The notes: generated by a model from the sequence alone, not told the origin. A stretch of 64,000 nt of DNA from Gloeobacter morelensis MG652769 (GCF_021018745.1 NZ_CP063845.1:1984001-2048000), one strand, 5' to 3'; shown: positions 1 through 64,000, counted from the first letter of the stretch. Program-made: numbers and translations.

Positions 1-200
1 AAAAGGCCGCCTAATCGCCGATAAGTATCTCGTACTTGCTCACGAATACCGACGAGAATCTCCAGATCGCCCAGAGTTTCTGCCGTCTCGCCGTAAGTTT
101 CAAAGAGATTGCGTTCTGTCTCAGCGGCTCCATCAAGCAGAACGAGCAGTTGGTCGAGTAGATCGAAGATGTCGCGCTTGAGAGTATCGGGTAGGCGCAT
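1..200 (-). CDS. Unidentified helical protein, cut by the left edge
   Basis: An open frame runs leftwards from an ATG at 198-200 to the window edge without a stop, giving 66 residues of the N-terminus (begins MRLPDTLKRD). The visible part is rich in Leu, Glu and Asp, has no signal peptide or membrane segment, and looks like two amphipathic helices. I do not recognise the family. The rest of the gene lies outside the window. A second candidate frame over the same bases, starting near 316, has poor composition and is rejected. Confidence 0.5.
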   Translation of the reverse strand, partial: MRLPDTLKRDIFDLLDQLLVLLDGAAETERNLFETYGETAETLGDLEILVGIREQVRDTYRRLGGL

Positions 201-257
201 CGAAGGCACTTTGAAATAAACGGTGTTTGGCTGATATTCCTCGCAAGACGCTCGGTG

Positions 258-3200
258 TCACTGTTGCTGGGCGGGGGCTGCCGCTTCGGGGCTCGCCTTG
301 GGGGTACCGCCCGCAAGGCGCAAAAGCCACTGCTGCAGATCGTCGATGCAGGTGAAGACCACCGGTACGACGATGAGGGTGAGCAAGGTCGAAGTGACTA
401 GACCCCCCACCACCGCCACGGCCATGGGGGAGCGCACCTCGGAGCCCGCCCCCAAACCCAGGGCGATCGGGAGCATGCCCGCGATCATGGCGATCGTGGT
501 CATCAAGATCGGCCGCATGCGCGATTCGCCCGCCTGCAGCAAGGCTGACCGGCGCGGCTGGCCCGCTTCGATGGCCATCAGGCCGTACTCGACGAGCAAA
601 ATGGCGTTCTTGGTGACCAGGCCCATCAGCATGATGATGCCAATCAGCGCGTAGAGGCCCAGAGATTTGCCGAAGAGCAACAGCCCCAGCACCACCCCGC
701 CCAGGGACAGGGGCAGCGAGACCATGATCGTCAGCGGGTGCAAAAAGCCGCCGAACAGCAGCACCAGCACCGCGTAAATCAACAGCACCGCCGCGCCGAT
801 GGCGAACCCAAAGCCTTCAAATACGTCGCGCTGGTTCTCGGCGTCGCCGGTGAGCTGCTCGCTCACCCCGGCGGGCAAATTGCGCAACACGGGCAACTGG
901 TGCACCTGGGCGAGGGCCGGTCCCAGTTCGGTCCCCGGCAGCAGATTGGCCCCCACTGTCACCTGCCGGGCGCGGTCGTAGCGGTCGATCTGGGCTGAGC
1001 CGCTGCCCAGGTGCACCTCCGCCACCGCTTTGAGGGGCACCAGTTCGCCCGAAGCCGAAGCGACGCGCAGGTCGCGGATCGCCTCCAGGTTGCCCCGGAA
1101 AGCCGGGTCGAGCTGCACGCGGATATTGATCTGACGGCCCGGCAGGTTGAACTTGGCCAGATCCGCCTCCCGGTCGCCCAGGGTGGCAATCAGGGCCGTG
1201 CGGGCAATCGCCTGCACCGAGACCCCCAGTTCGGCGGCACGGTCGAATTTTGGGCGCACCTGGATTTCGGGGCGCAGGATCGCCGCCGATGAACTGACGT
1301 CGGTGAGGCCCGGAAGCGAGCGCATCTGGTCGGTCAGAGCCGCGGCGGTGCGGCGCAGGGTGAGCGAATCGTCGCTTTTGAGGACGATCTGCAAGGTCTT
1401 AATGCTGTCCCAGTTGCCGCCGGAAAAAGCGAAGCGCACCCCGGGGATCGCAATCAATTGCTCGCGCACCGCCGCTTCGAACTTTTGCTTGGAATTTTGG
1501 CGCTCGGACTTGGGCTTGAGGGAGATATAAAACTTGGCTTCGTTGATTTTGCCGCTGTTGTCGTAGGTGCCGACGGTGGTCTCCAGTTTGGAGACTTCCT
1601 CGCGGCCCATGACGATCGCGTTGACCCGCTCGACCGCCTGGCGGGTCTGGGCAAAGGTCGCCCCCGGCGGCAACTCGACGGCGAGGGTGCTCTGGTTGTC
1701 GTCGACCGAGCCGATGAGCGAGGTGGGGATGGTCTGAAACAGCGTCAGGCTCCCGGCGAAGAAGGCCCCGGCCACCGCGAGGGTGATGAAGCGGTGATCG
1801 ATCGCCCAACCCAGGAACCGGTCGTAGAGGCGAGCGAGCGCTCCTTTGCCTTCGGCCTCCGGCAGAGGCTTCATCAGGTAGGCCGCCAACAGCGGGGTGA
1901 GCATGCGCGCCACCACCAGCGAAAAGAGCACCGCCGCCGCCACGGTGATCCCGAACTGGCGATAGTACTGGCCCTGGATGCCGCCCATGAAGGCCACCGG
2001 CACGAAGACCGCCACGATTGTCATCGTGGTTGCCACCACCGCCAGGCCAATTTCGTCCGCCGCATCGAGGGCCGCCTGGTAGGGCGGCTTGCCCATGGCG
2101 ATGTGGCGGACGATGTTTTCGATTTCGACGATGGCGTCGTCGACCAGGATGCCGATCACCAGCGCCAGGGCCAAGAGCGTCATGCTGTTGAGCGTGAAGC
2201 CCAGGGTCTTCATGACCGCAAAGGTCGGGATCGCCGAGAGCGGCATCGCGAGGCCCGCGATCAAAGTCGAGCGCCAGTCGCGCAAAAATACCCAGATGAC
2301 CACCACCGCAAGAGCCGCCCCCAGCAGCAATGCGTCCACCGAGGCTTCGTAGGATTCACGCACAAAATCGCCCACCGTCCAGGTCGGATCGATCCGGATG
2401 TCGGCTGGTAGGATTTTTTTGAGTTCGGCGACTTTTTTCTCCACCCCCGCTTCGACATTCACCAGGTTGGAACCTTTGGAGCGCACCACCTCGAAGGCTA
2501 CCCCCGGCTTGCCGTCGAGATAAGCGATCTGGCGCGGCTCGGTGGTGCCGTCCAGCACCCGGCCCAGGGTGTCCAGGCGCGCGTAGCGGCCGTCGGGCAG
2601 CAGAATCTGGGTGGCAGCGAGCCGCTCGACGGTAGCGGCACTGCCCAGGGTGCGGATCGCCTGCTCGCCGGGGCCGACTTCGCCCCGGCCGCCGGGCAAA
2701 TCGATATTGAGGGCACGAATCTGACCGTTGAGCTGATCGGCGGTCACCCCGAGGGCCTGCAGGCGGTTGGGGTTCAGTTCGACGCGCACCTCGCGGGTGA
2801 CGCCACCGGAGCGGTAGACCCGTGAGACCCCAGGCACCGTGAGGATCGCCCGGGCAATGGTGTTGTCCGTCAGCCAGCTGATTTCGGCGTTGCTGCGCTG
2901 CTTCGAGTAGACCGTATAGCCCAAGATCGGGCCGCCCGCTTCGTCGTTGCGCCGCACCACCGGCGGGTCGATGCTCTGGGGCAGTTGGGCGCGAATCTTG
3001 GTGACCGCGTCGCGCACATCGTTGACCGCCCGGTCGGTGTTGGTGCCCAAGAAAAATTCGACCCGCGTCGTTGAAGATCCGTCGTTGACCGTCGAGGTGA
3101 GGCGCTTGACGTTACCCAGACCGACCACGGCGTCTTCGATTTTGCGGGTCACCTGGGTCTCCAGTTCACTCGGGGCCGCCCCCAACTGGCTCACCGTCAC

Positions 3201-3344
3201 CGAGACGGCCGGAACGTCGATGTCCGGTTCGGCGGCGATGCTCAGGTTCAAAAAGGCAGCCACCCCCGCCACTGTCAGCATCAAGAAGAGGACGACGGTG
3301 GGCACCGGGTTGCGGATCGACCAGGCGGAGATATTCCAGCGCAT
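258..3344 (-). CDS. RND multidrug efflux transporter (AcrB/HAE1 family)
   Basis: Inner-membrane proton-driven efflux subunit, 1028 aa, the normal size for a hydrophobe/amphiphile RND pump. The N-terminus has the typical [14 protein letters not shown] first membrane helix. Two large periplasmic loops and two membrane bundles follow. The proton-relay Asp pair is in [16 protein letters not shown] near residues 402-403, and the conserved Lys of the second bundle is in [14 protein letters not shown]. The start was set at the ATG at 3342-3344 because a related fragment at 34663-34827 begins at the same place; an upstream codon at 3356 adds four residues. No membrane-fusion adaptor or TolC-like gene is in the window, so the partners must be encoded elsewhere. 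Substrate cannot be told. Confidence 0.93.
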
Positions 3345-3446
3345 CGAATCACCCAAAAGCGACGCCCACGAAAGGCGACAGGAATTGTTTTCTAGTGTAG
3401 CACGTTCGATTACGCGGAGCCTGCGATACGTGTCCGCGTATAAATT

Positions 3447-4085
3447 TTACTTGGACTTGCCGGGCTTTGGCTGGGAGTTGACCTGGGTGCGGTAGTCTTT
3501 GAGTTTGCGAAGTTCTTCTGCGTATTTGCTGTCGAGTTCGGCCGCTTTTTCCATGGCGCCGACCGCTTCATCGAGGCGCTTGGCTTCGACCAGTTCGGCG
3601 GCCTGGTTGTTGTAGGAACCGGCCAGAGGCACGGTCGTCTTCTCGCGCAGGCTCCTGTCGTAGGTGCGCGCCGCCTCCAGATTTTCGATCGCCGCCGCCC
3701 ACTGCTGTTTGCCGATCGCCTCGCTTGCCAGGTTGAAGTGGGAGGCCGCCAGGTTCTGCCTGGCCAGGTCGTAGGTCGGATCGACGAGCAGCGCTTCGCG
3801 GAACGCTTCGACCGCCTCGGCGTTCTTGCCATCTTTTTGGAGTTCGACGCCGCGGTTGTTGGCGAGGACCGCTTTATTGCGGGTCTCGGCTTCTTGGATC
3901 TTGCGCTTTTGCTCTGCTTCCTGCTTGGCCGCCTCTTCGGAGCTCGCCGGTTGCTGGGGCTGCTGCTGGGTAGTACTGCCCGGTCCCTTGTATTCCGGCG
4001 CTTGGGCTGCAGCGGGCGCGGGACTGGCGGCGAGGCAGGCCGCGCCGAGCCAGGCCAGCCAGCCTGGTTGATGCCGTCTTTGCAT
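3447..4085 (-). CDS. Secreted TPR-repeat protein
   Basis: 212 aa. A cleavable signal peptide is evident (WLAWLGAACLAASPAPAAAQA, cleavage probably near residue 28). It is followed by a Gln/Glu-rich linker (about 30-70) and then helical tetratricopeptide-like repeats: NNRGVELQKDGKNAEAVEAF, then ARQNLAASHFNLASEAIGKQ, then a copy around NNQAAELVEAKRLDEAVGAM. TPR proteins scaffold protein-protein contacts, here probably in the periplasm. It lies on the same strand and 100 bp upstream of the RND pump, so co-transcription is possible but not shown. No specific partner can be named. Confidence 0.75.
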   Translation of the reverse strand: MQRRHQPGWLAWLGAACLAASPAPAAAQAPEYKGPGSTTQQQPQQPASSEEAAKQEAEQKRKIQEAETRNKAVLANNRGVELQKDGKNAEAVEAFREALLVDPTYDLARQNLAASHFNLASEAIGKQQWAAAIENLEAARTYDRSLREKTTVPLAGSYNNQAAELVEAKRLDEAVGAMEKAAELDSKYAEELRKLKDYRTQVNSQPKPGKSK

Positions 4086-4157
4086 GGGAACTTCTCAAAG
4101 AAATCAGCCTGAACTATGATATCGTCCGCACCGCGCCGCGCGCCGGTTGAATAAGCA

Positions 4158-4685
4158 ATGGGTGTGGATTTGACAAACACCGTCTCTGGAGACGCACGGT
4201 TCGATGCGAGCGGCCGGTACCGCTACGCCCTGTGGCGGCGCTGGGACGCGGCAGGCGGGCCGTTTGTCGTGTTTATCCTGCTCAATCCCAGCGCCGCCGA
4301 TGCCGCTCGCGATGATCCGACGATTCGCCGCTGCCTGGGATTTGCCCGGCGTTGGGGATTTGGTGCCCTGGCGGTCGTCAATTTGTTCGCCTGGCGCACC
4401 GCCTGTCCGCGCGCCCTTGCTCAAGCAGCCGACCCGGTCGGCCCCGAAAACGATCGGGTGTTGCTGCGCGTCTGCAGCGGTGCCGGTCAGGTTGTGGTGG
4501 GTTGGGGCAATCACGGCGGCCTCTACGGACGGGATCAAGCGATACTGGCGCTGCTTGGCGGCGAGGTCCACTGCCTGGGCCTCACCCGCCAGGGCCGACC
4601 GCGCCATCCGCTCTATGTGCCGGGGGAGCGGCCGCTTGAACTGCTGTGCGCCGCACCGCGCGCCAGGCCGCACAATCGAGGGTAG
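4158..4685 (+). CDS. DUF1643 domain protein
   Basis: 175 aa soluble protein. It has the usual DUF1643 landmarks: YRYALWRRWD at the N-terminus, FVVFILLNPSAADAARDDPT, RRCLGFARRWGFGALAVVNL, and a later VVVGWGNHGG segment before LGLTRQGRPRHPLY. The family function is unknown. It is divergent from the TPR gene at 4085 with about 70 bp between them, so the gap probably holds both promoters. The gene ends 24 bp before the next membrane protein on the same strand, suggesting a two-gene unit. Confidence 0.8.
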   Translation: MGVDLTNTVSGDARFDASGRYRYALWRRWDAAGGPFVVFILLNPSAADAARDDPTIRRCLGFARRWGFGALAVVNLFAWRTACPRALAQAADPVGPENDRVLLRVCSGAGQVVVGWGNHGGLYGRDQAILALLGGEVHCLGLTRQGRPRHPLYVPGERPLELLCAAPRARPHNRG

Positions 4686-4709
4686 ACGCGGGAAGAAAAA
4701 TAGACTGCC

Positions 4710-5369
4710 ATGCAGATACTCGCCTTACGAATCGCCCTGGCTGCACTGTGGGTGGGATGTATCGCCTATGCCTTTTTGGGGGGGCCGCCCGAGACCCAGA
4801 ACCCTGCCCAGCTGGCCGCCTCGCTTGTGGATCTGGCCCTGGGCCGCGGCGAACCGCTGGTGGTGGCGCTGTTCAATTTGATGGGGCTCATTCCGCTTGC
4901 CTACCTGTTTTTGCTCGTTCCCGACGCCCACGGCGAAAAGCTACCTGCCTGGCCCTTCGCCGTCGCTGCTTTTGGGGTCGGCGCTTTTGCGCTGTTGCCC
5001 TACTGCATTTTTCGGCGGCCCCACGGTGTATGGCCCCACCTCCCATCAGCCGGACGGGTCGTGCGGCTGTTCGATTCGCGCTGGTTCGCCCTTGCGGTGA
5101 TGGTGGGGGTGGCGGGATTGTTCTGGTTCGCTCTGACCCAGGGGGACTGGGCCACTTTTGCCGGGCAGTGGCGCACCTCCCGCTTCGTGCATGTGATGGG
5201 CCTCGATTTTCTGGTGAGCACGGCGCTGTTGCCGCTGCTCATCGGCGATGACCTGCGCCGCCGTTCGGTCAAGCGCACCTGGCCCCTGTGGATGGCCTGC
5301 GCGCTACCGTTGTTCGGCCCGCTGCTCTACCTGGTGCTCAGGCCATCTCTGCCCGCACGCGCCGTTTGA
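4710..5369 (+). CDS. Conserved multi-pass membrane protein
   Basis: 219 aa with about six hydrophobic helices: an N-terminal IALAALWVGCIAYAF segment, VVALFNLMGLIPLAYLFLLV, FAVAAFGVGAFALLPYCIF, FALAVMVGVAGLFWFAL, DFLVSTALLPLLIG and MACALPLFGPLLYLVL. The pattern, with a short SRFVHVMGLDF loop between helices, resembles a conserved cyanobacterial integral membrane protein of unknown function. No enzymatic motif is visible. It follows the DUF1643 gene closely. Confidence 0.7.
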   Translation: MQILALRIALAALWVGCIAYAFLGGPPETQNPAQLAASLVDLALGRGEPLVVALFNLMGLIPLAYLFLLVPDAHGEKLPAWPFAVAAFGVGAFALLPYCIFRRPHGVWPHLPSAGRVVRLFDSRWFALAVMVGVAGLFWFALTQGDWATFAGQWRTSRFVHVMGLDFLVSTALLPLLIGDDLRRRSVKRTWPLWMACALPLFGPLLYLVLRPSLPARAV

Positions 5370-5404
5370 TTCCGTCCGTGGGAGGAAGGAGGCCCCCGCC
5401 GTTG

Positions 5405-5443
5405 CTCCTAGGCTTGGGATGAGCACCTTAGGAGTTACCTCCT
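5405..5443 (+). promoter_or_regulatory. Possible RBS-sequestering leader of the carotenoid protein gene
   Basis: The AGGAG at 5430-5434, 11 bases before the chosen ATG, can pair with CTCCT at 5439-5443 (loop TTAC) or with CTCCTA at 5405-5410 through TAGGAG at 5429-5434. The two pairings exclude each other and both hide the ribosome binding site. This is seen directly; a regulatory role is inference. Confidence 0.35.
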
Positions 5444-5445
5444 GT

Positions 5446-6090
5446 ATGGATGAACAACAAAAAGGATCGGCGGACGTCGAAAAGGCGTTTGAGCAGGGAG
5501 TCGGCATGATCCAGCCCGCCGAAGGCCAGCCCGCACCGGTCGCCCAGGGCGGCGGGGGAGTCTCAAGCGAAGCGCTAGATACCATCGTCGAGCAGGCCCT
5601 CGACAGCGAAGCGCCCGAGGCGGCCCGCTCGCAGGCGGTGCGCAACGCCGTCGAGCAATTTAATGCCCTCGAAGTCGACGATAAACTAGCGATACTTTAC
5701 TACCTGTACGAGGCGATGGGCGAATCGGTTACCCCCGCCGCCCCGGGTGCCGCCGATGTCGAATTGACCACTGCCTTCTTCGGCGAATTTAACGCCCTCA
5801 CGGACGGCGATGCCCAACTGGAGGCGATGCGTGCCCTCGTGCGCTGTGAGGAGAACACCCTCGGCTGCGAGTACGGCAAACTGAGCGAAAACAACAAACT
5901 GGTGATCTGGTACCTGCTGGCCGAGCGCATGGGCGACGATGTGATCGGTATGCCCGACGATTACCAACTCGGCGATATCGGCCAGCAGAATCTGGTGCAC
6001 GTCAAAGAACTGGACTTCGAGCAGCAAATCACTTTCCTGCGCGATGTCGTCAATCCCATGGGCCACGATCCGATCGAACGAGCGGTCTAA
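5446..6090 (+). CDS. Helical carotenoid protein (OCP N-terminal domain homologue)
   Basis: 214 aa. From about residue 58 on it matches the all-helical carotenoid-binding domain of orange carotenoid protein: FNALEVDDKLAILYYLYEAM, GESVTPAAPGAA, NNKLVIWYLLAERMG and KELDFEQQITFLRDVV. The C-terminal NTF2-like domain of OCP is absent, so this is a stand-alone helical carotenoid protein, a class that binds ketocarotenoids and quenches singlet oxygen or phycobilisome energy. The Tyr44 and Trp110/Tyr111 positions of OCP are kept (YYLY, IWY), but the position of Trp41 is a Tyr. About 55 extra N-terminal residues, Gln/Gly/Ala-rich, are unusual. The ATG at 5446 was chosen over 5419 because it sits behind AGGAG. 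Confidence 0.85.
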   Translation: MDEQQKGSADVEKAFEQGVGMIQPAEGQPAPVAQGGGGVSSEALDTIVEQALDSEAPEAARSQAVRNAVEQFNALEVDDKLAILYYLYEAMGESVTPAAPGAADVELTTAFFGEFNALTDGDAQLEAMRALVRCEENTLGCEYGKLSENNKLVIWYLLAERMGDDVIGMPDDYQLGDIGQQNLVHVKELDFEQQITFLRDVVNPMGHDPIERAV

Positions 6091-6101
6091 AGCGGACCAG
6101 C

Positions 6102-6147
6102 GGGCAATGGGCGGGGATGGGCAAAAATCGCCTCTCCCGCCCTGCCC
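6102..6147. terminator. GC-rich hairpin between convergent genes
   Basis: GGGCGGG at 6109-6115 pairs with CCCGCCC at 6136-6142, extended by GGGC at 6102-6105 with GCCC at 6144-6147. It lies between the ends of the carotenoid protein gene (+) and moeA (-). There is no T-run on either side, so it may act as an RNA 3'-end stabiliser rather than a textbook terminator. Confidence 0.4.
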
Positions 6148-6164
6148 TTGCCGATGGCGTTGTC

Positions 6165-7373
6165 TTAGCGGTTGAGTAGTTCGCCCACCACCAAGACCGG
6201 CACCACTTCCCCTTGAGATGCGTCCGTCACCCCGGCCTCCAGCCAGCCGAAGGCATTGATCCCCAACAGACTTACCAGGTTGCCGGAGTTGTCGGTGCGG
6301 TACGGAGCAAAGCGCCAGACACCGGCTTCGAGGATCAACTGGCCGCGCAGGTAGGCGCGCCGGTCGCCCTTCGAGCGCACCGGCGCTGTCAGTTGCGCCT
6401 GCACCACCGGGTAGCGCCAGCGCTCGGGCGGGTAGCCCATAAATTTTCGGATGGCGGGCCGCACGAACTGCCAGAAGCAAAACAGCGACGAGACCGGGTT
6501 GCCGGGCAGACCCCAGATAAGCCGGCTGCCCAGCCGGGCGAACATCAGCGGTTTGCCCGGTTTCATGTTGATCTTGTAGAGCACCACCTGGGCGCCTAAC
6601 GCTTCGAGCACCTGTGGGGTGTAGTCAAATTGCCCGACGCTCGCCCCGCCCGAGAGCAGCACAAAATCGGCATCGAGAGCAGCCACCAACCGCCCGCGGA
6701 TCGCCCCGGGATCGTCGGGGGCGATGCCCAACGCCCGGGGATCGCCCCCCGCCTCGCGCACCTGGGCGACGAGGCCGTACTGATTGGAATCGACGATGCG
6801 CGCCCCCCCGAGCACCCCGTCGATCCCCACCAGTTCGTCCCCCGTCGAGACGACCGCTACGGCGGGCGGGCGGTGGGTGAGCACGAAGGCGCGCTGGGCC
6901 GCCGCCAGAAGGGCAATTTCGCCTGGCTGCAGGACCGTACCCGGCGGCATCAGGGGCGAACCGGCTTTGTGAAAGGTGCCGCGGTAACGCACGTTCGCTC
7001 CGGCGGCAGGGAGCTTTTCAAACATGAGGGTATCCCCCTCCAGATGGGCTTCTTCCTGGATGAGCACCGCGTCGGCACCCTCGGGGAGCATTGCCCCGGT
7101 CATGATCCGGGCGGCCTCGCCCCCGGCGAGGGAGCGGGTGGGTATCCGGCCCGCCGCGATCGTTTCGACGACCTGGAGCTTCCCAAAACTGGTATCGGCG
7201 GAGCGCACCGCGTAACCGTCCATCGCCGAATTGTCGTAGGGTGGAAAATCTGTGCGCGCCAGAATCGCTTCGGCGAGCACCCGGCCGCGGGCGGTGAGCA
7301 GATCGACCCGCTCGGGGGCACTAGCCTCCACCGCCTGAAGGATAAGTTCTTGTGCTTCTTCGACGGAAATCAT
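6165..7373 (-). CDS. moeA: Molybdopterin molybdotransferase MoeA
   Basis: 402 aa, the normal family length. It inserts molybdate into adenylylated molybdopterin in the last step of molybdenum cofactor synthesis. Recognisable motifs are TDFPPYDNSAMDGYAVR near residues 41-57, PAVAVVSTGDELV, LLSGGASVGQFDY, the substrate-pocket KINMKPGKPLMFARLG, and WGLPGNPVSSLFCFWQFVRP, with the C-terminal MoeA domain IV behind it. No other moa/moe gene is adjacent. It converges with the carotenoid protein gene and is divergent from mraY with 53 bp between starts. Confidence 0.96.
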   Translation of the reverse strand: MISVEEAQELILQAVEASAPERVDLLTARGRVLAEAILARTDFPPYDNSAMDGYAVRSADTSFGKLQVVETIAAGRIPTRSLAGGEAARIMTGAMLPEGADAVLIQEEAHLEGDTLMFEKLPAAGANVRYRGTFHKAGSPLMPPGTVLQPGEIALLAAAQRAFVLTHRPPAVAVVSTGDELVGIDGVLGGARIVDSNQYGLVAQVREAGGDPRALGIAPDDPGAIRGRLVAALDADFVLLSGGASVGQFDYTPQVLEALGAQVVLYKINMKPGKPLMFARLGSRLIWGLPGNPVSSLFCFWQFVRPAIRKFMGYPPERWRYPVVQAQLTAPVRSKGDRRAYLRGQLILEAGVWRFAPYRTDNSGNLVSLLGINAFGWLEAGVTDASQGEVVPVLVVGELLNR

Positions 7374-7426
7374 AAATATGATGTAGGGCGCTGCCTCCTA
7401 GCCTAGCGCCAACCCCCATCCACACT

Positions 7427-8479
7427 ATGGAACTGGTCTCCCGTCCTCCCACCGGCTGGCGCTCCGCCCTCGCGGCGGGTGCTGTCGTCATCGCCGCTAT
7501 CGCCTGGCTCGCTCCTGCCCAACTGGTCGTATTCGGCGTCACGCTGCTGCTGGTGGCCCTCACCGGCTTTGTGGCTGTTCCTTTGCTGCGCCGCTGGAAG
7601 GCGCAGCAATTCATCCGCGCGGACGGCCCCCAGTCGCACCTCAAAAAAGCGGGCACCCCGACGATGGGCGGTATCTTTTTTATTCCCTGGGCTTTGGTGG
7701 TGCCCTTTGCCTTTGCCGGCTGGAATCTAGAACTCGTCGCCGCCGTCGCCCTGGCCGGCGCCTACGGGTTGGTAGGCTGGATAGACGACTTTCAGATCAT
7801 CCGCCAGCAGTCGAATAACGGCATTACCCCCCGCCAGAAGATGCTGCTGCTGATCGCTTCTGGGGTGGCTTTTTGTCTGTTTCACGGCCTGAGCGGCCAC
7901 GGCACCGCCACGGTCGGCCTGGGGGAATTGGGGATTGTATTCTGGCCCCTGGCGCTGTTGGCCCTCACCGGCACCGCCAACGCCGTCAACATCACCGACG
8001 GCCTGGACGGTCTGGCGGGGGGAACCGGCGCCATCGCCGCTACCGCCCTCGGGTTGATTGTGCTGGCTGCCCACCCGGCGCTCGCGGTGCTCTGCTTTGC
8101 CCTGGCCGGCGCCTGTCTCGGGTTTTTGGTCCACAACCGCCACAAGGCGACGGTCTTCATGGGCGACACCGGCTCGCTCGCCATCGGCGGAGCGCTCGCG
8201 GCGGTGGCGGTCTTGAGTGGCCAACTGGTCGCCCTGGCGCTGGTGGGAGGCGTCTTCGTGGTCGAAGCCCTCTCGGTGATTGCCCAGGTCGGTTACTTCA
8301 AGGCCACCAAGGGGCCGGACGGCAAGGGCAAACGCCTGCTGCGCATGGCCCCGCTGCACCACCACTTCGAACTGGGCGGTCTGCACGAGACCCAGGTGGT
8401 GACCCGCTTTTATCTGGCGGGGGCGTCGCTGGCTCTGCTCACCTGGTGGCTGCATACAGGATGGACAGCCGGTGCCTGA
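7427..8479 (+). CDS. mraY: Phospho-N-acetylmuramoyl-pentapeptide transferase MraY
   Basis: 350 aa integral membrane enzyme that transfers phospho-MurNAc-pentapeptide from UDP to undecaprenyl phosphate, forming lipid I in peptidoglycan synthesis. About ten membrane helices. The UDP-sugar/Mg binding motifs are all present: GTPTMGG near residue 76, catalytic Asp pair in GWIDDFQII (120-121), [15 protein letters not shown] (186-199), [10 protein letters not shown] (241-250) and [12 protein letters not shown]. It is separated from other division/cell-wall genes, as in many cyanobacteria; murD lies 6 kb away. The next gene starts at its stop codon. Confidence 0.96.
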
Positions 8480-8483
8480 ACCG

Positions 8484-8882
8484 ATGGACATCTACTCCAG
8501 CAGCGGCACTTTAGCCGCGCTCACGGTCACCAGCCTTGCGGAGTCGCTGCAATGGTACAGAGATGCCCTCGGCTTCGAGGTGGTCTCGACGCTGCCCGGC
8601 AGCGACGGCCTACCGGTGCGCGCCCGCCTGCGCTGGGCACCCAACGCCGAGATTGTCCTCATCGAGCAGGATCCGGCTGTCCGGCTGGAGGGCGAGCGCG
8701 GCATCGGCTTCTCGGTGACTTTTTGGGCGACCGGCTGCAGCGTCGAGACCATCGCCGAGCAAGCCCGCACCCAGGGCGCGGACATCGTGGGTGAGCCGAC
8801 CGACCAGTCCTGGGGCCTGCGGGAGATCGTCATCTACGATCCGGACTGCTACCGCCTGATCTTTGCCGAACCACAGGCTTGA
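8484..8882 (+). CDS. VOC-superfamily (glyoxalase/bleomycin-resistance fold) protein
   Basis: 132 aa from the ATG at 8484; a GTG at 8472 would overlap the mraY stop and adds four residues. The sequence has two babab-type halves typical of vicinal oxygen chelate proteins: LAALTVTSLAESLQWYRDAL, LRWAPNAEIVLIEQD, then GIGFSVTFWATGCSVETIAE and a final IVIYDPDCYRLIFAEP strand with the conserved DPDG-like turn. Substrate unknown. Probably translated together with mraY. Confidence 0.8.
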   Translation: MDIYSSSGTLAALTVTSLAESLQWYRDALGFEVVSTLPGSDGLPVRARLRWAPNAEIVLIEQDPAVRLEGERGIGFSVTFWATGCSVETIAEQARTQGADIVGEPTDQSWGLREIVIYDPDCYRLIFAEPQA

Positions 8883-8937
8883 GCAAGCTCCTGCTGGAGA
8901 AAGATTTCGACAGTCCGCTTTTTGGCCAATATTGGGG

Positions 8938-11697
8938 ATGAACCGTTTACGTACACGAAAGGCGAATCGTCCAGTGGCTGTCATAAAACGCGGGGCGACG
9001 GGCAAATTTGTCCATCACTGGGCAGGCGAAAGCAAGCAGCGGGTGAATCTGGCGCTCACGGCGACCGCCTGGGAACGGTTGCGGCGGCAGGCGGCGGAGC
9101 GGGGCATCTCGCGCTCGGAGCTTGTCGAGCAATTTGCCCGCGCTGAGGAACCGGACGATTCGAGTCTGGAGCGGCGAGTGCGGGATCTGGAGCGGCAGAA
9201 CGAGCAATTGCGTCGCGAACTGGAGCAGGCCCGCAGCGAAGCCGCCGAGCGCCACCGGCTGGAGGCCGCCTTGTGCCGCAGCGAGGCGCGCTTTCGGCAG
9301 CTGCTGGTCGCGGAGAATTTGATCGCCATCGGCTTTGGAGACTGCGCAGGGACGATCGTCGAGGCCAACGACGCTTTTTTGCAACTGGTGGGCTACAACC
9401 GCGAAGAACTGGCGGCGGGCCGGGTGCGTTGGGCGCAGATGACCCCGCCGGAGTATCGCGAGCGCGACGAGCAGGCCATGGCCGAACTGGCGAGTACCGG
9501 CGCGTGTCGGCCCTACGAGAAGGAGTACATCCACAAAGACGGACGTCGTGTGCCGATTCTCATCGGTGCCACGCTGCTTGAAGGCGGAGAGAGGGTCGCC
9601 TGTTTTGTCTTCGATCTGGGAGGACACCGGCGCGCCCGGGCGGACCTGGAGCGGGCGAATGAACGGTTTCAACTGGCGGCAAAGGCGGCGGGCTGCTTGA
9701 TTTACGACTGGGATCTCGAAGCGAACCGTGTCGAGCACGCCTACGGTTTGCTCGAGCTGCTGGGCTACAGCACCGAGCAAATCAGCGAACCTGCCCACCT
9801 CTGGTGGGCGGAGCAGATTCATCCCGACGACCGGGAGCGCGCCAACGCAGAAGTCTGGGCCGCTCTTCAAGACGCGGAAGTGGCGAACTACACCATCGAG
9901 TACCGGGTCCGCAATCGCCAGGGCCACCACATCAACGTTTGCGACCGCGGCGTTGTCCGCCGCGCCCCCGACGGCCGGGCCCTCCGGGTGGTGGGCTGCA
10001 CCCTCGACCTCAGCGAATCGAAAAATCTCGAAGCGCGCGTGCGCAGCACCGATGAGCATTATCGTTTTCTGGCCGAGTCGATTCCGCAGATCGTCTGGAC
10101 TGCCCGGCCCGACGGTGCCCTCGACTACTACAACCGGCGCTGGTACGACTATACGGGCCTTACCCCCGAGCAGAGCGAGGGCTGGGGGTGGCAGCCGGTA
10201 CTGCACCCGGAAGATCTAGATGGCTGTCTGGAACACTGGCGGCGGGCGGTGGCCACCGGTAGCTCCTATGAGATCGAATACCGCTTTCGGCGGGCGGGCG
10301 ACGGCGCTTACCGCTGGCACCTGGGCCGGGCGTTGCCGATGCGCGACCGCGAAGGACAGATCGTCAAGTGGTTCGGCACCTCCACCGACATCGACGATCA
10401 AAAGCGGGCGGCGGCCGAATTGGCCGCCCGCGAGCAGGCCCAGCGTTTTTTGGCGGAGGCCGCCTCGATTCTGGCTTCCTCGCTCGATTACACCGTGACG
10501 CTCGATCGCGTGGCCCAGTTGACGGTGCCGCTGCTGGCCGACTGGTGCTCGGTGGACATGGTGTCCGAAGACGGCGGCATCGAAAAGCTGGTCATCGCCC
10601 ACGTCGATCCCCAAAAAGCACTGCAGATCCGTGAGTTGCAGCGGCGCTACCCCTTCGACCCGAGCGAGGCGAGCGGTGTGGCAAACGTGTTGCGCACCGG
10701 GCGTTCAGAATTTTACCCGGAGATTGCCGACCAACTGCTCATCGCCATCGCCCGCAGCCCGGAGCATCTGGAGCTGTTGCGCAAAGCCGGCTTCAGCGCG
10801 GCGCTGATCGTGCCGCTGACCGCCCGCGGCCGCACCTTTGGCGCCATCACCCTGGTGATGTCCGACTCCGGACGCCGCTACGGCCGGGCGGATCTGGACC
10901 TGGCCGAAGACCTGGCCTGCCACGCGGCCATCGCCATCGACAATGCCCGGCTCTACCATCAGGCCTGGGAAGCCAACCGGATCAAAGACGAGTTTCTGGC
11001 CACCGTCAGCCACGAACTGCGCACCCCGCTCAACGCCATTTTGGGCTGGGCTCAAATTCTCCGGCGGCGTAAGCTCGATGCCGAGTCCCAGGCGCGGGCG
11101 CTGGAGACCATCGAGCGCAACGGCCGGGCCCAAAACCAGCTCATCGAAGACATTCTCGATGTCTCGCGAATCATTACCGGTAAGCTCAAGCTCGATGTGC
11201 GACCGCTCGATCTGCCGGCGGTGATCGAGGAAGCCCTGGACTCGGTGCGGCTGGCCTCCGAAGCCAAGCACCTTGCCCTGCACTGCACCCTCGATACTGA
11301 AGCGGCCTCGGTGAACGGCGACCCGGCCCGGCTGCAGCAGGTGGTCTGGAATCTGCTGTCCAATGCGATCAAATTCACCCCCGAGGGCGGCCGCATCGAC
11401 GTGGACCTTGAAGCCGACGGCGCGAGTGCGCTGCTCAGTGTGCGCGACAGCGGCGTGGGAATTACCCCTGAAGCTTTGCCCTACATCTTTGAGCGCTTCC
11501 GCCAGGCCGACGGCTCCAACACCCGCGCCTACGGCGGTCTTGGACTGGGCCTGGCAATCGTGCGCCACCTGGTCGAACTGCACGGCGGCACCGTCACCGC
11601 CCACAGCGACGGCCCCGGTCGGGGGGCTTTGTTTGTTGTCCGACTGCCCCGGCGGCGGCTGGGCAGGGATCGCGCCGAGGGTGGCCTTCCAGCCTGA
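8938..11697 (+). CDS. Multi-PAS/GAF sensor histidine kinase with N-terminal RHH-like segment
   Basis: 919 aa from the ATG at 8938. Alternatives are TTG 8863, overlapping the previous gene, and GTG 8974, which has a better-placed AAGGCGA. Domains: a basic N-terminus with RVNLALTATAWERLRRQAAE then RGISRSELVEQFA (about 36-67), which looks like a ribbon-helix-helix fold; a coiled coil (about 75-115); three PAS domains (about 115-490, including WWAEQIHPDDRERA and WGWQPVLHPEDLDGC); a GAF domain (about 500-660); HisKA with phospho-acceptor His in ATVSHELRTPLNAIL; and HATPase_c with NLLSNAIKFTPEGG, DSGVGI and GGLGLGLAIVRHL. No membrane segment, so it is cytosolic. No response regulator is adjacent; it is an orphan kinase. 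Whether the N-terminal part binds DNA is unknown. Confidence 0.9.
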   Translation: MNRLRTRKANRPVAVIKRGATGKFVHHWAGESKQRVNLALTATAWERLRRQAAERGISRSELVEQFARAEEPDDSSLERRVRDLERQNEQLRRELEQARSEAAERHRLEAALCRSEARFRQLLVAENLIAIGFGDCAGTIVEANDAFLQLVGYNREELAAGRVRWAQMTPPEYRERDEQAMAELASTGACRPYEKEYIHKDGRRVPILIGATLLEGGERVACFVFDLGGHRRARADLERANERFQLAAKAAGCLIYDWDLEANRVEHAYGLLELLGYSTEQISEPAHLWWAEQIHPDDRERANAEVWAALQDAEVANYTIEYRVRNRQGHHINVCDRGVVRRAPDGRALRVVGCTLDLSESKNLEARVRSTDEHYRFLAESIPQIVWTARPDGALDYYNRRWYDYTGLTPEQSEGWGWQPVLHPEDLDGCLEHWRRAVATGSSYEIEYRFRRAGDGAYRWHLGRALPMRDREGQIVKWFGTSTDIDDQKRAAAELAAREQAQRFLAEAASILASSLDYTVTLDRVAQLTVPLLADWCSVDMVSEDGGIEKLVIAHVDPQKALQIRELQRRYPFDPSEASGVANVLRTGRSEFYPEIADQLLIAIARSPEHLELLRKAGFSAALIVPLTARGRTFGAITLVMSDSGRRYGRADLDLAEDLACHAAIAIDNARLYHQAWEANRIKDEFLATVSHELRTPLNAILGWAQILRRRKLDAESQARALETIERNGRAQNQLIEDILDVSRIITGKLKLDVRPLDLPAVIEEALDSVRLASEAKHLALHCTLDTEAASVNGDPARLQQVVWNLLSNAIKFTPEGGRIDVDLEADGASALLSVRDSGVGITPEALPYIFERFRQADGSNTRAYGGLGLGLAIVRHLVELHGGTVTAHSDGPGRGALFVVRLPRRRLGRDRAEGGLPA

Positions 11698-11982
11698 ATC
11701 GCCAGGCGCGACCGATGCGCCGGATGGTTGGTTGTACCCCCCAATTGCTGATACTATCGCAATAGATCTTAAGAATCTGCCTGACCTGCAACCTGCCGCA
11801 CCTGCGGGAGTACTCTTTGCAAGCGGAGGGCGAGGTCACTGCGGGTCTATGTCGGCTGGGCCGACAGCTTCCATCCCTATCCTGAAGGTTCAGGTTCGTG
11901 GCGCTTTCGCTGTTTCGGCGGCCGGAGGCTAGCTGCGCTGTGCCTAGCTCTCGGGGTCAAGCAACCGCAAGAGGAGTGAGCG
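11698..11982 (+). other. Intergenic leader of the desaturase gene
   Basis: 285 bp without a convincing gene. It contains a short hairpin TGTCGG/CCGACA at 11850-11866. GAGGAG at 11971-11976 is a strong ribosome binding site placed six bases before the TTG start of the desaturase. A long untranslated leader is plausible. Confidence 0.4.
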
Positions 11983-13050
11983 TTGACGATCGATACGCCG
12001 GCGGCGGGCATCCGCACGCACAACCGCAAGCTACTGCGCCAACTGGAGCGGGTGACCTACCGCGAGGTGCTCGATACCATTCCCAAAAAATGCTTCGAGC
12101 GCAACACCCTGCGCGGCCTCGGGGCATTGGTCCTGCACCTGGGGCTTCTGGCCGGTTCTTACGCGCTTTTTGCCCTCTCCCCGAGCTGGCTGGCGCCGCT
12201 ATTCTGGGTGTGGATCGGCACGGTGCTGTGGGGCAACTTCGTGTTGGCCCACGACTGCGGCCACCAGTCCTTCTCGCCCTACCGCAGGCTCAATGCGCTG
12301 GTGGGCCATCTGCTGCTGCTGCCGACGCTCTACCCGTTTCACAGCTGGCGGATCATGCACAACCGCCACCACGCCTGGACCAACCACCAGGACAACGACA
12401 ACAGCTGGCGGACGATCGCCCCCGAGACCTACGCGGGTATGAACGACTTCAACCGGTTTTTCTACCGGCATGTCCACACCTGGGCCTGGTGGTTCGCCTC
12501 GGTGATTCATCTGTTTATCTTCCACTACGACAAAAAGAAGTTCCGTCCGCAGGAGTGGCCCGAGGCGCGCTTTTCAATTGCAGTGAACGTCATGTTTGCA
12601 GCGGTCGCCCTGCCGGGCTTGTTCTGGCTCACCGGCTTTTGGGGGGTGCTCAACTACTGGGTGCTGCCGTGGCTGGTCTTTCACTTCTGGCTGAGCACCT
12701 TCACCCTCATCCACCACAACCATCCGGACATCCCTTACTTTCCGCAGGGCGAGTGGACGCCGCTGAAGGCGCAGCTGTTCGGGACCGTGCACTGCGAGTA
12801 CCCCTGGTGGGTTGAACTGGTGGCTTACCGCATCGGCGTGCACATCCCCCACCACCTCTCGACGGCGATCCCGTACTACCACCTCGACGAAGCCCACGCC
12901 GCCCTCAAAGCCCGCTGGCCGGAGTACGTGCACGAGGCGCGCTTCACCTGGCCCTATCTCAAATCGATCGTCACCACCTGCCACCTGAGTGGTCCGGAGG
13001 GCTACCACCTGCCCATCAAACGCGCCCGGGTCGTACGGGGCCGCAAATAA
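11983..13050 (+). CDS. desA: Acyl-lipid fatty acid desaturase (DesA-like, probable delta-12)
   Basis: 355 aa membrane-bound di-iron desaturase that introduces a double bond into lipid-bound fatty acids, important for membrane fluidity in the cold. All three histidine boxes are present: HDCGH at 90-94, HNRHH at 126-130 and HIPHH at 287-291. Hydrophobic stretches surround them. The ordering and the TVHCEYPWWVELV segment before the third box fit the cyanobacterial DesA/delta-12 group better than DesC (delta-9). Starts at TTG 11983 behind GAGGAG. Regioselectivity is inferred from motif style only. Confidence 0.85.
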   Translation: MTIDTPAAGIRTHNRKLLRQLERVTYREVLDTIPKKCFERNTLRGLGALVLHLGLLAGSYALFALSPSWLAPLFWVWIGTVLWGNFVLAHDCGHQSFSPYRRLNALVGHLLLLPTLYPFHSWRIMHNRHHAWTNHQDNDNSWRTIAPETYAGMNDFNRFFYRHVHTWAWWFASVIHLFIFHYDKKKFRPQEWPEARFSIAVNVMFAAVALPGLFWLTGFWGVLNYWVLPWLVFHFWLSTFTLIHHNHPDIPYFPQGEWTPLKAQLFGTVHCEYPWWVELVAYRIGVHIPHHLSTAIPYYHLDEAHAALKARWPEYVHEARFTWPYLKSIVTTCHLSGPEGYHLPIKRARVVRGRK

Positions 13051-13078
13051 AAATCCCGGTGGCTTGGTGCCGCCGGGA
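13049..13078 (-). terminator. Intrinsic terminator of the rubrerythrin gene
   Basis: Stem TCCCGGTGGC (13054-13063) with GCCGCCGGGA (13069-13078), loop TTGGT. Read on the minus strand it is followed by a T-run (TTTTTATTT across 13046-13053). It sits between the ends of the convergent desaturase and rubrerythrin genes, overlapping the desaturase stop codon. Confidence 0.75.
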
Positions 13079-13108
13079 CCGACAGAAGATGTGCAGCGAT
13101 CGAATGGG

Positions 13109-13594
13109 TTAACCCTGGCGGACCGCTTCGAGGGCGTCAAGGTAGCGCTGGGCGTGGGCCTTCTCGACGGCACCGAGGGCGCCAAACTGCTTGGAGGCGC
13201 GCTTGAGCATCCTCAAGAAGCGCTCGGCATGCTCGCGCGACTCCTCGGCTTGCTCGGCGAATTCCGCCGCCGCCGCCTGCTCGTGCTCGCTGACCGCCTC
13301 CTGCTGAAAAGTCGGGTACATCTGATTGGTTTCGTACAGCTCGCCTTCGGCCGCCAGTTCCAGAAGCTTCTCCACCGTCAGTGTGCCGGGCGGATAGACC
13401 AGGCGCAGGTGGGCAAAGGCGTGGCCGGTCTCTTCCTCGGCGGTCTTCTCGAAGAGTTTTGCGACCTCTTCGTTGCCCAATTCGCGGGCGACCGAGGCGA
13501 AGTAGAGATACTTGCGGTTGGCCATCGACTCGCCTGCAAAGGCGGAGTGCAGGTTTTCCTGGGTCTTGCTGGTGTTGCCGTTGGTGGTCGTCAT
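13109..13594 (-). CDS. Rubrerythrin-like di-iron protein (no rubredoxin domain)
   Basis: 161 aa, a four-helix ferritin-like protein. Rubrerythrins reduce hydrogen peroxide at a di-iron centre. Metal-ligand patterns are visible: LHSAFAGESMANRKYLYFA in helix 1, EKTAEEETGHAFAHL in helix 2, and the second half with EAVSEHEQAAAAEFAEQAEE followed by SREHAERFLRML. The C-terminal FeCys4 rubredoxin domain of classical rubrerythrin is absent, so electrons must come from a separate partner. It lies beside a PerR-like repressor and its upstream region carries candidate operators (13625-13656), which supports a peroxide-defence role. Confidence 0.88.
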   Translation of the reverse strand: MTTTNGNTSKTQENLHSAFAGESMANRKYLYFASVARELGNEEVAKLFEKTAEEETGHAFAHLRLVYPPGTLTVEKLLELAAEGELYETNQMYPTFQQEAVSEHEQAAAAEFAEQAEESREHAERFLRMLKRASKQFGALGAVEKAHAQRYLDALEAVRQG

Positions 13595-13624
13595 GGTGGT
13601 CTCCCTGGTGTACAGCGTTACAAA

Positions 13625-13656
13625 CTAGAACAAGTCTCAAATAAGAATTGTTCTAT
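13625..13656. promoter_or_regulatory. Candidate PerR-type operators upstream of rubrerythrin
   Basis: Two overlapping-type sites: 13625-13639 (CTAGAACAAGTCTCA) and 13642-13656 (TAAGAATTGTTCTAT). The outer halves TAGAACAA and TTGTTCTA form a perfect 8-bp inverted repeat. The first site matches the regulator's own upstream box at 14176-14190 in 11 of 15 positions. Centred about 47 bp before the rubrerythrin start. Confidence 0.6.
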
Positions 13657-13670
13657 GACTGGCTCCCGAA

Positions 13671-13692
13671 AAAAGGTCGCCTAGGCGACCTT
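13671..13692 (-). terminator. Intrinsic terminator of the PerR-like gene
   Basis: A perfect 20-bp palindrome at 13673-13692 (10-bp arms AAGGTCGCCT / AGGCGACCTT). On the minus strand it runs into a T-rich tail at 13667-13674. It lies directly after the stop codon of the regulator and before the rubrerythrin promoter. Confidence 0.75.
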
Positions 13693-13707
13693 CTGGAAAA
13701 AACTTGG

Positions 13708-14133
13708 TTACTGGCCGTGGCCTGTAGTCTGGCAGGGTCGGCACACACCGCGCACGATCACCTCGACATTTTCGATGTGCGGATAGCGCGCGGCGATCGG
13801 GCTGAGATCAAGCGACTGAAACGACTGCCAGTCGATATCGTCGAAGCGCCCGCACACGCGGCAAATAAAGTGATGGTGGGGTTCGATGTTGGCGTCGTAG
13901 CGCAGCACCCCCGCCTCGTGGGTGACTTCGCGCACCAGCCCGACATCGCGCAGGGTGCTGAGGGTGTTGTAGACGGTGGCCCGCGAGGTCATCGGCAAAT
14001 TGCGGTTGAGCTGCTCGACCAACTGATCGGCGGTGGGGTGCTCCTCGGTCTGCTGCAAAAAGCGCAAAATCGCGTAGCGCTGAGGGGTGACCTTCAGACC
14101 TTTTTGCTCAAGTAGCAGTGCGGGGTCGACCAT
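13708..14133 (-). CDS. perR: Fur-family repressor, PerR-like
   Basis: 141 aa. Winged-helix DNA-binding domain (about 1-85) with VTPQRYAILRFL and SRATVYNTLSTLRDVGLV, followed by the dimer/metal domain. Structural zinc cysteines are C91, C94 (CRVCG) and C131, C134 (CRPCQ). The regulatory metal site region is YDANIEPHHHFIC. Asp99 falls at the position that is Asp in PerR and Glu in Fur, favouring a peroxide-sensing PerR. The genetic context agrees: rubrerythrin downstream and matching boxes in front of both genes, implying autoregulation. Iron-sensing Fur is the main alternative. Confidence 0.88.
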   Translation of the reverse strand: MVDPALLLEQKGLKVTPQRYAILRFLQQTEEHPTADQLVEQLNRNLPMTSRATVYNTLSTLRDVGLVREVTHEAGVLRYDANIEPHHHFICRVCGRFDDIDWQSFQSLDLSPIAARYPHIENVEVIVRGVCRPCQTTGHGQ

Positions 14134-14175
14134 CTTGTCTGTCCCGGCAGAAGGGCCGGGCTTGCGATTACAAAT

Positions 14176-14190
14176 TTAGAATAAATCTAA
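14176..14190. promoter_or_regulatory. Candidate PerR/Fur autoregulatory box
   Basis: TTAGAATAAATCTAA, a perfect inverted repeat of TTAGA/TCTAA around ATAAA, 43 bp before the regulator start, inside an AT-rich stretch (14169-14194) that stands out from the GC-rich surroundings. Related boxes lie upstream of rubrerythrin. Confidence 0.6.
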
Positions 14191-14264
14191 TTTGAGAGTC
14201 TGTCAAGCATGGTTGGCAATAATGCCCGTACACTGACGTGGCAGTGGTGCGAGGTGAAGCGAGG

Positions 14265-15590
14265 ATGGCGGCGGTAGCGGTGGTCGGCGCGGGCAAATCC
14301 GGGCAGGCGGCGGCGCGGTGGTTGGCGCTTGGGGGAAGTCGGGTGATGCTCTGGGACGGCCGCGACAGCGAGGCGTTGCGGGCCGTGGCCGGGGAGTTGG
14401 CTTCTTTGGGGGTCGAGGCGGTGCTCGGCCGGGAATTTGTGCCCGAAAAGCCGGATCTGGGTCTGGTGGTGGTGAGCCCCGGGGTGAGCTGGGATCATCC
14501 GGGCCTGGTGGCGGCGCGGGCGCGGGGAATTGCGGTGACCGGCGAGGTGGGTCTTGCCTGGGAGTCGCTCTCGCAACACAGATGGCTCTGTATCACGGGC
14601 ACCAACGGCAAGACGACCACCACCGCCCTGATTGGCCACATCCTCAAGACGGCCGGTCTGCGGGCACCGGTCTGCGGCAACATCGGCCGCCCGGTCACCG
14701 ATTTGCTGCTGGAGCCGGAAGAGTGCGACTGGATCGTGGCGGAATTGAGCAGCTTTCAGATCGAAAGCGCTCAGGCGGTGCGCCCGGAAGTTGCGGTGTG
14801 GACGACGTTTACCCCCGACCACCTCAATCGCCACGGCACCCTGGAGCGCTACGCGGCGATCAAAGCCGGGTTGCTGATGCACGCCCGGCGCGCCGTGCTC
14901 AACGGCGACGACGCCTACTTAAGCGCCCAGCGCTCCGCCTGGCCTGATGCCTGGTGGACCTCGACGCAGGCTCCGGCGGCAGTCAGTATCGCCGGGGAAG
15001 ACATTTGCATCGAAAACCGGCCCGTACTCCCGGTAAGCGCCGTGCGCCTGCCCGGGGCGCACAACTTGCAAAACGTGCTGATGGCCGTGGCCGCCTCGCA
15101 TCTGGCGGGAGTCGGCGACGCAGCGATCGCCTCGGGGGTGGCGAGTTTTACGGGGGTGCCCCATCGCCTTGAAGCGGTGGGCGAATACCGGGGGGTGCGC
15201 TTCATCAACGATTCGAAGGCCACCAACTTTGATGCAGCTCTAATGGGTCTGACCGCCGTCCCGACCCCGAGTGTGCTCATCGCAGGCGGCCAGGCCAAAA
15301 CTGGCGAAAGCGGACCGTGGCTTGCAGCCATTGCCGAGCGCTGTGCGGCGGTGGTGCTCATCGGTGAGGCCGCACCGCTGTTTGAACAGTGGCTCAAAGC
15401 CCGCGATTATCGGGCTGTCCACGCAGCCCATACCCTGGAGGAGGCTGTGCCTGTAGCCTTTGAGCAGGCGCGCCAGCAAGGAGCGCAGTGCGTGCTGTTG
15501 TCCCCCGCCTGCGCCAGCTTCGATCAATTTCGCAATTTTGAGGAGCGGGGAGAGCGCTTCCGCACCCTGGTCGATGCCCTTAAAAGTTAG
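14265..15590 (+). CDS. murD: UDP-N-acetylmuramoylalanine--D-glutamate ligase MurD
   Basis: 441 aa cytosolic ATP-dependent ligase adding D-Glu to UDP-MurNAc-L-Ala. N-terminal Rossmann-like UDP-binding domain (VAVVGAGKSGQAAARWLAL), central ATPase with P-loop ITGTNGKTTTTALIGHIL near residue 105, FTPDHLNRHGTLERYAAIKA, and C-terminal NDSKATNFDAALMGL and LSPACASFDQFRNFEERGERF, both MurD hallmarks. The ATG at 14265 was chosen because it puts the start right before the UDP-binding strand and behind GAGGTG; a GTG at 14238 is also in frame. Isolated from other mur genes. Confidence 0.96.
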   Translation: MAAVAVVGAGKSGQAAARWLALGGSRVMLWDGRDSEALRAVAGELASLGVEAVLGREFVPEKPDLGLVVVSPGVSWDHPGLVAARARGIAVTGEVGLAWESLSQHRWLCITGTNGKTTTTALIGHILKTAGLRAPVCGNIGRPVTDLLLEPEECDWIVAELSSFQIESAQAVRPEVAVWTTFTPDHLNRHGTLERYAAIKAGLLMHARRAVLNGDDAYLSAQRSAWPDAWWTSTQAPAAVSIAGEDICIENRPVLPVSAVRLPGAHNLQNVLMAVAASHLAGVGDAAIASGVASFTGVPHRLEAVGEYRGVRFINDSKATNFDAALMGLTAVPTPSVLIAGGQAKTGESGPWLAAIAERCAAVVLIGEAAPLFEQWLKARDYRAVHAAHTLEEAVPVAFEQARQQGAQCVLLSPACASFDQFRNFEERGERFRTLVDALKS

Positions 15591-15673
15591 ATACTATTTG
15601 TCAACCCTCATCCTTTTGGCCGTATGTCTTCCGAGGCTTGTTTAAAAATGATGCGCAGCCCCACCATAACCGC

Positions 15674-15952
15674 TCAGGTGCCGGCGGCGACGCAGCACCA
15701 CTGGTGCAACTCGAATTCGACGCAGCCGTCGCGCACCAGCGGGTCTCCCGCCACGATTGCCCGGGCCTCCTCCAGCGAATCGGCCTCGAAGATCATCATG
15801 CCGCCGCCGCGCTCGGCCCAGTAGCCCGTCTCGACCCGTCGCCCTTCTGAGCGCAGGGCGCGCACGTACTCGAGGTGGGCGGGGATAGAGCGGTCGAATA
15901 TCTCCTTGGGGACCACACCGCGCTCAATTTTGACGAACAACGCTCTACCCAT
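15674..15952 (-). CDS. YciI-family protein
   Basis: 92 aa, a small alpha/beta dimeric fold. The YCII pattern is visible: LFVKIERGV, the conserved His in RSIPAHLEYVRALRSEGR, a glycine-rich turn ETGYWAERGGGMMIFEADS and the final AGDPLVRDGCVEFELHQW. Family members are suspected small-molecule enzymes; no function can be assigned. It overlaps the end of cobD by 8 bp on the same strand, so translation is probably coupled. Confidence 0.8.
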   Translation of the reverse strand: MGRALFVKIERGVVPKEIFDRSIPAHLEYVRALRSEGRRVETGYWAERGGGMMIFEADSLEEARAIVAGDPLVRDGCVEFELHQWCCVAAGT

Positions 15953-16889
15953 GCGCTACCACCAACAGCACCACGCTCACCCCGGCCCACACCGCCGCCG
16001 TTTGCCAGAGCAGTCCGACGGAGCGCCGAATCGTCTGGGGGTTCAGGGGCAAGTGCGCATCGCCCAGGGTCGGTTTCTTCTTTATGATGCCCCGGTAACG
16101 GTTCAAGCCGCCCAGTTGTATATCCAGGGCACCTGCGTAGGCCGCGATGCTCACCCCCGAGTTGGGGCTCGCATCGCGGTGGGCGTCGCGGCGCACGATC
16201 GCGAGTACCCGGCCGGGGCGGCCCGAGAGTAGGGCGACCGTCAGGGCGGTGAGCCTCGCCGGAATCCAGTTGAGCCAGTCGTCGCTGCGCGCGGCGAACC
16301 AGCCGAAGTGGGTGTAGGGCTCATCGCGGTAACCGATCATCGAATCGAGGGTGCTCACCGCCTTGAAGGCCAGGGCCAGGGGCGCTCCGCCCAGGGCGGC
16401 ATAAAAAAGCGGAGCGGTCACCCCGTCCGTAGTGTTCTCAGCCACCGTCTCCACCACCGCCCGGGCGATGTCGCCCTCGTCTAGATCCTCAGTATCGCGC
16501 CCCACGTAGCGCGCCAAAATCCGTCGCGCCGTGGGCAGATCCCCGGCGGCAAGGGGGATGGCCACGGCTCCGGCCGCCTCCGCCAGACTGCGCGTGGCAA
16601 AGCACGCCGCCATCAACACCACTTCGACCACCGCCCCCAACCAGGGCTGAATCTCTGCCGCCAGGACAATCAGCAACCAGCCGCCCGCCGCACAGCCCCC
16701 GGCGAGCCCCGCCGTGAGCCCCGCCCCCAGAAGGCGGCGGCCGCCCGGGGATTTGATGCGGGGCAGTCCCCACCGCTGGGTTGCAGCGATCGCCGCTCCC
16801 ATCGCCTGCACCGGGTGGTAGAGGCGGGGCGGATCGCCCAGCAGCCCGTCGAGCAAAAAGGCGCAGCCAAAAACCAGGGCGGAGGGCAT
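15945..16889 (-). CDS. cobD: Adenosylcobinamide-phosphate synthase CobD/CbiB
   Basis: 314 aa membrane protein of the late cobalamin pathway, attaching aminopropanol phosphate to adenosylcobyric acid. Hallmarks: LLDGLLGDPPRLYHPVQAMG at the N-terminus, ENTTDGVTAPLFYAALGG, LAFKAVSTLDSMIGYRD followed by EPYTHFGWFAARSDDWLNW, and LDIQLGGLNRYRG near the C-terminus. Four to five hydrophobic segments. The start was placed at the ATG at 16887-16889 (MPSALVFG) because upstream residues to 16955 are Ser/Arg-rich and not family-like. No other cob gene is in the window. Confidence 0.93.
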   Translation of the reverse strand: MPSALVFGCAFLLDGLLGDPPRLYHPVQAMGAAIAATQRWGLPRIKSPGGRRLLGAGLTAGLAGGCAAGGWLLIVLAAEIQPWLGAVVEVVLMAACFATRSLAEAAGAVAIPLAAGDLPTARRILARYVGRDTEDLDEGDIARAVVETVAENTTDGVTAPLFYAALGGAPLALAFKAVSTLDSMIGYRDEPYTHFGWFAARSDDWLNWIPARLTALTVALLSGRPGRVLAIVRRDAHRDASPNSGVSIAAYAGALDIQLGGLNRYRGIIKKKPTLGDAHLPLNPQTIRRSVGLLWQTAAVWAGVSVVLLVVAHG

Positions 16890-16960
16890 AGGCGGACTGT
16901 GTGAAAGCAAACCCCGTCCAGTATGCCCGATTCGACGGCTGCGCCCGCTTTCCACCCGTC

Positions 16961-18262
16961 CTAACGGGACCAGGGACCCCAGATGGCGAAGGTCATCCCC
17001 GGGATCTGGATGTTGACGAAGAAGGTCTTGCCGTCCGGTGAAAAAGAAGCGCCCGTGAACTCAAAACCGTTGAGGGCATTGCGAGCAAAGGAGTAGAGCT
17101 TGCCTTCGGGGGTAATCCCCCGCACGAACTGGGTGCCGTCGCCGTCCTCGCAGACGAACAGATCCCCAAAAGGAGCGAGCACGATGTTGTCCGGTCCATC
17201 GAGAAGCGCGTCGTCGTTGGGCTCGACGAACAATTCGAGCGTGCCGCCCTCGCCGGCATTGCGACCCGGGGTGTAGCGCCAGATCTGCCCCAGCTCGGCG
17301 CTGCCGCCGTCGCTGGCGCTGAAGAACACCTCGCCTCTGGCAAAGCAAGCTCCTTCACCACCAGCAAAGATCGCCGCCCCCTTGTCGAACCCTTCGACGC
17401 GCACGGTGTCATCCACCGGGTCAAAGTCTTCGATCGTCACCCAATCGACCGCCTTGGGCGTATTGAGCGGGAAATCCTTGCCGGTAAACGCCTTGGGCAT
17501 CGAAGGGATGCGCAGGGCCTCAAGTGTGCCCCCTGCGCGCAACCGTCCCGGCTGTTTGGGCACGAAACGGTAGAACAAACCTGTGTCCATGTCCTCGGTC
17601 ATGTAGACGATACCGGTCTTGGGGTCCACCACCGCCGCCTCGTGGGTGAAACGACCCATCGCCTTGAGGGGTACCGGGTCCACCGGACCCTTGGCTAGAA
17701 TCGGCACCTCGAAGGCATAGCCGTGGGCCACACTCACCAGTTCGTTGCGCGCAGGCGTGGCCACCGTCTCCTCGCAGCTGATCCACGACCCCCAGGGGGT
17801 CGGGCCGCCGGCACAATTCCAGTACGTCCCGGCGAGCGACACGTAGTGGTTGAGCAACCGGCGATCGGCGCTCACCACAAGAGTTGTCGTGCCGCCCTTG
17901 CACAGCGGGTCGTATTTTTTGTCCTCGGGGGCTTCCACAGGGTTGTAGACCAGAGGGCTCAATTCGTGGTTGCGCACGAGGATGGTCGTGCCCCCGGGTC
18001 CGGCGAAGGCCGCCATGCCGTCGTGGTTGGCGGGCACCGGGGTACCGTCGCTCATCGTTTCGCCCACCTGCGAAAAGACCGTGTACCGGAATCCTTTCGG
18101 CAAGTCCAGCACACCCTGCGGGTCCGGGATGAGGGGACCAAAACCCGCCCCTTCGATCGATTGACCTGCCGCCGAACGGGCGTAAAGCGCCTGCAGAGGG
18201 GCCGCTGCCGCCAGGCCGGCAATCCCGGCGCGCTGAAGAAAATTGCGTCTTGAAAAAGCCAT
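16961..18262 (-). CDS. PhoX/DUF839-family Tat-exported protein (copy 1)
   Basis: 433 aa. The twin-arginine signal is clear: FSRRNFLQRAG followed by the hydrophobic IAGLAAAAPLQALYARSAAG. The mature part is a PhoX-like beta-propeller (DUF839): DGTPVPANHDGMAAFAGPGG, ILVRNHELSPL, CAGGPTPWGSWISCEE, GIVYMTEDMDTGLFYRFVP and DGDGTQFVRGITPEGKLYSF. Some family members are calcium/iron alkaline phosphatases; others are uncharacterised, so phosphatase activity is an inference. A GTG at 18268 is an alternative start. The tandem paralogue at 18426-19733 lies just upstream on the same strand. Confidence 0.86.
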   Translation of the reverse strand: MAFSRRNFLQRAGIAGLAAAAPLQALYARSAAGQSIEGAGFGPLIPDPQGVLDLPKGFRYTVFSQVGETMSDGTPVPANHDGMAAFAGPGGTTILVRNHELSPLVYNPVEAPEDKKYDPLCKGGTTTLVVSADRRLLNHYVSLAGTYWNCAGGPTPWGSWISCEETVATPARNELVSVAHGYAFEVPILAKGPVDPVPLKAMGRFTHEAAVVDPKTGIVYMTEDMDTGLFYRFVPKQPGRLRAGGTLEALRIPSMPKAFTGKDFPLNTPKAVDWVTIEDFDPVDDTVRVEGFDKGAAIFAGGEGACFARGEVFFSASDGGSAELGQIWRYTPGRNAGEGGTLELFVEPNDDALLDGPDNIVLAPFGDLFVCEDGDGTQFVRGITPEGKLYSFARNALNGFEFTGASFSPDGKTFFVNIQIPGMTFAIWGPWSR

Positions 18263-18370
18263 CGTCACAACCGCCTTGCGTGGGTAGCGTCAACACCGTA
18301 GAGAGGTTGCGTAAACGCCTGGCTATCAGGACATTAAGGCAAGATGATAACGTCAGGGAATCCTCATCAA

Positions 18371-18400
18371 AGGCCGGCGGGGCAAACCGCCCCGCCGGCC
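18371..18400 (-). terminator. Strong hairpin after PhoX-like copy 2
   Basis: Perfect 12-bp GC stem: GGCCGGCGGGGC (18372-18383) with GCCCCGCCGGCC (18389-18400), loop AAACC. It follows the stop codon of the copy at 18426 by about 25 bp; on the minus strand it is followed only by TTTGATG, so the U-tract is short. Confidence 0.65.
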
Positions 18401-18425
18401 AGGCGGATAGCTGTCCTGGAGGGTC

Positions 18426-19733
18426 TTAGCGGGACCAGGGACCCCAGATGGCGAAGGTGATGCCGGGGGTCTGAATGTTGACGAAGAACGTCCGGCCGTC
18501 GGGCGAGAAGCAGCCGCCGGCAAACTCGTTGTCGTTGAGGGCGTTGCGGGCGAAGGAATACAGTTCGCCTTCGGGGGTGACGCCGCGCACGAACTGCACG
18601 TCGTCGCCGTCTTCCATCAAGAACAGATCGCTAAAGGGGGTGACCACGATATTGTCGGGGCCGTCCAGCACTTCGGGATCGTTGGGCTCGATGAACAGTT
18701 CGATCGTGCCGCCTTCGCTTGCCGAAGCGCCCGGCACATAGCGCCAGACCTGGCCGTACTCGGCAGCACCGCCGTTGGTGCAGGTGAAGTAGAATTCGCC
18801 GTTGCCGTACCAGATGCCCTCGCCGCGCGAGAACTGGGCGGCACCCTTGGCGAAGCCTTCGATGGCGACGGTGTCTTCGACCGGATCAAAATCTTCGATG
18901 GTCACCCAATCGGCGGCCATCGGGGTGTTGATCGGGAAACCGGACTTGGTGATCGCCTTGGGCATACCGACAATGCGCAGCGCCTGCAGTACGCCACCCT
19001 CGGTCAGACGGCCGGGGCGGTTGGGCAAGAAGCGATAGAACAGACCCTCGCCGTTGTCCTCGGTCTCATAGACAATACCGGTTTTCGGATCGACCGCGAC
19101 CGCCTCGTGGTTAAAGCGGCCCATCGCCTTGAGGGGCACCGGGTTAACGGGGCCGCGGGCCAGAATCGGCACTTCGAAGTTGTAGCCGTGGGGAACCCGG
19201 ACGCTGGTGTCGTTGGCCGGGGTGGAGGTGTTTTCCTCGCAGCTGATCCACGAACCCCAGGGAGTGGGGCCGCCCGCGCAGTTGCGGTAGGTGCCTGCGA
19301 GCGAAACATAGTGCTTGAGCAGCTTGCGCTCGGGACCGGGGCCGACCACCAGCGTGGTGGTACCGCCCTTAGAGAGCGAGTCGTAGAGCTTAGTGGCCGG
19401 GGCGATGGTCGCCGTGTCGGAGTCTGGGCTCAGTTCGTGGTTGCGAATCAGAATGATGGCACCGTTGGGGCCGGCGAAGGCGGCCATGCCGTCGTGGGCG
19501 CCGGGCACCGGGGTGCCGTCGCTCATGGTTTCACCGGTTTGCGAAAAAGCGACATACTTAAATCCTCGGGGCAGATCCAGGATGCCGGCCGGGTCGGGAA
19601 TCAGCGGACCGTAGCCGACGCCACGCACCGTCTGACCGGCGGCGGCACGGCTGTAAAGCGCCTGCAGCGGGGCGGCGGCGGCCAGACCCAGGATGCCCGT
19701 GCGCATCATAAATTGACGTCTCGAAAAAGCCAT
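18426..19733 (-). CDS. PhoX/DUF839-family Tat-exported protein (copy 2)
   Basis: 435 aa, clearly related to the neighbour at 16961-18262 along its whole length. Tat signal FSRRQFMMRTGILGLAAAAP. Shared landmarks: DGTPVPGAHDGMAAFAGPNG, LIRNHELSPD, CAGGPTPWGSWISCEE, GIVYETEDNGEGLFYRFLP and GDDVQFVRGVTPEGELYSF, and an identical final TFAIWGPWSR. The ATG at 19731-19733 is used; earlier codons up to 19769 would place the Tat motif too far inside. Tandem duplication with retention of both copies suggests dose or different conditions of use, for instance phosphate scavenging, but no pho box was identified. Confidence 0.86.
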   Translation of the reverse strand: MAFSRRQFMMRTGILGLAAAAPLQALYSRAAAGQTVRGVGYGPLIPDPAGILDLPRGFKYVAFSQTGETMSDGTPVPGAHDGMAAFAGPNGAIILIRNHELSPDSDTATIAPATKLYDSLSKGGTTTLVVGPGPERKLLKHYVSLAGTYRNCAGGPTPWGSWISCEENTSTPANDTSVRVPHGYNFEVPILARGPVNPVPLKAMGRFNHEAVAVDPKTGIVYETEDNGEGLFYRFLPNRPGRLTEGGVLQALRIVGMPKAITKSGFPINTPMAADWVTIEDFDPVEDTVAIEGFAKGAAQFSRGEGIWYGNGEFYFTCTNGGAAEYGQVWRYVPGASASEGGTIELFIEPNDPEVLDGPDNIVVTPFSDLFLMEDGDDVQFVRGVTPEGELYSFARNALNDNEFAGGCFSPDGRTFFVNIQTPGITFAIWGPWSR

Positions 19734-19954
19734 GGTGTAAATTACGCCTCGCATGGGTTGCGATAGCACGGTAAACCGCTTGCGTAAATTCCCGGATAAT
19801 CCCCCGTTAAGGCCGCATTAATGACGAACGGTTTTCAGTGTATTTGTGTAATATAAAAAGCCCTTGACAAATGACATGTAGTCCCCTTGCCCTATGTCCC
19901 CCACCGAGGCGGGCATGGATCGGTGCTGCCTGGATGGGCTATGATCAGCGACGT

Positions 19955-20026
19955 GCCGATGTGGCGCAGTGGTAGCGCATTCGATTCGTAATCGAACGGT
20001 CGCGAGTTCGAATCTCGCCATCGGCT
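19955..20026 (+). tRNA. tRNA-Thr (anticodon CGT)
   Basis: 72-nt cloverleaf. Acceptor stem GCCGATG (19955-19961) pairs with CATCGGC (20019-20025), discriminator T at 20026. Anticodon stem TTCGA/TCGAA with loop TTCGTAA; anticodon CGT at 19987-19989. T-arm GCGAG-TTCGAAT-CTCGC. CCA is not encoded. Its 3' half is duplicated 3200 bp downstream. Confidence 0.95.
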
Positions 20027-20027
20027 T
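19980..20027 (+). repeat. 48-bp direct repeat, tRNA-side copy (attL-like)
   Basis: From the anticodon stem to one base past the tRNA end, identical to 23180-23227. Duplication of a tRNA 3' part is the usual footprint of site-specific integration by a tyrosine recombinase. Confidence 0.85.
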
Positions 20028-20202
20028 AGGTAAGTAGACGCATCCCGCAGCCAGGTGCAGGTCTTGCTATTGCGTGTGCCGGATCCCAAATGGCGAAACA
20101 TCGAGAGTGCCTTGCGTGGGCTCGAGAAACCCTCCGGGCCTATCGAGCCTCCCGCCGAGGAGCCTCCTATGCACACCGACTAAACAGGAGCAATTGGTCC
20201 AG

Positions 20203-20871
20203 ATGGACAGCATCCAAACATTTCGCCAATTCCTGACGGGGCGCAAGGTCGAGGCGGTCCGGATCGAACAGGCGTGTCTGGCTGACGAGGACGGTTTTGT
20301 CCGCGAGTGTTCCGCGGGTCCCACGCTTTACGAAGGTTCGGACTTCGCTATCGACCTGCTTTTCCTCCTGCTCGAAGAGCACCGAGCCGAAGTGGTGCGG
20401 CTGTGGGAACTCGACCCCGCTCCGGTTCTGGCGAGCGGTTTGGTCGGGCTGATGCCGCTGGTTCCGTTGATGGCTGGACAGGACCTGGAGTTGCTTCTGG
20501 AGCGGTCCACCGAGGTCATTCAGGCGGAGGTACAATCGGCTGAAGAGCGCAACGAAGTCCTAGCCGTCACCGGTCTGCTCGCATCGCTCAAGGACGAGCG
20601 GGTCGTCGAGCAGTTCTTCCGCACGAGGTCGATCATGAGCCTATTGTCAGAAACCCCACTCTTTCAGGCCCTCACCCAGGAACGCGTTCAAGAAGCCATC
20701 CGGCAGAGCAAGCTTCAGAGTCTGCTCGCCCTGCTGGAGCACAAATTCGGCCCACTGCCGGACGACTTGCGCGAAGCACTTCTGGCCATCGAGGTCGCCG
20801 AAGAACTCGACGGGTTGCTCCTGGCCGCCGCCGACGCTCGCGATCTGCAAGGTGTCCGCAACCGCCTCTGA
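20203..20871 (+). CDS. DUF4351-type protein lacking the Rpn nuclease core
   Basis: 222 aa from the ATG at 20203 (AGGAG 12 bases upstream). Residues from about 65 align with the full gene at 20961: WELDPAPVLASGLVGLMPLV versus WQLDPQPLLAASQVGLLPLV, then AVTGLLASLKDERVVEQFF, and the DUF4351 tail LLALLEHKFGPLPDDLREAL. The N-terminal ~60 residues do not contain the D-x(n)-ExQ nuclease motif of Rpn/PD-(D/E)XK proteins. This may be a truncated paralogue or a natural partner form. Rpn proteins are recombination-promoting nucleases often found near mobile DNA. Confidence 0.55.
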   Translation: MDSIQTFRQFLTGRKVEAVRIEQACLADEDGFVRECSAGPTLYEGSDFAIDLLFLLLEEHRAEVVRLWELDPAPVLASGLVGLMPLVPLMAGQDLELLLERSTEVIQAEVQSAEERNEVLAVTGLLASLKDERVVEQFFRTRSIMSLLSETPLFQALTQERVQEAIRQSKLQSLLALLEHKFGPLPDDLREALLAIEVAEELDGLLLAAADARDLQGVRNRL

Positions 20872-20960
20872 TCCACTTCCGGATACAAAATGAGTCGCAG
20901 AGTAGAGTTGGCTGCTTGCTGGTTTGTCGGGATGAAGCAGTATCGCGAGCGACTTCTTTA

Positions 20961-21911
20961 GTGGCCGAAAAAGAACGTCGCCCGTTTGATACTGGCCTGC
21001 GCGGTCTGGCTGCACGCTACAGCCGCGACTTCCTCGCCTGGTTGCAAGGCACACAAGCGGTCTTCGAGCAAAACCTCGATCCTGTGATCATTGCCCAGGA
21101 ACGCCGCGCCGACTTCCTGGTACGCTTTCGCAACGAGCAAGGACAAACCCGGCTGCTCCATGCCGAATTCCAGCGTCAGGTCACAGAAGCTGGACCGCCC
21201 GGCGAGCGGCTGCCCTTTCGCATGGCGGAGTACGGGCTGGCCGTCTACCGTCGCTATGGGCAGGTGCCGCAGCAGGTGCTGGTGCTGCTGCAGCCTGCCG
21301 CCGCCGCCGAACGCCTCCCCGACACCTTCGAGGACGGCGGTATCCGTGCGCGCTTTCGGATCCTCCGCCTCTGGCAACTCGACCCGCAACCGCTGCTGGC
21401 CGCTTCCCAGGTCGGCTTGCTGCCTCTGGTGCCCCTGATGGGCGGCACGTCGGTGGAGGAGTTGCTAAGCGCCTGTGTAGAAGCGATCGATCGACGGGTA
21501 GAATCGACTCAGCAGCGCGCGGAATTGTTGAGTGTCGCCCTGCTGCTGGCCTCGATCCGTGCGGATCGCGCCTTCCTCACCGCTTTTATGGAGAGTCGGG
21601 CCATGTTCGATTTGCTGCGGGACACGCCCCTCGGGCAACAACTGCTCCAGGAATCCGAACTGCGCGGCGAACTGCGCGGCGAACTGCGCGGCGAACAACG
21701 GGGCGAACAACGGGGCGAACAACGGGGCCGTGTGGAAGGGCTTCGCCAGGCTCTGGTGCGCCAATTGACGCACCGCTTTGGAAACCTGCCGGATGCACTG
21801 CTCGCTGCACTGCAAGGCGTCACCGACCCCGAGCGCCTCGAACAGTTGCTCGATGCGGTTATCGATGCGTCGGATATCGATGCCTTCTGCTCTCGAGCAC
21901 AGCTTCCCTGA
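20961..21911 (+). CDS. Rpn-like PD-(D/E)XK nuclease family protein with DUF4351 tail
   Basis: 316 aa from GTG 20961; a TTG at 20916 would add 15 residues. The N-terminal nuclease core has an Asp in RRADFLVRF (D51) and ExQ in LLHAEFQRQ (E69, Q71), the catalytic pattern of the Rpn/transposase_31-type PD-(D/E)XK family. The middle is helical; residues around 233-256 are six copies of a GELR/GEQR tetrapeptide encoded by a 12-bp tandem repeat. The C-terminus is a DUF4351 helical tail (THRFGNLPDALLAALQGV). Probably a DNA endonuclease; activity untested. Lies inside the tRNA-bounded island beside two degraded relatives. Confidence 0.65.
   Translation: MAEKERRPFDTGLRGLAARYSRDFLAWLQGTQAVFEQNLDPVIIAQERRADFLVRFRNEQGQTRLLHAEFQRQVTEAGPPGERLPFRMAEYGLAVYRRYGQVPQQVLVLLQPAAAAERLPDTFEDGGIRARFRILRLWQLDPQPLLAASQVGLLPLVPLMGGTSVEELLSACVEAIDRRVESTQQRAELLSVALLLASIRADRAFLTAFMESRAMFDLLRDTPLGQQLLQESELRGELRGELRGEQRGEQRGEQRGRVEGLRQALVRQLTHRFGNLPDALLAALQGVTDPERLEQLLDAVIDASDIDAFCSRAQLP
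21657..21728 (+). repeat. In-frame 12-bp tandem repeat, six copies
   Basis: Three copies of GAACTGCGCGGC followed by three of GAACAACGGGGC, encoding alternating GELR and GEQR units. The array is a multiple of three and keeps the frame, so copy number could vary without breaking the gene. Confidence 0.9.
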
Positions 21912-21954
21912 GCTATCCAGCATAGTCAGTCGTGTCGAAAGCAAGTTTTAGCCG

Positions 21955-22107
21955 TTGCAGCGCCGGTTGGAGCACGAGTTTGGGCCACTGCCGGAAGACC
22001 TGCTGACGGCCCTTCAGTCGGCTGCCGACGTAAATAAGCTGGATCGCCTGGGCTTGAACGTGCTCGATGCCCCAGACCCCGATACTTTCCGACGACAGAT
22101 ACCACAC
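21955..22107 (+). pseudogene. DUF4351 C-terminal fragment
   Basis: The frame LQRRLEHEFGPLPEDLLTAL and the following VNKLDRLGLNVLDAPDPDTF match the DUF4351 tails of the two preceding genes (compare LEHKFGPLPDDL). A TAG stop lies just upstream and no nuclease part is present, so it is a decayed third copy. Confidence 0.65.
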
Positions 22108-22244
22108 GCACAGAACGACCGCGGTCTCTGGCCTACACCAGAAACGGCGATTGGAAAGGCATCCGGGCTAGGCGGAAGGATTTCGTACTCTCATTTTTTA
22201 TATCGTTACAATCGGTTTGAAATGGATATGCAGCCCCGCCTTTC

Positions 22245-23060
22245 ATGAAACGCCGTAGTTCCAGCTTTGAAGGGAAACGGCTCCTCAAGTACGAGCCCGA
22301 AACTCTAAGACAGGACGCTCTACTCGCCGGGGCTGATCCGGATTCGGTGATCAAGGTCTATGAATTCCGAGAAGACCAAAAAGTCTATGCGGCGGGGTTG
22401 ATAGGCGCGCCACCGGCGGTAAGAGCTGTGCTCGCTCGCCACGAGGTTCGAGAAGCCGAATCCCTGCTTGCAGCTTTGCCGGATTCAAGCTCGGAGTTCC
22501 GTGCCCACAACCGCCAGGTGCGTCGGCGCATCCTCTTCCACTATTTGGCAGTAGGCCGGTTACTGAAGGCCCTCGATGAGCCGGAAGTTGGGCAACGTCT
22601 CGAACAAATTATCGAGCGAGCCGAAATTTTACTGCGTGCCCTTGAAGGTGAACGAATTTTTCACGTTCTTGGCGATCCAAGTGCAGTATTCACCGCAGCG
22701 AGCGTGCTGTTCGCCCTTGCCGCGTTCATATGGGCCGTACCCTTCCCACCCGGTTTTAATTGGGGACTGGCTCAGCTGTGCATTTCTATATTCCCGCTAC
22801 TTGGAGGGATTCAACTGCTACGGAGCCTCTGGCTGGATTTGCCGCCCGCTCGCGGGAACAATGAAGAACTTAACGGCTTCATATTCGTTATGATATTTAC
22901 TATCATCACAATGAGTGCGGCCGTTGTTCTGCTTGCCGTATTTAAGCTGCTCCCTGACAGCTCCGCATTCGATATGACGGCAACCATCTTTGCCATCATC
23001 ATTGTTCTGTTTACTGTTCTGCTTACCGTGTTTAATTTGTTCCCCGAGCGGTTTAAGTGA
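22245..23060 (+). CDS. Unknown protein with C-terminal membrane segments
   Basis: 271 aa. A charged helical N-terminal half (about 1-145, for example RHEVREAESLLAALPDSSSE) is followed by four strongly hydrophobic helices: VFTAASVLFALAAFIWAV, LAQLCISIFPLLGGIQLL, GFIFVMIFTIITMSAAVVLL and ATIFAIIIVLFTVLLTVF. I do not recognise the family. It is the last gene of the tRNA-bounded island, and its base composition is more AT-rich than flanking genes, which fits acquisition from elsewhere. Confidence 0.6.
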   Translation: MKRRSSSFEGKRLLKYEPETLRQDALLAGADPDSVIKVYEFREDQKVYAAGLIGAPPAVRAVLARHEVREAESLLAALPDSSSEFRAHNRQVRRRILFHYLAVGRLLKALDEPEVGQRLEQIIERAEILLRALEGERIFHVLGDPSAVFTAASVLFALAAFIWAVPFPPGFNWGLAQLCISIFPLLGGIQLLRSLWLDLPPARGNNEELNGFIFVMIFTIITMSAAVVLLAVFKLLPDSSAFDMTATIFAIIIVLFTVLLTVFNLFPERFK

Positions 23061-23179
23061 TCTCTCCTCGGCCGCTCTTAACCCTATGAGCTTGCACATT
23101 CTTCGGGTATTGTTTGGGTATCCCATAGAATTATTCTCACTGGAAACCTTGCTGTCGAAGAACTTCATGTTTTTCTTCT

Positions 23180-23227
23180 TTCGATTCGTAATCGAACGGT
23201 CGCGAGTTCGAATCTCGCCATCGGCTT
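23180..23227 (+). repeat. 48-bp direct repeat, distal copy (attR-like tRNA-Thr 3' fragment)
   Basis: Identical to 19980-20027. Sequence before 23180 is not tRNA-like, so this is a 3' tRNA remnant and not a second tRNA gene. It sits in a 418-bp stretch (23061-23478) otherwise holding only the small doubtful frame at 23275. Confidence 0.85.
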
Positions 23228-23274
23228 GTACACAGGTGCAGCTATGACTACCGGCAACGACAGCCGCTGCACTG

Positions 23275-23418
23275 ATGCTGCCGTCGACCGACTGTCCGGC
23301 CGACGACGTTAACGAGCAAGTAGCCGAACTGGATGCCGCCGTCGTACGCCGAGAAATCGATCGCGGCGGGCAGTGGCTAATGGCTGGGCAAAAGAGGGCT
23401 CGCCCCAAAGTAAAGTAA
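23275..23418 (+). CDS. Small doubtful ORF (47 aa) next to the island end
   Basis: ATG at 23275 to TAA at 23416-23418, encoding an acidic then basic peptide (VNEQVAELDAAVVRREIDRG, ending ARPKVK). No clear ribosome binding site. It has protein-like composition but could be the tail of a gene truncated by the integration. Not recognised. Confidence 0.25.
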   Translation: MLPSTDCPADDVNEQVAELDAAVVRREIDRGGQWLMAGQKRARPKVK

Positions 23419-23478
23419 AGCCAGTTGTAGTACAGTGCCGTGGCTACCCCACCTTGCAGAGATATATCATTGTCTTTT

Positions 23479-24093
23479 ATGCGCAAGCCCCAATCTGTAC
23501 GTAGTCTCGAAGACCTGGGTAGAGTCCGCCTATCGGACAATTTTTTCCTGCGCGACTTCCTTTACAGTGAAGTTGCCAACTTCTACGGCGTACCGAATAT
23601 TCCGGACGATCCGGAGCTTGCCATCGAGGCGGGCAGACAACTTTGCCGCCACCTGCTCGAACCGCTCTGTCAAGCGTTTGGCCGAGTTAGCATCCGCTCT
23701 GCCTTTCGCTCCGAGAGTGTCAACCGCTTATGCAATGAAAAAGGACACAGCTGCGCCCGTAACGAGGCAAATTTTGCGCGGCACATTTGGGATCACCGAG
23801 ACCAGAACGGACGGATAGGGGCGATGGCTTGCGTCGTGGTCCACTGGTATATCGAGCGCTACGAACAGACGGCAGACTTCAGGCCGCTGGCCTGGTGGAT
23901 TCATGATCACCTGGGCTACTCAGAACTCGTTTTTTTTCCCAAATACTGCGCCTTCAATATCGGCTGGCACGAAGCCCCGAAGCAAACCATAAAAAGTCAT
24001 ATTCAGGCCGCCAAGGGCTGCCTGACCCGACCTGGTATGGATAACCATGGGGGCGGTCACAGCATGTGGTACGCAGGCTTTCCAACCGTCTGA
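23479..24093 (+). CDS. Putative peptidase M15-like (DD-peptidase fold) protein
   Basis: 204 aa from the ATG at 23479; a GTG at 23440 is also possible. RVSIRSAFRSESVN resembles the SGYRSPxxN start of M15/DD-peptidase-fold domains. It is followed by NEANFARHIWD with a conserved His and Asp, GAMACVVVHWYIERYE, LAWWIHDHLGYSELVFFPK and FNIGWHEAPKQTIKSHI, which could give the last metal-binding His. Members of this fold cut peptidoglycan peptides. The assignment is by motif resemblance only; no signal peptide is visible. Confidence 0.5.
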   Translation: MRKPQSVRSLEDLGRVRLSDNFFLRDFLYSEVANFYGVPNIPDDPELAIEAGRQLCRHLLEPLCQAFGRVSIRSAFRSESVNRLCNEKGHSCARNEANFARHIWDHRDQNGRIGAMACVVVHWYIERYEQTADFRPLAWWIHDHLGYSELVFFPKYCAFNIGWHEAPKQTIKSHIQAAKGCLTRPGMDNHGGGHSMWYAGFPTV

Positions 24094-24145
24094 CCCGGGC
24101 CTGACCATCCTGGCGTCCGTCTCAGCAAGTCTTACGGCCTGAAAC

Positions 24146-24334
24146 CTACTTTCCTTTTCTTCTTGCAGCGGCTTTGATGGACCGCGCTTCAGCCACTGCA
24201 GCAGTCTCCTCAGTGGTAAGCAGGCGAATCGGTTCCTGTCTGTCACCCTGCAAATCGATAGCAGAGTTCTTGAGTGATTTGTCGGTTTTCAGTAAATTGG
24301 ATACATGCCTGAAATTTCCGGTTTTCACGCCCAC
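24146..24334 (-). CDS. Small hypothetical protein (62 aa)
   Basis: Frame ending in EETAAVAEARSIKAAARRKG K with a basic C-terminus and a mixed charged N-terminus. The start overlaps the first 30 bases of the divergent gene at 24305. Composition is plausible for a small antitoxin-like protein but no motif proves it; it could be a chance frame. Confidence 0.3.
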   Translation of the reverse strand: MGVKTGNFRHVSNLLKTDKSLKNSAIDLQGDRQEPIRLLTTEETAAVAEARSIKAAARRKGK

Positions 24335-24652
24335 GTCTACTACGACCCAGGCAGCCGGGAGGTAGCAGCACGCGTACGCAAAGCTCTAGAGGAGCGCTTT
24401 ACCGTGCAGCTCGGTCGCTGGCACGACGGGCCCATCGGTCCTCATCCCAAATCGATGTACCAGGTGGCCTTCTTGCCGGATCAGTTCGACGAAATCGTTC
24501 CCTGGCTGATGCTCCATCGCGAGGGGCTCGATATTCTGGTGCATCCCGAGACGGGAGATGACCTTGCCGACCATCGGCATCATGCCCTCTGGCTTGGTGA
24601 GAAACTGGCTCTCAATTTTGAATGTTTCCAGCGGGCTGAAACCACTCGCTAG
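24305..24652 (+). CDS. DOPA 4,5-dioxygenase-family protein
   Basis: 115 aa, the usual length. Family marks are the N-terminal GFHAHVYYDP with two His, RWHDGPIGPHPKSMYQVAF in the middle, and a C-terminal DILVHPETGDDLADHRHHAL, carrying conserved histidines expected to bind the metal. Plant and fungal relatives cleave DOPA rings in betalain synthesis; bacterial substrates are mostly unknown. Confidence 0.82.
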   Translation: MPEISGFHAHVYYDPGSREVAARVRKALEERFTVQLGRWHDGPIGPHPKSMYQVAFLPDQFDEIVPWLMLHREGLDILVHPETGDDLADHRHHALWLGEKLALNFECFQRAETTR

Positions 24653-24761
24653 GCAGACATCAAAGATTCGATTCATACTCTCACAAGACTTTTGGCAGCG
24701 TTGGTCGCCCACTCCCAGTCTTCACGTGTTTGCGTGCTACACTTGTTTGCGTGGAGGCCCT

Positions 24762-25007
24762 ATGGAAACCCAGAACATTACGCTAGCCCTGCCAAAAAGT
24801 GTCTTACGCAAAGTCAAGCTCATTGCTGTCCAGCGCAATACATCGGTTTCCCAACTGTTGACCGAGGTGCTCGAAAAGCTGGTTCAGCAGGAGGACAGGT
24901 ACACCCAGGCTCGTCGTCGCCATCTCCAACTGCTTGAGCAGGGCCTGGATCTCGGTACTTGCGGGCAGAACCCCGCGTCGCGCGACGCCCTCCATGAGCG
25001 GCACTAA
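24762..25007 (+). CDS. vapB: VapB-type antitoxin (ribbon-helix-helix)
   Basis: 81 aa behind GGAGG six bases before the ATG. N-terminal QNITLALPKSVLRKVKLIAV then NTSVSQLLTEVLEKLV is a ribbon-helix-helix DNA-binding and dimerisation motif; the rest is a flexible tail that would bind the toxin. Overlaps the PIN toxin gene by 14 bp, the classic toxin-antitoxin layout, with antitoxin first. Confidence 0.82.
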   Translation: METQNITLALPKSVLRKVKLIAVQRNTSVSQLLTEVLEKLVQQEDRYTQARRRHLQLLEQGLDLGTCGQNPASRDALHERH

Positions 25008-25419
25008 GCAGCCACAGTTCGTCGATACCAATATCCTCATCTATGCCCACGACCGCTCGGCAGGTCAAAAGTACGAACGGGCCAGGGCATTGGTTGAGCA
25101 GCTATGGGACAACGGAAACGGCTGCTTGAGCATCCAGGTACTGCAGGAGTTCTACATCAACATGACCCGGAAAGTGACCCATCCCCTTGCACCACAGCCG
25201 ACGGCCAGAATCATTGCCGACTTGTCCAGTTGGTCTGTGCATCGCCCAGGAGTGGAGGATATTCTCCAGGCCATCGATCTGCAAGAACGCTTTGCGATTT
25301 CCTTCTGGGATGCCATGATCCTCGCTAGTGCGCAGCAGTTGCAGTGTGAAGTTCTATGGTCTGAGGATCTCAATACAGGGCAACTTTACGGGCAGACCCG
25401 TGTGTGCAATCCGTTTTGA
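24994..25419 (+). CDS. vapC: VapC-type PIN-domain toxin
   Basis: 141 aa. PIN-domain ribonuclease acidic residues are visible: PQFVDTNILIYAHD (first Asp), LSIQVLQEFY (Glu), AISFWDAMILASAQ (Asp) and VLWSEDLNTGQ. VapC toxins cut tRNA or rRNA and are held by the cognate antitoxin; VapBC also autorepresses. The start at 24994 is inside the antitoxin gene. No key residue is missing, so the toxin looks active. Confidence 0.87.
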   Translation: MSGTKQPQFVDTNILIYAHDRSAGQKYERARALVEQLWDNGNGCLSIQVLQEFYINMTRKVTHPLAPQPTARIIADLSSWSVHRPGVEDILQAIDLQERFAISFWDAMILASAQQLQCEVLWSEDLNTGQLYGQTRVCNPF

Positions 25420-25609
25420 ACCGCAGGCCCTCAGATGCAGAACTTTGCCTGCGAATCCTGTTTGTTTTCTCGTCAGACCAACGACTTATCGGTGAATGGC
25501 GCGCACCCTCAGGTTCCCATGGCCAGTGGGGGTTTATTCTGCGCTGGAATGCCCGAAGATAGTAGGGTGACCCCCAATCAAGCGCCCGGCTGCTTAAGCT
25601 TGTGATCGA

Positions 25610-27208
25610 ATGAGTGTCCTCAATCCCTCGACCCTTCGCAGACTCCAGAAGCTGCCGCAGATCGCCACCGCCTGGGAAGGGGACCGGCGGGTGCTCGCCT
25701 CGGTGTCGATTGCCGAACTGGACCGGCCGCCGGAGTTGATCGTCTGGGCCGATGCCGCCGAGGGGACGGTGCGGGCGACTGAACTGGTCAGTGCCGAAGC
25801 CGGCAGCGAAGCGTTGGTGCGCTGTTTGCTGCAGGCGATGGAGCAACCCCATTCGCAGTTTCCGCCCGGACGGCCCCAGAAGGTGGTCGTGCGCGACCGG
25901 CAGGCGCAACTGTTCTTGCGCGGGGCACTGCAGGATCTCGAGATTGTCGTCGACTATGCGCCGCAGCTGCCTTTGCTCGACGATGTCTACGAGAGCCTGC
26001 AAAAATACGTCACCGCCCGCCAACCGCAACTGCCGGGTAATTTCGAGCAGCCCCTGTTGCGCGCCGCCCGTGCCCTGTGGCAGGAAGCCCCCTGGGAATT
26101 GCTGGCCGATCACCAGATTTTGCGCGTCGATCTCGAAGGCTGGGAGACCCCGGTGCTGCACGTATCGCTGCTGGGGTTGCTCGGTCAGGAGTACGGCGTG
26201 CTGATGTACCGATCGCTCGAATCGTTGCGGCGCTTTCGCTCGCGCCTGGGCGGTCGGCTGAGCGCCCAGCAGCGGCAGGAGGCCTATCTGCAGCAGGATT
26301 GTTTGTTTATGACCTATGAGCAGGCGGCAGAAGCAGACGAGGAGGACGAACCGGTCGAATTGACGTCGCTGCCGTCGGCAGAAATTACTCCCAGCTTTGG
26401 ACAGCTGCACCCTCTGGAGGGAGCGCGCGCCTTTCTTGGTGAGGAGGAAGCCCAGACGGTGTTGCTCACCCTCGAAGCGCTACAACGCTTCTTTCGGCTG
26501 CGCCGCCGCGATCTGGCCCGCCGCGATTTTCCGGCGCTGTCCGGCCGCTACCGCATCCCCACGGTGCAGGGGGGGGAAGTGACCGTCAAAGTCTCCACCC
26601 AGCCGCAGCTGGCGGAGGAACTCTACCAAATGGCGGGTTCCGCCGGGGAGGTTGAGGAGGCCGAAACGGATGGACCGGTCCTCAGCGACGACCTGCTGCC
26701 GGAGGGGGCTATCTACAGTCTCGGGATGCTGCCCTGGAAGGTGGTCGAGGTTCTCGTCGACGCCCCGGCCAATCCGCCTGCGGCCCGCCGCACCCGCGCC
26801 GACGGGCTGCCGACGATCCTGGTGCAGACCAGCCGTCCAAAGGCCCGCCTGCTCATCGAAGCGCTGCGCCGGGGAGGGGGGCCGACCGGCTTCGGGTTCA
26901 ATCCAGGGATGGACCTGCTCACCCGCACCCGCTACGAACTGGCCGTGCTGCGCACCGGCGACGGGCAGCTGCACCTGTTTGGCGAATTCGAGCAGGACGA
27001 TCCCCAGCACCTGCGCGCCCGCCGCCAGTGGAACGAGCGCTGCCGCAAAACCGGCGGACGCTGCGGTCTGGTGATCGCCCAGGGGGTGACCGGGGCCGCC
27101 CGGGGCAACCCGGATATGAAGGATTTGCTCGCCCTGTTCGAGGTACAGACGCTCTCGCCCGACGAACTGGGCCTAGGCGTGCTCAACCTGATGCCCGACC
27201 TCGGCTAA
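25610..27208 (+). CDS. Conserved 532-aa protein, DUF6930-like
   Basis: Soluble, no signal peptide. The start MSVLNPSTLRRLQKLPQIAT, then RPPELIVWADAAEGTVRATE, and later VLHVSLLGLLGQEYGVLMYR resemble a cyanobacterial/Bacillus family annotated DUF6930; this match is from memory and tentative. A low-complexity acidic stretch (AAEADEEDEPVEL) separates two halves. The final part GFGFNPGMDLLTRTRYELAV looks like a folded unit. Function unknown. Its stop overlaps by four bases the stop of the convergent MFS gene. Confidence 0.65.
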   Translation: MSVLNPSTLRRLQKLPQIATAWEGDRRVLASVSIAELDRPPELIVWADAAEGTVRATELVSAEAGSEALVRCLLQAMEQPHSQFPPGRPQKVVVRDRQAQLFLRGALQDLEIVVDYAPQLPLLDDVYESLQKYVTARQPQLPGNFEQPLLRAARALWQEAPWELLADHQILRVDLEGWETPVLHVSLLGLLGQEYGVLMYRSLESLRRFRSRLGGRLSAQQRQEAYLQQDCLFMTYEQAAEADEEDEPVELTSLPSAEITPSFGQLHPLEGARAFLGEEEAQTVLLTLEALQRFFRLRRRDLARRDFPALSGRYRIPTVQGGEVTVKVSTQPQLAEELYQMAGSAGEVEEAETDGPVLSDDLLPEGAIYSLGMLPWKVVEVLVDAPANPPAARRTRADGLPTILVQTSRPKARLLIEALRRGGGPTGFGFNPGMDLLTRTRYELAVLRTGDGQLHLFGEFEQDDPQHLRARRQWNERCRKTGGRCGLVIAQGVTGAARGNPDMKDLLALFEVQTLSPDELGLGVLNLMPDLG

Positions 27209-28674
27209 GGCAGCACCAACAGTTGCCGGTGCCGCCAGAATGCCTGCAGGGCGTAGATAAAGACCACCCCGGCCCCCAGGGTGAGCGTCAGCGGAGCGCC
27301 TATATAACCGGCAGCGATCCCTGAGAGCAAATTGCCAATCGGGATAAGACCCATAAACGCGAGACTAAAAAAACGTCAGTTCGGGTTAAGCTCAGGCTGA
27401 AATCCTTGCCTGGTCAGCTTTCCTCCGATTGGGGGCAAGGAGTTACGCCCTGAAACCCTGGTACGCGGGTTACCCAGTAGTAGTTTTGGGAACTGCATTC
27501 AGCAGGTTCCTTGGCCAGTGAGGCTTTTGGCGCTTCCTTATCCCGAACTGACGTTAAAAAAGCTCATCACCCGCCCCAACAGACGGGTCGGGACCGTAGT
27601 CTGCAACAGCGTATTGACAACGGTAATTTGACCAACCACGCTTGCTCCAAGCAAGGCGAGCGCCACCAGCGAGAACCCGAAACTGGTAGACAGGGCAAAT
27701 CCGACCAGACTGAGGCCCAAGCCCAGCGACGCAAGAAAAACAATCCGCCCCTTGCCCAGGCGGTCCCCAAGCCAGGCAATCAGCAGCGAACCGCTCACCG
27801 CCCCCACCCCCACCGCCCCGGTCAACAATCCGAGGCCGGCGGCACCCACCTGCAAAATGTCCTTTGCAAATAGCGGCAATAGCGTGATGTAGGGCATCGC
27901 AAAAACGCTGCTCACGGCAATGATGAGCAACAACCACTGCACCGTCGGGTTATCGCGCACGTAGCGAAAGGCTTCCACCAGGCTGCACCGAAAGGAGAGG
28001 GTATCGGGCGTTGGCCGGGAGGGTAGTTTCACCCGCAGCAGGGTGGTAATCACCACCGCGTAGCTCGCGGCGTTTAGAAAAAAGCAGACCGCCGAACCGG
28101 CACTTGCGAGCAACACCGCCGCAATCGAGGGGCCAATGGCGCGGGCGAGGTTGAACTGGGCGGCATTGAGGGCGATGGCACTGGTCACTTCGTCAACTGC
28201 CAGATCGCGGGCGACGGTTTGATAGGCCGGGCCGCTCAGGGCCATCGACAGACCCGTGACAAAGGCGAGTGCCGCCACCTGCCAAAGGGTCACCATCCCG
28301 GCGAGGGTGAGTGCCCCCAGGGAAGCCGCCATCACCATCTGCACCCCCATCGCGCTCACCAGCAACCGCTGCCGATCGAAGCGATCGGCAAACACCCCAC
28401 CCACCAGCGAAAACAACAAAGCGGGCAGCCCCCCGGCAAAGCCCACCGCCCCCAGCCAAAAAGGCGAATCGTCCAGGCTCAGAACCAGCCAGCCCTGGGC
28501 AATCACCTGTATCCAACCGCCGACATTCGACAGAAAAGCCCCAGCAAAGAACAACCGAAAATCCCGGTAGCGCAGCGCCCCAAGGTGATCAAAAAGGGCA
28601 ATATGCAGCTCATCGCGCCTTATGGGCAGCACCGGGGAGATAGGCTCAACCATGCGCATGCAGTTGCCGCTCAT
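27205..28674 (-). pseudogene. MFS transporter interrupted by a 182-bp element
   Basis: The frame from 28674 encodes an MFS permease (FRLFFAGAFLSNVGGWIQVI, VFADRFDRQRLLVSA between helices 2 and 3, twelve helices expected). It runs to codon ~373, enters the insertion and stops after NVSSG at 27538. On the far side the same protein resumes (FSLAFMGLIPIGNLLSGIAA, ending RQLLVLP, stop at 27205-27207). Removing the insert plus one 7-bp target copy (189 bp) restores an unbroken 426-aa protein. The last membrane segment and a half are lost in the present form. Co-directional with the sorbosone dehydrogenase gene, 9 bp apart, so formerly one operon. Related to Enterobactin exporter-type MFS. Confidence 0.88.
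27373..27554. mobile_element. MITE-like non-autonomous element, 182 bp
   Basis: Terminal inverted repeats ACGTCAGTTCGGG (27373-27385) and CCCGAACTGACGT (27542-27554), extending to 18 bp with one mismatch. Flanked by 7-bp direct repeats TAAAAAA (27366-27372 and 27555-27561), a target duplication in the MFS gene. No coding capacity. The 189-bp addition keeps the host frame but an in-frame TAA in the inverted repeat ends translation. Confidence 0.85.
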
Positions 28675-28683
28675 CGGTTTGCC

Positions 28684-29802
28684 CTACTGCCCCGTATAGC
28701 GGATACGGTAGATCACCCCTTCGCCGTCGTCGGTGACAAACAGACTGCCGTCCGGCCCGGCGAGCACATCGACGGGGCGACCGACCACCTCGCGATCGGG
28801 GCGCAGCCAGCCGGTGGCAAAATCGCTCAACCGGACGATCTTGCCGTCCTCGACCTCGGCGCGCACCACTTTATAGCCGGTCGGCCGTGAGCGGTTCCAG
28901 CTGCCGTGGAAGGCTACGAACAGATCGCCGCGGTACTCGGGCGGAAACTGAGTGCCGGTGTATTCGCTGACCCCCAGCGGTGCTGAGTGGGCCTGAAACC
29001 CCCAGACCGGCCGCTTTACCTGCTCGCAGGAACCCAGTGCTGCATATTTGGGCTCGGGATCTTTGTACTTGCCCGCGTGGCAAAAGGGCCAGCCGGCGCT
29101 CATGCCGTCTTCGAGAATGTGCAGCTCGTCCGGCGGCGTGTCGTCCCCCAGCCAGTCGCGGCCGTTGCTGGTGGCCCACAGCCTGCCTGCCGAGTCGAAG
29201 CGCAAACCGACCGCGTTGCGCAGGCCGCTTGCGTAGATGCGACCACCACTGCCGTCGGGATTGAACTGCATGACTGTGGCGCGCCGCTTGTCGCGCTCGA
29301 CACAGACGTTGCAGGTCGAGCCGATCGATACGTACATTTTATCGTCCGGACCGAAGGCGACCGTGCGGGTAAAGTGGCCCCCGCCGGAGGGCAGGTTATT
29401 CACCACCACCTGCCGGTTGCGGCCTTCGAGCTGCCCGCTTTGGTAGGGGTAGCGGGCGACTTTACCGGTCTCACCGATGTAGAGATGGCTGTTGTAAAAA
29501 GCGAGGCCGTGGGGATCGTCCAACTTGCCTGCGAAGGTCACCCGGCGATCAGCTTTGCCGTTGCCGTCGCGATCGGGCAGCACACTCACGCGCCCCGCCC
29601 CAATTTCAGTGACAAACAAATCGCCGTTGGGAGCAAAGGCGACGGCGCGGGGCCTGTCCAGTCCCTGGGCAAAAATACCGATTGAAAATCCGGGCGGCAG
29701 GTCGATGCGATCGAGATTCGGCGCCGCCTGGGCTGGGTACCAGGGGAAAAAAACGAGCAACAGTGCCGCCAGTGTCAATGCGCGCATGGAGCGATTCGCC
29801 AA
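28684..29802 (-). CDS. Sorbosone dehydrogenase/PQQ-type beta-propeller protein
   Basis: 372 aa with a signal peptide (LTLAALLLVFFPWYPAQAAP) for export. Beta-propeller pattern of the soluble glucose/L-sorbosone dehydrogenase family: LDRPRAVAFAPNGDLFVTEI, LDDPHGLAFYNSHLYIGETG, SGLRNAVGLRFDSAGRLWAT and GRPVDVLAGPDGSLFVTDDG. Cysteines in STCNVCVE may bind haem or form a disulfide. Family members oxidise aldoses or related sugars with PQQ, but many bacterial homologues are uncharacterised. Start could also be the ATG 15 bases downstream. Lies 9 bp from the MFS gene and 18 bp from aroQ on the same strand. Confidence 0.82.
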   Translation of the reverse strand: MANRSMRALTLAALLLVFFPWYPAQAAPNLDRIDLPPGFSIGIFAQGLDRPRAVAFAPNGDLFVTEIGAGRVSVLPDRDGNGKADRRVTFAGKLDDPHGLAFYNSHLYIGETGKVARYPYQSGQLEGRNRQVVVNNLPSGGGHFTRTVAFGPDDKMYVSIGSTCNVCVERDKRRATVMQFNPDGSGGRIYASGLRNAVGLRFDSAGRLWATSNGRDWLGDDTPPDELHILEDGMSAGWPFCHAGKYKDPEPKYAALGSCEQVKRPVWGFQAHSAPLGVSEYTGTQFPPEYRGDLFVAFHGSWNRSRPTGYKVVRAEVEDGKIVRLSDFATGWLRPDREVVGRPVDVLAGPDGSLFVTDDGEGVIYRIRYTGQ

Positions 29803-29820
29803 AAGGGTTGCCTCTCCAGT

Positions 29821-30318
29821 CTATCGACGGGGGCTCCCGTCCTGCTCGGCCTGACGCAGGAGCAGAGCGATGGCCCGCAGGCCGAGCCGGTAGCTGTCGA
29901 CGCCGAAGCCGCTGATTTGTCCCACCGCCACCGGGGCGATAAACGAATGGTGGCGAAAGCTCTCGCGGCGATAAACATTGCTCATGTGCACTTCGACCGT
30001 GGGCAGGCCGACGCCGGCGATCGCATCGCGCAGGGCGACGCTGGTGTGGGTCAACCCCCCCGGGTTGATCACCAGCCCGTCGCAGCGCCCAAAAGCATCG
30101 TGGACGGCGTCGATGAGCACCCCTTCGTGGTTGGATTGCAGACAAGTTAACTCGACACCCAGCTCTTGAGCGTCGAGTTGAAGGGTACGTTCGATATCGG
30201 CTAGAGCGACGGACCCGTAGACATCGACCTCGCGCCTACCCAGCAGGTTGAGGTTGGGACCGTTCAGCAGCAAAACCCGAAGACTAGCGGCGATCGGCAC
30301 GAACCCTGACGGGAACAC
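29821..30318 (-). CDS. aroQ: Type II 3-dehydroquinate dehydratase AroQ
   Basis: 165 aa from GTG 30318; GTG 30300 giving [11 protein letters not shown] is equally possible. Third step of the shikimate pathway. Motifs: [15 protein letters not shown], catalytic Tyr in [36 protein letters not shown] with catalytic His region, [18 protein letters not shown] with substrate-binding Arg. Dodecameric family; size fits. Its 5' end overlaps a 40-aa reading frame. Confidence 0.94.
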
Positions 30319-30406
30319 GCTGCAGCTGGGGAGCGCGCTGCGGGAGCCCTAACAGTTCCGCCAGACGCTCAAGCGCACGTTGAATCTTATCTGCAACACT
30401 ATCCAT
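30284..30406 (-). CDS. Small protein (40 aa) overlapping the aroQ start
   Basis: ATG at 30404-30406, stop at 30284-30286. The peptide begins [20 protein letters not shown] and ends with a Pro/Gln/Arg-rich tail. The amphipathic helix followed by a basic tail looks deliberate rather than random, and the frame ends inside the 5' end of aroQ, which would permit translational coupling. Too short for confident recognition. Confidence 0.45.
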
Positions 30407-30434
30407 GCCGTGATCTCTCAAGGTGAACGCTGCC

Positions 30435-31715
30435 TTATCGCTCTTTCATAATACCAAAGGCTTCCCGGTTGATGATCTCTCGGCGGAGGAGATCGAGGGC
30501 ACTCTGGGTGCTCACCCGACGTATCCAGTCGCGCCCGCGCTGTGCCCCGAGGCGGATTTCGACCGCGCGGGTCTCTGCCGGCCCGGCAAGGGCGATGTAC
30601 ACCAGCCCCACGGGTTTTTGGGCGGTCCCGCCCCCCGGACCGGACACGCCGGTCAGCGCCAATCCCCAGTCACTGGCAAGCCGCTTGCGTACCCCCTCAG
30701 CCATGGCCCGGGCCACCGGCTCGCTCACCGCGCCATGGTCGATCATCCGTTGCTCGTCCACACCGAGCAGCGACGTTTTGAGGTCGTTCGCGTAGGCGAC
30801 CACCGCTCCGCGCAAGTAGCGCGAGGCGCCCGGCAGGGCGGTGAGGGCTTCGGCCAGCATGCCGCCGGTGCACGATTCGGCCACCGCCAGGGTGGTGCCG
30901 GTGCGGACCAAAAGCGCTGCACTCACCGAGGCGAGGGTCTCTTCGTCGGCCCCGTAGCAGTCAAGACCGGCGATGGCGCGCAGGCTCGCTTCGATCGGGG
31001 CGATGAGCGACTCGGCCGCTGCGATGTCCGCGGCCCGGGCGGTGATGCGCAGTTTCACCTCGCCATTGCCCGCGTAGGGGGCGACGGTGGGGTTGACGCT
31101 TTGAAGAAATGCTCCCACCCGCTCAGCGAGGGTAGACTCTGAAATACCCCAATGGCGTAGTGTGCGGCTGTAGAAGATTTCCTGGCCCCAGCCGCGCGAG
31201 CACAAAAACGGTACGGCTGTCTCAGCCCACATGGCACGCATTTCGGCGGGCACCCCCGGAAAAGTGAGAATCGCCACTCCAGCCTTCGGTTCCCAGATGA
31301 TCCCGGGGGCTGTACCCATGGGGTTGGGCAGGATCTGGGCTCCTTCGGGCAGGTCCGCCTGTTTGGCGTTGGTGGGGCTCATCGACCGGTTGCGTTCGCG
31401 AAAGCGCTCCTCGATGAGGGCCAGCACCGCCGGGTGGCGCACCAGGGGCACCTCGAAGTGCTCTGCGAGCGTCTGGTGGGTGAGATCGTCGTCGGTCGGC
31501 CCGAGGCCGCCGGTGGTGAGGATGATCCCGGCTCGCTCGACGGCGAGGGCGAGGGCGCGGCGGATGCGGCCGGGGTTGTCGCCTACCACGGTCTGAAAGT
31601 GATGGGGGATGCCCAGTTTGGCCAGTTCGCCCGCCAGAAACTGGGCGTTGGTGTTGACGATCTGGCCAAGGAGCAGTTCGGTGCCGATACAGAGGATCTC
31701 TGCGCTGGGGGCCAT
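30435..31715 (-). CDS. cinA: CinA-like protein (competence/damage-inducible, PncC domain)
   Basis: 426 aa. N-terminal molybdopterin-binding-like domain: SAEILCIGTELLLGQIVNTN, LTTGGLGPTDDDLTHQTLAE, QADLPEGAQILPNPMGTAPG. C-terminal nicotinamide-nucleotide amidohydrolase domain: LAVAESCTGGMLAEALTALP, LTGVSGPGGGTAQKPVGLVY with the catalytic Ser region. CinA recycles nicotinamide mononucleotide and in some bacteria acts with RecA in competence. Start set at the ATG at 31713-31715 because upstream residues are Pro/Gly-rich and not conserved. Confidence 0.94.
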   Translation of the reverse strand: MAPSAEILCIGTELLLGQIVNTNAQFLAGELAKLGIPHHFQTVVGDNPGRIRRALALAVERAGIILTTGGLGPTDDDLTHQTLAEHFEVPLVRHPAVLALIEERFRERNRSMSPTNAKQADLPEGAQILPNPMGTAPGIIWEPKAGVAILTFPGVPAEMRAMWAETAVPFLCSRGWGQEIFYSRTLRHWGISESTLAERVGAFLQSVNPTVAPYAGNGEVKLRITARAADIAAAESLIAPIEASLRAIAGLDCYGADEETLASVSAALLVRTGTTLAVAESCTGGMLAEALTALPGASRYLRGAVVAYANDLKTSLLGVDEQRMIDHGAVSEPVARAMAEGVRKRLASDWGLALTGVSGPGGGTAQKPVGLVYIALAGPAETRAVEIRLGAQRGRDWIRRVSTQSALDLLRREIINREAFGIMKER

Positions 31716-31783
31716 TGGGGGCGGTCCATTAGAATAAGAGCACCGGGGGAAAGCCACAATTTTCGCCTTTGTTCCAGACCACG

Positions 31784-32209
31784 ATGCGCACGCTTTGTTG
31801 TTTGCTCTCGATTGTACTGGTGCTGGCCGCAGGCTCAGCCGCCGCCGCCCCCATCCTCACCGCCGAGCCACCCCTCAACCGCACCCTGCGCAACCCGATT
31901 GAGCTGAAGATCGTCCTGTCGCTAGCCGAGGGCGAGGCGAAAGTGCTCGACTGGCGCAAACCGAAGGTGCTGATCGACGGCACCGATATTTCAGCTAAGG
32001 CCCAGGCGCTTCTGGAAGGAGCGGCGGCTGTTCCTTTCCAGGGCGATCAGTTTGTCTTTATGGACCAGAAAATCGAGGATGAGCGGGCCGAATTTCGCCT
32101 CTACGGATTCAATGCGCCTTTAGGTCCGCACCAGATACTGGTGGAGGTGCCGCGCAAGGACGGCGGCCCGCCTTTGCGCTACCAGGGGCAGTATCTGATT
32201 GTCCCTTGA
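31784..32209 (+). CDS. Secreted hypothetical protein
   Basis: 141 aa with a clear signal peptide (TLCCLLSIVLVLAAGSAAAA, cleavage near residue 21). The mature part is beta-rich: NPIELKIVLSLAEGEAKVLD, QFVFMDQKIEDERAEFRLYG and a closing GGPPLRYQGQYLIV. No known motif. Divergent from cinA with 68 bp between starts. From 32210 to 32393 no gene is seen. Confidence 0.65.
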   Translation: MRTLCCLLSIVLVLAAGSAAAAPILTAEPPLNRTLRNPIELKIVLSLAEGEAKVLDWRKPKVLIDGTDISAKAQALLEGAAAVPFQGDQFVFMDQKIEDERAEFRLYGFNAPLGPHQILVEVPRKDGGPPLRYQGQYLIVP

Positions 32210-32393
32210 GCTGGACGGCGGTTTGCGGTTGCCTAGAAAATCTCAAGAAATCGACGCTTCATTTTTGCTCGCAAGAGCCTATGCATTGGCGTCGCCCCCC
32301 GGCCTGGGGTGGATGCCAGGGTTAAAACCGTTGCCCATCACGTTTCGCACAGCCTCGGCCGCCGGTGAAACCCTATCGCCATTTAAAGCCACC

Positions 32394-32879
32394 CTAACAA
32401 AGCGCGATGGTGAGCGCTGCCGTTGCCGCAAGTGCCGCCGCCGTCCGAATGTGGTTCCAGAGCGTCCAGTTGGCAAAGTACTTGGCCCACAGGCTTTCGC
32501 CGGCGGTGCTACCCGGCTCGACAACCGCCAGCGCTTCGTTCAGCGGCACATTGAACACGATGGTCACTAGAAATGTGCCCACCAGATAGAGCAGGCTGCC
32601 GGTGAGCACGTAGCCGGCACCGGGTTGATGCCAGCCCAGCAGCGCAAAGACAGCTAGAAGCATGCAAGCTGCGGCCGTGCCAAAGAATGCCATGACAAAC
32701 AACGGATTGATTACCGTGATATTGATCGATTGCATAGCGGCGATGCCTTGCGCCGGCCGCAGCCTGGCGAGGGTGTTCATCACAAAGGCCGAGAAGGCGA
32801 AGAAGACTCCAGCTATCAGCCCGCAACCCAGTGCCGAAAAAAGCTTCAAAGCAAAAGGCAAGTGCTCCGAAGTTGCCAT
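32394..32879 (-). CDS. DUF1772 (anthrone oxygenase-like) membrane protein
   Basis: 161 aa with four hydrophobic segments: LFSALGCGLIAGVFFAFSAF, NPLFVMAFFGTAAACMLLAV, GYVLTGSLLYLVGTFLVTIV, TAAALAATAALTIALC. The pattern FNVPLNEALAVVEPGS and WTLWNHIRT is typical of DUF1772, where the NxPLN motif is conserved. Some relatives are anthrone oxygenases. It lies 58 bp downstream of the azoreductase on the same strand. Confidence 0.82.
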   Translation of the reverse strand: MATSEHLPFALKLFSALGCGLIAGVFFAFSAFVMNTLARLRPAQGIAAMQSINITVINPLFVMAFFGTAAACMLLAVFALLGWHQPGAGYVLTGSLLYLVGTFLVTIVFNVPLNEALAVVEPGSTAGESLWAKYFANWTLWNHIRTAAALAATAALTIALC

Positions 32880-32937
32880 ATTTCCTCCCGCGGATTACTG
32901 CCCATGTTGTTGAGTAATCCAATGCTGCTGCATCACC

Positions 32938-33570
32938 TTACCTCTCCAATAGTTGAGCAATTTGGGTGCGGGCGGTCGCGATCGATTGGGCCAAACTGCT
33001 GCCACCAAACTCATCTTTTTCCACATGGACGAAGGTGATGTCGGTGATGCCGATAAATCCAAAAACTACCCGCAAATAGGGATCTTGATGATTCATCTGT
33101 TCGTTGGGCTCCCCAGGCCCAAAACCCGAACCGCCCCGGGCGGTAATGATCACCATTTTTTTACCCAATACGAGGGGTTTGTAAGGGTTTGCGCCATCCT
33201 CCGGCTCGAAGGCAAAGGTTCGTCCCACACGGACAATCTGGTCGATGTAGGCTTTGAAAGTGCTGGGGACGCTGAAATTGTACATAGGGATGCCGAGAAC
33301 ATAGAGATCGGCAGCCAGAAATTCGTCGATCAGCTGATCGCTGATGCGCATGGCTTCTTGCTGGTGGGCAGTACGTCGCTCTACCGGTGCATAGGCCGCG
33401 GCGATCCACGGTTCGTCCACAGGGGGAACGGGATTGCGCCCGACATCCCGATAGGTGACGACAGCTCCTGGATGGGCCTGCTTCCAGGCTTCGACGTATT
33501 CTCTGGTCAGTCTGCGCGAGTGCGACCTTTCACCGCGTGGACTGGAATCAACGTGCAGCAAGTGTGTCAT
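32938..33570 (-). CDS. azoR: FMN-dependent NADH:quinone/azo reductase AzoR
   Basis: 210 aa flavodoxin-fold enzyme, reducing quinones and azo bonds by two electrons. Motifs: LLHVDSSPRGERSHSRRLT for FMN phosphate binding, YVLGIPMYNFSVPSTFKAYI, IVRVGRTFAF, KMVIITARGGSGFGPGEPN, and VFGFIGITDITFVHVE. Start ATG at 33568-33570 taken because MTHLLHVDSSP is the typical N-terminus. Divergent from an AraC regulator, which is a likely controller, and followed by the DUF1772 gene. Confidence 0.92.
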   Translation of the reverse strand: MTHLLHVDSSPRGERSHSRRLTREYVEAWKQAHPGAVVTYRDVGRNPVPPVDEPWIAAAYAPVERRTAHQQEAMRISDQLIDEFLAADLYVLGIPMYNFSVPSTFKAYIDQIVRVGRTFAFEPEDGANPYKPLVLGKKMVIITARGGSGFGPGEPNEQMNHQDPYLRVVFGFIGITDITFVHVEKDEFGGSSLAQSIATARTQIAQLLER

Positions 33571-33786
33571 CTTCTCTCCAGAAATCATCTCCTGCTCAGC
33601 TTAGGTAACCCGCTGCAGCTCGGCTGTCTGATCCCTGCGCGATGAACAAAATCTTGCTGCGAGTTGTTGGGTTGCTCGGCGACAATGGCCCAAATGCGTT
33701 CGGGTAAAGATTCAGGCTGCGACCTTGACGCGGCAAAGGTGCGCATGAATACAATCGGAACTAGACGCACCGGGCTTGCTTGGATT

Positions 33787-34659
33787 ATGAAGACGACGGT
33801 ACCTCCTCGGCCTGAAACCACCTGTTTGCCCGTTTTGTCCAGTCAAAACCAGGGCTGGGACCATATTCTAGTCGAGCAGTTCCAACTGCCTCCGGGAGAG
33901 GGAAACTGTCATTACAGTGATGAACACACGATCTGTCTGTCTCTTTCACCTCGTCCGGTCCGCCTGCTGCAAATTCGAGCAGGAAAAGCCTATACAGGCC
34001 TGTACGCGAAGGGACATATTTCGATAACGCCCGCGGAGGTTCCGTTTTTTGCGCGTTGGGATACAGAAGACCACTATTTGCAGATTCGCATTGCGTCTCA
34101 CTTCCTCCAGAACGTTGCTAAAGAAACCCTTGGTATCGATCTCGACCGACTTGAACTACTCTGCGAATTTCGGGCGCGCGATCCACACATCGAGTCGATC
34201 GGTACGTTGCTTCTTGGCGAGCTAAACCAGCAAAATTTGGGCGGAAGGCTCTACATCGAATCGCTTTCCAATGTCTTGGCGGTACATTTGCTCAGACAAT
34301 ATACTGCGCCCAGGCTTCGCCTTTCGGTTTACGAAGGCGGGTTACCCGAGCGTCAACTTCTTCAAGTATTAGAATATATCAACGAACATCTTGATCGAGA
34401 CATCAAGCTTGCCGATTTAGCTGCGCTGCTGGGTATCAGCCAATTTCATTTCAGCCGTTTGTTCAAGCAATCCGTCGGAAAGGCTCCCCACCAATATCTA
34501 CTCCAGCAAAGAGTAGAACGAGCGAAGCATTTATTAAAACAAACCGACCGATCCATCATCGAAATCGCTTTTCTCTGCGGTTTCAATAGCCACAGTCATC
34601 TCGGTCAACAGTTTCGGCAGTTGACTGGGACAACCCCCTCGGCCTACAGGGCGCATTAG
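33787..34659 (+). CDS. AraC-family transcriptional regulator
   Basis: 290 aa from the ATG at 33787. N-terminal effector/cupin-like region (about 1-170), then two helix-turn-helix motifs: IKLADLAALLGISQFHFSRL and IIEIAFLCGFNSHSHLGQQF, with the family signature ending in FRQLTGTTPSAYRAH. It is divergently oriented to azoR with about 215 bp between starts, a usual arrangement for a regulator of the adjacent operon. The inducer is unknown. Upstream start codons at 33664 and 33745 are less likely. Confidence 0.88.
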   Translation: MKTTVPPRPETTCLPVLSSQNQGWDHILVEQFQLPPGEGNCHYSDEHTICLSLSPRPVRLLQIRAGKAYTGLYAKGHISITPAEVPFFARWDTEDHYLQIRIASHFLQNVAKETLGIDLDRLELLCEFRARDPHIESIGTLLLGELNQQNLGGRLYIESLSNVLAVHLLRQYTAPRLRLSVYEGGLPERQLLQVLEYINEHLDRDIKLADLAALLGISQFHFSRLFKQSVGKAPHQYLLQQRVERAKHLLKQTDRSIIEIAFLCGFNSHSHLGQQFRQLTGTTPSAYRAH

Positions 34660-34662
34660 GTG

Positions 34663-34827
34663 TCAGGGCTTGCTGACGCGCACCTGCACAGTCGGAATGT
34701 CGATGTTCGGATCGAGGGCGATACCCAGATTCTGCAGCGAGGCGACCCCCGCGATCGTCAGCACCAAAAACAGCACGATGGTCGGGATCGGGTTGCGGAT
34801 GGACCAGGCGGAAAGATCCCAACCCAT
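34663..34827 (-). pseudogene. RND efflux pump N-terminal fragment
   Basis: ATG at 34825-34827 to TGA at 34663-34665, 54 codons: [20 protein letters not shown], then an IAGVASLQNLGIALDPNIDI segment and PTVQVRVSKP. This matches the first membrane helix and periplasmic start of the intact pump at 258-3344. The rest of the ~1000-aa protein is missing; the AraC gene follows directly, so a deletion or recombination removed it. Confidence 0.8.
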
Positions 34828-34963
34828 GGGGGCACGAAAAGCGACGTCAAGATTGAGTTAATCGTTGTTCGTTTCCCCAAAAAGTTGCATTTGCATCGGA
34901 AAGAGAAACCAACAGCCCGTAGGATGCTGGTCATTTCGTCTCACCACTGGAAGCTTTGCCGCC

Positions 34964-37876
<2,913 letters not shown>

Positions 37877-37902
37877 GTCGTACCGGGAGGGTGGCGCGCG
37901 CC

Positions 37903-38457
37903 TCACGCTCCCGGCTGCGCAATTTCGGGCCACAGGAAGCCGGCCTCGGTGACAATCCCGCCCATCGGCCGATCCCAGGGGTCGGTGGGAACTTGCTCAT
38001 AGACAAATTCGCTGTAACCCACGGCGATGGCCGGTAGCGCATAGCGTGCGAGGAAACGGTCGTAATAGCCGCCGCCGTACCCGATGCGGTAGCCGCGTCG
38101 ATCGCAGGCCACCACCGGCACCAGCACCCAGGCTGCTCCGGCAGGATCGACCGCTTCGCAATCCGGTTCCGGTTCGGGCGGACCCATCGCTCCACGCCCG
38201 ACGCGGCCAGGTTCATAGCGGTGCCAGGTGAGCTGCGCCCCCGCCACCCGGGGCACAGCCCAGGTGCGGCCGTCGGCGAACAACGGCCGCAGGTCCGGTT
38301 CGTTGCAAAAGGGCAGGTAGGCGAGGATGCACCGGTCTGTGGATTCGAGTCGGCCGCTCAGATAGGTGCGGATGCGCTCGCTCATCCGCTCGCACGCTTC
38401 CGGGCTGAGCGCCCGGCGCCTTCCAAGGCACAGGGCGCGCAGGTCGGCTTTGTTCAC
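37903..38457 (-). CDS. 5-formyltetrahydrofolate cyclo-ligase
   Basis: 184 aa. ATP-dependent conversion of 5-formyl-THF to 5,10-methenyl-THF. Family motifs: start KADLRALCLGRRRALS, AYLPFCNEPDLRPLF, and the C-terminal ATP/Mg loop DRRGYRIGYGGGYYDRFLAR. The start overlaps the stop of the upstream gene (38454) in an ATGA-type junction, indicating translational coupling. Confidence 0.94.
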   Translation of the reverse strand: MNKADLRALCLGRRRALSPEACERMSERIRTYLSGRLESTDRCILAYLPFCNEPDLRPLFADGRTWAVPRVAGAQLTWHRYEPGRVGRGAMGPPEPEPDCEAVDPAGAAWVLVPVVACDRRGYRIGYGGGYYDRFLARYALPAIAVGYSEFVYEQVPTDPWDRPMGGIVTEAGFLWPEIAQPGA

Positions 38458-39365
38458 TCCGGGCGGGGCTGGCGGTCCGGTCGGAAGGGGCGCTCGGGTT
38501 TGACCAGTCCGGTGCCGCCCTCGCTGCGCTCCGCCGAGCGGGGCCGCAGACCGCCACCCCCTTCGCTGCGCGGACCGCGGGGGGGACCGCCTTTGCCGGC
38601 GGGACGGCGTGGACCGCCGCGGCGCTTGTCGCCGACGGGCTTGGGTAGCACAGCGATTGGGGTGCCGTCCTCGATGCGCAGGGCTTCACTGGTGCGGCGC
38701 ACTTCGAGATCCCAAAATTTGCCGCGGGCGTCCTCGGGCAAAAAGCCCTCCAGGCGCAATTTAAAAGCCCGGCCCGGCTTTTTCTTTTTGCTCTGCTGGC
38801 GGATCTTGAGTAGGACAAAACCTTCTTGTTGGGACTGAAAGCTCACTTCGCCTCGGATGGAGAAAAAGCCGTCCACACCCTCGATGTTGGCGGTCGAAAA
38901 CAGCAACGTGGATTTTTCAGCCGATTCGTCACTGTCTGTTTCCGTCTCCAGGGCTTCGTCCTCTTCGTCGTCGTCGGCATCCTCTTCGTCGGAGTCGAAG
39001 GCGCTGTCTTTGTCGGGTTTAAGCCCTTCAGGGTTGAGCGACCAGACCCCGACAATCTGCGTGTGTAGGCCGCCGCCGTCGCGGGTGCGCGGATAGACCA
39101 CCCAGGGGTGGTCGGTAGAGAGATCCAGGTGCTTGCGCACCAGACTCAGCACCCGGCCCAGGAGTACCGCGTCGATTTCGACGCCGTCGGGGGTGAGCAA
39201 CTTGCCCTGGGTGATGCGCTCCTCACTCGGTTCGTAGCGGCCGCGCACGATCCCGATGGCGCGGTACTGCAATGGTTCGCTCGGAGCAGGAAAGGGCGCT
39301 TTGGGATCTTCTTCGGGAATCTGAATGTGGTCGAGATCGATTGGAGACGGCGGATTTACGTTCAT
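38454..39365 (-). CDS. Conserved cyanobacterial protein with acidic linker and basic tail
   Basis: 303 aa from the ATG at 39363-39365. N-terminal folded part: YRAIGIVRGRYEPSEERITQ, DGVEIDAVLLGRVLSLVRKH, HPWVVYPRTRDGGGLHTQIV. A very acidic low-complexity linker (about residues 130-155, SDEEDADDDEEDE) precedes a second folded part (FFSIRGEVSFQSQQEGFVLL, RAFKLRLEGFLPEDARGKFW), then a Gly/Arg/Pro-rich basic tail (DKRRGGPRRPAGKGGPPRG). The architecture suggests nucleic-acid contact, but no function is known. Coupled to the cyclo-ligase gene. Confidence 0.7.
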   Translation of the reverse strand: MNVNPPSPIDLDHIQIPEEDPKAPFPAPSEPLQYRAIGIVRGRYEPSEERITQGKLLTPDGVEIDAVLLGRVLSLVRKHLDLSTDHPWVVYPRTRDGGGLHTQIVGVWSLNPEGLKPDKDSAFDSDEEDADDDEEDEALETETDSDESAEKSTLLFSTANIEGVDGFFSIRGEVSFQSQQEGFVLLKIRQQSKKKKPGRAFKLRLEGFLPEDARGKFWDLEVRRTSEALRIEDGTPIAVLPKPVGDKRRGGPRRPAGKGGPPRGPRSEGGGGLRPRSAERSEGGTGLVKPERPFRPDRQPRPE

Positions 39366-39488
39366 GTATACCAATGCGGACGAATGGCGCAATCGCAGAC
39401 TGCTCTCACTTTGACATATGCGCCTGGGTTTGGCACATCATCGCAGGCGGGTGAAAATGACCCCAGTCCTTAGATAGCTTTGCTGTTG

Positions 39489-40847
39489 ATGTCGATGGTT
39501 GCCCCCACCTGGCACTGGCTGTACCTTCCCCTCGAAGGACGCACCGGTTCGTGCCTGTTTGAGCGCCTGTTTGGTGAGGAGGCGGTGGCGGTCCTGCTCG
39601 AAAGCCCCCAACTCTCGCCGCGTACTGCCCGCTACTCGATTCTGGCTGCCTGTCCGCAGCGCGTACTTGCGCCCGCCGTCGGTGAGATTCTCCCTGCGTT
39701 AAGCACCTGGCTTGCCGTCGCAAAAGGGCAGCTGCCACCGTCCGAGTGGCAGGATTGGCCCTTTCGCGGCGGGCTTGTGGGCTGGTTTGGCTACGACTTG
39801 GCCTGGGAAATCGAAAGGCTACCGTGGTTGCGGGACGACCCCTTGCCTTTTCCGACGGCCTGGTGGTTTGAACCAGCCGTCTTTGCCGTCGCCGATCATC
39901 GCGAGGATCAGCTTTTGCTTGCCGTCGACCAGCGGTCGGGACTCGGTCCTGAGCGGGGAAGCCTGGCGTACTGGTGCGAGCGCCTCGACAGACCGGCTTC
40001 GAACCAGGCGCATATCCAAGGCGGTGCGTCGCCGCGCCTGGCCTCGCGCGACAAGTTTCTTGAGGCTGTCCGCCAGGTCAAGGAGCACATTGCGGCCGGG
40101 GATGTGTTTCAATGCAACCTCTCGCTTCGCTTTGGACTCGATTGGAAAGGCGACGGCTGGCGGCTCTACCGGCGACTGGTCGGCCTCAATCCTTCACCTT
40201 TTGCCAGTTATTGGCGCACCCCCTTCGGCGAAATCATCAGCTGCTCGCCCGAACGACTTCTGGAGGTGCGCGGTAAAGCGCTGAGCACCCGCCCGATCGC
40301 CGGGACGCGCCCGCGCGGGCTCACCGCCGCCGCCGACCAACGCTTGGAAAGCGAACTTCTCCTCAATTCCAAAGAACGCGCCGAACACGTCATGCTGGTC
40401 GACCTCGAACGCAACGATCTCGGACGGGTCTCGCAGCCGGGCAGCGTGCAGGTGGACGAACTGATGGCTATCGAGCGCTACTCCCACGTCATGCACATCG
40501 TCTCCAACGTCGTCGGCCGCCTGCAGCCCGGCTGCAATGCCCTGGACGCGGTGCGTGCCGTCTATCCCGGCGGCACCATCACCGGTTGCCCGAAGGTGCG
40601 CTGCATGGAACTGATCGAGCGGCTCGAACCGGTGCGCCGCTCGCTTTTTTACGGCTCGGCGGGCTATCTCGACTGCACCGGAGACCTGGACCTCAATATC
40701 TTGATCCGCACGCTGCTGAAGTCCGGCTCCCGGGTTTGGGGACAGGTCGGGGCAGGCATCGTCGCCGATTCTGACCCCCAAAGCGAATATCTCGAATCGC
40801 TCGATAAGGCCAAAGCCCTCTGGAAAGCGCTGGGAGACGAGCCATAA
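39489..40847 (+). CDS. pabB: Chorismate-utilising enzyme, PabB/TrpE-like component I
   Basis: 452 aa. Chorismate-binding domain in the C-terminal 260 residues: FQCNLSLRFGL, EIISCSPERLLEVRGKALST then RPIAGTRPRG, KERAEHVMLVDLERNDLGRV, YPGGTITGCPKVRCMELIE, FYGSAGYLDCTGDLDLNILI. The PIAGT motif separates it from isochorismate synthases; between aminodeoxychorismate synthase (PabB) and anthranilate synthase (TrpE) the short N-terminal domain favours PabB, so the product is most likely for folate synthesis. No glutamine amidotransferase domain or gene is adjacent. Exact start uncertain (39489 or 39495). Folate context with the cyclo-ligase 1 kb away. Confidence 0.85.
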   Translation: MSMVAPTWHWLYLPLEGRTGSCLFERLFGEEAVAVLLESPQLSPRTARYSILAACPQRVLAPAVGEILPALSTWLAVAKGQLPPSEWQDWPFRGGLVGWFGYDLAWEIERLPWLRDDPLPFPTAWWFEPAVFAVADHREDQLLLAVDQRSGLGPERGSLAYWCERLDRPASNQAHIQGGASPRLASRDKFLEAVRQVKEHIAAGDVFQCNLSLRFGLDWKGDGWRLYRRLVGLNPSPFASYWRTPFGEIISCSPERLLEVRGKALSTRPIAGTRPRGLTAAADQRLESELLLNSKERAEHVMLVDLERNDLGRVSQPGSVQVDELMAIERYSHVMHIVSNVVGRLQPGCNALDAVRAVYPGGTITGCPKVRCMELIERLEPVRRSLFYGSAGYLDCTGDLDLNILIRTLLKSGSRVWGQVGAGIVADSDPQSEYLESLDKAKALWKALGDEP

Positions 40848-40994
40848 GTTGGGCAGCAAATCGATCTAAAAAAAATCGTAGTAAAAGCACCCAAACCGCC
40901 CTTGATGTTTTTTACTGGAAACATACGGATCGATGTAGTCAGCAATACTCTCTAGGCAAGATGGGAGTCTGCACCATTTAGGGCGGCGGCATTT

Positions 40995-42596
40995 ATGGGC
41001 ACTTCTAGCGCAGTCTATCCAGCGATTCTGGTCATCCTCGACGGTTGGGGCCACCGCGAGCAGACCGACGGCAACGCCGTCGCCGCCGCCAAAACCCCGA
41101 TCTTCGACGCGCTCAAAGCCAGTTATCCGTTTACGCTCATCCACACCAGCGGCAAGGCGGTCGGTCTGCCCCGCGGGCAGATGGGCAACTCCGAAGTCGG
41201 CCACCTCAACCTGGGTGCGGGCCGGATGGTCCCCCAAGAACTCGTGCGCATCTCCGACGCGGTCGAAGACGGCTCGCTGCTTTCCAACCCGGAACTGTTG
41301 CGACTGTGCCGCACGGTGCGCGAACGGGGCGGTAAGCTGCACGCGGTGGGTCTCGTCTCCGACGGCGGTGTCCACTCCCACAGCGAGCATCTGTTTGGTC
41401 TATTGGCCCTTGCCAAGCAGCAAGGTTTTGAAACGCTGTTCATCCACGGCATGAGCGACGGCCGCGACACCCCTCCCACTTCGGGAGCCGGATACTTCGA
41501 GCAGCTCGAAGCGCGCATTGCCAAAATGGATTTCGGCACGATCGCCACCCTTGGGGGCCGTTACTTTGGAATGGACCGCGATCGCCGCTGGGATCGCACC
41601 GAGGCGATGTACCGGGTGATGACCGAGACCGGCCCCGGCACGGGTAAGCGCGCCTCCGAGACGCTGCGCGCGAGCTACGCCGCCGGCAAGACCGACGAAT
41701 TCGTACTGCCGGTTCGCCTGGCCGCCGGTGCGGTCGAACCCGGTGACGGGGTGATCTACTTCAACTTCCGCCCCGACCGGGCGCGCCAGCTCACCCGCGC
41801 CTTCGTGCAGGCGGACTTCGACGGTTTCGTGCGCCCCTACCTCGACCCGCTCGCCTTTCTCACCTTCACCCAGTACGACGCGACAGTGCCGGCAGCGGTC
41901 GCTTTTGCGCCCCAGAGCCTCGACAACCTTCTGGGCCAGGTGATCGCCCACCACGGTCTGCGGCAGTTTCGCATCGCCGAGACCGAGAAGTACGCCCACG
42001 TCACCTATTTTTTCAACGGCGGCATCGAGACGCCCCTGCCCGGTGAGGAGCGCTCGATGATCCAGAGCCCCCTGGTGCCCACCTACGATCTGAAGCCCGA
42101 GATGGCCGCCCGCGAGGTCACCGACCACGCCGTCGCCGCCATCGAAACGCGCCAGTACTCGCTGATTGTCGTCAACTACGCCAATCCGGACATGGTGGGC
42201 CACACCGGCAACTTCGCTGCTACGGTCAAGGCGGTCGAGGTGGTGGATGCCTGTCTAGGACGCCTGGTGGACGCGTGCGTGCGCGCCGGGGGTACGATGC
42301 TCCTGACCGCCGACCACGGCAACGCCGAACTGATGTGGGACGAACAGGGCAACCCCTGGACCGCCCACACCACCAACCCGGTGCCGTTTATTTTGATCGA
42401 GAGCGAGGGGCTTAAAATTCCCGGTTGGGGAACGGACGTGCAGTTGCGCACCGGGGGCAGTCTCGGCGACATTGCCCCGACAATCCTCGAAATTTTGGGC
42501 CTGCCGCAGCCCGCCGAGATGACCGGCCGCTCGCTGTTGGGCGAACGCGAAATCGAGGTCCGCACCCCCCGCAGCCCTCTGCGCGTAGGGCTGTAG
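40995..42596 (+). CDS. gpmI: 2,3-bisphosphoglycerate-independent phosphoglycerate mutase
   Basis: 533 aa, normal length for the two-manganese enzyme interconverting 3- and 2-phosphoglycerate. VILDGWGHRE carries the first metal Asp, MGNSEVGHLNLGAGR the catalytic Ser, then HAVGLVSDGGVHSHSEHLFG, HGMSDGRDTPPTSG, YFGMDRDRRWDRTEAMY, NFRPDRARQL, NYANPDMVGHTGN and LLTADHGNAELMWDE with the remaining metal ligands. An upstream purine-rich AGGGCGGCGGC supplies the ribosome binding site. Monocistronic as seen. Confidence 0.97.
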   Translation: MGTSSAVYPAILVILDGWGHREQTDGNAVAAAKTPIFDALKASYPFTLIHTSGKAVGLPRGQMGNSEVGHLNLGAGRMVPQELVRISDAVEDGSLLSNPELLRLCRTVRERGGKLHAVGLVSDGGVHSHSEHLFGLLALAKQQGFETLFIHGMSDGRDTPPTSGAGYFEQLEARIAKMDFGTIATLGGRYFGMDRDRRWDRTEAMYRVMTETGPGTGKRASETLRASYAAGKTDEFVLPVRLAAGAVEPGDGVIYFNFRPDRARQLTRAFVQADFDGFVRPYLDPLAFLTFTQYDATVPAAVAFAPQSLDNLLGQVIAHHGLRQFRIAETEKYAHVTYFFNGGIETPLPGEERSMIQSPLVPTYDLKPEMAAREVTDHAVAAIETRQYSLIVVNYANPDMVGHTGNFAATVKAVEVVDACLGRLVDACVRAGGTMLLTADHGNAELMWDEQGNPWTAHTTNPVPFILIESEGLKIPGWGTDVQLRTGGSLGDIAPTILEILGLPQPAEMTGRSLLGEREIEVRTPRSPLRVGL

Positions 42597-42686
42597 GAAT
42601 TGTGCAACGACGAACAGCGGCTCACCGTGCGCGATTCTCACGCTCTTGCCAATTGCAGGGTGTATGAGAGCGGTTTGCAGGTGTAG

Positions 42687-43796
42687 TTACACCGGCAGGT
42701 CGCGCTTTTCGACTTCAAAGGGCGTTTCATCTTCAAGCCCCGCTCCGGTGGGCCGGGGCGGCACTCCCTGCCGCTCACCCAATAATCCCTGGGGACGGAT
42801 GAGCATCACCAGGATCATCGCCGCGCCAAACAGCAACAGCCGGTACTCGGAAAAGCCCCGCAGCGCCTCCGGCAGGACAATCAGGATCAAAGCCCCGAGG
42901 GCCACCCCCGGCACCGATCCCATCCCTCCCAGGACCACCATCGAGACGACCATCACCGATTCGATCAAGGTGAAGCTGTCGGGGGAGACATAGGTGAGCT
43001 GCACGGCAAAGAGCACCCCGACCATGCCGGCTAGGGCCGCCCCGGTGGCGAAGGCCAGGAGCTTGAGCTTGACGGTGTCGATGCCCATGGCGGCGGCGGC
43101 AATTTCATCCTCGCGGATGGCCACCCAGGCGCGGCCGACGCGCGATTGCTTCAGGCGGCTGGTCATCCAGTAGACAAAGGCGACGAAGGCCAGCGCGACG
43201 AAATAGAGTTGTAGCGGCTGATAGAGCGTCAGCCAGGTAAAACCTTTGGGGCCTATCCAGGGAATGACCGGTGCCGGTACGCCGCTGATGCCCGCCGGGC
43301 CGCGGGTGAGCCAGTCGAGGTTGTTGAGCGAGATGCGGATGATTTCGCCGAAACCGAGGGTGACGATGGCCAGATAGTCGCCGCGCAACGGCAGCGTCGG
43401 CGCCCCCAGCAGCACCCCGAAACCGGCGGCAAGCAAGGCGGCCACCGGCAGAGCGAGCCAGAAACTGAGGCCATGGGGCGCCCCGATGGCGTAGGTATAG
43501 GCGCCCACCGCAAAAAAGGCGATGTAGCCTAGATCCAGCAGGCCCGCCAGGCCGACCACGATGTTGAGCCCCATGGCCAGCACCATGTAAACCGCCACGG
43601 TCACCGCGACATTGGCCAGGTAGCTCGGCTGGGAAGTGAGCAGCATCCATGCCGGGATGAGCAGGCCCACACCCAAAAGCCCGTAGCGCCTGAGCGGTGC
43701 CGGCAGGCGTTCGCTCCACTGAAATAGCATTTGCCGAATGGGAAGCTGTGCCACTGAGCCTGTCGGACCCCGTTGAAATTGGCTGGATTTTAGCAT
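42687..43796 (-). CDS. livM: Branched-chain amino acid-type ABC permease LivM
   Basis: 369 aa with about ten hydrophobic helices. Typical LivM pattern: VYMVLAMGLNIVVGLAGLLD, LGYIAFFAVGAYTYA, LRGDYLAIVTLGFGEIIRIS, NLDWLTRGPAGISGVP, the EAA-like cytoplasmic loop RVGRAWVAIREDEIAAAAMG, and LGGMGSVPGVALGALILIVL. It would form the membrane channel with LivH, LivG, LivF and a binding protein, none of which is nearby. Start uncertain; MLFQWSERL at 43730 is an alternative. Confidence 0.88.
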   Translation of the reverse strand: MLKSSQFQRGPTGSVAQLPIRQMLFQWSERLPAPLRRYGLLGVGLLIPAWMLLTSQPSYLANVAVTVAVYMVLAMGLNIVVGLAGLLDLGYIAFFAVGAYTYAIGAPHGLSFWLALPVAALLAAGFGVLLGAPTLPLRGDYLAIVTLGFGEIIRISLNNLDWLTRGPAGISGVPAPVIPWIGPKGFTWLTLYQPLQLYFVALAFVAFVYWMTSRLKQSRVGRAWVAIREDEIAAAAMGIDTVKLKLLAFATGAALAGMVGVLFAVQLTYVSPDSFTLIESVMVVSMVVLGGMGSVPGVALGALILIVLPEALRGFSEYRLLLFGAAMILVMLIRPQGLLGERQGVPPRPTGAGLEDETPFEVEKRDLPV

Positions 43797-43814
43797 TCTC
43801 AGCAGCCGGGACGT

Positions 43815-46637
43815 TCAAGCCGTAGGCTTTTCCCCGACTTGAGGATCCGCATGGAGGATTTCGATGGTGCCCGCACCGCCGTCGACGCGCACCCGCTGGC
43901 CGTCGGCGAGCAGTGCCGTCGCTCCGATGACGTTCATCACCGCAGGCAGGCCGTACTCGCGGGCGACGATGGCGCCGTGGGAGAGCCTGCCGCCCGCCTC
44001 GCAGACGATGGCCTTTGCCTGGGCGAGCACCGGGGCCCAACCGGCGTCGGTGTAAGGGACCACCAGCACCGTGTCGGCATCGAGGCGCACCGTGGCGCTC
44101 ACCGATTTGAGCACGCGCACCACCCCTTCGACCCGGCCGCGGCTCGCGGCGATTCCTTTGAGGCGTCCGGTGGCAGCGGTGGTCTCGGGTTCGGCCGTCT
44201 GCTCGGGGATCTGCATACCGTAGACCACCCGGGGCACCCGGCGGTGGCGCTGACGCTCGTAATCGGCCCGTCGAGCGCTCACCAGGGTTTGCGGCTCGTC
44301 CGCAAATGTGCCCCGCACCAGGGCCAGGATTTCCTCCTGGGTCAAAAAGAAGATGTCGCCATCAAATTCGAGCAGCCCGCTTGCTCGCCACTGCCGCTCC
44401 AGGGCTAAAAATGTCCAGCGCAGATGAGCAAGCAGCCGATCGTAAATTTCTGAGACGCGCGCCCGGGTGCGGGCGCGCGGGCGGCACAGGGCGCTGCGCG
44501 CATAGTCCCAGGGCAGGCGGGGCCTGGAGCGTTCGACCGACTTTCGAGGAATCTGGACCATGGCGAAGAACAGATCGCGGAGCGTCTCGGGATGCTCGCT
44601 CCAGGTGGGCACGGCAATATCGGTGCCCACCTCGCTCAGATAACCGAAGCGTTCGATAAATGCGTCGAGTTGGGCGGGGAGCGTGGTGGCCTTCAGGACT
44701 GTTTCCACCTGGATGCGATCACCGCCATCGGCCAGGGGACCGAGGTGGGATCTGGCTTGCGTGGCCAGATCCCCCAGCTCTCTGACGGCGCGCACTTCGG
44801 CGGTCGCCTCCGCCCCCAGCCAGTCCTCGTTCACCCCCAGGACGGCGCGCCGCAGCGACAGTCCCAGAGGTGCCAGGATGTTGAAGTAAGTGACCAGTCT
44901 GAGGCCCACCTGGATGCGCTCGGCCCGGCCGACCAGTTGTTTGGCACTCAGGCGATCGACGTTTTCGTCCGCCAGGGTCGCCATGAGCGGCCCGAGCAGA
45001 TCTGTGTCGGTGCGGCGAAAGTCGCCCTCCAGGCTCAGATCCCGGCCCAGTAGGCGCAATAGCCCTGGCAGGTTGGCAAGGATGCTCCCCAGGGGCGGGC
45101 GGGAGAAGCGGCTGCCGCGGTAGAGAAAATCGAGACTCTCCGGGGGCAGGCCCATGCGCAGAAAAATCTCTCCCAATAGCGTCGCATTGAAGTAAGCCCA
45201 ACCGTCCAACAGCGTCGCCGTCGCATTGAAGTCGATGCCCGCTGCCCGTTTGCCCAGCACAATCGTGAAAATCTCGCCCCAGACGCCGCAGGTGAGGGGT
45301 CGGTTGATCGACCAGGTGAGCGGGCGAATGGTGCCGGGGATTACCTCAGCTGCGATTGTGCGGGTCCAGACCGGCTGCAAAGCGGTGATCGGCCGCGCCT
45401 GCAACAGCCACAAACGCTCGCCGTCCCAGGTCCACTCGATATCCTGGGGGATACCCTCAAAGCGTTCCTCGACCTTCACAGCCAGCACCTGGAGCGCTGC
45501 GAGGATGGGCTCGGGAATAGCGCTCGATTCGACTGCACCGCTCGCCCGGTCGATGGTGGCCCGCTCGGGGGTGTACTGCCCGCCCACCACCGCCGCCGCT
45601 CCGCCGGGAAGTGCCTCGACGACGAGGGCTTCGCCACCGTCTACCGGATCGCGGGTGAAGACCACTCCTGACCAGACTCCCCGGATCTGCGGCTGCACCA
45701 GCACCGCCATGCGACCGTCGGCAAGCTTGCGGTCGCGGCGGTAGGCCGTTGCGGCGGGGGTGTCGTAGCTCGCGCGCACCCGGGCTGTCGCTTCGATGAA
45801 CCCGGCTGGGTCCGTCACATCCGCCACGCTCAAGTACTGGCCCGCCGCGGAATTGGCGGCGGTGTCCTCGCCGGTGGCCGAGGAGCGCACGATCCAGGGC
45901 GCTTCGGGACTGGGAGCGGCGATGGCGAGCAACTGCTCAGGGGTGTTTTCGGGCAATAGCACCCAGCCGCCGGGCACCGGCAATCCGGCTTTTTTGAGCT
46001 TGCTGAGGTTAGCGGCCTTGGGTCCCACTGCGCCGGGATCGAGGTCGCGATCGAGGCTCGGCAGTTTGCCGGATTGCCGGGGAAGTTCCATATCGTCGGG
46101 CACGCGCAACAGCGCGTATCCCAGCCACAGCGAGAGCAGGGCAGCCGCCCCGGTGGTGAGGATCTGGCCGCTTTGAAAGTAAAACGCCAGCGGCAGGGCC
46201 ACCAGGGTGGCAAGCTCGGCGCGGCGGCGGCCGGTGCGTCCGCGATAGATCGCCCAGGGCACCAACCCGACCAGGGTGACCAGGTAGGTGACCCCCGGGG
46301 CGAAGACGACCAATCCCCACCAGGCGTTGGTGGCCCCCGCCGCGCGACCGATCCAGAAGCGGCCCGCCACCAGGGCGCTCAGGGCCAGAAGCGGCCACTC
46401 CGGCGCGCTCGAAAACGTTTGGGCTGCGAATACTGCCCCGATCCCCCGCGAAGCTTCCAGCAGAGCGGCGCCAATGCCGACCACCCGGCCGCCGTGCAAA
46501 AAGGCTGCCGCCACGCTGACGTTGCCGGTGCCTAGATCTCGAAGATCCTTGCCCGTGGCGAGCCGGAAAAGCCAGCCGCTCAGGGGTACTCCCCCCAAAA
46601 TAAATGCAGCGATGAGCACCAGGACGGACGGCAGCAT
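43815..46637 (-). CDS. PlsY-like membrane domain fused to PEP synthase-like enzyme
   Basis: 940 aa. Residues 1-190 are hydrophobic and resemble acyl-phosphate glycerol-3-phosphate acyltransferase PlsY: GGVPLSGWLFRLATGKDLRD then LGTGNVSVAAAFLHGGRVVG matches PlsY motif 1 (GSIPxG..D.R..GSGN). The second PlsY motif with FKGGK is not preserved (GRFWIGRAAGATNAWW), so acyltransferase activity is doubtful. From about 190 it is a pyruvate phosphate dikinase-type ATP-grasp (VGPKAANLSKLKKAGLPVPG, WIVRSSATGEDTAANSAAGQ, RGVWSGVVFTRDPVDGGEAL, IEWTWDGERLWLLQARPIT). It ends with the phosphohistidine swivelling domain (CEAGGRLSHGAIVAREYGLP, catalytic His). The C-terminal PEP/pyruvate barrel of true PpsA is absent, so this is a rifampicin-phosphotransferase-like or other dikinase acting on an unknown, perhaps lipid-linked, substrate. 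Confidence 0.82.
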   Translation of the reverse strand: MLPSVLVLIAAFILGGVPLSGWLFRLATGKDLRDLGTGNVSVAAAFLHGGRVVGIGAALLEASRGIGAVFAAQTFSSAPEWPLLALSALVAGRFWIGRAAGATNAWWGLVVFAPGVTYLVTLVGLVPWAIYRGRTGRRRAELATLVALPLAFYFQSGQILTTGAAALLSLWLGYALLRVPDDMELPRQSGKLPSLDRDLDPGAVGPKAANLSKLKKAGLPVPGGWVLLPENTPEQLLAIAAPSPEAPWIVRSSATGEDTAANSAAGQYLSVADVTDPAGFIEATARVRASYDTPAATAYRRDRKLADGRMAVLVQPQIRGVWSGVVFTRDPVDGGEALVVEALPGGAAAVVGGQYTPERATIDRASGAVESSAIPEPILAALQVLAVKVEERFEGIPQDIEWTWDGERLWLLQARPITALQPVWTRTIAAEVIPGTIRPLTWSINRPLTCGVWGEIFTIVLGKRAAGIDFNATATLLDGWAYFNATLLGEIFLRMGLPPESLDFLYRGSRFSRPPLGSILANLPGLLRLLGRDLSLEGDFRRTDTDLLGPLMATLADENVDRLSAKQLVGRAERIQVGLRLVTYFNILAPLGLSLRRAVLGVNEDWLGAEATAEVRAVRELGDLATQARSHLGPLADGGDRIQVETVLKATTLPAQLDAFIERFGYLSEVGTDIAVPTWSEHPETLRDLFFAMVQIPRKSVERSRPRLPWDYARSALCRPRARTRARVSEIYDRLLAHLRWTFLALERQWRASGLLEFDGDIFFLTQEEILALVRGTFADEPQTLVSARRADYERQRHRRVPRVVYGMQIPEQTAEPETTAATGRLKGIAASRGRVEGVVRVLKSVSATVRLDADTVLVVPYTDAGWAPVLAQAKAIVCEAGGRLSHGAIVAREYGLPAVMNVIGATALLADGQRVRVDGGAGTIEILHADPQVGEKPTA

Positions 46638-46761
46638 GGGCGCGCGGTGGCAGGCGGGTTTGCCCTCAGGTTAACAGTCCGCAAGAACCGTCGTATCCGC
46701 CGCTCCCGCCCGCGTAAGATGATCGAATCTACCCAGCCCGCGACAAGGCGCGATTATCTCC

Positions 46762-47211
46762 ATGAAATTTCTCGTTGCCATCGACGGTTCGGAGACGGGC
46801 CTGAGCGCCCTGGCCAAGGCGCTCGAACTGGCCAAACCCACCGGGGCGTCGCTGCTGTTGCTGACGGTAGCCGAGCAGGCCAACCCCACGTTCTGGCCGG
46901 GGATGCTCCCGACCGGCGAACCGCTCTACCAGGGGCCGCCGCTTGCCGAACTCGAACAAATCGCCCGCTCCGTTGGGGAGGCCGCCCTCGAAAAAGGCGC
47001 CAAACTCTGCGAGGCGGCGGGGGTCGATTATCGGACCCGCCTGGAATTCGGCCACGCCCGCGACACGATCTGCGAAGTGGCCGAACAAGAAAAACCCGAC
47101 ATCCTGGTCATCGGCTCGCGGGGTCTGGGCAGCGTCCAGCGCCTGATGCTGGGCTCCGTCAGCGACCACGTCATCCACCACGCCCACTGCCCGGTATTGG
47201 TTGTGCGGTAG
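46762..47211 (+). CDS. Universal stress protein (UspA family)
   Basis: 149 aa, one Usp domain. Starts MKFLVAIDGSETGLSALAKA; the ATP-binding loop near the C-terminus is GSRGLGSVQRLMLGSVSDHV with the G-2x-G-9x-GS arrangement, then HAHCPVLVVR. ATP-binding Usp proteins respond to stress or starvation. Divergent from the fusion gene with 124 bp between starts. Confidence 0.92.
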   Translation: MKFLVAIDGSETGLSALAKALELAKPTGASLLLLTVAEQANPTFWPGMLPTGEPLYQGPPLAELEQIARSVGEAALEKGAKLCEAAGVDYRTRLEFGHARDTICEVAEQEKPDILVIGSRGLGSVQRLMLGSVSDHVIHHAHCPVLVVR

Positions 47212-47287
47212 CGAAGCAACTGCATATATGCAAAAACTATACCGGGAAATGCCAATCGAAACAGATAAGACGGTTCATTGGCTGCGA

Positions 47288-47779
47288 TCAGCTCAGCAGC
47301 CGCAGTAGACCCTCGCGGATGGGTCGGTATTGCTCGCCTGTGAGTGAGCCCCACGGGATGCGCAATGAGCGGCGGATTGTCCAGTGAGCACGAATCAGGG
47401 CGACAAATTCTCCTCAATTGAACGGTCAGCCAAGCACCGCCTCCGCAGCTTGCAGACTTGTTAGCCATTGCAAGAGCACCTCGGGAACCCCGGCCAGATG
47501 TACCCGAAACCGCTTGTCCTCTTCAAAACAAGCATTGCGCTCAAATCGCTCTGCCCAACGATAGCGGCGGTGGGCGCGTCGCTCCCGCTGGATCGGTTGC
47601 TCCAAAGGCACTGGACAGCCGATGGACCTCCCCAGCGAGGCCATCAATTTTCGGGGGGTGGGGGATTTCTGAAAGGGAAGACACCTCCGCCCCTTGAGAA
47701 ACGTTCTGGACGGCCAGGGTAAAGTTACCCACTCGACACCACTCAGCAGAACCTGGGAACCCTTAAGTCTCGTAGGCAC
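47288..47779 (-). pseudogene. Degraded coding remnants in a 700-bp gene-poor stretch
   Basis: Between the Usp gene and 47908 no intact gene is evident. On the minus strand a frame ending at 47426 carries a protein-like tail (RYRWAERFERNACFEEDKRF, HLAGVPEVLLQWLTSLQAAE). Past its stop, a shifted frame reads FVALIRAHWTIRRSLRIPWG then SLTGEQYRPIREGLLRLLS, ending at 47288. Both look like real protein but lack starts and share no frame, suggesting a broken gene. Family not recognised. Confidence 0.35.
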
Positions 47780-47907
47780 CCCTGGAAATTGATGGCCTCA
47801 CCGCTGAGGGTGTCGCCTTGCAAAGAACCCTCGCCTCCCAAGTAGGTGCAGCGAGCCTGTACCGGGCCATGGGTACAATGGGTCTGTCCCTCCAGAGGCA
47901 GTGCGCG

Positions 47908-48486
47908 ATGGTCACCGTCGAGCGGGTCGCTATCAGGCTTTTCAGCACGGCCGAGTACCACCGCATGGCTGGTGCCGGGGTGTTCGGACCGCAGGAAAAA
48001 GTCGAACTGTTGGAAGGACGCATCGTCACTGTGCCTCCCCAGGGTCCCCTCCACGCTGCCACGGTGCGGCGGTTGATGCAGTTGTTGTTGCGCCTCGGGG
48101 TCGACCCCGCGATGCTGTTTGTCGACCAACCGGTGAGCCTGGGTGAGTACGGGGAGCCGGTACCCGATATTGCCCTGGTGGAGCCCGATCCGCAGGGCAG
48201 AGACTATGCTGATGCCCATCCGGGCCCTGGGCAGCTGCGCCTGCTCATCGAGGTGTCGGACTCGTCGCTGGAGTACGACCTGCTCGCCAAGAGCCGGGCC
48301 TACGCCTCAGCCGGCATTGGCGAATACTGGGTAGTGGATGTGAGGAACCGGAGGGTGCATCGCTTTACCGCCCCGACTGCCGAGCGCTACTCCCGGGTAG
48401 AGGTGCTGGAGGAGGGGGTGGAACTGGTGATCCTGGGCCGCGAAGTCCCGGTCTGCCAGCTGTTCCCACCCCGGACTGCCGAGTGA
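47908..48486 (+). CDS. Uma2-family (DUF820) putative restriction endonuclease-like protein
   Basis: 192 aa from the ATG at 47908 (AGAGG upstream). PD-(D/E)XK pattern of cyanobacterial Uma2 proteins: LFSTAEYHRMAGAGVFGPQE, KVELLEGRIV with Glu, EYGEPVPDIALVEPD with the catalytic Asp, RLLIEVSDSSLEYDLLAKSR with the Glu, then YASAGIGEYWVVDVRNRRVH. These are very abundant in cyanobacteria and of unproven function. Confidence 0.85.
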   Translation: MVTVERVAIRLFSTAEYHRMAGAGVFGPQEKVELLEGRIVTVPPQGPLHAATVRRLMQLLLRLGVDPAMLFVDQPVSLGEYGEPVPDIALVEPDPQGRDYADAHPGPGQLRLLIEVSDSSLEYDLLAKSRAYASAGIGEYWVVDVRNRRVHRFTAPTAERYSRVEVLEEGVELVILGREVPVCQLFPPRTAE

Positions 48487-48548
48487 GACAAGGTTGCACA
48501 ATAGTGGCATGAAATGCCGAAAATGCCAGTCAAAGAATCTTTCAAAAA

Positions 48549-49115
48549 ATGGGCATCGACGTGGCCAGCGCCCGGTACTGGTCGTTCGCTGACAAAGGCC
48601 GTGGAAGCAGAGGAGTTGCGAAGCGATCGTGGACATGCCACCAAATTACACCTACCCGGATCGCTGCCTGGCTTCGCCTTTGGAATGCACTCGTAGCGCT
48701 GGTTGTCGGAGCGGCTACTGGCGCACTGGTGGCGTTGTTTGGTCCATTGCTGTTTGTATCATTATTGTCTTTGCCTGTGCGGCTTGCAGAGGGACCCATT
48801 GTTTTGGGGATCTTGGTCTTTTTTTCGTTTGGGTTTCTGGTCGGTGCACCGATCGCCCTGGCGTGGGAACGGCGTGGGGGTGCAAGCCTCGCAGTTGGGT
48901 TTGCGGGCGGCCATATCTGCGTGACCACATGGTTTGCCACCGCATGGCTCTCAATTCTGCATCTTCTCGATCCTCCCTTTGATTTTTCACAAGCTGCCGG
49001 TTGGATAACTCTTTTTCTGCAACGCCTGAGCGCACCGTTTGTGGTCACTGGCGCAATAGCTGCACTCGCTGCAAAAGTCTGGGATCACCCAGTCAAAGTG
49101 GATGAAAATTTGTAA
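48549..49115 (+). CDS. Hypothetical membrane protein
   Basis: 188 aa with four probable membrane helices: ALVALVVGAATGALVALFGP, PIVLGILVFFSFGFLVGAPI, a segment around VTTWFATAWLSILHLL and FVVTGAIAALAAKVWD. A polar N-terminal stretch of about 40 residues may be too long, since no ribosome binding site marks the chosen ATG; a later start is possible. Family not recognised. Confidence 0.5.
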   Translation: MGIDVASARYWSFADKGRGSRGVAKRSWTCHQITPTRIAAWLRLWNALVALVVGAATGALVALFGPLLFVSLLSLPVRLAEGPIVLGILVFFSFGFLVGAPIALAWERRGGASLAVGFAGGHICVTTWFATAWLSILHLLDPPFDFSQAAGWITLFLQRLSAPFVVTGAIAALAAKVWDHPVKVDENL

Positions 49116-49176
49116 GCACAAAACGTGCAATCGCCGCTAACCAAAGATAAAGAGAATTTTCCTAAAAGAAACCACT

Positions 49177-49821
49177 TTACAAGTCAAGGATGTATTGCAT
49201 CGCCGCTCCATCTCCTTCTGCCTGACCGCGCCGCAAGGCTTCTTCTAACGCCTGTGTACTCAGACCGGGCAGGACACGCGAACGCTCCAACGCAGTGGCA
49301 ATATCGCCCGGCTGGGCAAATCCGAATATCAGCACCCGCCCGGATTGCGTATCCACCACCCAGTACTCCTGCACCCCCAGTTCGCCGTACAACGCCTGCT
49401 TGGTCGTCAGGTCGTCCTTGAGAGATGTGGCCGCTACTCCGATTGCCAGGCTCGGCGGGGCATAGCGGTCGAGATCGATGGGGCTGTTGGAGCGCGGGGG
49501 GAGGGCCGGCAACTGCGCAACATTGCCCAGGTAATACGCCAGGTCCGGCTGGGCTTCCTGCGAGCCGATCTTCCTGAGGGTGACATTGACGTAGCTCTTG
49601 AAGCGCAGGCCACACCGGAAAGCGAACAGGCCCACCACCTGGGCGATCAGGCCGTTGTCCTCGGCGTGGGCAGGACCGACAGGTGACATCTCGACGCGCA
49701 TCCAGCCGTGGTGATAGTAGAACTTGCCCCGCTCGTAGGCCGGATTGCTCTGCAGGGCAAGGAAACTCTCCCAATCCGTGCGCACCCAGATATCTTCGCG
49801 GATTGCCGGTATCGCCATCAC
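49177..49821 (-). CDS. Uma2-family (DUF820) putative endonuclease-like protein
   Basis: 214 aa, second Uma2 protein of the window but only distantly similar to the first. Landmarks: WVRTDWESFLALQSNPAYER, GKFYYHHGWMRVEMSPVGPA, EAQPDLAYYLGN with the catalytic Asp, SLAIGVAATSLKDDLTTKQA, LYGELGVQEYWVVDTQSGRV. The usual Glu of IEVxxxS is replaced by Gly (AIGVAATSL), so catalysis may be impaired. Divergent from the ABC exporter. Confidence 0.82.
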   Translation of the reverse strand: MMAIPAIREDIWVRTDWESFLALQSNPAYERGKFYYHHGWMRVEMSPVGPAHAEDNGLIAQVVGLFAFRCGLRFKSYVNVTLRKIGSQEAQPDLAYYLGNVAQLPALPPRSNSPIDLDRYAPPSLAIGVAATSLKDDLTTKQALYGELGVQEYWVVDTQSGRVLIFGFAQPGDIATALERSRVLPGLSTQALEEALRRGQAEGDGAAMQYILDL

Positions 49822-49985
49822 AGACCGCCTCTACACGATTCGACGGACTCCTTGATTGTACGTTCGCGATCTTTCCGGCAGAACTGACACAGGGCAAGGA
49901 AATCGGGGACTTATCGTGTTGACCAAGAAATTTGGACGCCGCTGTACTACAATGTAATTAACATATACTACAGAGAAAGATAGCC

Positions 49986-51806
49986 ATGGCGTCCTTGCGG
50001 GATGTGCTTGGATTTTATCGTCCTTATTGGCCCCTAGCAGCAGCGAGCATTGGGGCAGCCAGTGTGCTGGAAGTCGTCGATCTGGCGGTGCCCTACGCGA
50101 CCGGTCAGATCCTCAACGTCCTTTCGCGCCAGCCCCTCGACGGCCCGGTGCAGCAATGGGTCGAAGAGCTGGCGCGCTGGACGGGCCGTCCGGTGGAAGG
50201 GGTTCTGGCCCTTGCGGTGCTGATGGGGATCATCTTTGTGGTGACCGTGGTGCGCGCACCCATCCAGCCCTGGCTTGGCCAATGGTTCCACTGGGATATC
50301 TCCTTGCGTGCCCGCCGCGACAACTTTCGCCAGGCCCTCGAAAAACTGTTGCGCCTGCCGCTGGAGTTCTACGACGAAAACAACCCAGGCCGCATCGCCG
50401 GGATGGTGGCCCGGGGAGTGTCCAATCACACCTGGACCTACCCGGAGGTGGCCGGTCAACTGATTCCCAAGCTCTTTCGGGTGCTGGCAATTTTTGTGGT
50501 GATCTGGCTTATCGAGTGGCGCATCGCCATTGCCTTCGGCGTCTCCTTTGCGCTGATTCTGGGCCTCACCTTCTGGAAATTGAAGCGGCTGGTGGCCATC
50601 GAGGAGCGGCTGGAGCGCTACGAAGAGGACACCGAAAGCCGCACCTCAGAAATCATCACCAACATCAAGACGGTCAAAGCCTTTGCCACCGAGCGATCCG
50701 AACTGGCGCGGCAGAATCGCCGCTTCGAGCGCGAGTTGCTGGTAATCGACTACCGCATCCACCTGGGCTACGTGCAACTGAGCACGCTGCGCGCGACCCT
50801 GGTGCAGGCGAGTATGTTCGGCGTGCTGGGCTTCACCCTCTGGGAGACGCTCGCGGGCCGCATCTCGCTCGGGCATTTCGTCACGACCCTTACCGTTTCG
50901 AGCATGGCCTACTCCGAAGTCTCACCCATCGGCGAACTGGCGGAGGTCTTTGCCCGCCGCTACGCCTCGATGATCCGATTTCACGAATTTATGGCCACCC
51001 CGGAGGGCACCGACACCGTCTCCCTCGCCCCGGCGGCGGCTACCGTGCCGGTGGTGCAGCCATTTGCGGGCGAGCTGACCATCGAGAACCTGAGCTTCGG
51101 CTACGACCCGAACCGGCCGGTGCTCGAAAACATTGACCTCAAAATTCTCCCGCGCCAGACGGTCGCCCTGGTGGGCCGCTCGGGATCGGGAAAATCGACC
51201 CTGGTGAAGCTGCTCTTTCGCTACTTCGAGCCTACCCAGGGGCTCATCCGCATCGACAGCCAGGACATCCGCGAGCTGGATGTGGCCGGTTACCGCCGCC
51301 GCCTCGCCATCGTGCACCAGGAAGTCGATGTCTTCAACGGCACCTTGCTGGAGAACCTGCTCTACGGCAACCCCGCCGCCACCCCCGATCAGGTGCGCGA
51401 GGCCTGCCGCATCGCCCGCGTCGACGAATTCGCCCTGAAGCTGCCCAGAGGCTACGCCACGGTGGTGGGCGAGCGGGGCTTGCGCCTCTCGGGCGGCCAA
51501 CGCCAGCGCCTCGGTATCGCCCGCGCGCTCATCGCCGATCCGGACGTGCTGATTTTCGACGAAGCCACCTCCAGCCTCGACTACGAGTCGGAGCGCGCCA
51601 TTCAACTGGCCATGGGCGACGTGTTCGGCACCCGCACGACGATCGTGATTGCCCACCGCCTGAGCACTATTCGCGAGGCGGACGCGATCGTCGTCCTCGA
51701 CGGCGGCCGCATCGTGCAGGTGGGCACTCACCAGGATCTGCTGACGCAGCCAGGCCTCTACCGGCGACTGCACACCCTGCAGGAGACGGGGGAACTGGTA
51801 GGCTAG
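49986..51806 (+). CDS. ABC exporter, fused permease and ATPase
   Basis: 606 aa, half-transporter of the MsbA/Lipid-A/multidrug exporter type, acting as a homodimer. Six membrane helices in the first ~310 residues (LAVLMGIIFVVTVV, LFRVLAIFVVIWLIEWRIAI and others). ATPase with Walker A VGRSGSGKSTLVKL, Q-loop IVHQEVDVFNG, signature LSGGQRQRLGIARAL, Walker B VLIFDEATSSLD and H-loop VIAHRLST. An AT-rich upstream region separates it from the Uma2 gene. Substrate unknown. Confidence 0.93.
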   Translation: MASLRDVLGFYRPYWPLAAASIGAASVLEVVDLAVPYATGQILNVLSRQPLDGPVQQWVEELARWTGRPVEGVLALAVLMGIIFVVTVVRAPIQPWLGQWFHWDISLRARRDNFRQALEKLLRLPLEFYDENNPGRIAGMVARGVSNHTWTYPEVAGQLIPKLFRVLAIFVVIWLIEWRIAIAFGVSFALILGLTFWKLKRLVAIEERLERYEEDTESRTSEIITNIKTVKAFATERSELARQNRRFERELLVIDYRIHLGYVQLSTLRATLVQASMFGVLGFTLWETLAGRISLGHFVTTLTVSSMAYSEVSPIGELAEVFARRYASMIRFHEFMATPEGTDTVSLAPAAATVPVVQPFAGELTIENLSFGYDPNRPVLENIDLKILPRQTVALVGRSGSGKSTLVKLLFRYFEPTQGLIRIDSQDIRELDVAGYRRRLAIVHQEVDVFNGTLLENLLYGNPAATPDQVREACRIARVDEFALKLPRGYATVVGERGLRLSGGQRQRLGIARALIADPDVLIFDEATSSLDYESERAIQLAMGDVFGTRTTIVIAHRLSTIREADAIVVLDGGRIVQVGTHQDLLTQPGLYRRLHTLQETGELVG

Positions 51807-51901
51807 CTACACTTACTACAGTTATTGCTGTTATTACTGTTGTGGGTTAGATTGGTCTAATAGGAGTCGCAACGCACACAACACACACAGACACAAACCC
51901 T

Positions 51902-52387
51902 ATGTCCAAACTAGAGGCAATCAAAGAACGAGTTGCCGCCACCGAACAGGAAATCCCGGCCATTGCGCGGTTGGCGAAGGCTCTCAAAGCCGAATCCGCC
52001 CAGGCTAAGCTTATCGGTCCCGATGGCGACGAAATCGAACTGCCTGAATCCGTCTACCATCTTCTGCGGCATGTCGTGTACATGATGCAGAACCGCCAAG
52101 CAATCACCATCACCCCTGCGGAGCACGAACTGAGCACTCAGGAGGCAGCCGAGTTTCTCAATGTTTCACGACCATTCCTGTACAAGCTGCTTCAGGAAGG
52201 TCAAATTCCCTACCACATGGTGGGTACCCACAAGCGCATCCAGTTCGAGGATCTCATGCTTTATAAGGGGATGCGCGACCATAAACGCCGTGAAGGGCTC
52301 AAGCGCCTCACGCAAATGTCGGAGGCTATGGGCCTGTACGACGAGGAAGACGAGGTAGATGCCCAGGACTCCTCACCTACTGTTTGA
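51902..52387 (+). CDS. Excisionase-type HTH protein, probable antitoxin
   Basis: 161 aa. N-terminal helical part (about 1-75) and an excisionase/MerR-like DNA-binding domain: STQEAAEFLNVSRPFLYKLL then QEGQIPYHMVGTHKRIQFED, the typical helix-turn-helix plus wing. Such proteins precede PIN-domain toxins in many bacteria; the next gene is one. No phage context is visible, so antitoxin is favoured over true excisionase. A C-terminal acidic stretch (DEEDEVDAQDSS) may contact the toxin. Confidence 0.82.
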   Translation: MSKLEAIKERVAATEQEIPAIARLAKALKAESAQAKLIGPDGDEIELPESVYHLLRHVVYMMQNRQAITITPAEHELSTQEAAEFLNVSRPFLYKLLQEGQIPYHMVGTHKRIQFEDLMLYKGMRDHKRREGLKRLTQMSEAMGLYDEEDEVDAQDSSPTV

Positions 52388-52401
52388 ACGAACATCCTTA
52401 C

Positions 52402-52427
52402 CCCGCCTGGCAGCAAGCTCAGGCGGG
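52402..52427 (+). terminator. Hairpin between antitoxin and toxin genes
   Basis: CCCGCCT (52402-52408) pairs with AGGCGGG (52421-52427), loop of 12. It is followed by ATTATTTA, a weak T-rich tail. Its place 15 bp after the antitoxin stop and 40 bp before the toxin start suggests partial termination that would lower toxin expression. Confidence 0.55.
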
Positions 52428-52466
52428 ATTATTTATGCATTTGCATGTAGCGGAGATGCACCTTCA

Positions 52467-53033
52467 ATGGCCACTTTCCCAGTTGTCCTCGACGCCTGCG
52501 TCCTTTACCCGATGCTGACACGGGACCTGCTGCTGCGAGCTGCCGAAGCCGGGCTTTACCGTCCCCACTGGTCGGCACAGATATTGGAGGAAGCGACGAG
52601 AAATCTCGTGGCCAAGGGCAAGATCACCGCTGAAGGTGCCGCCTTTTTACTCTCTGAGATGACTCGCTTTTTTCCCGAAGCCTTGGTTGAGATTCCACAG
52701 GCTCAAATAAACGCAATGCTCAACGATCCAGCCGATCGCCATGTTGCTGCAACGGCAGTGGTCTCGCAATCAAGTGTTATTGTTACATCCAATCTCAAAC
52801 ACTTCCGCGCTGAACACCTCGTGCCCTGGGATATCGAAGCACAAAGCCCGGATACGTTCTTAACTTACCTGTTCGATCTTTATCCCGATCAAATGAGCCA
52901 GGTTGTGGTTCGCTGCGCCGGAGATCATGCCAAGCCACTACCAATACCAGAGATCGTGATGCGCATCAGGAGAAGGCTTCCGGCTTTTGCTACGCGACTT
53001 CAGCCCGTTTTCGCAGAAAGCCAGGCGGATTAA
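52467..53033 (+). CDS. PIN-domain toxin (PIN_3-like)
   Basis: 188 aa from the ATG at 52467. PIN residues: PVVLDACVLYPMLTRDLLLR with first Asp, SAQILEEATRNLV with Glu, LNDPADRHVAATAVV with Asp pair, and VIVTSNLKHF. The family is partnered with HTH antitoxins such as the gene at 51902. Expected to be a ribonuclease. The C-terminal ~50 residues are an extra helical extension. Confidence 0.8.
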   Translation: MATFPVVLDACVLYPMLTRDLLLRAAEAGLYRPHWSAQILEEATRNLVAKGKITAEGAAFLLSEMTRFFPEALVEIPQAQINAMLNDPADRHVAATAVVSQSSVIVTSNLKHFRAEHLVPWDIEAQSPDTFLTYLFDLYPDQMSQVVVRCAGDHAKPLPIPEIVMRIRRRLPAFATRLQPVFAESQAD

Positions 53034-53069
53034 CCGCACGATTCAGACCAGCAATTTCATAAACGCACC

Positions 53070-53102
53070 AAGCCCTCCCGCCATTACCTAGCGAGAGGGC
53101 TT
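53070..53102 (-). terminator. Possible terminator of rpaB
   Basis: AAGCCCTC (53070-53077) with GAGGGCTT (53095-53102), a 17-nt loop, 24 bp after the rpaB stop codon. No T-run on the minus strand, so only moderately convincing. Confidence 0.4.
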
Positions 53103-53125
53103 GCCAGGCCGGTGGGTAGTGGGCG

Positions 53126-53863
53126 TTATTCTTTGGGTTCGGTGATGCGCTGGAACAGATAGCCGGTGCCGCGCGCGGTGAGGATCAGTTCCGGGTTGGA
53201 CGGGTCGTCCTCGAGCTTGGAGCGCAGGCGCGAGATGTGCACATCGACCACGCGGGTGTCCACGTGGCGCTCGGGGGTATAGCCCCAGACTTCCTGAAGG
53301 ATCTCCGAGCGCGAAAAGGGCTCGCCCGAGCGACTCACCAACAGCTCCAGTAGCGAAAATTCCATGCCGGTCAGGCGGATGCGCTCGCCGCGCTTGTAGA
53401 CCTGGCGTTTGTTGGTGTCGATCTTGAGATCGCCCACGTGGATGACGCCCGAACTCGGGATGCCGCTCGCGGTGTCGCGGTCGGCCCGGCGCAGGACCGA
53501 GCGGATGCGCGCCTCCAGTTCCTTGGGGGAGAAGGGCTTGACGACATAGTCGTCCGCCCCCAGCTCCAGACCTGTGATCCGGTCGGCCACATCGCCTAGG
53601 GCGGTCAGCATGATGATCGGGACGTCGGAGTCCTTGCGCAGTTCCTGACAGACGCCGTAGCCGTCCAGCTTCGGCATCATCACGTCGAGCACGACCAAGT
53701 CCGGGTGCTCGCGGCTGAAGACTTCGAGCGCCTCTTCACCGTCGGCAGCCGTGACCACGTCGTAGCCGATCATCGACAGACGGGTTTCCAGGATGCGGCG
53801 GATGCTGGCCTCGTCGTCGACAACAAGAATCTTTTCTTTGCGGTTGTCCAAGTTGCCCACCAC
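53126..53863 (-). CDS. rpaB: OmpR-family response regulator RpaB (Ycf27)
   Basis: 245 aa from GTG 53863. Receiver domain with DDEASIRRIL, phospho-acceptor Asp in LVVLDVMMPKLDGYGVCQEL, Thr/Lys switch residues in IIMLTALGDVADRITGLELG and DDYVVKPFSPKELEARIRSV. The winged-helix domain ends with the cyanobacterial RpaB signature VVDVHISRLRSKLEDDPSNP then ELILTARGTGYLFQRI. RpaB works with the Hik33/NblS kinase and binds HLR1 boxes in high-light, photosystem and phycobilisome genes; it is usually essential. An AT-rich 250-bp stretch upstream is its likely promoter. The kinase is not in the window. Confidence 0.94.
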   Translation of the reverse strand: MVGNLDNRKEKILVVDDEASIRRILETRLSMIGYDVVTAADGEEALEVFSREHPDLVVLDVMMPKLDGYGVCQELRKDSDVPIIMLTALGDVADRITGLELGADDYVVKPFSPKELEARIRSVLRRADRDTASGIPSSGVIHVGDLKIDTNKRQVYKRGERIRLTGMEFSLLELLVSRSGEPFSRSEILQEVWGYTPERHVDTRVVDVHISRLRSKLEDDPSNPELILTARGTGYLFQRITEPKE

Positions 53864-54113
53864 CCATTAATAACTTTTGATGACTTTTGTTTAGTCTATC
53901 AGGTTGTTGTAAACTACATATTCAACTTTTGTTTCTTTTAACACTTTCTCCAGAAAGCCGGGACGCATTGACCGGAAGCGGCCAACGTTGCTGTAGCTAG
54001 TGATCCCCGTTCGTAAGCAATTGTGCTTAGCGGGTCAATGCAGCCAATCCAGCAAAGCGATTGCCCACGGGATCGGTCTTGATGCTAACGAAATGTAAAC
54101 GGATTCTAGAAGG

Positions 54114-54878
54114 CTATAGGGCGCGTTGCAGCAGCGTATGCAGCTGGCCGGTACCTTTTTTGAGACGGCGCGAGATGGTCATCGGCGAGACCCCCAGGCG
54201 GCGGGCGGTCTCGCTCTGGGTGCGCTTTTCAAGATAGACCTGCCTGACTGCGGCCTGGGTCGCCGCTTCCAGTTGGGCGAGGGCCCGGGCAAGGTGGGCG
54301 CGCTCCTGTCCTTCCGGCGAGACTTCCGGTGTGTCCGGCCCCGGGAGTAGCTCGACTAAGGGCGGGGTGTCGGGGTGGGAGCCGGCGGGCGCATCGAGGC
54401 TGACGAGGGTGCGGTTGGCGCGCGCCAGGCGCACCTGCAGCCACTCCTCAGCGCTGATGCCGAGGGCCGAAGCTATCTGTCGCTCGCTGGGGGTGCATCC
54501 ATGCCGCTGGCTGAGGGTGTGGGCCGCCCGCCGAGCGCGGCTATCCAGCTCGAGCAATCGGCGCGGCAGACGCACGCCGTGGCCATGGTCGCGCAGGTAG
54601 TGCTGAATCGCTCCCCGGATGCAGGGGGTGGCAAAGGAGCTGAAGGCGTGGCCCAAAGACGGGTCGAAGCGCTCGACGGCGCGCAGCAGGCCGATGGCGC
54701 CCACCTGTACAAGATCTTCGAACGGCTCGCTGCCGCCGCGGGCCAGTTGGTGGGCGATCTTGCGCACCAGGCCCAGGTTGCGGCAGACCAGTTCGTTGCG
54801 CAGTGCGGTGGAAGGAGATTCGCCGTAGGTGCGCAACAACAGCCGGGTCGGCCCGGCAAATTTCGGGGTGCCTGTCAT
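54114..54878 (-). CDS. sigF: Group 3 sigma factor, SigF-like
   Basis: 254 aa, sigma-B/F/G type. Region 2: ELVCRNLGLVRKIAHQLARG, EPFEDLVQVGAIGLLRAVER, FDPSLGHAFSSFATPCIRGA. Region 3 follows (VRLPRRLLELDSRARRAAHT), and region 4 has AVRQVYLEKRTQSETARRLG then VSPMTISRRLKKGTGQL. In Synechocystis SigF controls type IV pilus and motility genes. Here it lies head-to-head with the pilB-pilT-pilC operon (about 167 bp between starts), which supports the same role; no anti-sigma factor is adjacent. Confidence 0.9.
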   Translation of the reverse strand: MTGTPKFAGPTRLLLRTYGESPSTALRNELVCRNLGLVRKIAHQLARGGSEPFEDLVQVGAIGLLRAVERFDPSLGHAFSSFATPCIRGAIQHYLRDHGHGVRLPRRLLELDSRARRAAHTLSQRHGCTPSERQIASALGISAEEWLQVRLARANRTLVSLDAPAGSHPDTPPLVELLPGPDTPEVSPEGQERAHLARALAQLEAATQAAVRQVYLEKRTQSETARRLGVSPMTISRRLKKGTGQLHTLLQRAL

Positions 54879-55045
54879 AAAAGCCTTCGGTTACCAAAGT
54901 GTTCGTGGACCGCATCCTACCGGGGGCCCGGCCGGGCCGGGTCGATTGCGCCACCTGGGCGGCCCGGTTTGTTCGGCGCCGCACGGGTGAGAAACCGGCT
55001 CCGCCGCGGGGTACGCTCTGTTTGGCGTTTACCCGGCTGGGGTTG

Positions 55046-56671
55046 ATGGCATCCGCGCAGCGATTGTTCGAATTGAAGATCCGCTATGGCGTCGCCGCCT
55101 TCGACCCCGCCGGGGTCGATCCGGTTCGCCTGCGGCGGTTGGTCGAGACCTGGCTAACTATCGAAAGTTGTGCCCACCACCGGCTGCTGCCGGTGCGCGA
55201 GGAGGAGGGGGCGCTGGCTGTGGCGATGGTCGATCCTGAGCGCCTCGAAGCCCTCGACGAACTGCAGCGGCGGGGCCGGTTGCGCGGCCTCGCCCTGCGC
55301 CGCCTCGCCATCGACGCCCAGGATTTTGCCTTGTTGCTTGAAGCCTGCCAGGCAGCGCCGATGGAGCCGGAGGCAGCGGCGGGCGAACTGGAGGCGCCCG
55401 TGGTGCGGCTTTCCTCCCAGATTCTCGATCGGGCGGTAGCGGAAGGGGCCTCCGACATCCACATCGAACCGCAGCCCGCCGGGGTGCGCGTCCGCCTGCG
55501 CCGGGACGGCGTGCTGCACGAGGCCGGCGAACCGCTGAGCGCCGAGCTGGGATTGGCGCTGGTGTCGCGCTTCAAGATCCTCTCGGAACTGGATATTGCC
55601 GAGCGCCGTCTCCCCCAGGACGGCCGTTTGTACCGCCGCGTCGGGGAGCGGGCCGTCGATTTTCGCGTCTCGACGTTGCCGGGGCGCTTCGGAGAGAAAG
55701 TGGTGCTCAGGCTGCTCGACAACGCCGCCACCCGCCTGGGGCTCGACCAGCTGATTGGCGAGGCCGGGACGCTCACGGCGGTGCGCGCATTGATTCGTCG
55801 CCCCCACGGGTTGTTTCTGGTCACCGGTCCCACCGGCTCGGGCAAGACGACCACCCTCTACGCGGCGCTTGCCGAGCGCAACGAGCCGGGGGTCAACATC
55901 GCCACCGCCGAAGATCCGGTGGAGTACACCCTGGCCGGGATCACCCAGGTGCAGGTGATCCGCGAGAAGGGCCTCGATTTTGCCCGCATTTTGCGCGCGC
56001 TGCTCCGGCAAGATCCCGATATCGTGCTGGTGGGGGAGACCCGCGACCGCGAGACCGCCCAGACCGCCATCGAAGCGGCCCTCACCGGCCACCTGGTGCT
56101 CACCAGCCTGCACACCAACGACGCGGCCGGGGCGGTTGCGCGCCTCAGGGAGCTGGGGGTGGCCCCCTATTTGATCGCCAGTGCCCTGGTGGGCGTGCTC
56201 GCCCAGCGGCTGTTGCGCCGGCTTTGCAGCGAGTGCAAAGAGGCGTATGTACCGCCTCCTGAGCGCCTCGCCCGCTTTGGCCTCACAGGCGGGACGTACT
56301 TTCAGGTGCGGGGGCAGAGGGGAGCAGCCTGCCCCGGCTGCGGCGGCGTAGGTTATAAAGGGCGCGTCGGAGTTTACGAAATCATGTCCCTGGGAGAACA
56401 CCTGCGCCAACTGATCGGCCGCGAAGCCACCACCCAGACGCTGCGCGAGGCGGCGGCGGCGGGCGGGATGCGCTCGCTGCTGGCAGGTTCTCTGGATCTG
56501 GCCCGCGCGGGGGTAACCAGCTTAGAGGAAGTCGAGCGCGTCACCCTCTGCGACACTGACAACGCGGCAAGCCCCTCGGCCGCGAGCCACCCCATCTGCC
56601 GCGGCTGCGGCGGCGAGTTGCACAGCGAATGGCTCGCCTGTCCCTACTGCACTCTGCCCCGGATCGATTAG
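55046..56671 (+). CDS. pilB: Type IV pilus extension ATPase PilB
   Basis: 541 aa from ATG 55046; the frame upstream to 54899 overlaps the sigF promoter region and is not family-like. N-terminal GspE/MshEN-type part, then DIHIEPQPAGVRVRLRRDGV, Walker A LVTGPTGSGKTTTLYAAL, Asp/Glu box EDPVEYTLAGITQVQV, Walker B DPDIVLVGETRDRETAQTAI and His box LTGHLVLTSLHTNDAAGA. The standard four-Cys zinc motif is CSECKEAY...CPGCGGVGYKGR. An extra Cys-rich tail follows (ICRGCGGEL and CPYCTLPRID), not a usual part of PilB. Powers pilus assembly at the inner membrane with PilC. First gene of pilB-pilT-pilC. Confidence 0.93.
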   Translation: MASAQRLFELKIRYGVAAFDPAGVDPVRLRRLVETWLTIESCAHHRLLPVREEEGALAVAMVDPERLEALDELQRRGRLRGLALRRLAIDAQDFALLLEACQAAPMEPEAAAGELEAPVVRLSSQILDRAVAEGASDIHIEPQPAGVRVRLRRDGVLHEAGEPLSAELGLALVSRFKILSELDIAERRLPQDGRLYRRVGERAVDFRVSTLPGRFGEKVVLRLLDNAATRLGLDQLIGEAGTLTAVRALIRRPHGLFLVTGPTGSGKTTTLYAALAERNEPGVNIATAEDPVEYTLAGITQVQVIREKGLDFARILRALLRQDPDIVLVGETRDRETAQTAIEAALTGHLVLTSLHTNDAAGAVARLRELGVAPYLIASALVGVLAQRLLRRLCSECKEAYVPPPERLARFGLTGGTYFQVRGQRGAACPGCGGVGYKGRVGVYEIMSLGEHLRQLIGREATTQTLREAAAAGGMRSLLAGSLDLARAGVTSLEEVERVTLCDTDNAASPSAASHPICRGCGGELHSEWLACPYCTLPRID

Positions 56672-56696
56672 CCAGCGAGAGTTTCGGAGGAACGCC

Positions 56697-57854
56697 ATGC
56701 CCGTACCAACTATCCAGCAACTGATGCAGACCGTCGTCGACTGGTCGGGATCCGACCTGCACATCGCCGCCGGGATGCCGCCGTGCATCCGCGCCGGGGG
56801 CAAATTGCGCTTTGCGGGTGAATCGCCCCTCGCCCCCGACGACACCCAGGCGATGATCTTCAGCCTGCTCACCCCCGGCCAGCGCCAACACCTCGAAGCG
56901 CACTGGGAGCTGGATTTTTCCCACGGTATCGGTGCCACCCGCTTTCGCATCAACGTCTACAAGGACAAAGGCCACTACGCCGCCGCCCTGCGCGCCCTCA
57001 GCTCGAAGATCCCGGCTATCGACGACTTGGGTCTGCCACCGGTGATGCGCGATATCGCCGACCGGCCCCGCGGATTGGTGCTGGTCACCGGTCCCACCGG
57101 CTCGGGCAAGACGACCACCCTCGCTTCGCTCATCGACTACATCAACACCAGTCGATCCGAGCACATCCTCACCGTCGAAGATCCGATCGAGTATCTGTTC
57201 GTACCCAAAAAGTCCTTTATCAACCAGCGCCAGTTGGGCGAGGATACCAAGAGTTTCGCCAACGCCCTGCGCGCCGCCCTGCGCGAGGATCCGGACGTCA
57301 TCCTCGTCGGTGAGATGCGCGATCTCGAGACGATCCAGCTGGCGATCACCGCCGCTGAGACGGGCCACCTGGTCTTTGCCACCCTGCACACCGCCTCCGC
57401 CGCCCAGACGGTCGACCGCATGGTCGATGTCTTCCCGCCCGCCCAGCAGCAGCAAATTCGCGTACAGCTTTCCAATTCGCTGGTGGCGGTCTTTGCCCAA
57501 ACGCTGATCCCGCGCGCCGATGCCGGCAGCGGCATCCAGTCGCGCTGCCTGGCGCAGGAGATCATGATCGTCACCCCTGCCATCGCCAACCTCATCCGCG
57601 AGGGCAAGACCAGCCAGATCTACTCGGCCATTCAGACGGGCGGCAATCTGGGCATGAAGACCCTGGAGACATCCCTGCGCGACCTGTACGCGGCGGGCCG
57701 GATTTCCTACGAGAATGCCCTCGCCCGCACCTCCAGGCCCGAGGAGTTCCAGCGCATAGCCGGAGCTCCCCCGGCGGCGGGCCGGCCGGCCGTCGGCCCC
57801 GGCGGCGGCGGTGGTCCCCGCCCCTCGTTCACCCAGCCCATCACCAACCGCTAA
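56697..57854 (+). CDS. pilT: Type IV pilus retraction ATPase PilT
   Basis: 385 aa. Starts VPTIQQLMQTVVDWSGSDLH. Walker A LVTGPTGSGKTTTLASLIDY, Asp box EDPIEYLFVPKKS, Walker B DPDVILVGEMRDLETIQLAI, His box ETGHLVFATLHTASAAQTVD, and PAIANLIREGKTSQIYS, the variant of the AIRNLIRE motif needed for retraction. The C-terminal ~30 residues are Gly/Pro-rich. 25 bp after pilB with a GGAGGAA ribosome binding site. Hydrolyses ATP to depolymerise the pilus for twitching and DNA uptake. Confidence 0.96.
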   Translation: MPVPTIQQLMQTVVDWSGSDLHIAAGMPPCIRAGGKLRFAGESPLAPDDTQAMIFSLLTPGQRQHLEAHWELDFSHGIGATRFRINVYKDKGHYAAALRALSSKIPAIDDLGLPPVMRDIADRPRGLVLVTGPTGSGKTTTLASLIDYINTSRSEHILTVEDPIEYLFVPKKSFINQRQLGEDTKSFANALRAALREDPDVILVGEMRDLETIQLAITAAETGHLVFATLHTASAAQTVDRMVDVFPPAQQQQIRVQLSNSLVAVFAQTLIPRADAGSGIQSRCLAQEIMIVTPAIANLIREGKTSQIYSAIQTGGNLGMKTLETSLRDLYAAGRISYENALARTSRPEEFQRIAGAPPAAGRPAVGPGGGGGPRPSFTQPITNR

Positions 57855-57874
57855 GCTGCCTTTGAGCGAACGCT

Positions 57875-59107
57875 ATGCCGCAATTCAAGTACCGCGTGCG
57901 CGACTACCGGGGGACCGCCATCGAGGAGACCGTCGAGGCCGACAGCGCCGTCACGCTGCGCGCGCGCCTGCGCGAGCAGGGCATGTACGTGCTGCAGATT
58001 GCCGAGGTCCAGCCGAGCGCCCTGCAGGGGGCTTTTTCGCTGGAGGCGCTCCAGACGGCCACCACCCGCATCACTATCCGCGACAAGTCGCTGTTTGCCC
58101 GCCAGCTCGCGGCGATGACCAGCGCGGGCGTCTCGCTGGTGCGCTCACTCACAGTGCTCGAAGAGCAGTCGACCAACCGCAAGCTCAAAAAAGTGCTCAC
58201 CCAGGTGAGCTTCGACGTCCAGCAGGGCAGCAGCCTCGCTGCCTCGATGCGCAAGTTTCCCCAGGCTTTCGACAACCTGTTCGTGGCGATGATCCAGGCG
58301 GGCGAGGCCGGGGGTCTGCTCGATCAGGTGCTCGACCGGCTCTCCAAGTTGCTTGAAGATCAAGACCGCCTGCAGCGGCAGGTGCGTTCCGCCCTCGCCT
58401 ATCCGGTCACGGTGCTTATCCTCGCGGTGATTATTTTCCTGGCGATGGTGACGTTCATCCTGCCGGTCTTCAAGGACATCTTCAAGCAACTCGGGGGCGA
58501 ATTGCCCGCCTTTACCCAGACGTTGATGGGCCTGAGCGAACTGCTGCAAAACCCGTTTGCCTGGGCGTTTCTAATCATTGCCGGCGGTGGGATTACCTGG
58601 CTGTACCGGCGCTATAACAATTCCCCCGGCGGCAGGCGGGTCGTCGACCGCATCAAGCTCGCTCTGCCTTTGTTTGGCGATTTGATTCAAAAAGCCTCGG
58701 TGGCTCGCTTCTGCCGCACGTTCGGATCGTTGGTAAGATCCGGGGTGCCTATCCTCAGTGCCCTGGAGATCGTCCGCGACACCGCCGGCAATGCCGTGAT
58801 CGCCGACGCCGTGGACGAAGCGCGCCGGGTGATCCGCGAAGGCAGTCTGATTAGCCCCACCCTCAAAAAAGAAAAAGCCTTTCCGCCCATGGCGGTGCAG
58901 ATGATCAGCGTCGGCGAAGAGTCGGGCGAACTCGACAGCATGCTGATGAAAGTCGCCGATTTCTACGAGTCGGAAGTCGAGCAGGCGGTCAAGGCGCTCA
59001 CCAGCTTGCTGGAGCCCATCATGATCGTGGTCCTCGGGGGACTGGTGGGCTCGGTCATCCTGGCGATGTACCTGCCGCTGTTTACAGTCTTCGACTTGAT
59101 CAAGTAG
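57875..59107 (+). CDS. pilC: Type IV pilus platform protein PilC
   Basis: 410 aa inner-membrane protein that couples PilB/PilT to pilus assembly. Two T2SSF/GspF domains: TIRDKSLFARQLAAMTSAGV then SLVRSLTVLEEQSTNRKLKK, and the second from SVARFCRTFGSLVRSGVPIL. Membrane helices ALAYPVTVLILAVIIFLAMV, AFLIIAGGGITWLY and IMIVVLGGLVGSVILAMYLP. Follows pilT by 20 bp. Pilins and secretin genes are not in the window. Confidence 0.95.
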   Translation: MPQFKYRVRDYRGTAIEETVEADSAVTLRARLREQGMYVLQIAEVQPSALQGAFSLEALQTATTRITIRDKSLFARQLAAMTSAGVSLVRSLTVLEEQSTNRKLKKVLTQVSFDVQQGSSLAASMRKFPQAFDNLFVAMIQAGEAGGLLDQVLDRLSKLLEDQDRLQRQVRSALAYPVTVLILAVIIFLAMVTFILPVFKDIFKQLGGELPAFTQTLMGLSELLQNPFAWAFLIIAGGGITWLYRRYNNSPGGRRVVDRIKLALPLFGDLIQKASVARFCRTFGSLVRSGVPILSALEIVRDTAGNAVIADAVDEARRVIREGSLISPTLKKEKAFPPMAVQMISVGEESGELDSMLMKVADFYESEVEQAVKALTSLLEPIMIVVLGGLVGSVILAMYLPLFTVFDLIK

Positions 59108-59308
59108 GGCGCCCGGAGCCGGAGCTCTCGGCGTACCGGGAGCGGTCAAGCCGGAGAAGCGTGATAGCACACCCAGGTATGTAGCGTGTTGCTTATGGTA
59201 GCCAAGCGCCAAGCAGCAGCGATTCCAGTAAGTCGTCTTGACGTGCGACCGCAAAAGTGAACCGCTTAGAATGTGAGTCTTCCAGCCGCCGACACCGCGA
59301 GGAAGACT

Positions 59309-59575
59309 ATGAAGAAAAGCCGATTCACGACTGAACAGATGATTGCCATCCTCAACGAGGGGCAAGCCGGAGCCAACGTGGCGGACTTGTGCCGCAGGCA
59401 CGGCATCTGCGAGCAAACTTACTACCGTTGGAAAGCCAAGTTCGGCGGCATGGAAATCTCGGAAGCCCTGCGCCTCAAGGACCTCGAAGAAGAAAACCGC
59501 AAGCTCAAGCAGATCGTCGCCGACCAGGCCCTCGATATCCATGCGCTCAAGGCGGTGCTGTCAAAAAAATTCTGA
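59309..59575 (+). CDS. IS3-family transposase OrfA
   Basis: 88 aa from the ATG at 59309 (GAGGA before it). Helix-turn-helix: MIAILNEGQAGANVADLCRR then HGICEQTYYRWKAKFGGME, followed by a leucine-zipper region LKDLEEENRKLKQIVADQAL. It ends at a run of seven A (59563-59569), a slippery site for -1 frameshifting into OrfB, which would make the full transposase. Confidence 0.9.
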   Translation: MKKSRFTTEQMIAILNEGQAGANVADLCRRHGICEQTYYRWKAKFGGMEISEALRLKDLEEENRKLKQIVADQALDIHALKAVLSKKF

Positions 59576-60463
59576 CCCCAGCCGCCAAGCGTCAAGCTAC
59601 TTCCTACCTGCAAACCGATTTGCAGCTCTCCCAGAGGCACGCTTGCAGGCTGCTGGGGTTGCACCGTTCCACTGCTCGGCTGCTCAGCCGTCGCAAGGAA
59701 GATCCCGTCCTGCTTGCGCGCCTGAAGCAGTTGGCCGCCGAACGTCCACGCTATGGCTATCGACGGCTGACACTGCTGCTGAGGCGGGAAGGCAGGCTGG
59801 TCAACGCCAAGAAAATCCACCGGCTGTGCATCAGGGAGGGATTGCTGGTGGGTCGTTGCCCCAACGACCCTGGTGCGCCCAAAAAAGCGTAAGCCCCGCA
59901 CCAGGCCGTCTGTGCGGCCGGAGGCGCCCTTGCTGGAGCGTCCGAACCAGTTGTGGAGCCTGGATTTTGTCGAGGATGCACTGGCGGATGGGCGCAAACT
60001 GCGGACCTTGACGATTGTGGACGTCTACAGCCGGGAGTGTCCACAGATAGAAGTGGATACCTCTCTGCCTTCGGCTCGGGTCGTGCGGGTGCTGGAGACA
60101 CTGGCCGCCAGGCGGCAGTTGCCCCAGCAGTTGCTGGTGGACAATGGACCGGAGTTTGTCTGCCGGAAGCTTGCCCAGTGGGCAACGCAGCGCGGTATCC
60201 GCATCGCCTTCACCCGCCCTGGCAAGCCAACTGACAAGCCGCACATCGAGAGCTTCAACGGCAAATTTCGGGATGAGTGCTTGAAGGCACACTACTTCCT
60301 GAGCGTGGCTGATGCCAGACGGATCATCGAAACCTGGCGGTTGGACTACAACAACTACCGGCCCCACAGTGCTTTGGCAGGAGCGACACCGATGGAGTTT
60401 TTGAGCCAGGTTGATGCCGTTCAGGCGACACCGGAGCCTGAACGGCATCAACCTGTACGATGA
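59563..60463 (+). pseudogene. IS3-family transposase OrfB, frameshifted
   Basis: First part (frame entered from OrfA by -1 shift): ILTPAAKRQATSYLQTDLQL, RRSTARLLSRRKEDPVLLAR-like, ERPRYGYRRLTLLLRREGRL. It ends in GAPKKA at an A-run (59881-59886). The DDE core lies in another frame: WSLDFVEDALADGRKLRTLT (first Asp), LVDNGPEFVCRKL (second Asp), KPHIESFNGKFRDECLKAHY (Glu), and PHSALAGATPMEFLSQ. Deleting one A restores one frame (GAPKKRKPRTRPSV), so a single-base insertion, or transcriptional slippage, separates the halves. All three catalytic residues remain. Confidence 0.82.
60409..60453 (+). terminator. Perfect 18-bp inverted repeat at the IS orfB end
   Basis: GGTTGATGCCGTTCAGGC (60409-60426) and GCCTGAACGGCATCAACC (60436-60453), spacer GACACCGGA. 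It lies inside the last codons of orfB and gives a very stable hairpin; no T-run follows. It may block readthrough from the IS or be part of transposition control. Confidence 0.55.
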
Positions 60464-60593
60464 TGAAAACCAGGCAGGAAGCTCACTTTTTCAGCGGATC
60501 ATTATTCGGGGCCAGGTCAGATTGGCTGGAGAAATAGTGACCTGCAGTCAAACTGGATGGATGCAACCCCCCGGGACAGGGAGCTTGAAAGGT

Positions 60594-61586
60594 ATGAAAA
60601 ATGGATGGCGGGCAGTAGTAGCAGGGCTGATTGTGGGCGCGAGTTTGGCAACTGGAGCCCAAGCGGCGCAGTTTAAGGACATTGCCGGGTACTGGGGAGC
60701 TTCCTACGTCGATACCCTGGCCGATCGCCGGTTTATTGCCGGTTTTCCGGACGGCACTTTTCGCCCCGATGCGCCGGTCACCCGCGCCCAACTCGCAGCG
60801 ATGGCCGCGCGCGCTTTTGATCTGCCCGAAAGCCAGGTGAGCAGCCTCAATTTTAAAGACGTCCCCCCGAATTGCTGGGCGGCCAGAGCGATTGCGGCGG
60901 TGGCCGACCGGGGTCTGGCAAGCGGGTTTCTGGACGGCAACTTCCGCCCCGAGGAGCTGCTCACCCGCGCCCAGGCGATCGTGATCTTTTCGCAGGTGCT
61001 CGGGCGCTCTGCCGGCAGCAGCACCGAGGGTGCGCTCAGCAGTTATACCGACGCGGTGGCGGTGCCCGATTGGGCAAAGCCAGGGATCAAAAAAGCTAGC
61101 GCCGCCTCGATTATCGTGAGCTATCCTGACCCGAACGTGATTAAGCCCAACACCGTCGCCACCCGCGGCGAAGTGGCCGCGATGATGTACCAGACCTTGA
61201 TGCGTCTGGGCATCAGCCTGCCGCCTCTCGATATCGGGGTGGTGGGCAGCGACGACCGGCCGACGGTGCCGCGCAAGGATTGGGCGGCTGCCGAGCGGGT
61301 TGAGATCGAGCGGCTGGTGCTGCTGCCGGAATTGAACGTGTTTCGCTCGGGAGATGCGCTGTTGGTGCGCGCCTTTGCCACCCCCGGAGCGCAGGCAAAT
61401 TTTACCCTGCCGGGAATCGCTTCGGCGGTGCCGATGGAAGAAAAGCAGCCCGGAATCTACGAGGGCTCCTACGTGATCAAACGCGGCGACCAGGGAGGCG
61501 AGTTGCGCCTGGCAGTCACCTTGCGCGGCTCCAATGGCCGCGCTACCACCCAGGTGTGGCCCCAGGGAATCCATATCAATCGTTAG
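60594..61586 (+). CDS. SLH-domain envelope protein (copy 1)
   Basis: 330 aa. Signal peptide WRAVVAGLIVGASLATGAQA. Three S-layer homology motifs follow: FKDIAGYWGASYVDTLADRR with GFPDGTFRPDAPVTRAQLAA; FKDVPPNCWAARAIAAVADR with GFLDGNFRPEELLTRAQAIV; and YTDAVAVPDWAKPGIKKAS with ATRGEVAAMMYQTL. The C-terminal ~100 residues are a beta-rich domain (VLLPELNVFRSGDALLVRAF). SLH domains anchor proteins to cell-wall polymers. ATG 60594 lies behind GGGAG. Close paralogue of the gene at 62982. Confidence 0.88.
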   Translation: MKNGWRAVVAGLIVGASLATGAQAAQFKDIAGYWGASYVDTLADRRFIAGFPDGTFRPDAPVTRAQLAAMAARAFDLPESQVSSLNFKDVPPNCWAARAIAAVADRGLASGFLDGNFRPEELLTRAQAIVIFSQVLGRSAGSSTEGALSSYTDAVAVPDWAKPGIKKASAASIIVSYPDPNVIKPNTVATRGEVAAMMYQTLMRLGISLPPLDIGVVGSDDRPTVPRKDWAAAERVEIERLVLLPELNVFRSGDALLVRAFATPGAQANFTLPGIASAVPMEEKQPGIYEGSYVIKRGDQGGELRLAVTLRGSNGRATTQVWPQGIHINR

Positions 61587-61650
61587 AGCAGATCTCTCAG
61601 CTGCCCCTGGAGCTACTCCAGCGCGCCTGCACGATGCGACGGGCGAGTTG

Positions 61651-62670
61651 CTACGCTTCCATCGAAAGGACGACACGAAAGCGCGCCTTGCCACTCATCA
61701 TCCGATCGTATGCAGCCTGGGCGCTCTCGAAGGGGTAGATCTCGTTCATAGAAGCGATCCCATTGCGATGGCTAAATAGCAGCGTATCCTCCGAATCGGC
61801 CGCCGTGCCTGAATACCAGCCTTTGACCGAAGCGCGCTTGAGGAGTAACTCCGTCGGGTTGACGGTGAGGGCGGACACCGCACCGATGAGCATCATCGTG
61901 CCATTGGGTCCAAGACCGCCAACGAGCGCCTGCATTGCTTTCTCGCTGGTGACAGTCGCGAGGATCGCCTTTGCCCCGCCCATCGCCAGCATTGCGGCGG
62001 CAGGATCGCCCGCTTCGCTGTCGATGTATTCGTGCGCGCCGAGCGAGCGGGCGAGCTCCTCTTTGTCGCGGCCGCGGTTGACGGCGACGGTGCGAAAGCC
62101 CTGGCGCGCGGCAAACTGGATACCGAGATGGCCAAGCCCGCCGACACCGTGGATCGCCACCAGATCGCCCGGCCCTGCGCCGCAATTGCGCAGCGCGTTG
62201 AAGGTGGTGATCCCGGCGCACAGCAAGGGCGCCGATTGGATCGCGTCGAGATCAGCCGGCACACGGGCGAGTGCGGAGACATCGGCCAGCATGTGGGTCG
62301 CATAGCCACCGTCGCGGGTCACGCCCGTGACGGCGCTCACCGTCTCGCAGGCGAACGCCGAGCCGCGTCGGCAGCGCTGGCAATACCCGCACGAGCCGCC
62401 GAACCAGCCGACGCCGACGCGCATGCCCACCTGCCAGCCGAGAACCTCCGCCCCGAGCGCCTCGATCGTACCGAGCACCTCATGGCCGGGTATACGCGGA
62501 TAGGAGATGCCCGGCATCTTCCCTTCGACCGTCATAGAGTCGCTGTGACATACGCCGCAGGCGCTGACGCGCAGCCGAACCTCACGCGGCCCGGGTTCGG
62601 GCAAATCTCGCTCGATCAGCTGAAACTTAGCGCCCGCTGCGGGTACGGCCATAGCGCGCATCTTGGTCAT
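61651..62670 (-). CDS. Zinc-dependent alcohol dehydrogenase
   Basis: 339 aa medium-chain dehydrogenase. Catalytic zinc ligands in ACGVCHSDS and GHEVLGTIEALG; structural zinc cysteines in GGSCGYCQRCRRGSAFACE (four Cys); NAD(P)-binding AIHGVGGLGHLGIQFAARQG. The layout resembles the AdhP/cinnamyl-alcohol group. Substrate unknown. It lies between, and on the opposite strand to, two SLH genes, with no sign of shared regulation. Confidence 0.9.
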   Translation of the reverse strand: MTKMRAMAVPAAGAKFQLIERDLPEPGPREVRLRVSACGVCHSDSMTVEGKMPGISYPRIPGHEVLGTIEALGAEVLGWQVGMRVGVGWFGGSCGYCQRCRRGSAFACETVSAVTGVTRDGGYATHMLADVSALARVPADLDAIQSAPLLCAGITTFNALRNCGAGPGDLVAIHGVGGLGHLGIQFAARQGFRTVAVNRGRDKEELARSLGAHEYIDSEAGDPAAAMLAMGGAKAILATVTSEKAMQALVGGLGPNGTMMLIGAVSALTVNPTELLLKRASVKGWYSGTAADSEDTLLFSHRNGIASMNEIYPFESAQAAYDRMMSGKARFRVVLSMEA

Positions 62671-62981
62671 TGTTGTCCCTTCTCCATCTACCGGTCCAAC
62701 GGGAGCAGAAGCTTATCAGTATTTGTACACAATATTCGCTAGGGACTGCTTTCTCGATCTCCTGCTTGGCCGCGGGAGGTGGAAGTCCCCCAATACTGTA
62801 ACGTCAAATTCGGCATGAATGCGGATGATTTTGTCCAGGCGCAGGATCTCAGTCCGCAGCAGCCAGATTCTTCCTTTGGCGGTGTGACGTCCACTGCCGG
62901 ATGCGGCACGCTTGTCCGAGGGGGGCATCCGCGCGGAGAGCGCGGAGGGCGCCCCTTTTGTGTGCAGAAGGAGCATAACGC
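62671..62981. other. Intergenic region before the second SLH gene
   Basis: 311 bp without a convincing gene. It must hold the divergent promoters. A GC hairpin CCGCGC/GCGCGG lies at 62929-62945, about 37 bp before the SLH start. AAGGAG at 62968-62973 is the ribosome binding site. Confidence 0.4.
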
Positions 62982-64000
62982 ATGGACAAATTTTTCAAAG
63001 TAGGGTCAGCGCTCGGCCTTGCTCTCGGTCTGACGGTTGTGGCTGCCCGGGCAGCAAATTTCGGCGATACAGCTGGGTACTGGGCGGAAGCGTACGTTTC
63101 GACCCTGGCCGATCGCAAGTTCATCGGCGGTTTTCCGGACGGATCGTTTCGGCCCAACGACGCGATTACCCGCGCCCAGTTCGCCGCCATCGCCGCCAAG
63201 GCTTTGGATCTGCCCGTCGGCGGTGGCGGCCTTACTTTCAACGATGTGCCGGCCAACTACTGGGCGACCGGGGCCATCGCCGCAGTGAGTAACAGCGGCC
63301 TGGTCACCGGTTTTCCGGACGGGTCGTTCCGGCCGGAGGAGCGCATCACCCGCGCCCAGGCCCTGGTCATTCTCGCCAAGGCCCTTGGGGATAAAGGTGG
63401 GCGCACGTCGGTGAACCTGGACGATTATACCGACGTGCAGGCGGTGCCCGATTGGGCGCGGCCGAGCATCACCAAGGCGGCGGAGTCGGGGATCATCGTC
63501 AATTTTCCAGACCCGGCGGTGATCAAGCCCAACGCCCTGGCCACCCGCGGCGAGGTGGCCGCCTTGATGTACCAGACGCTCTCGCGCTCCGGCCGCGACC
63601 TGCCGCCGTTGAATATCGGTTCGCTCGCCCCGGCTACCGGCGGCGGTGCCGGGCGCGGGCAACTCGCCATCGAGCGCGTCGTCGTGCAGCCGGACCGGCG
63701 GGCGGTGCAGGCGGGTGAAGAACTGGTCGTGCGCGCCGAGGGTACCCCCGGCGCCGAAGCGAGCTTCAGCATCCAGGGGATCGCCCAGGGGATCGCCATG
63801 CAGGAGGTGGAGCAGGGGGTCTACGAGGGCCGCTACACCGTCAAGCGGGGAGACCAAGAAAGGAATGCCCGCCTTGCGGTCACCCTCAAAAGTCGCGGCG
63901 AATCGGTCACCCGCGAGGCCGAGCGGCAATACGCCTTCGGATCGGGGGCCGCAGGCGGTGCGGGACGCGGTGACTTTAGTGGTGACGGTAGGCCCGATGT
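62982..64000 (+). CDS. SLH-domain envelope protein (copy 2), cut by the right edge
   Basis: Open from ATG 62982 (AAGGAG eight bases before it) to the end of the window, at least 339 residues. Signal peptide KVGSALGLALGLTVVAARAA. Three SLH motifs matching the copy at 60594: FGDTAGYWAEAYVSTLADRK with GFPDGSFRPNDAITRAQFAA; FNDVPANYWATGAIAAVSNS with GFPDGSFRPEERITRAQALV; YTDVQAVPDWARPSITKAA with ATRGEVAALMYQTL. Then a similar beta-rich domain (VVVQPDRRAVQAGEELVVRA). The last visible residues GDFSGDGRPDV look like the start of an FG-GAP/VCBS calcium-binding repeat, absent from copy 1. Confidence 0.85.
   Translation, partial: MDKFFKVGSALGLALGLTVVAARAANFGDTAGYWAEAYVSTLADRKFIGGFPDGSFRPNDAITRAQFAAIAAKALDLPVGGGGLTFNDVPANYWATGAIAAVSNSGLVTGFPDGSFRPEERITRAQALVILAKALGDKGGRTSVNLDDYTDVQAVPDWARPSITKAAESGIIVNFPDPAVIKPNALATRGEVAALMYQTLSRSGRDLPPLNIGSLAPATGGGAGRGQLAIERVVVQPDRRAVQAGEELVVRAEGTPGAEASFSIQGIAQGIAMQEVEQGVYEGRYTVKRGDQERNARLAVTLKSRGESVTREAERQYAFGSGAAGGAGRGDFSGDGRPD

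Follow-up and report, generated by a model that had tools for sequence, protein, structure and literature searches.

Repeats and Gene Content of the tRNA-Thr Locus

The window analysed here is a 64,000 nt stretch of the genome of Gloeobacter morelensis MG652769 (NZ_CP063845.1:1984001-2048000), and all coordinates are counted from its first nucleotide. The plus strand carries an intact tRNA-Thr(CGT) gene at 19955-20026 (ARAGORN; Rfam tRNA score of 74 bits), the presumed target of integration at this locus. Its 3' half forms part of a direct repeat, the left copy (putative attL core) lying at 19980-20027 and the right copy (putative attR) at 23180-23227, both on the plus strand, identical at 48 of 48 positions and spaced 3200 nt apart. 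The repeat opens with the first anticodon-stem base and closes 1-2 nt beyond the 3' end of the tRNA, and the right copy lacks the 5' tRNA half. A pattern count gave exactly two copies of the 48-mer in the 5.1 Mb genome, even with up to three mismatches allowed, and the reversed 48-mer, used as a control pattern, had no match there. The exact duplication noted in a preliminary description of this DNA is thus confirmed; the interval 19980-23227 given there for the island includes both repeat copies, and the insert proper is the 3,152 bp from 20028 to 23179. Read from the sequence, the geometry is that of the classical tyrosine-integrase pattern. The anticodon stem-loop is one of three tRNA regions at which bacterial integrases act, its palindromic stem being similar to the core sites, and the loop of seven bases to the overlap region, of an attB of the phage lambda type (PMC8371274). 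Since the duplicated part extends to the end of the tRNA, incoming DNA would restore the gene.

The insert has a G+C content of 58%, compared to 63-64% on its left side, and holds four notable reading frames, all on the plus strand. An ORF survey bore out the earlier description of its contents as Rpn/DUF4351 genes, a fragment and a membrane protein. The first frame (20203-20871) is an Rpn relic that, by alignment and blast, is Rpn-like from about residue 62 onwards, lacks the catalytic D...ExQ stretch and has a shrunken N-terminus; its first 60 residues had no match in plasmids. The second (20916-21911; Pfam DUF4351) appears intact, aligning over its full length with intact family relatives and retaining the D...ExQ motif, which was recognized by alignment in the full-length protein as being of PD-(D/E)XK type (RADF...HAEFQ). 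Judging from homologues, its start is likely to be the GTG at 20961. A repeat search revealed 12 bp coding units (21656-21727) that specify five to six RGEL/RGEQ repeats in the linker, close to where the C-terminal domain begins, and such four-residue repeats are a hypervariable hallmark of Rpn proteins, reported to begin 8-20 residues downstream of an internal start (PMC10327210). By this position rule, the ATG at 21603 is a candidate start for an RpnS-like antitoxin (21603-21911); the repeats begin about 20 residues after it, which fits the reported spacing, and a ribosome-binding site at this putative start is not clear. A third Rpn/DUF4351 fragment (about 21940-22100; repeat search and blast) comprises only the C-terminal part.

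Rpn proteins are reported to be toxin-antitoxins that act against phage, in which the C-terminal domain, sometimes encoded as a separate gene annotated as DUF4351, blocks the full-length nuclease (PMC10327210). The intact-looking gene of the island probably encodes a nuclease of this type. The likeness to known members (COG5464, RpnL/RpnS) includes the PD-(D/E)XK-type motif, the four-residue repeats ahead of the C-terminal domain, and the occurrence of tandem copies together with lone C-terminal copies (PMC10327210), but the island proteins are of the cyanobacterial DUF4351 type, and toxicity and phage defence are predicted properties here. Tandem duplication and deletion, as described for rpn arrays, would explain the trio, and lone C-terminal copies could also have an antitoxin role.

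The fourth frame (22245-23060) encodes an orphan protein of 271 aa with a helical N-terminus and predicted membrane helices in its C-terminal half (mean pLDDT of the model, 62.6). The single-sequence fold was poor and gave no significant PDB match. Credible relatives were absent from plasmids, phages, 59 related genomes, 386 genomes of the phylum, and the genome_contigs and viral_contigs collections, and no family was matched in Pfam, NCBIfam or PHROGs; the best PADLOC match reached only E = 0.046. Two weak matches within the phylum, to an HD-domain-like protein and to a long multi-pass membrane protein, were rejected, as was a faint match of the N-terminus to an alarmone-hydrolase-like (RelH) protein (rank 39, E = 1.7). 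The preliminary description likened the Rpn nuclease and the membrane protein to paired antiphage modules. This was not sustained: with no relative detected for the membrane protein, a conserved pairing of the two cannot be demonstrated, and Rpn itself has been described as a self-contained toxin-antitoxin (PMC10327210). A module of nuclease and SLATT-like membrane effector was likewise unsupported, the membrane protein matching no known effector family.

Absence of an Integrase from the Island

The Pfam integrase model (PF00589) misses two of the three full-length tRNA-linked integrases of the genus, so that Pfam alone would understate their number, and the tRNA-linked family of the genus was therefore also searched for with a profile of its own. 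The PF00589 matches in the G. morelensis genome all lie away from the window. Three score similarly to counterparts in the relatives and resemble Xer-type core genes, and the remaining one, a short frame, is situated about 3 kb from tRNA-Gly(TCC). The family profile had no match in this genome, nor in those of its relatives G001, which we take to be G. violaceus, and G002. Both searches agree with the earlier remark that the island carries no integrase. No remnants of integration or transfer genes and no convincing arm-type repeats at the ends were found in the island, which also lacks the hallmark genes of phage satellites of the PICI and P4 types (an integrase with replication or regulatory genes) and any phage structural gene.

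Comparison with Related Genomes

The duplicated half of tRNA-Thr occurs once in each of five genomes of the family (G001 to G005). Among complete genomes, G. violaceus is the closest relative; there, similarity on the left extends as far as the tRNA and is regained on the right only from 25144, so that all of 20028-25143, i.e., the island and 1.9 kb to its right, is lacking. About 209 bp lie between the flanks, including a reversed, short DUF4351 remnant, followed by a truncated VapC. The island is absent from G. violaceus, and of the empty site foreseen in the preliminary description the single 48 bp copy and the missing island were found, but not a base-exact junction. The DNA next to the tRNA in G002 is found at 1.36 Mb in G. 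morelensis, and the right flank, with its DOPA dioxygenase gene, abuts a tRNA-Leu(TAG) fragment; these junctions represent either a rearrangement or an assembly join (the genome is in 100 contigs). By eye, an IS-transposase-like fragment adjoins the tRNA-Thr gene in G002.

The stretch to the right of the island (23228-25143; G+C 55.7%) carries an ORF for an endolysin-like protein of 217 aa (phrog_894, E = 1.4e-6), a DOPA dioxygenase gene and a VapBC pair. As G. violaceus lacks this stretch along with the island, and as its G+C content and the mobile appearance of the endolysin-like ORF and VapBC would suit such an origin, both could represent a single accretion, the true insertion then being about 5.1 kb. 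We regard this as improbable, since no second, decayed copy of the tRNA-Thr half was detected to the right of 23227 (best score 11, with shuffled sequences reaching 12-13), the DOPA dioxygenase gene adjoins the same right flank in G002, which indicates that part of the stretch is older local DNA, and the truncated VapC kept in G. violaceus points to a deletion in that genome.

The noncoding DNA just upstream of the tRNA has diverged by about 19% from G. violaceus and by 7.6% from G002. That the 48 bp copy is unmutated in spite of this divergence suggests a young insertion, made within the G. morelensis lineage, unless gene conversion with the tRNA has preserved the right copy.

Second tRNA Copies across the Genus

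For 134 tRNAs of three genomes (nearly all of those of G. morelensis and G. violaceus and most of those of G003, presumably G. kilaueensis; none systematically in G002), a second, same-strand copy was sought within about 15 kb downstream, copies farther away falling outside this reach. Eleven second copies scored at least 36 bits, compared to none on the opposite strand (best score 25.4) or with reversed tRNAs (29.7). All eleven start at tRNA positions 25-32, at the anticodon stem, and share one orientation, extending towards the tRNA 3' end. Apart from the window island, they comprise a copy at 3.5 kb from tRNA-Thr(GGT) in G. morelensis; copies in G. violaceus at Cys(GCA) (5.5 kb), Ser(TGA) (0.5 kb) and Ser(GCT) (0.8 kb); and copies in G. 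kilaueensis at Ser(GCT) (11.2 kb), Ser(TGA) (two in tandem, at 5.1 and 7.0 kb), Leu(TAA) (10.5 kb), Arg(TCT) (2.2 kb) and Thr(CGT) (about 1.9 kb). The last is a decayed 3'-half scar lying 1.95 kb downstream of the tRNA, with a PemK/MazF toxin and Uma2 as cargo; the same tRNA thus carries a different small island in another species, and the variable cargo anticipated earlier is indeed observed.

At Thr(GGT) of G. morelensis, the right copy and the DNA that follows correspond to the 3' half of the G. violaceus tRNA and its downstream flank, so that the right copy is the displaced original and G. violaceus represents the empty state; the cargo comprises a GmrSD-N/DUF262 protein, a TnpB-like protein and an IS transposase. 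The intact tRNA-Thr(GGT) of G. morelensis also differs from that of G. violaceus in its 5' half, which a simple insertion at the anticodon leaves unexplained. Elsewhere, the cargo includes AbiEi/AbiEii and a TPR protein with, by eye, an N-terminal ATPase-like region (Cys(GCA) of G. violaceus), and DUF433, DUF5615 and, by eye, pieces of IS-like transposases (second unit at Ser(TGA) of G. kilaueensis). One small coiled-coil gene is found repeatedly, at several tRNA-Ser, -Val and -Arg loci, and the Ser(GCT) and Ser(TGA) loci of G. kilaueensis have an HTH-like gene and another frame in common; none of these shared genes is present in the window island. The inner right ends of the two tRNA-Thr(CGT) islands, of G. 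morelensis and G. kilaueensis, are weakly alike (p = 0.005 for the pair, uncorrected for 55 pairs).

The repeat geometry, the single copies in five relatives, the absence of the island from G. violaceus and the genus-wide series agree with the tRNA-directed integration first proposed for this locus; the island order with both copies was not shared by all relatives, and tRNA fragments were not scattered at unrelated sites. In a rearrangement-rich genus (PMC13237429), the second copy might instead have arisen as a chance or a segmental duplicate of part of the tRNA, or through rearrangement driven by an IS, in keeping with the IS-transposase-like fragment seen beside the tRNA in G002, but random duplications would not produce eleven of eleven copies with a shared start in the anticodon stem and a shared orientation, and none among the controls, making this origin highly improbable.

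Integrases of the Genus and Origin of the Island

A divergent family of tyrosine integrases was found in G. kilaueensis, where all six sites lie directly downstream of tRNA or tmRNA genes: Ser(GCT), Gly(TCC) and tmRNA, with remnants at Lys(CTT), Ser(TGA) and Leu(TAG). At Ser(GCT), the gene lies just inside the tRNA-side repeat. Among the named genome contigs, the family profile detected one relative only, in a Gloeobacterales MAG, and it had no match in phages. Of the repeat-bounded segments, one has an intact integrase, one a remnant, and nine have neither, with respect to this family.

The repeats at tRNA-Thr(CGT) are most likely an integration scar bounding a CIME-like island, whose integrase either has been lost or came in trans from a helper no longer present. 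The 3.15 kb segment would have entered at the anticodon stem-loop by site-specific recombination of the tyrosine-integrase type, with its own 3' half restoring the tRNA on the left and the original 3' half of the host being left on the right. The presumed attL and attR sites would then remain, with an integrase, now absent from the island and undetectable in the genome, that was either deleted after the insertion or provided by a helper now gone. The cargo would consist of a nuclease gene of the Rpn toxin-antitoxin type, two Rpn relics and the orphan membrane protein. Awkward for simple decay is that the insertion appears young, yet the integrase is missing entirely and the Rpn copies are already eroded; it is the lack of any integrase trace in an apparently recent insertion that keeps mobilization in trans under consideration.

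A sharper form of this explanation is that the element never had an integrase of its own and was moved by that of a co-resident satellite, phage or plasmid with the same tRNA site as its target. We consider this possible but rather doubtful. The exactness of the repeat, implying a recent insertion with no integrase trace, argues for it, as do the nine segments without integrase or remnant, which include some of 0.5-5.5 kb with toxin-antitoxin or defence-type cargo, and the weak likeness of the inner right ends at Thr(CGT), as if an attP were shared. Conversely, a helper integrase was undetected in G. morelensis, G. violaceus and G002, arm-type repeats were unrecognized in the window island, and decay does occur, as is shown by what remains of the integrases at Ser(TGA), Lys(CTT) and Leu(TAG) in G. 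kilaueensis. A still broader reading, in which Gloeobacter harbors a class of minimal, integrase-less elements of 0.5 to about 5 kb that carry toxin-antitoxin or defence-type cargo, occupy many tRNAs at the anticodon stem and are served in trans by a sporadic, Pfam-divergent tyrosine integrase, seems unlikely at present.

Relationship to Known Elements

The scar reading places the window island within a known kind of island; what is newer is the integrase-poor set across the genus. Like CIMEs, the island retains attL and attR and lacks integration and transfer genes (PMC5704250), but there is no adjacent integrative element for mobilization in cis, it is only 3.15 kb long, and any ICE or IME ancestry is putative. 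The 3' end of a tRNA-like gene is similarly repeated, in direct orientation, at the borders of the ssrA islands of Dehalococcoides, 15 of which are without integration modules (PMC3146451). These ssrA islands form tandem arrays at one site, however, with a serine recombinase and crossover in the T-loop, whereas in Gloeobacter many tRNAs, mostly single islands and the anticodon stem are involved. Within the genus, the element at tRNA-Ser(GCT) of G. kilaueensis likewise has an exact 3'-half repeat, of 65-66 nt, that begins at the anticodon stem, but at 11.2 kb it is larger and encodes an integrase, a 909 aa ATPase-like protein, and HTH and coiled-coil proteins, none of which the window island has. 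Phage P22 in thrW offers a parallel for the site itself, its target being a tRNA-Thr(CGT) whose att core stretches from around the anticodon to the 3' end, as at the window island; P22 is a phage with its own integrase, in contrast to an island without phage structural genes.

The tRNA islands of Gloeobacter are frequent, small and mostly integrase-less, so that searches that begin from integrases would miss most of them. The rpn family is reported to move horizontally without defined ends and to lack autonomous mobility (PMC10327210). The window island is a concrete carrier for an rpn gene, and if the integrase-less class were real, it would provide a vehicle for such genes.

Flanks of the island

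Going leftward, synteny to both the closest complete relative (G001) and a second family genome (G002) ends at window position 15661. Both of these genomes have a gene for a Xer-like recombinase close to the tRNA, and none is present in the window. To the right of the repeat is a 217-aa ORF (window 23440-24093) with weak similarity to an endolysin (phrog_894), for which, among the relatives searched, distant matches were found only in G004 and G005.

Islands and elements at other tRNA genes

In G003, another Gloeobacter species, the target is again tRNA-Thr(CGT), as for the window island, and a decayed scar of its 3' half is found 1.95 kb downstream. The island at this locus (region L013, 9720-11780; coordinates of L regions are local) is without an integrase, and carries a PemK/MazF toxin and a Uma2 protein. 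G. morelensis itself has another integrase-less tRNA island, of 3.5 kb, at tRNA-Thr(GGT) (L080, 10441-14072), the cargo of which comprises a GmrSD-N/DUF262 protein, a TnpB-like protein and an IS transposase. The right copy of this island matches the 3' half of the tRNA in G001 together with its flank; the intact tRNA of G. morelensis departs from that of G001 in the 5' half as well.

Two observations concern tRNA-Leu(TAG): a DUF4351 fragment is found directly 3' of this gene in G. morelensis (L114, 300-800), and a 29 nt 3' fragment of the tRNA adjoins the DOPA dioxygenase gene of G002 (L058, 8071-8099). A 5.5 kb island without an integrase occupies tRNA-Cys of G001 (L189, 373-5900), and encodes a TPR protein of 914 aa as well as an AbiEi/AbiEii pair, the toxin gene of which is apparently split.

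The tRNA-Ser(GCT) gene of G003 carries an 11.2 kb integrated element (L118, 6354-17685) that is flanked by an exact repeat of 65-66 nt and encodes an integrase, a 909-aa ATPase-like protein, and HTH and coiled-coil proteins; in appearance it is a satellite or an integrative element of small size.

Recurrent protein families

Divergent tyrosine integrases are encoded directly 3' of tRNA-Gly, tRNA-Ser and tmRNA genes (L208, L211 and L212), and two of the three full-length members had no match in Pfam. In three genomes, genes for a family of small coiled-coil proteins were repeatedly found close 3' of tRNA genes, among them tRNA-Ser (L202, 391-1514; L113, 458-1072; L108, 406-808; L150, 1958-2383; and L147), with a C-terminal end like LQTENQRILDILQ.
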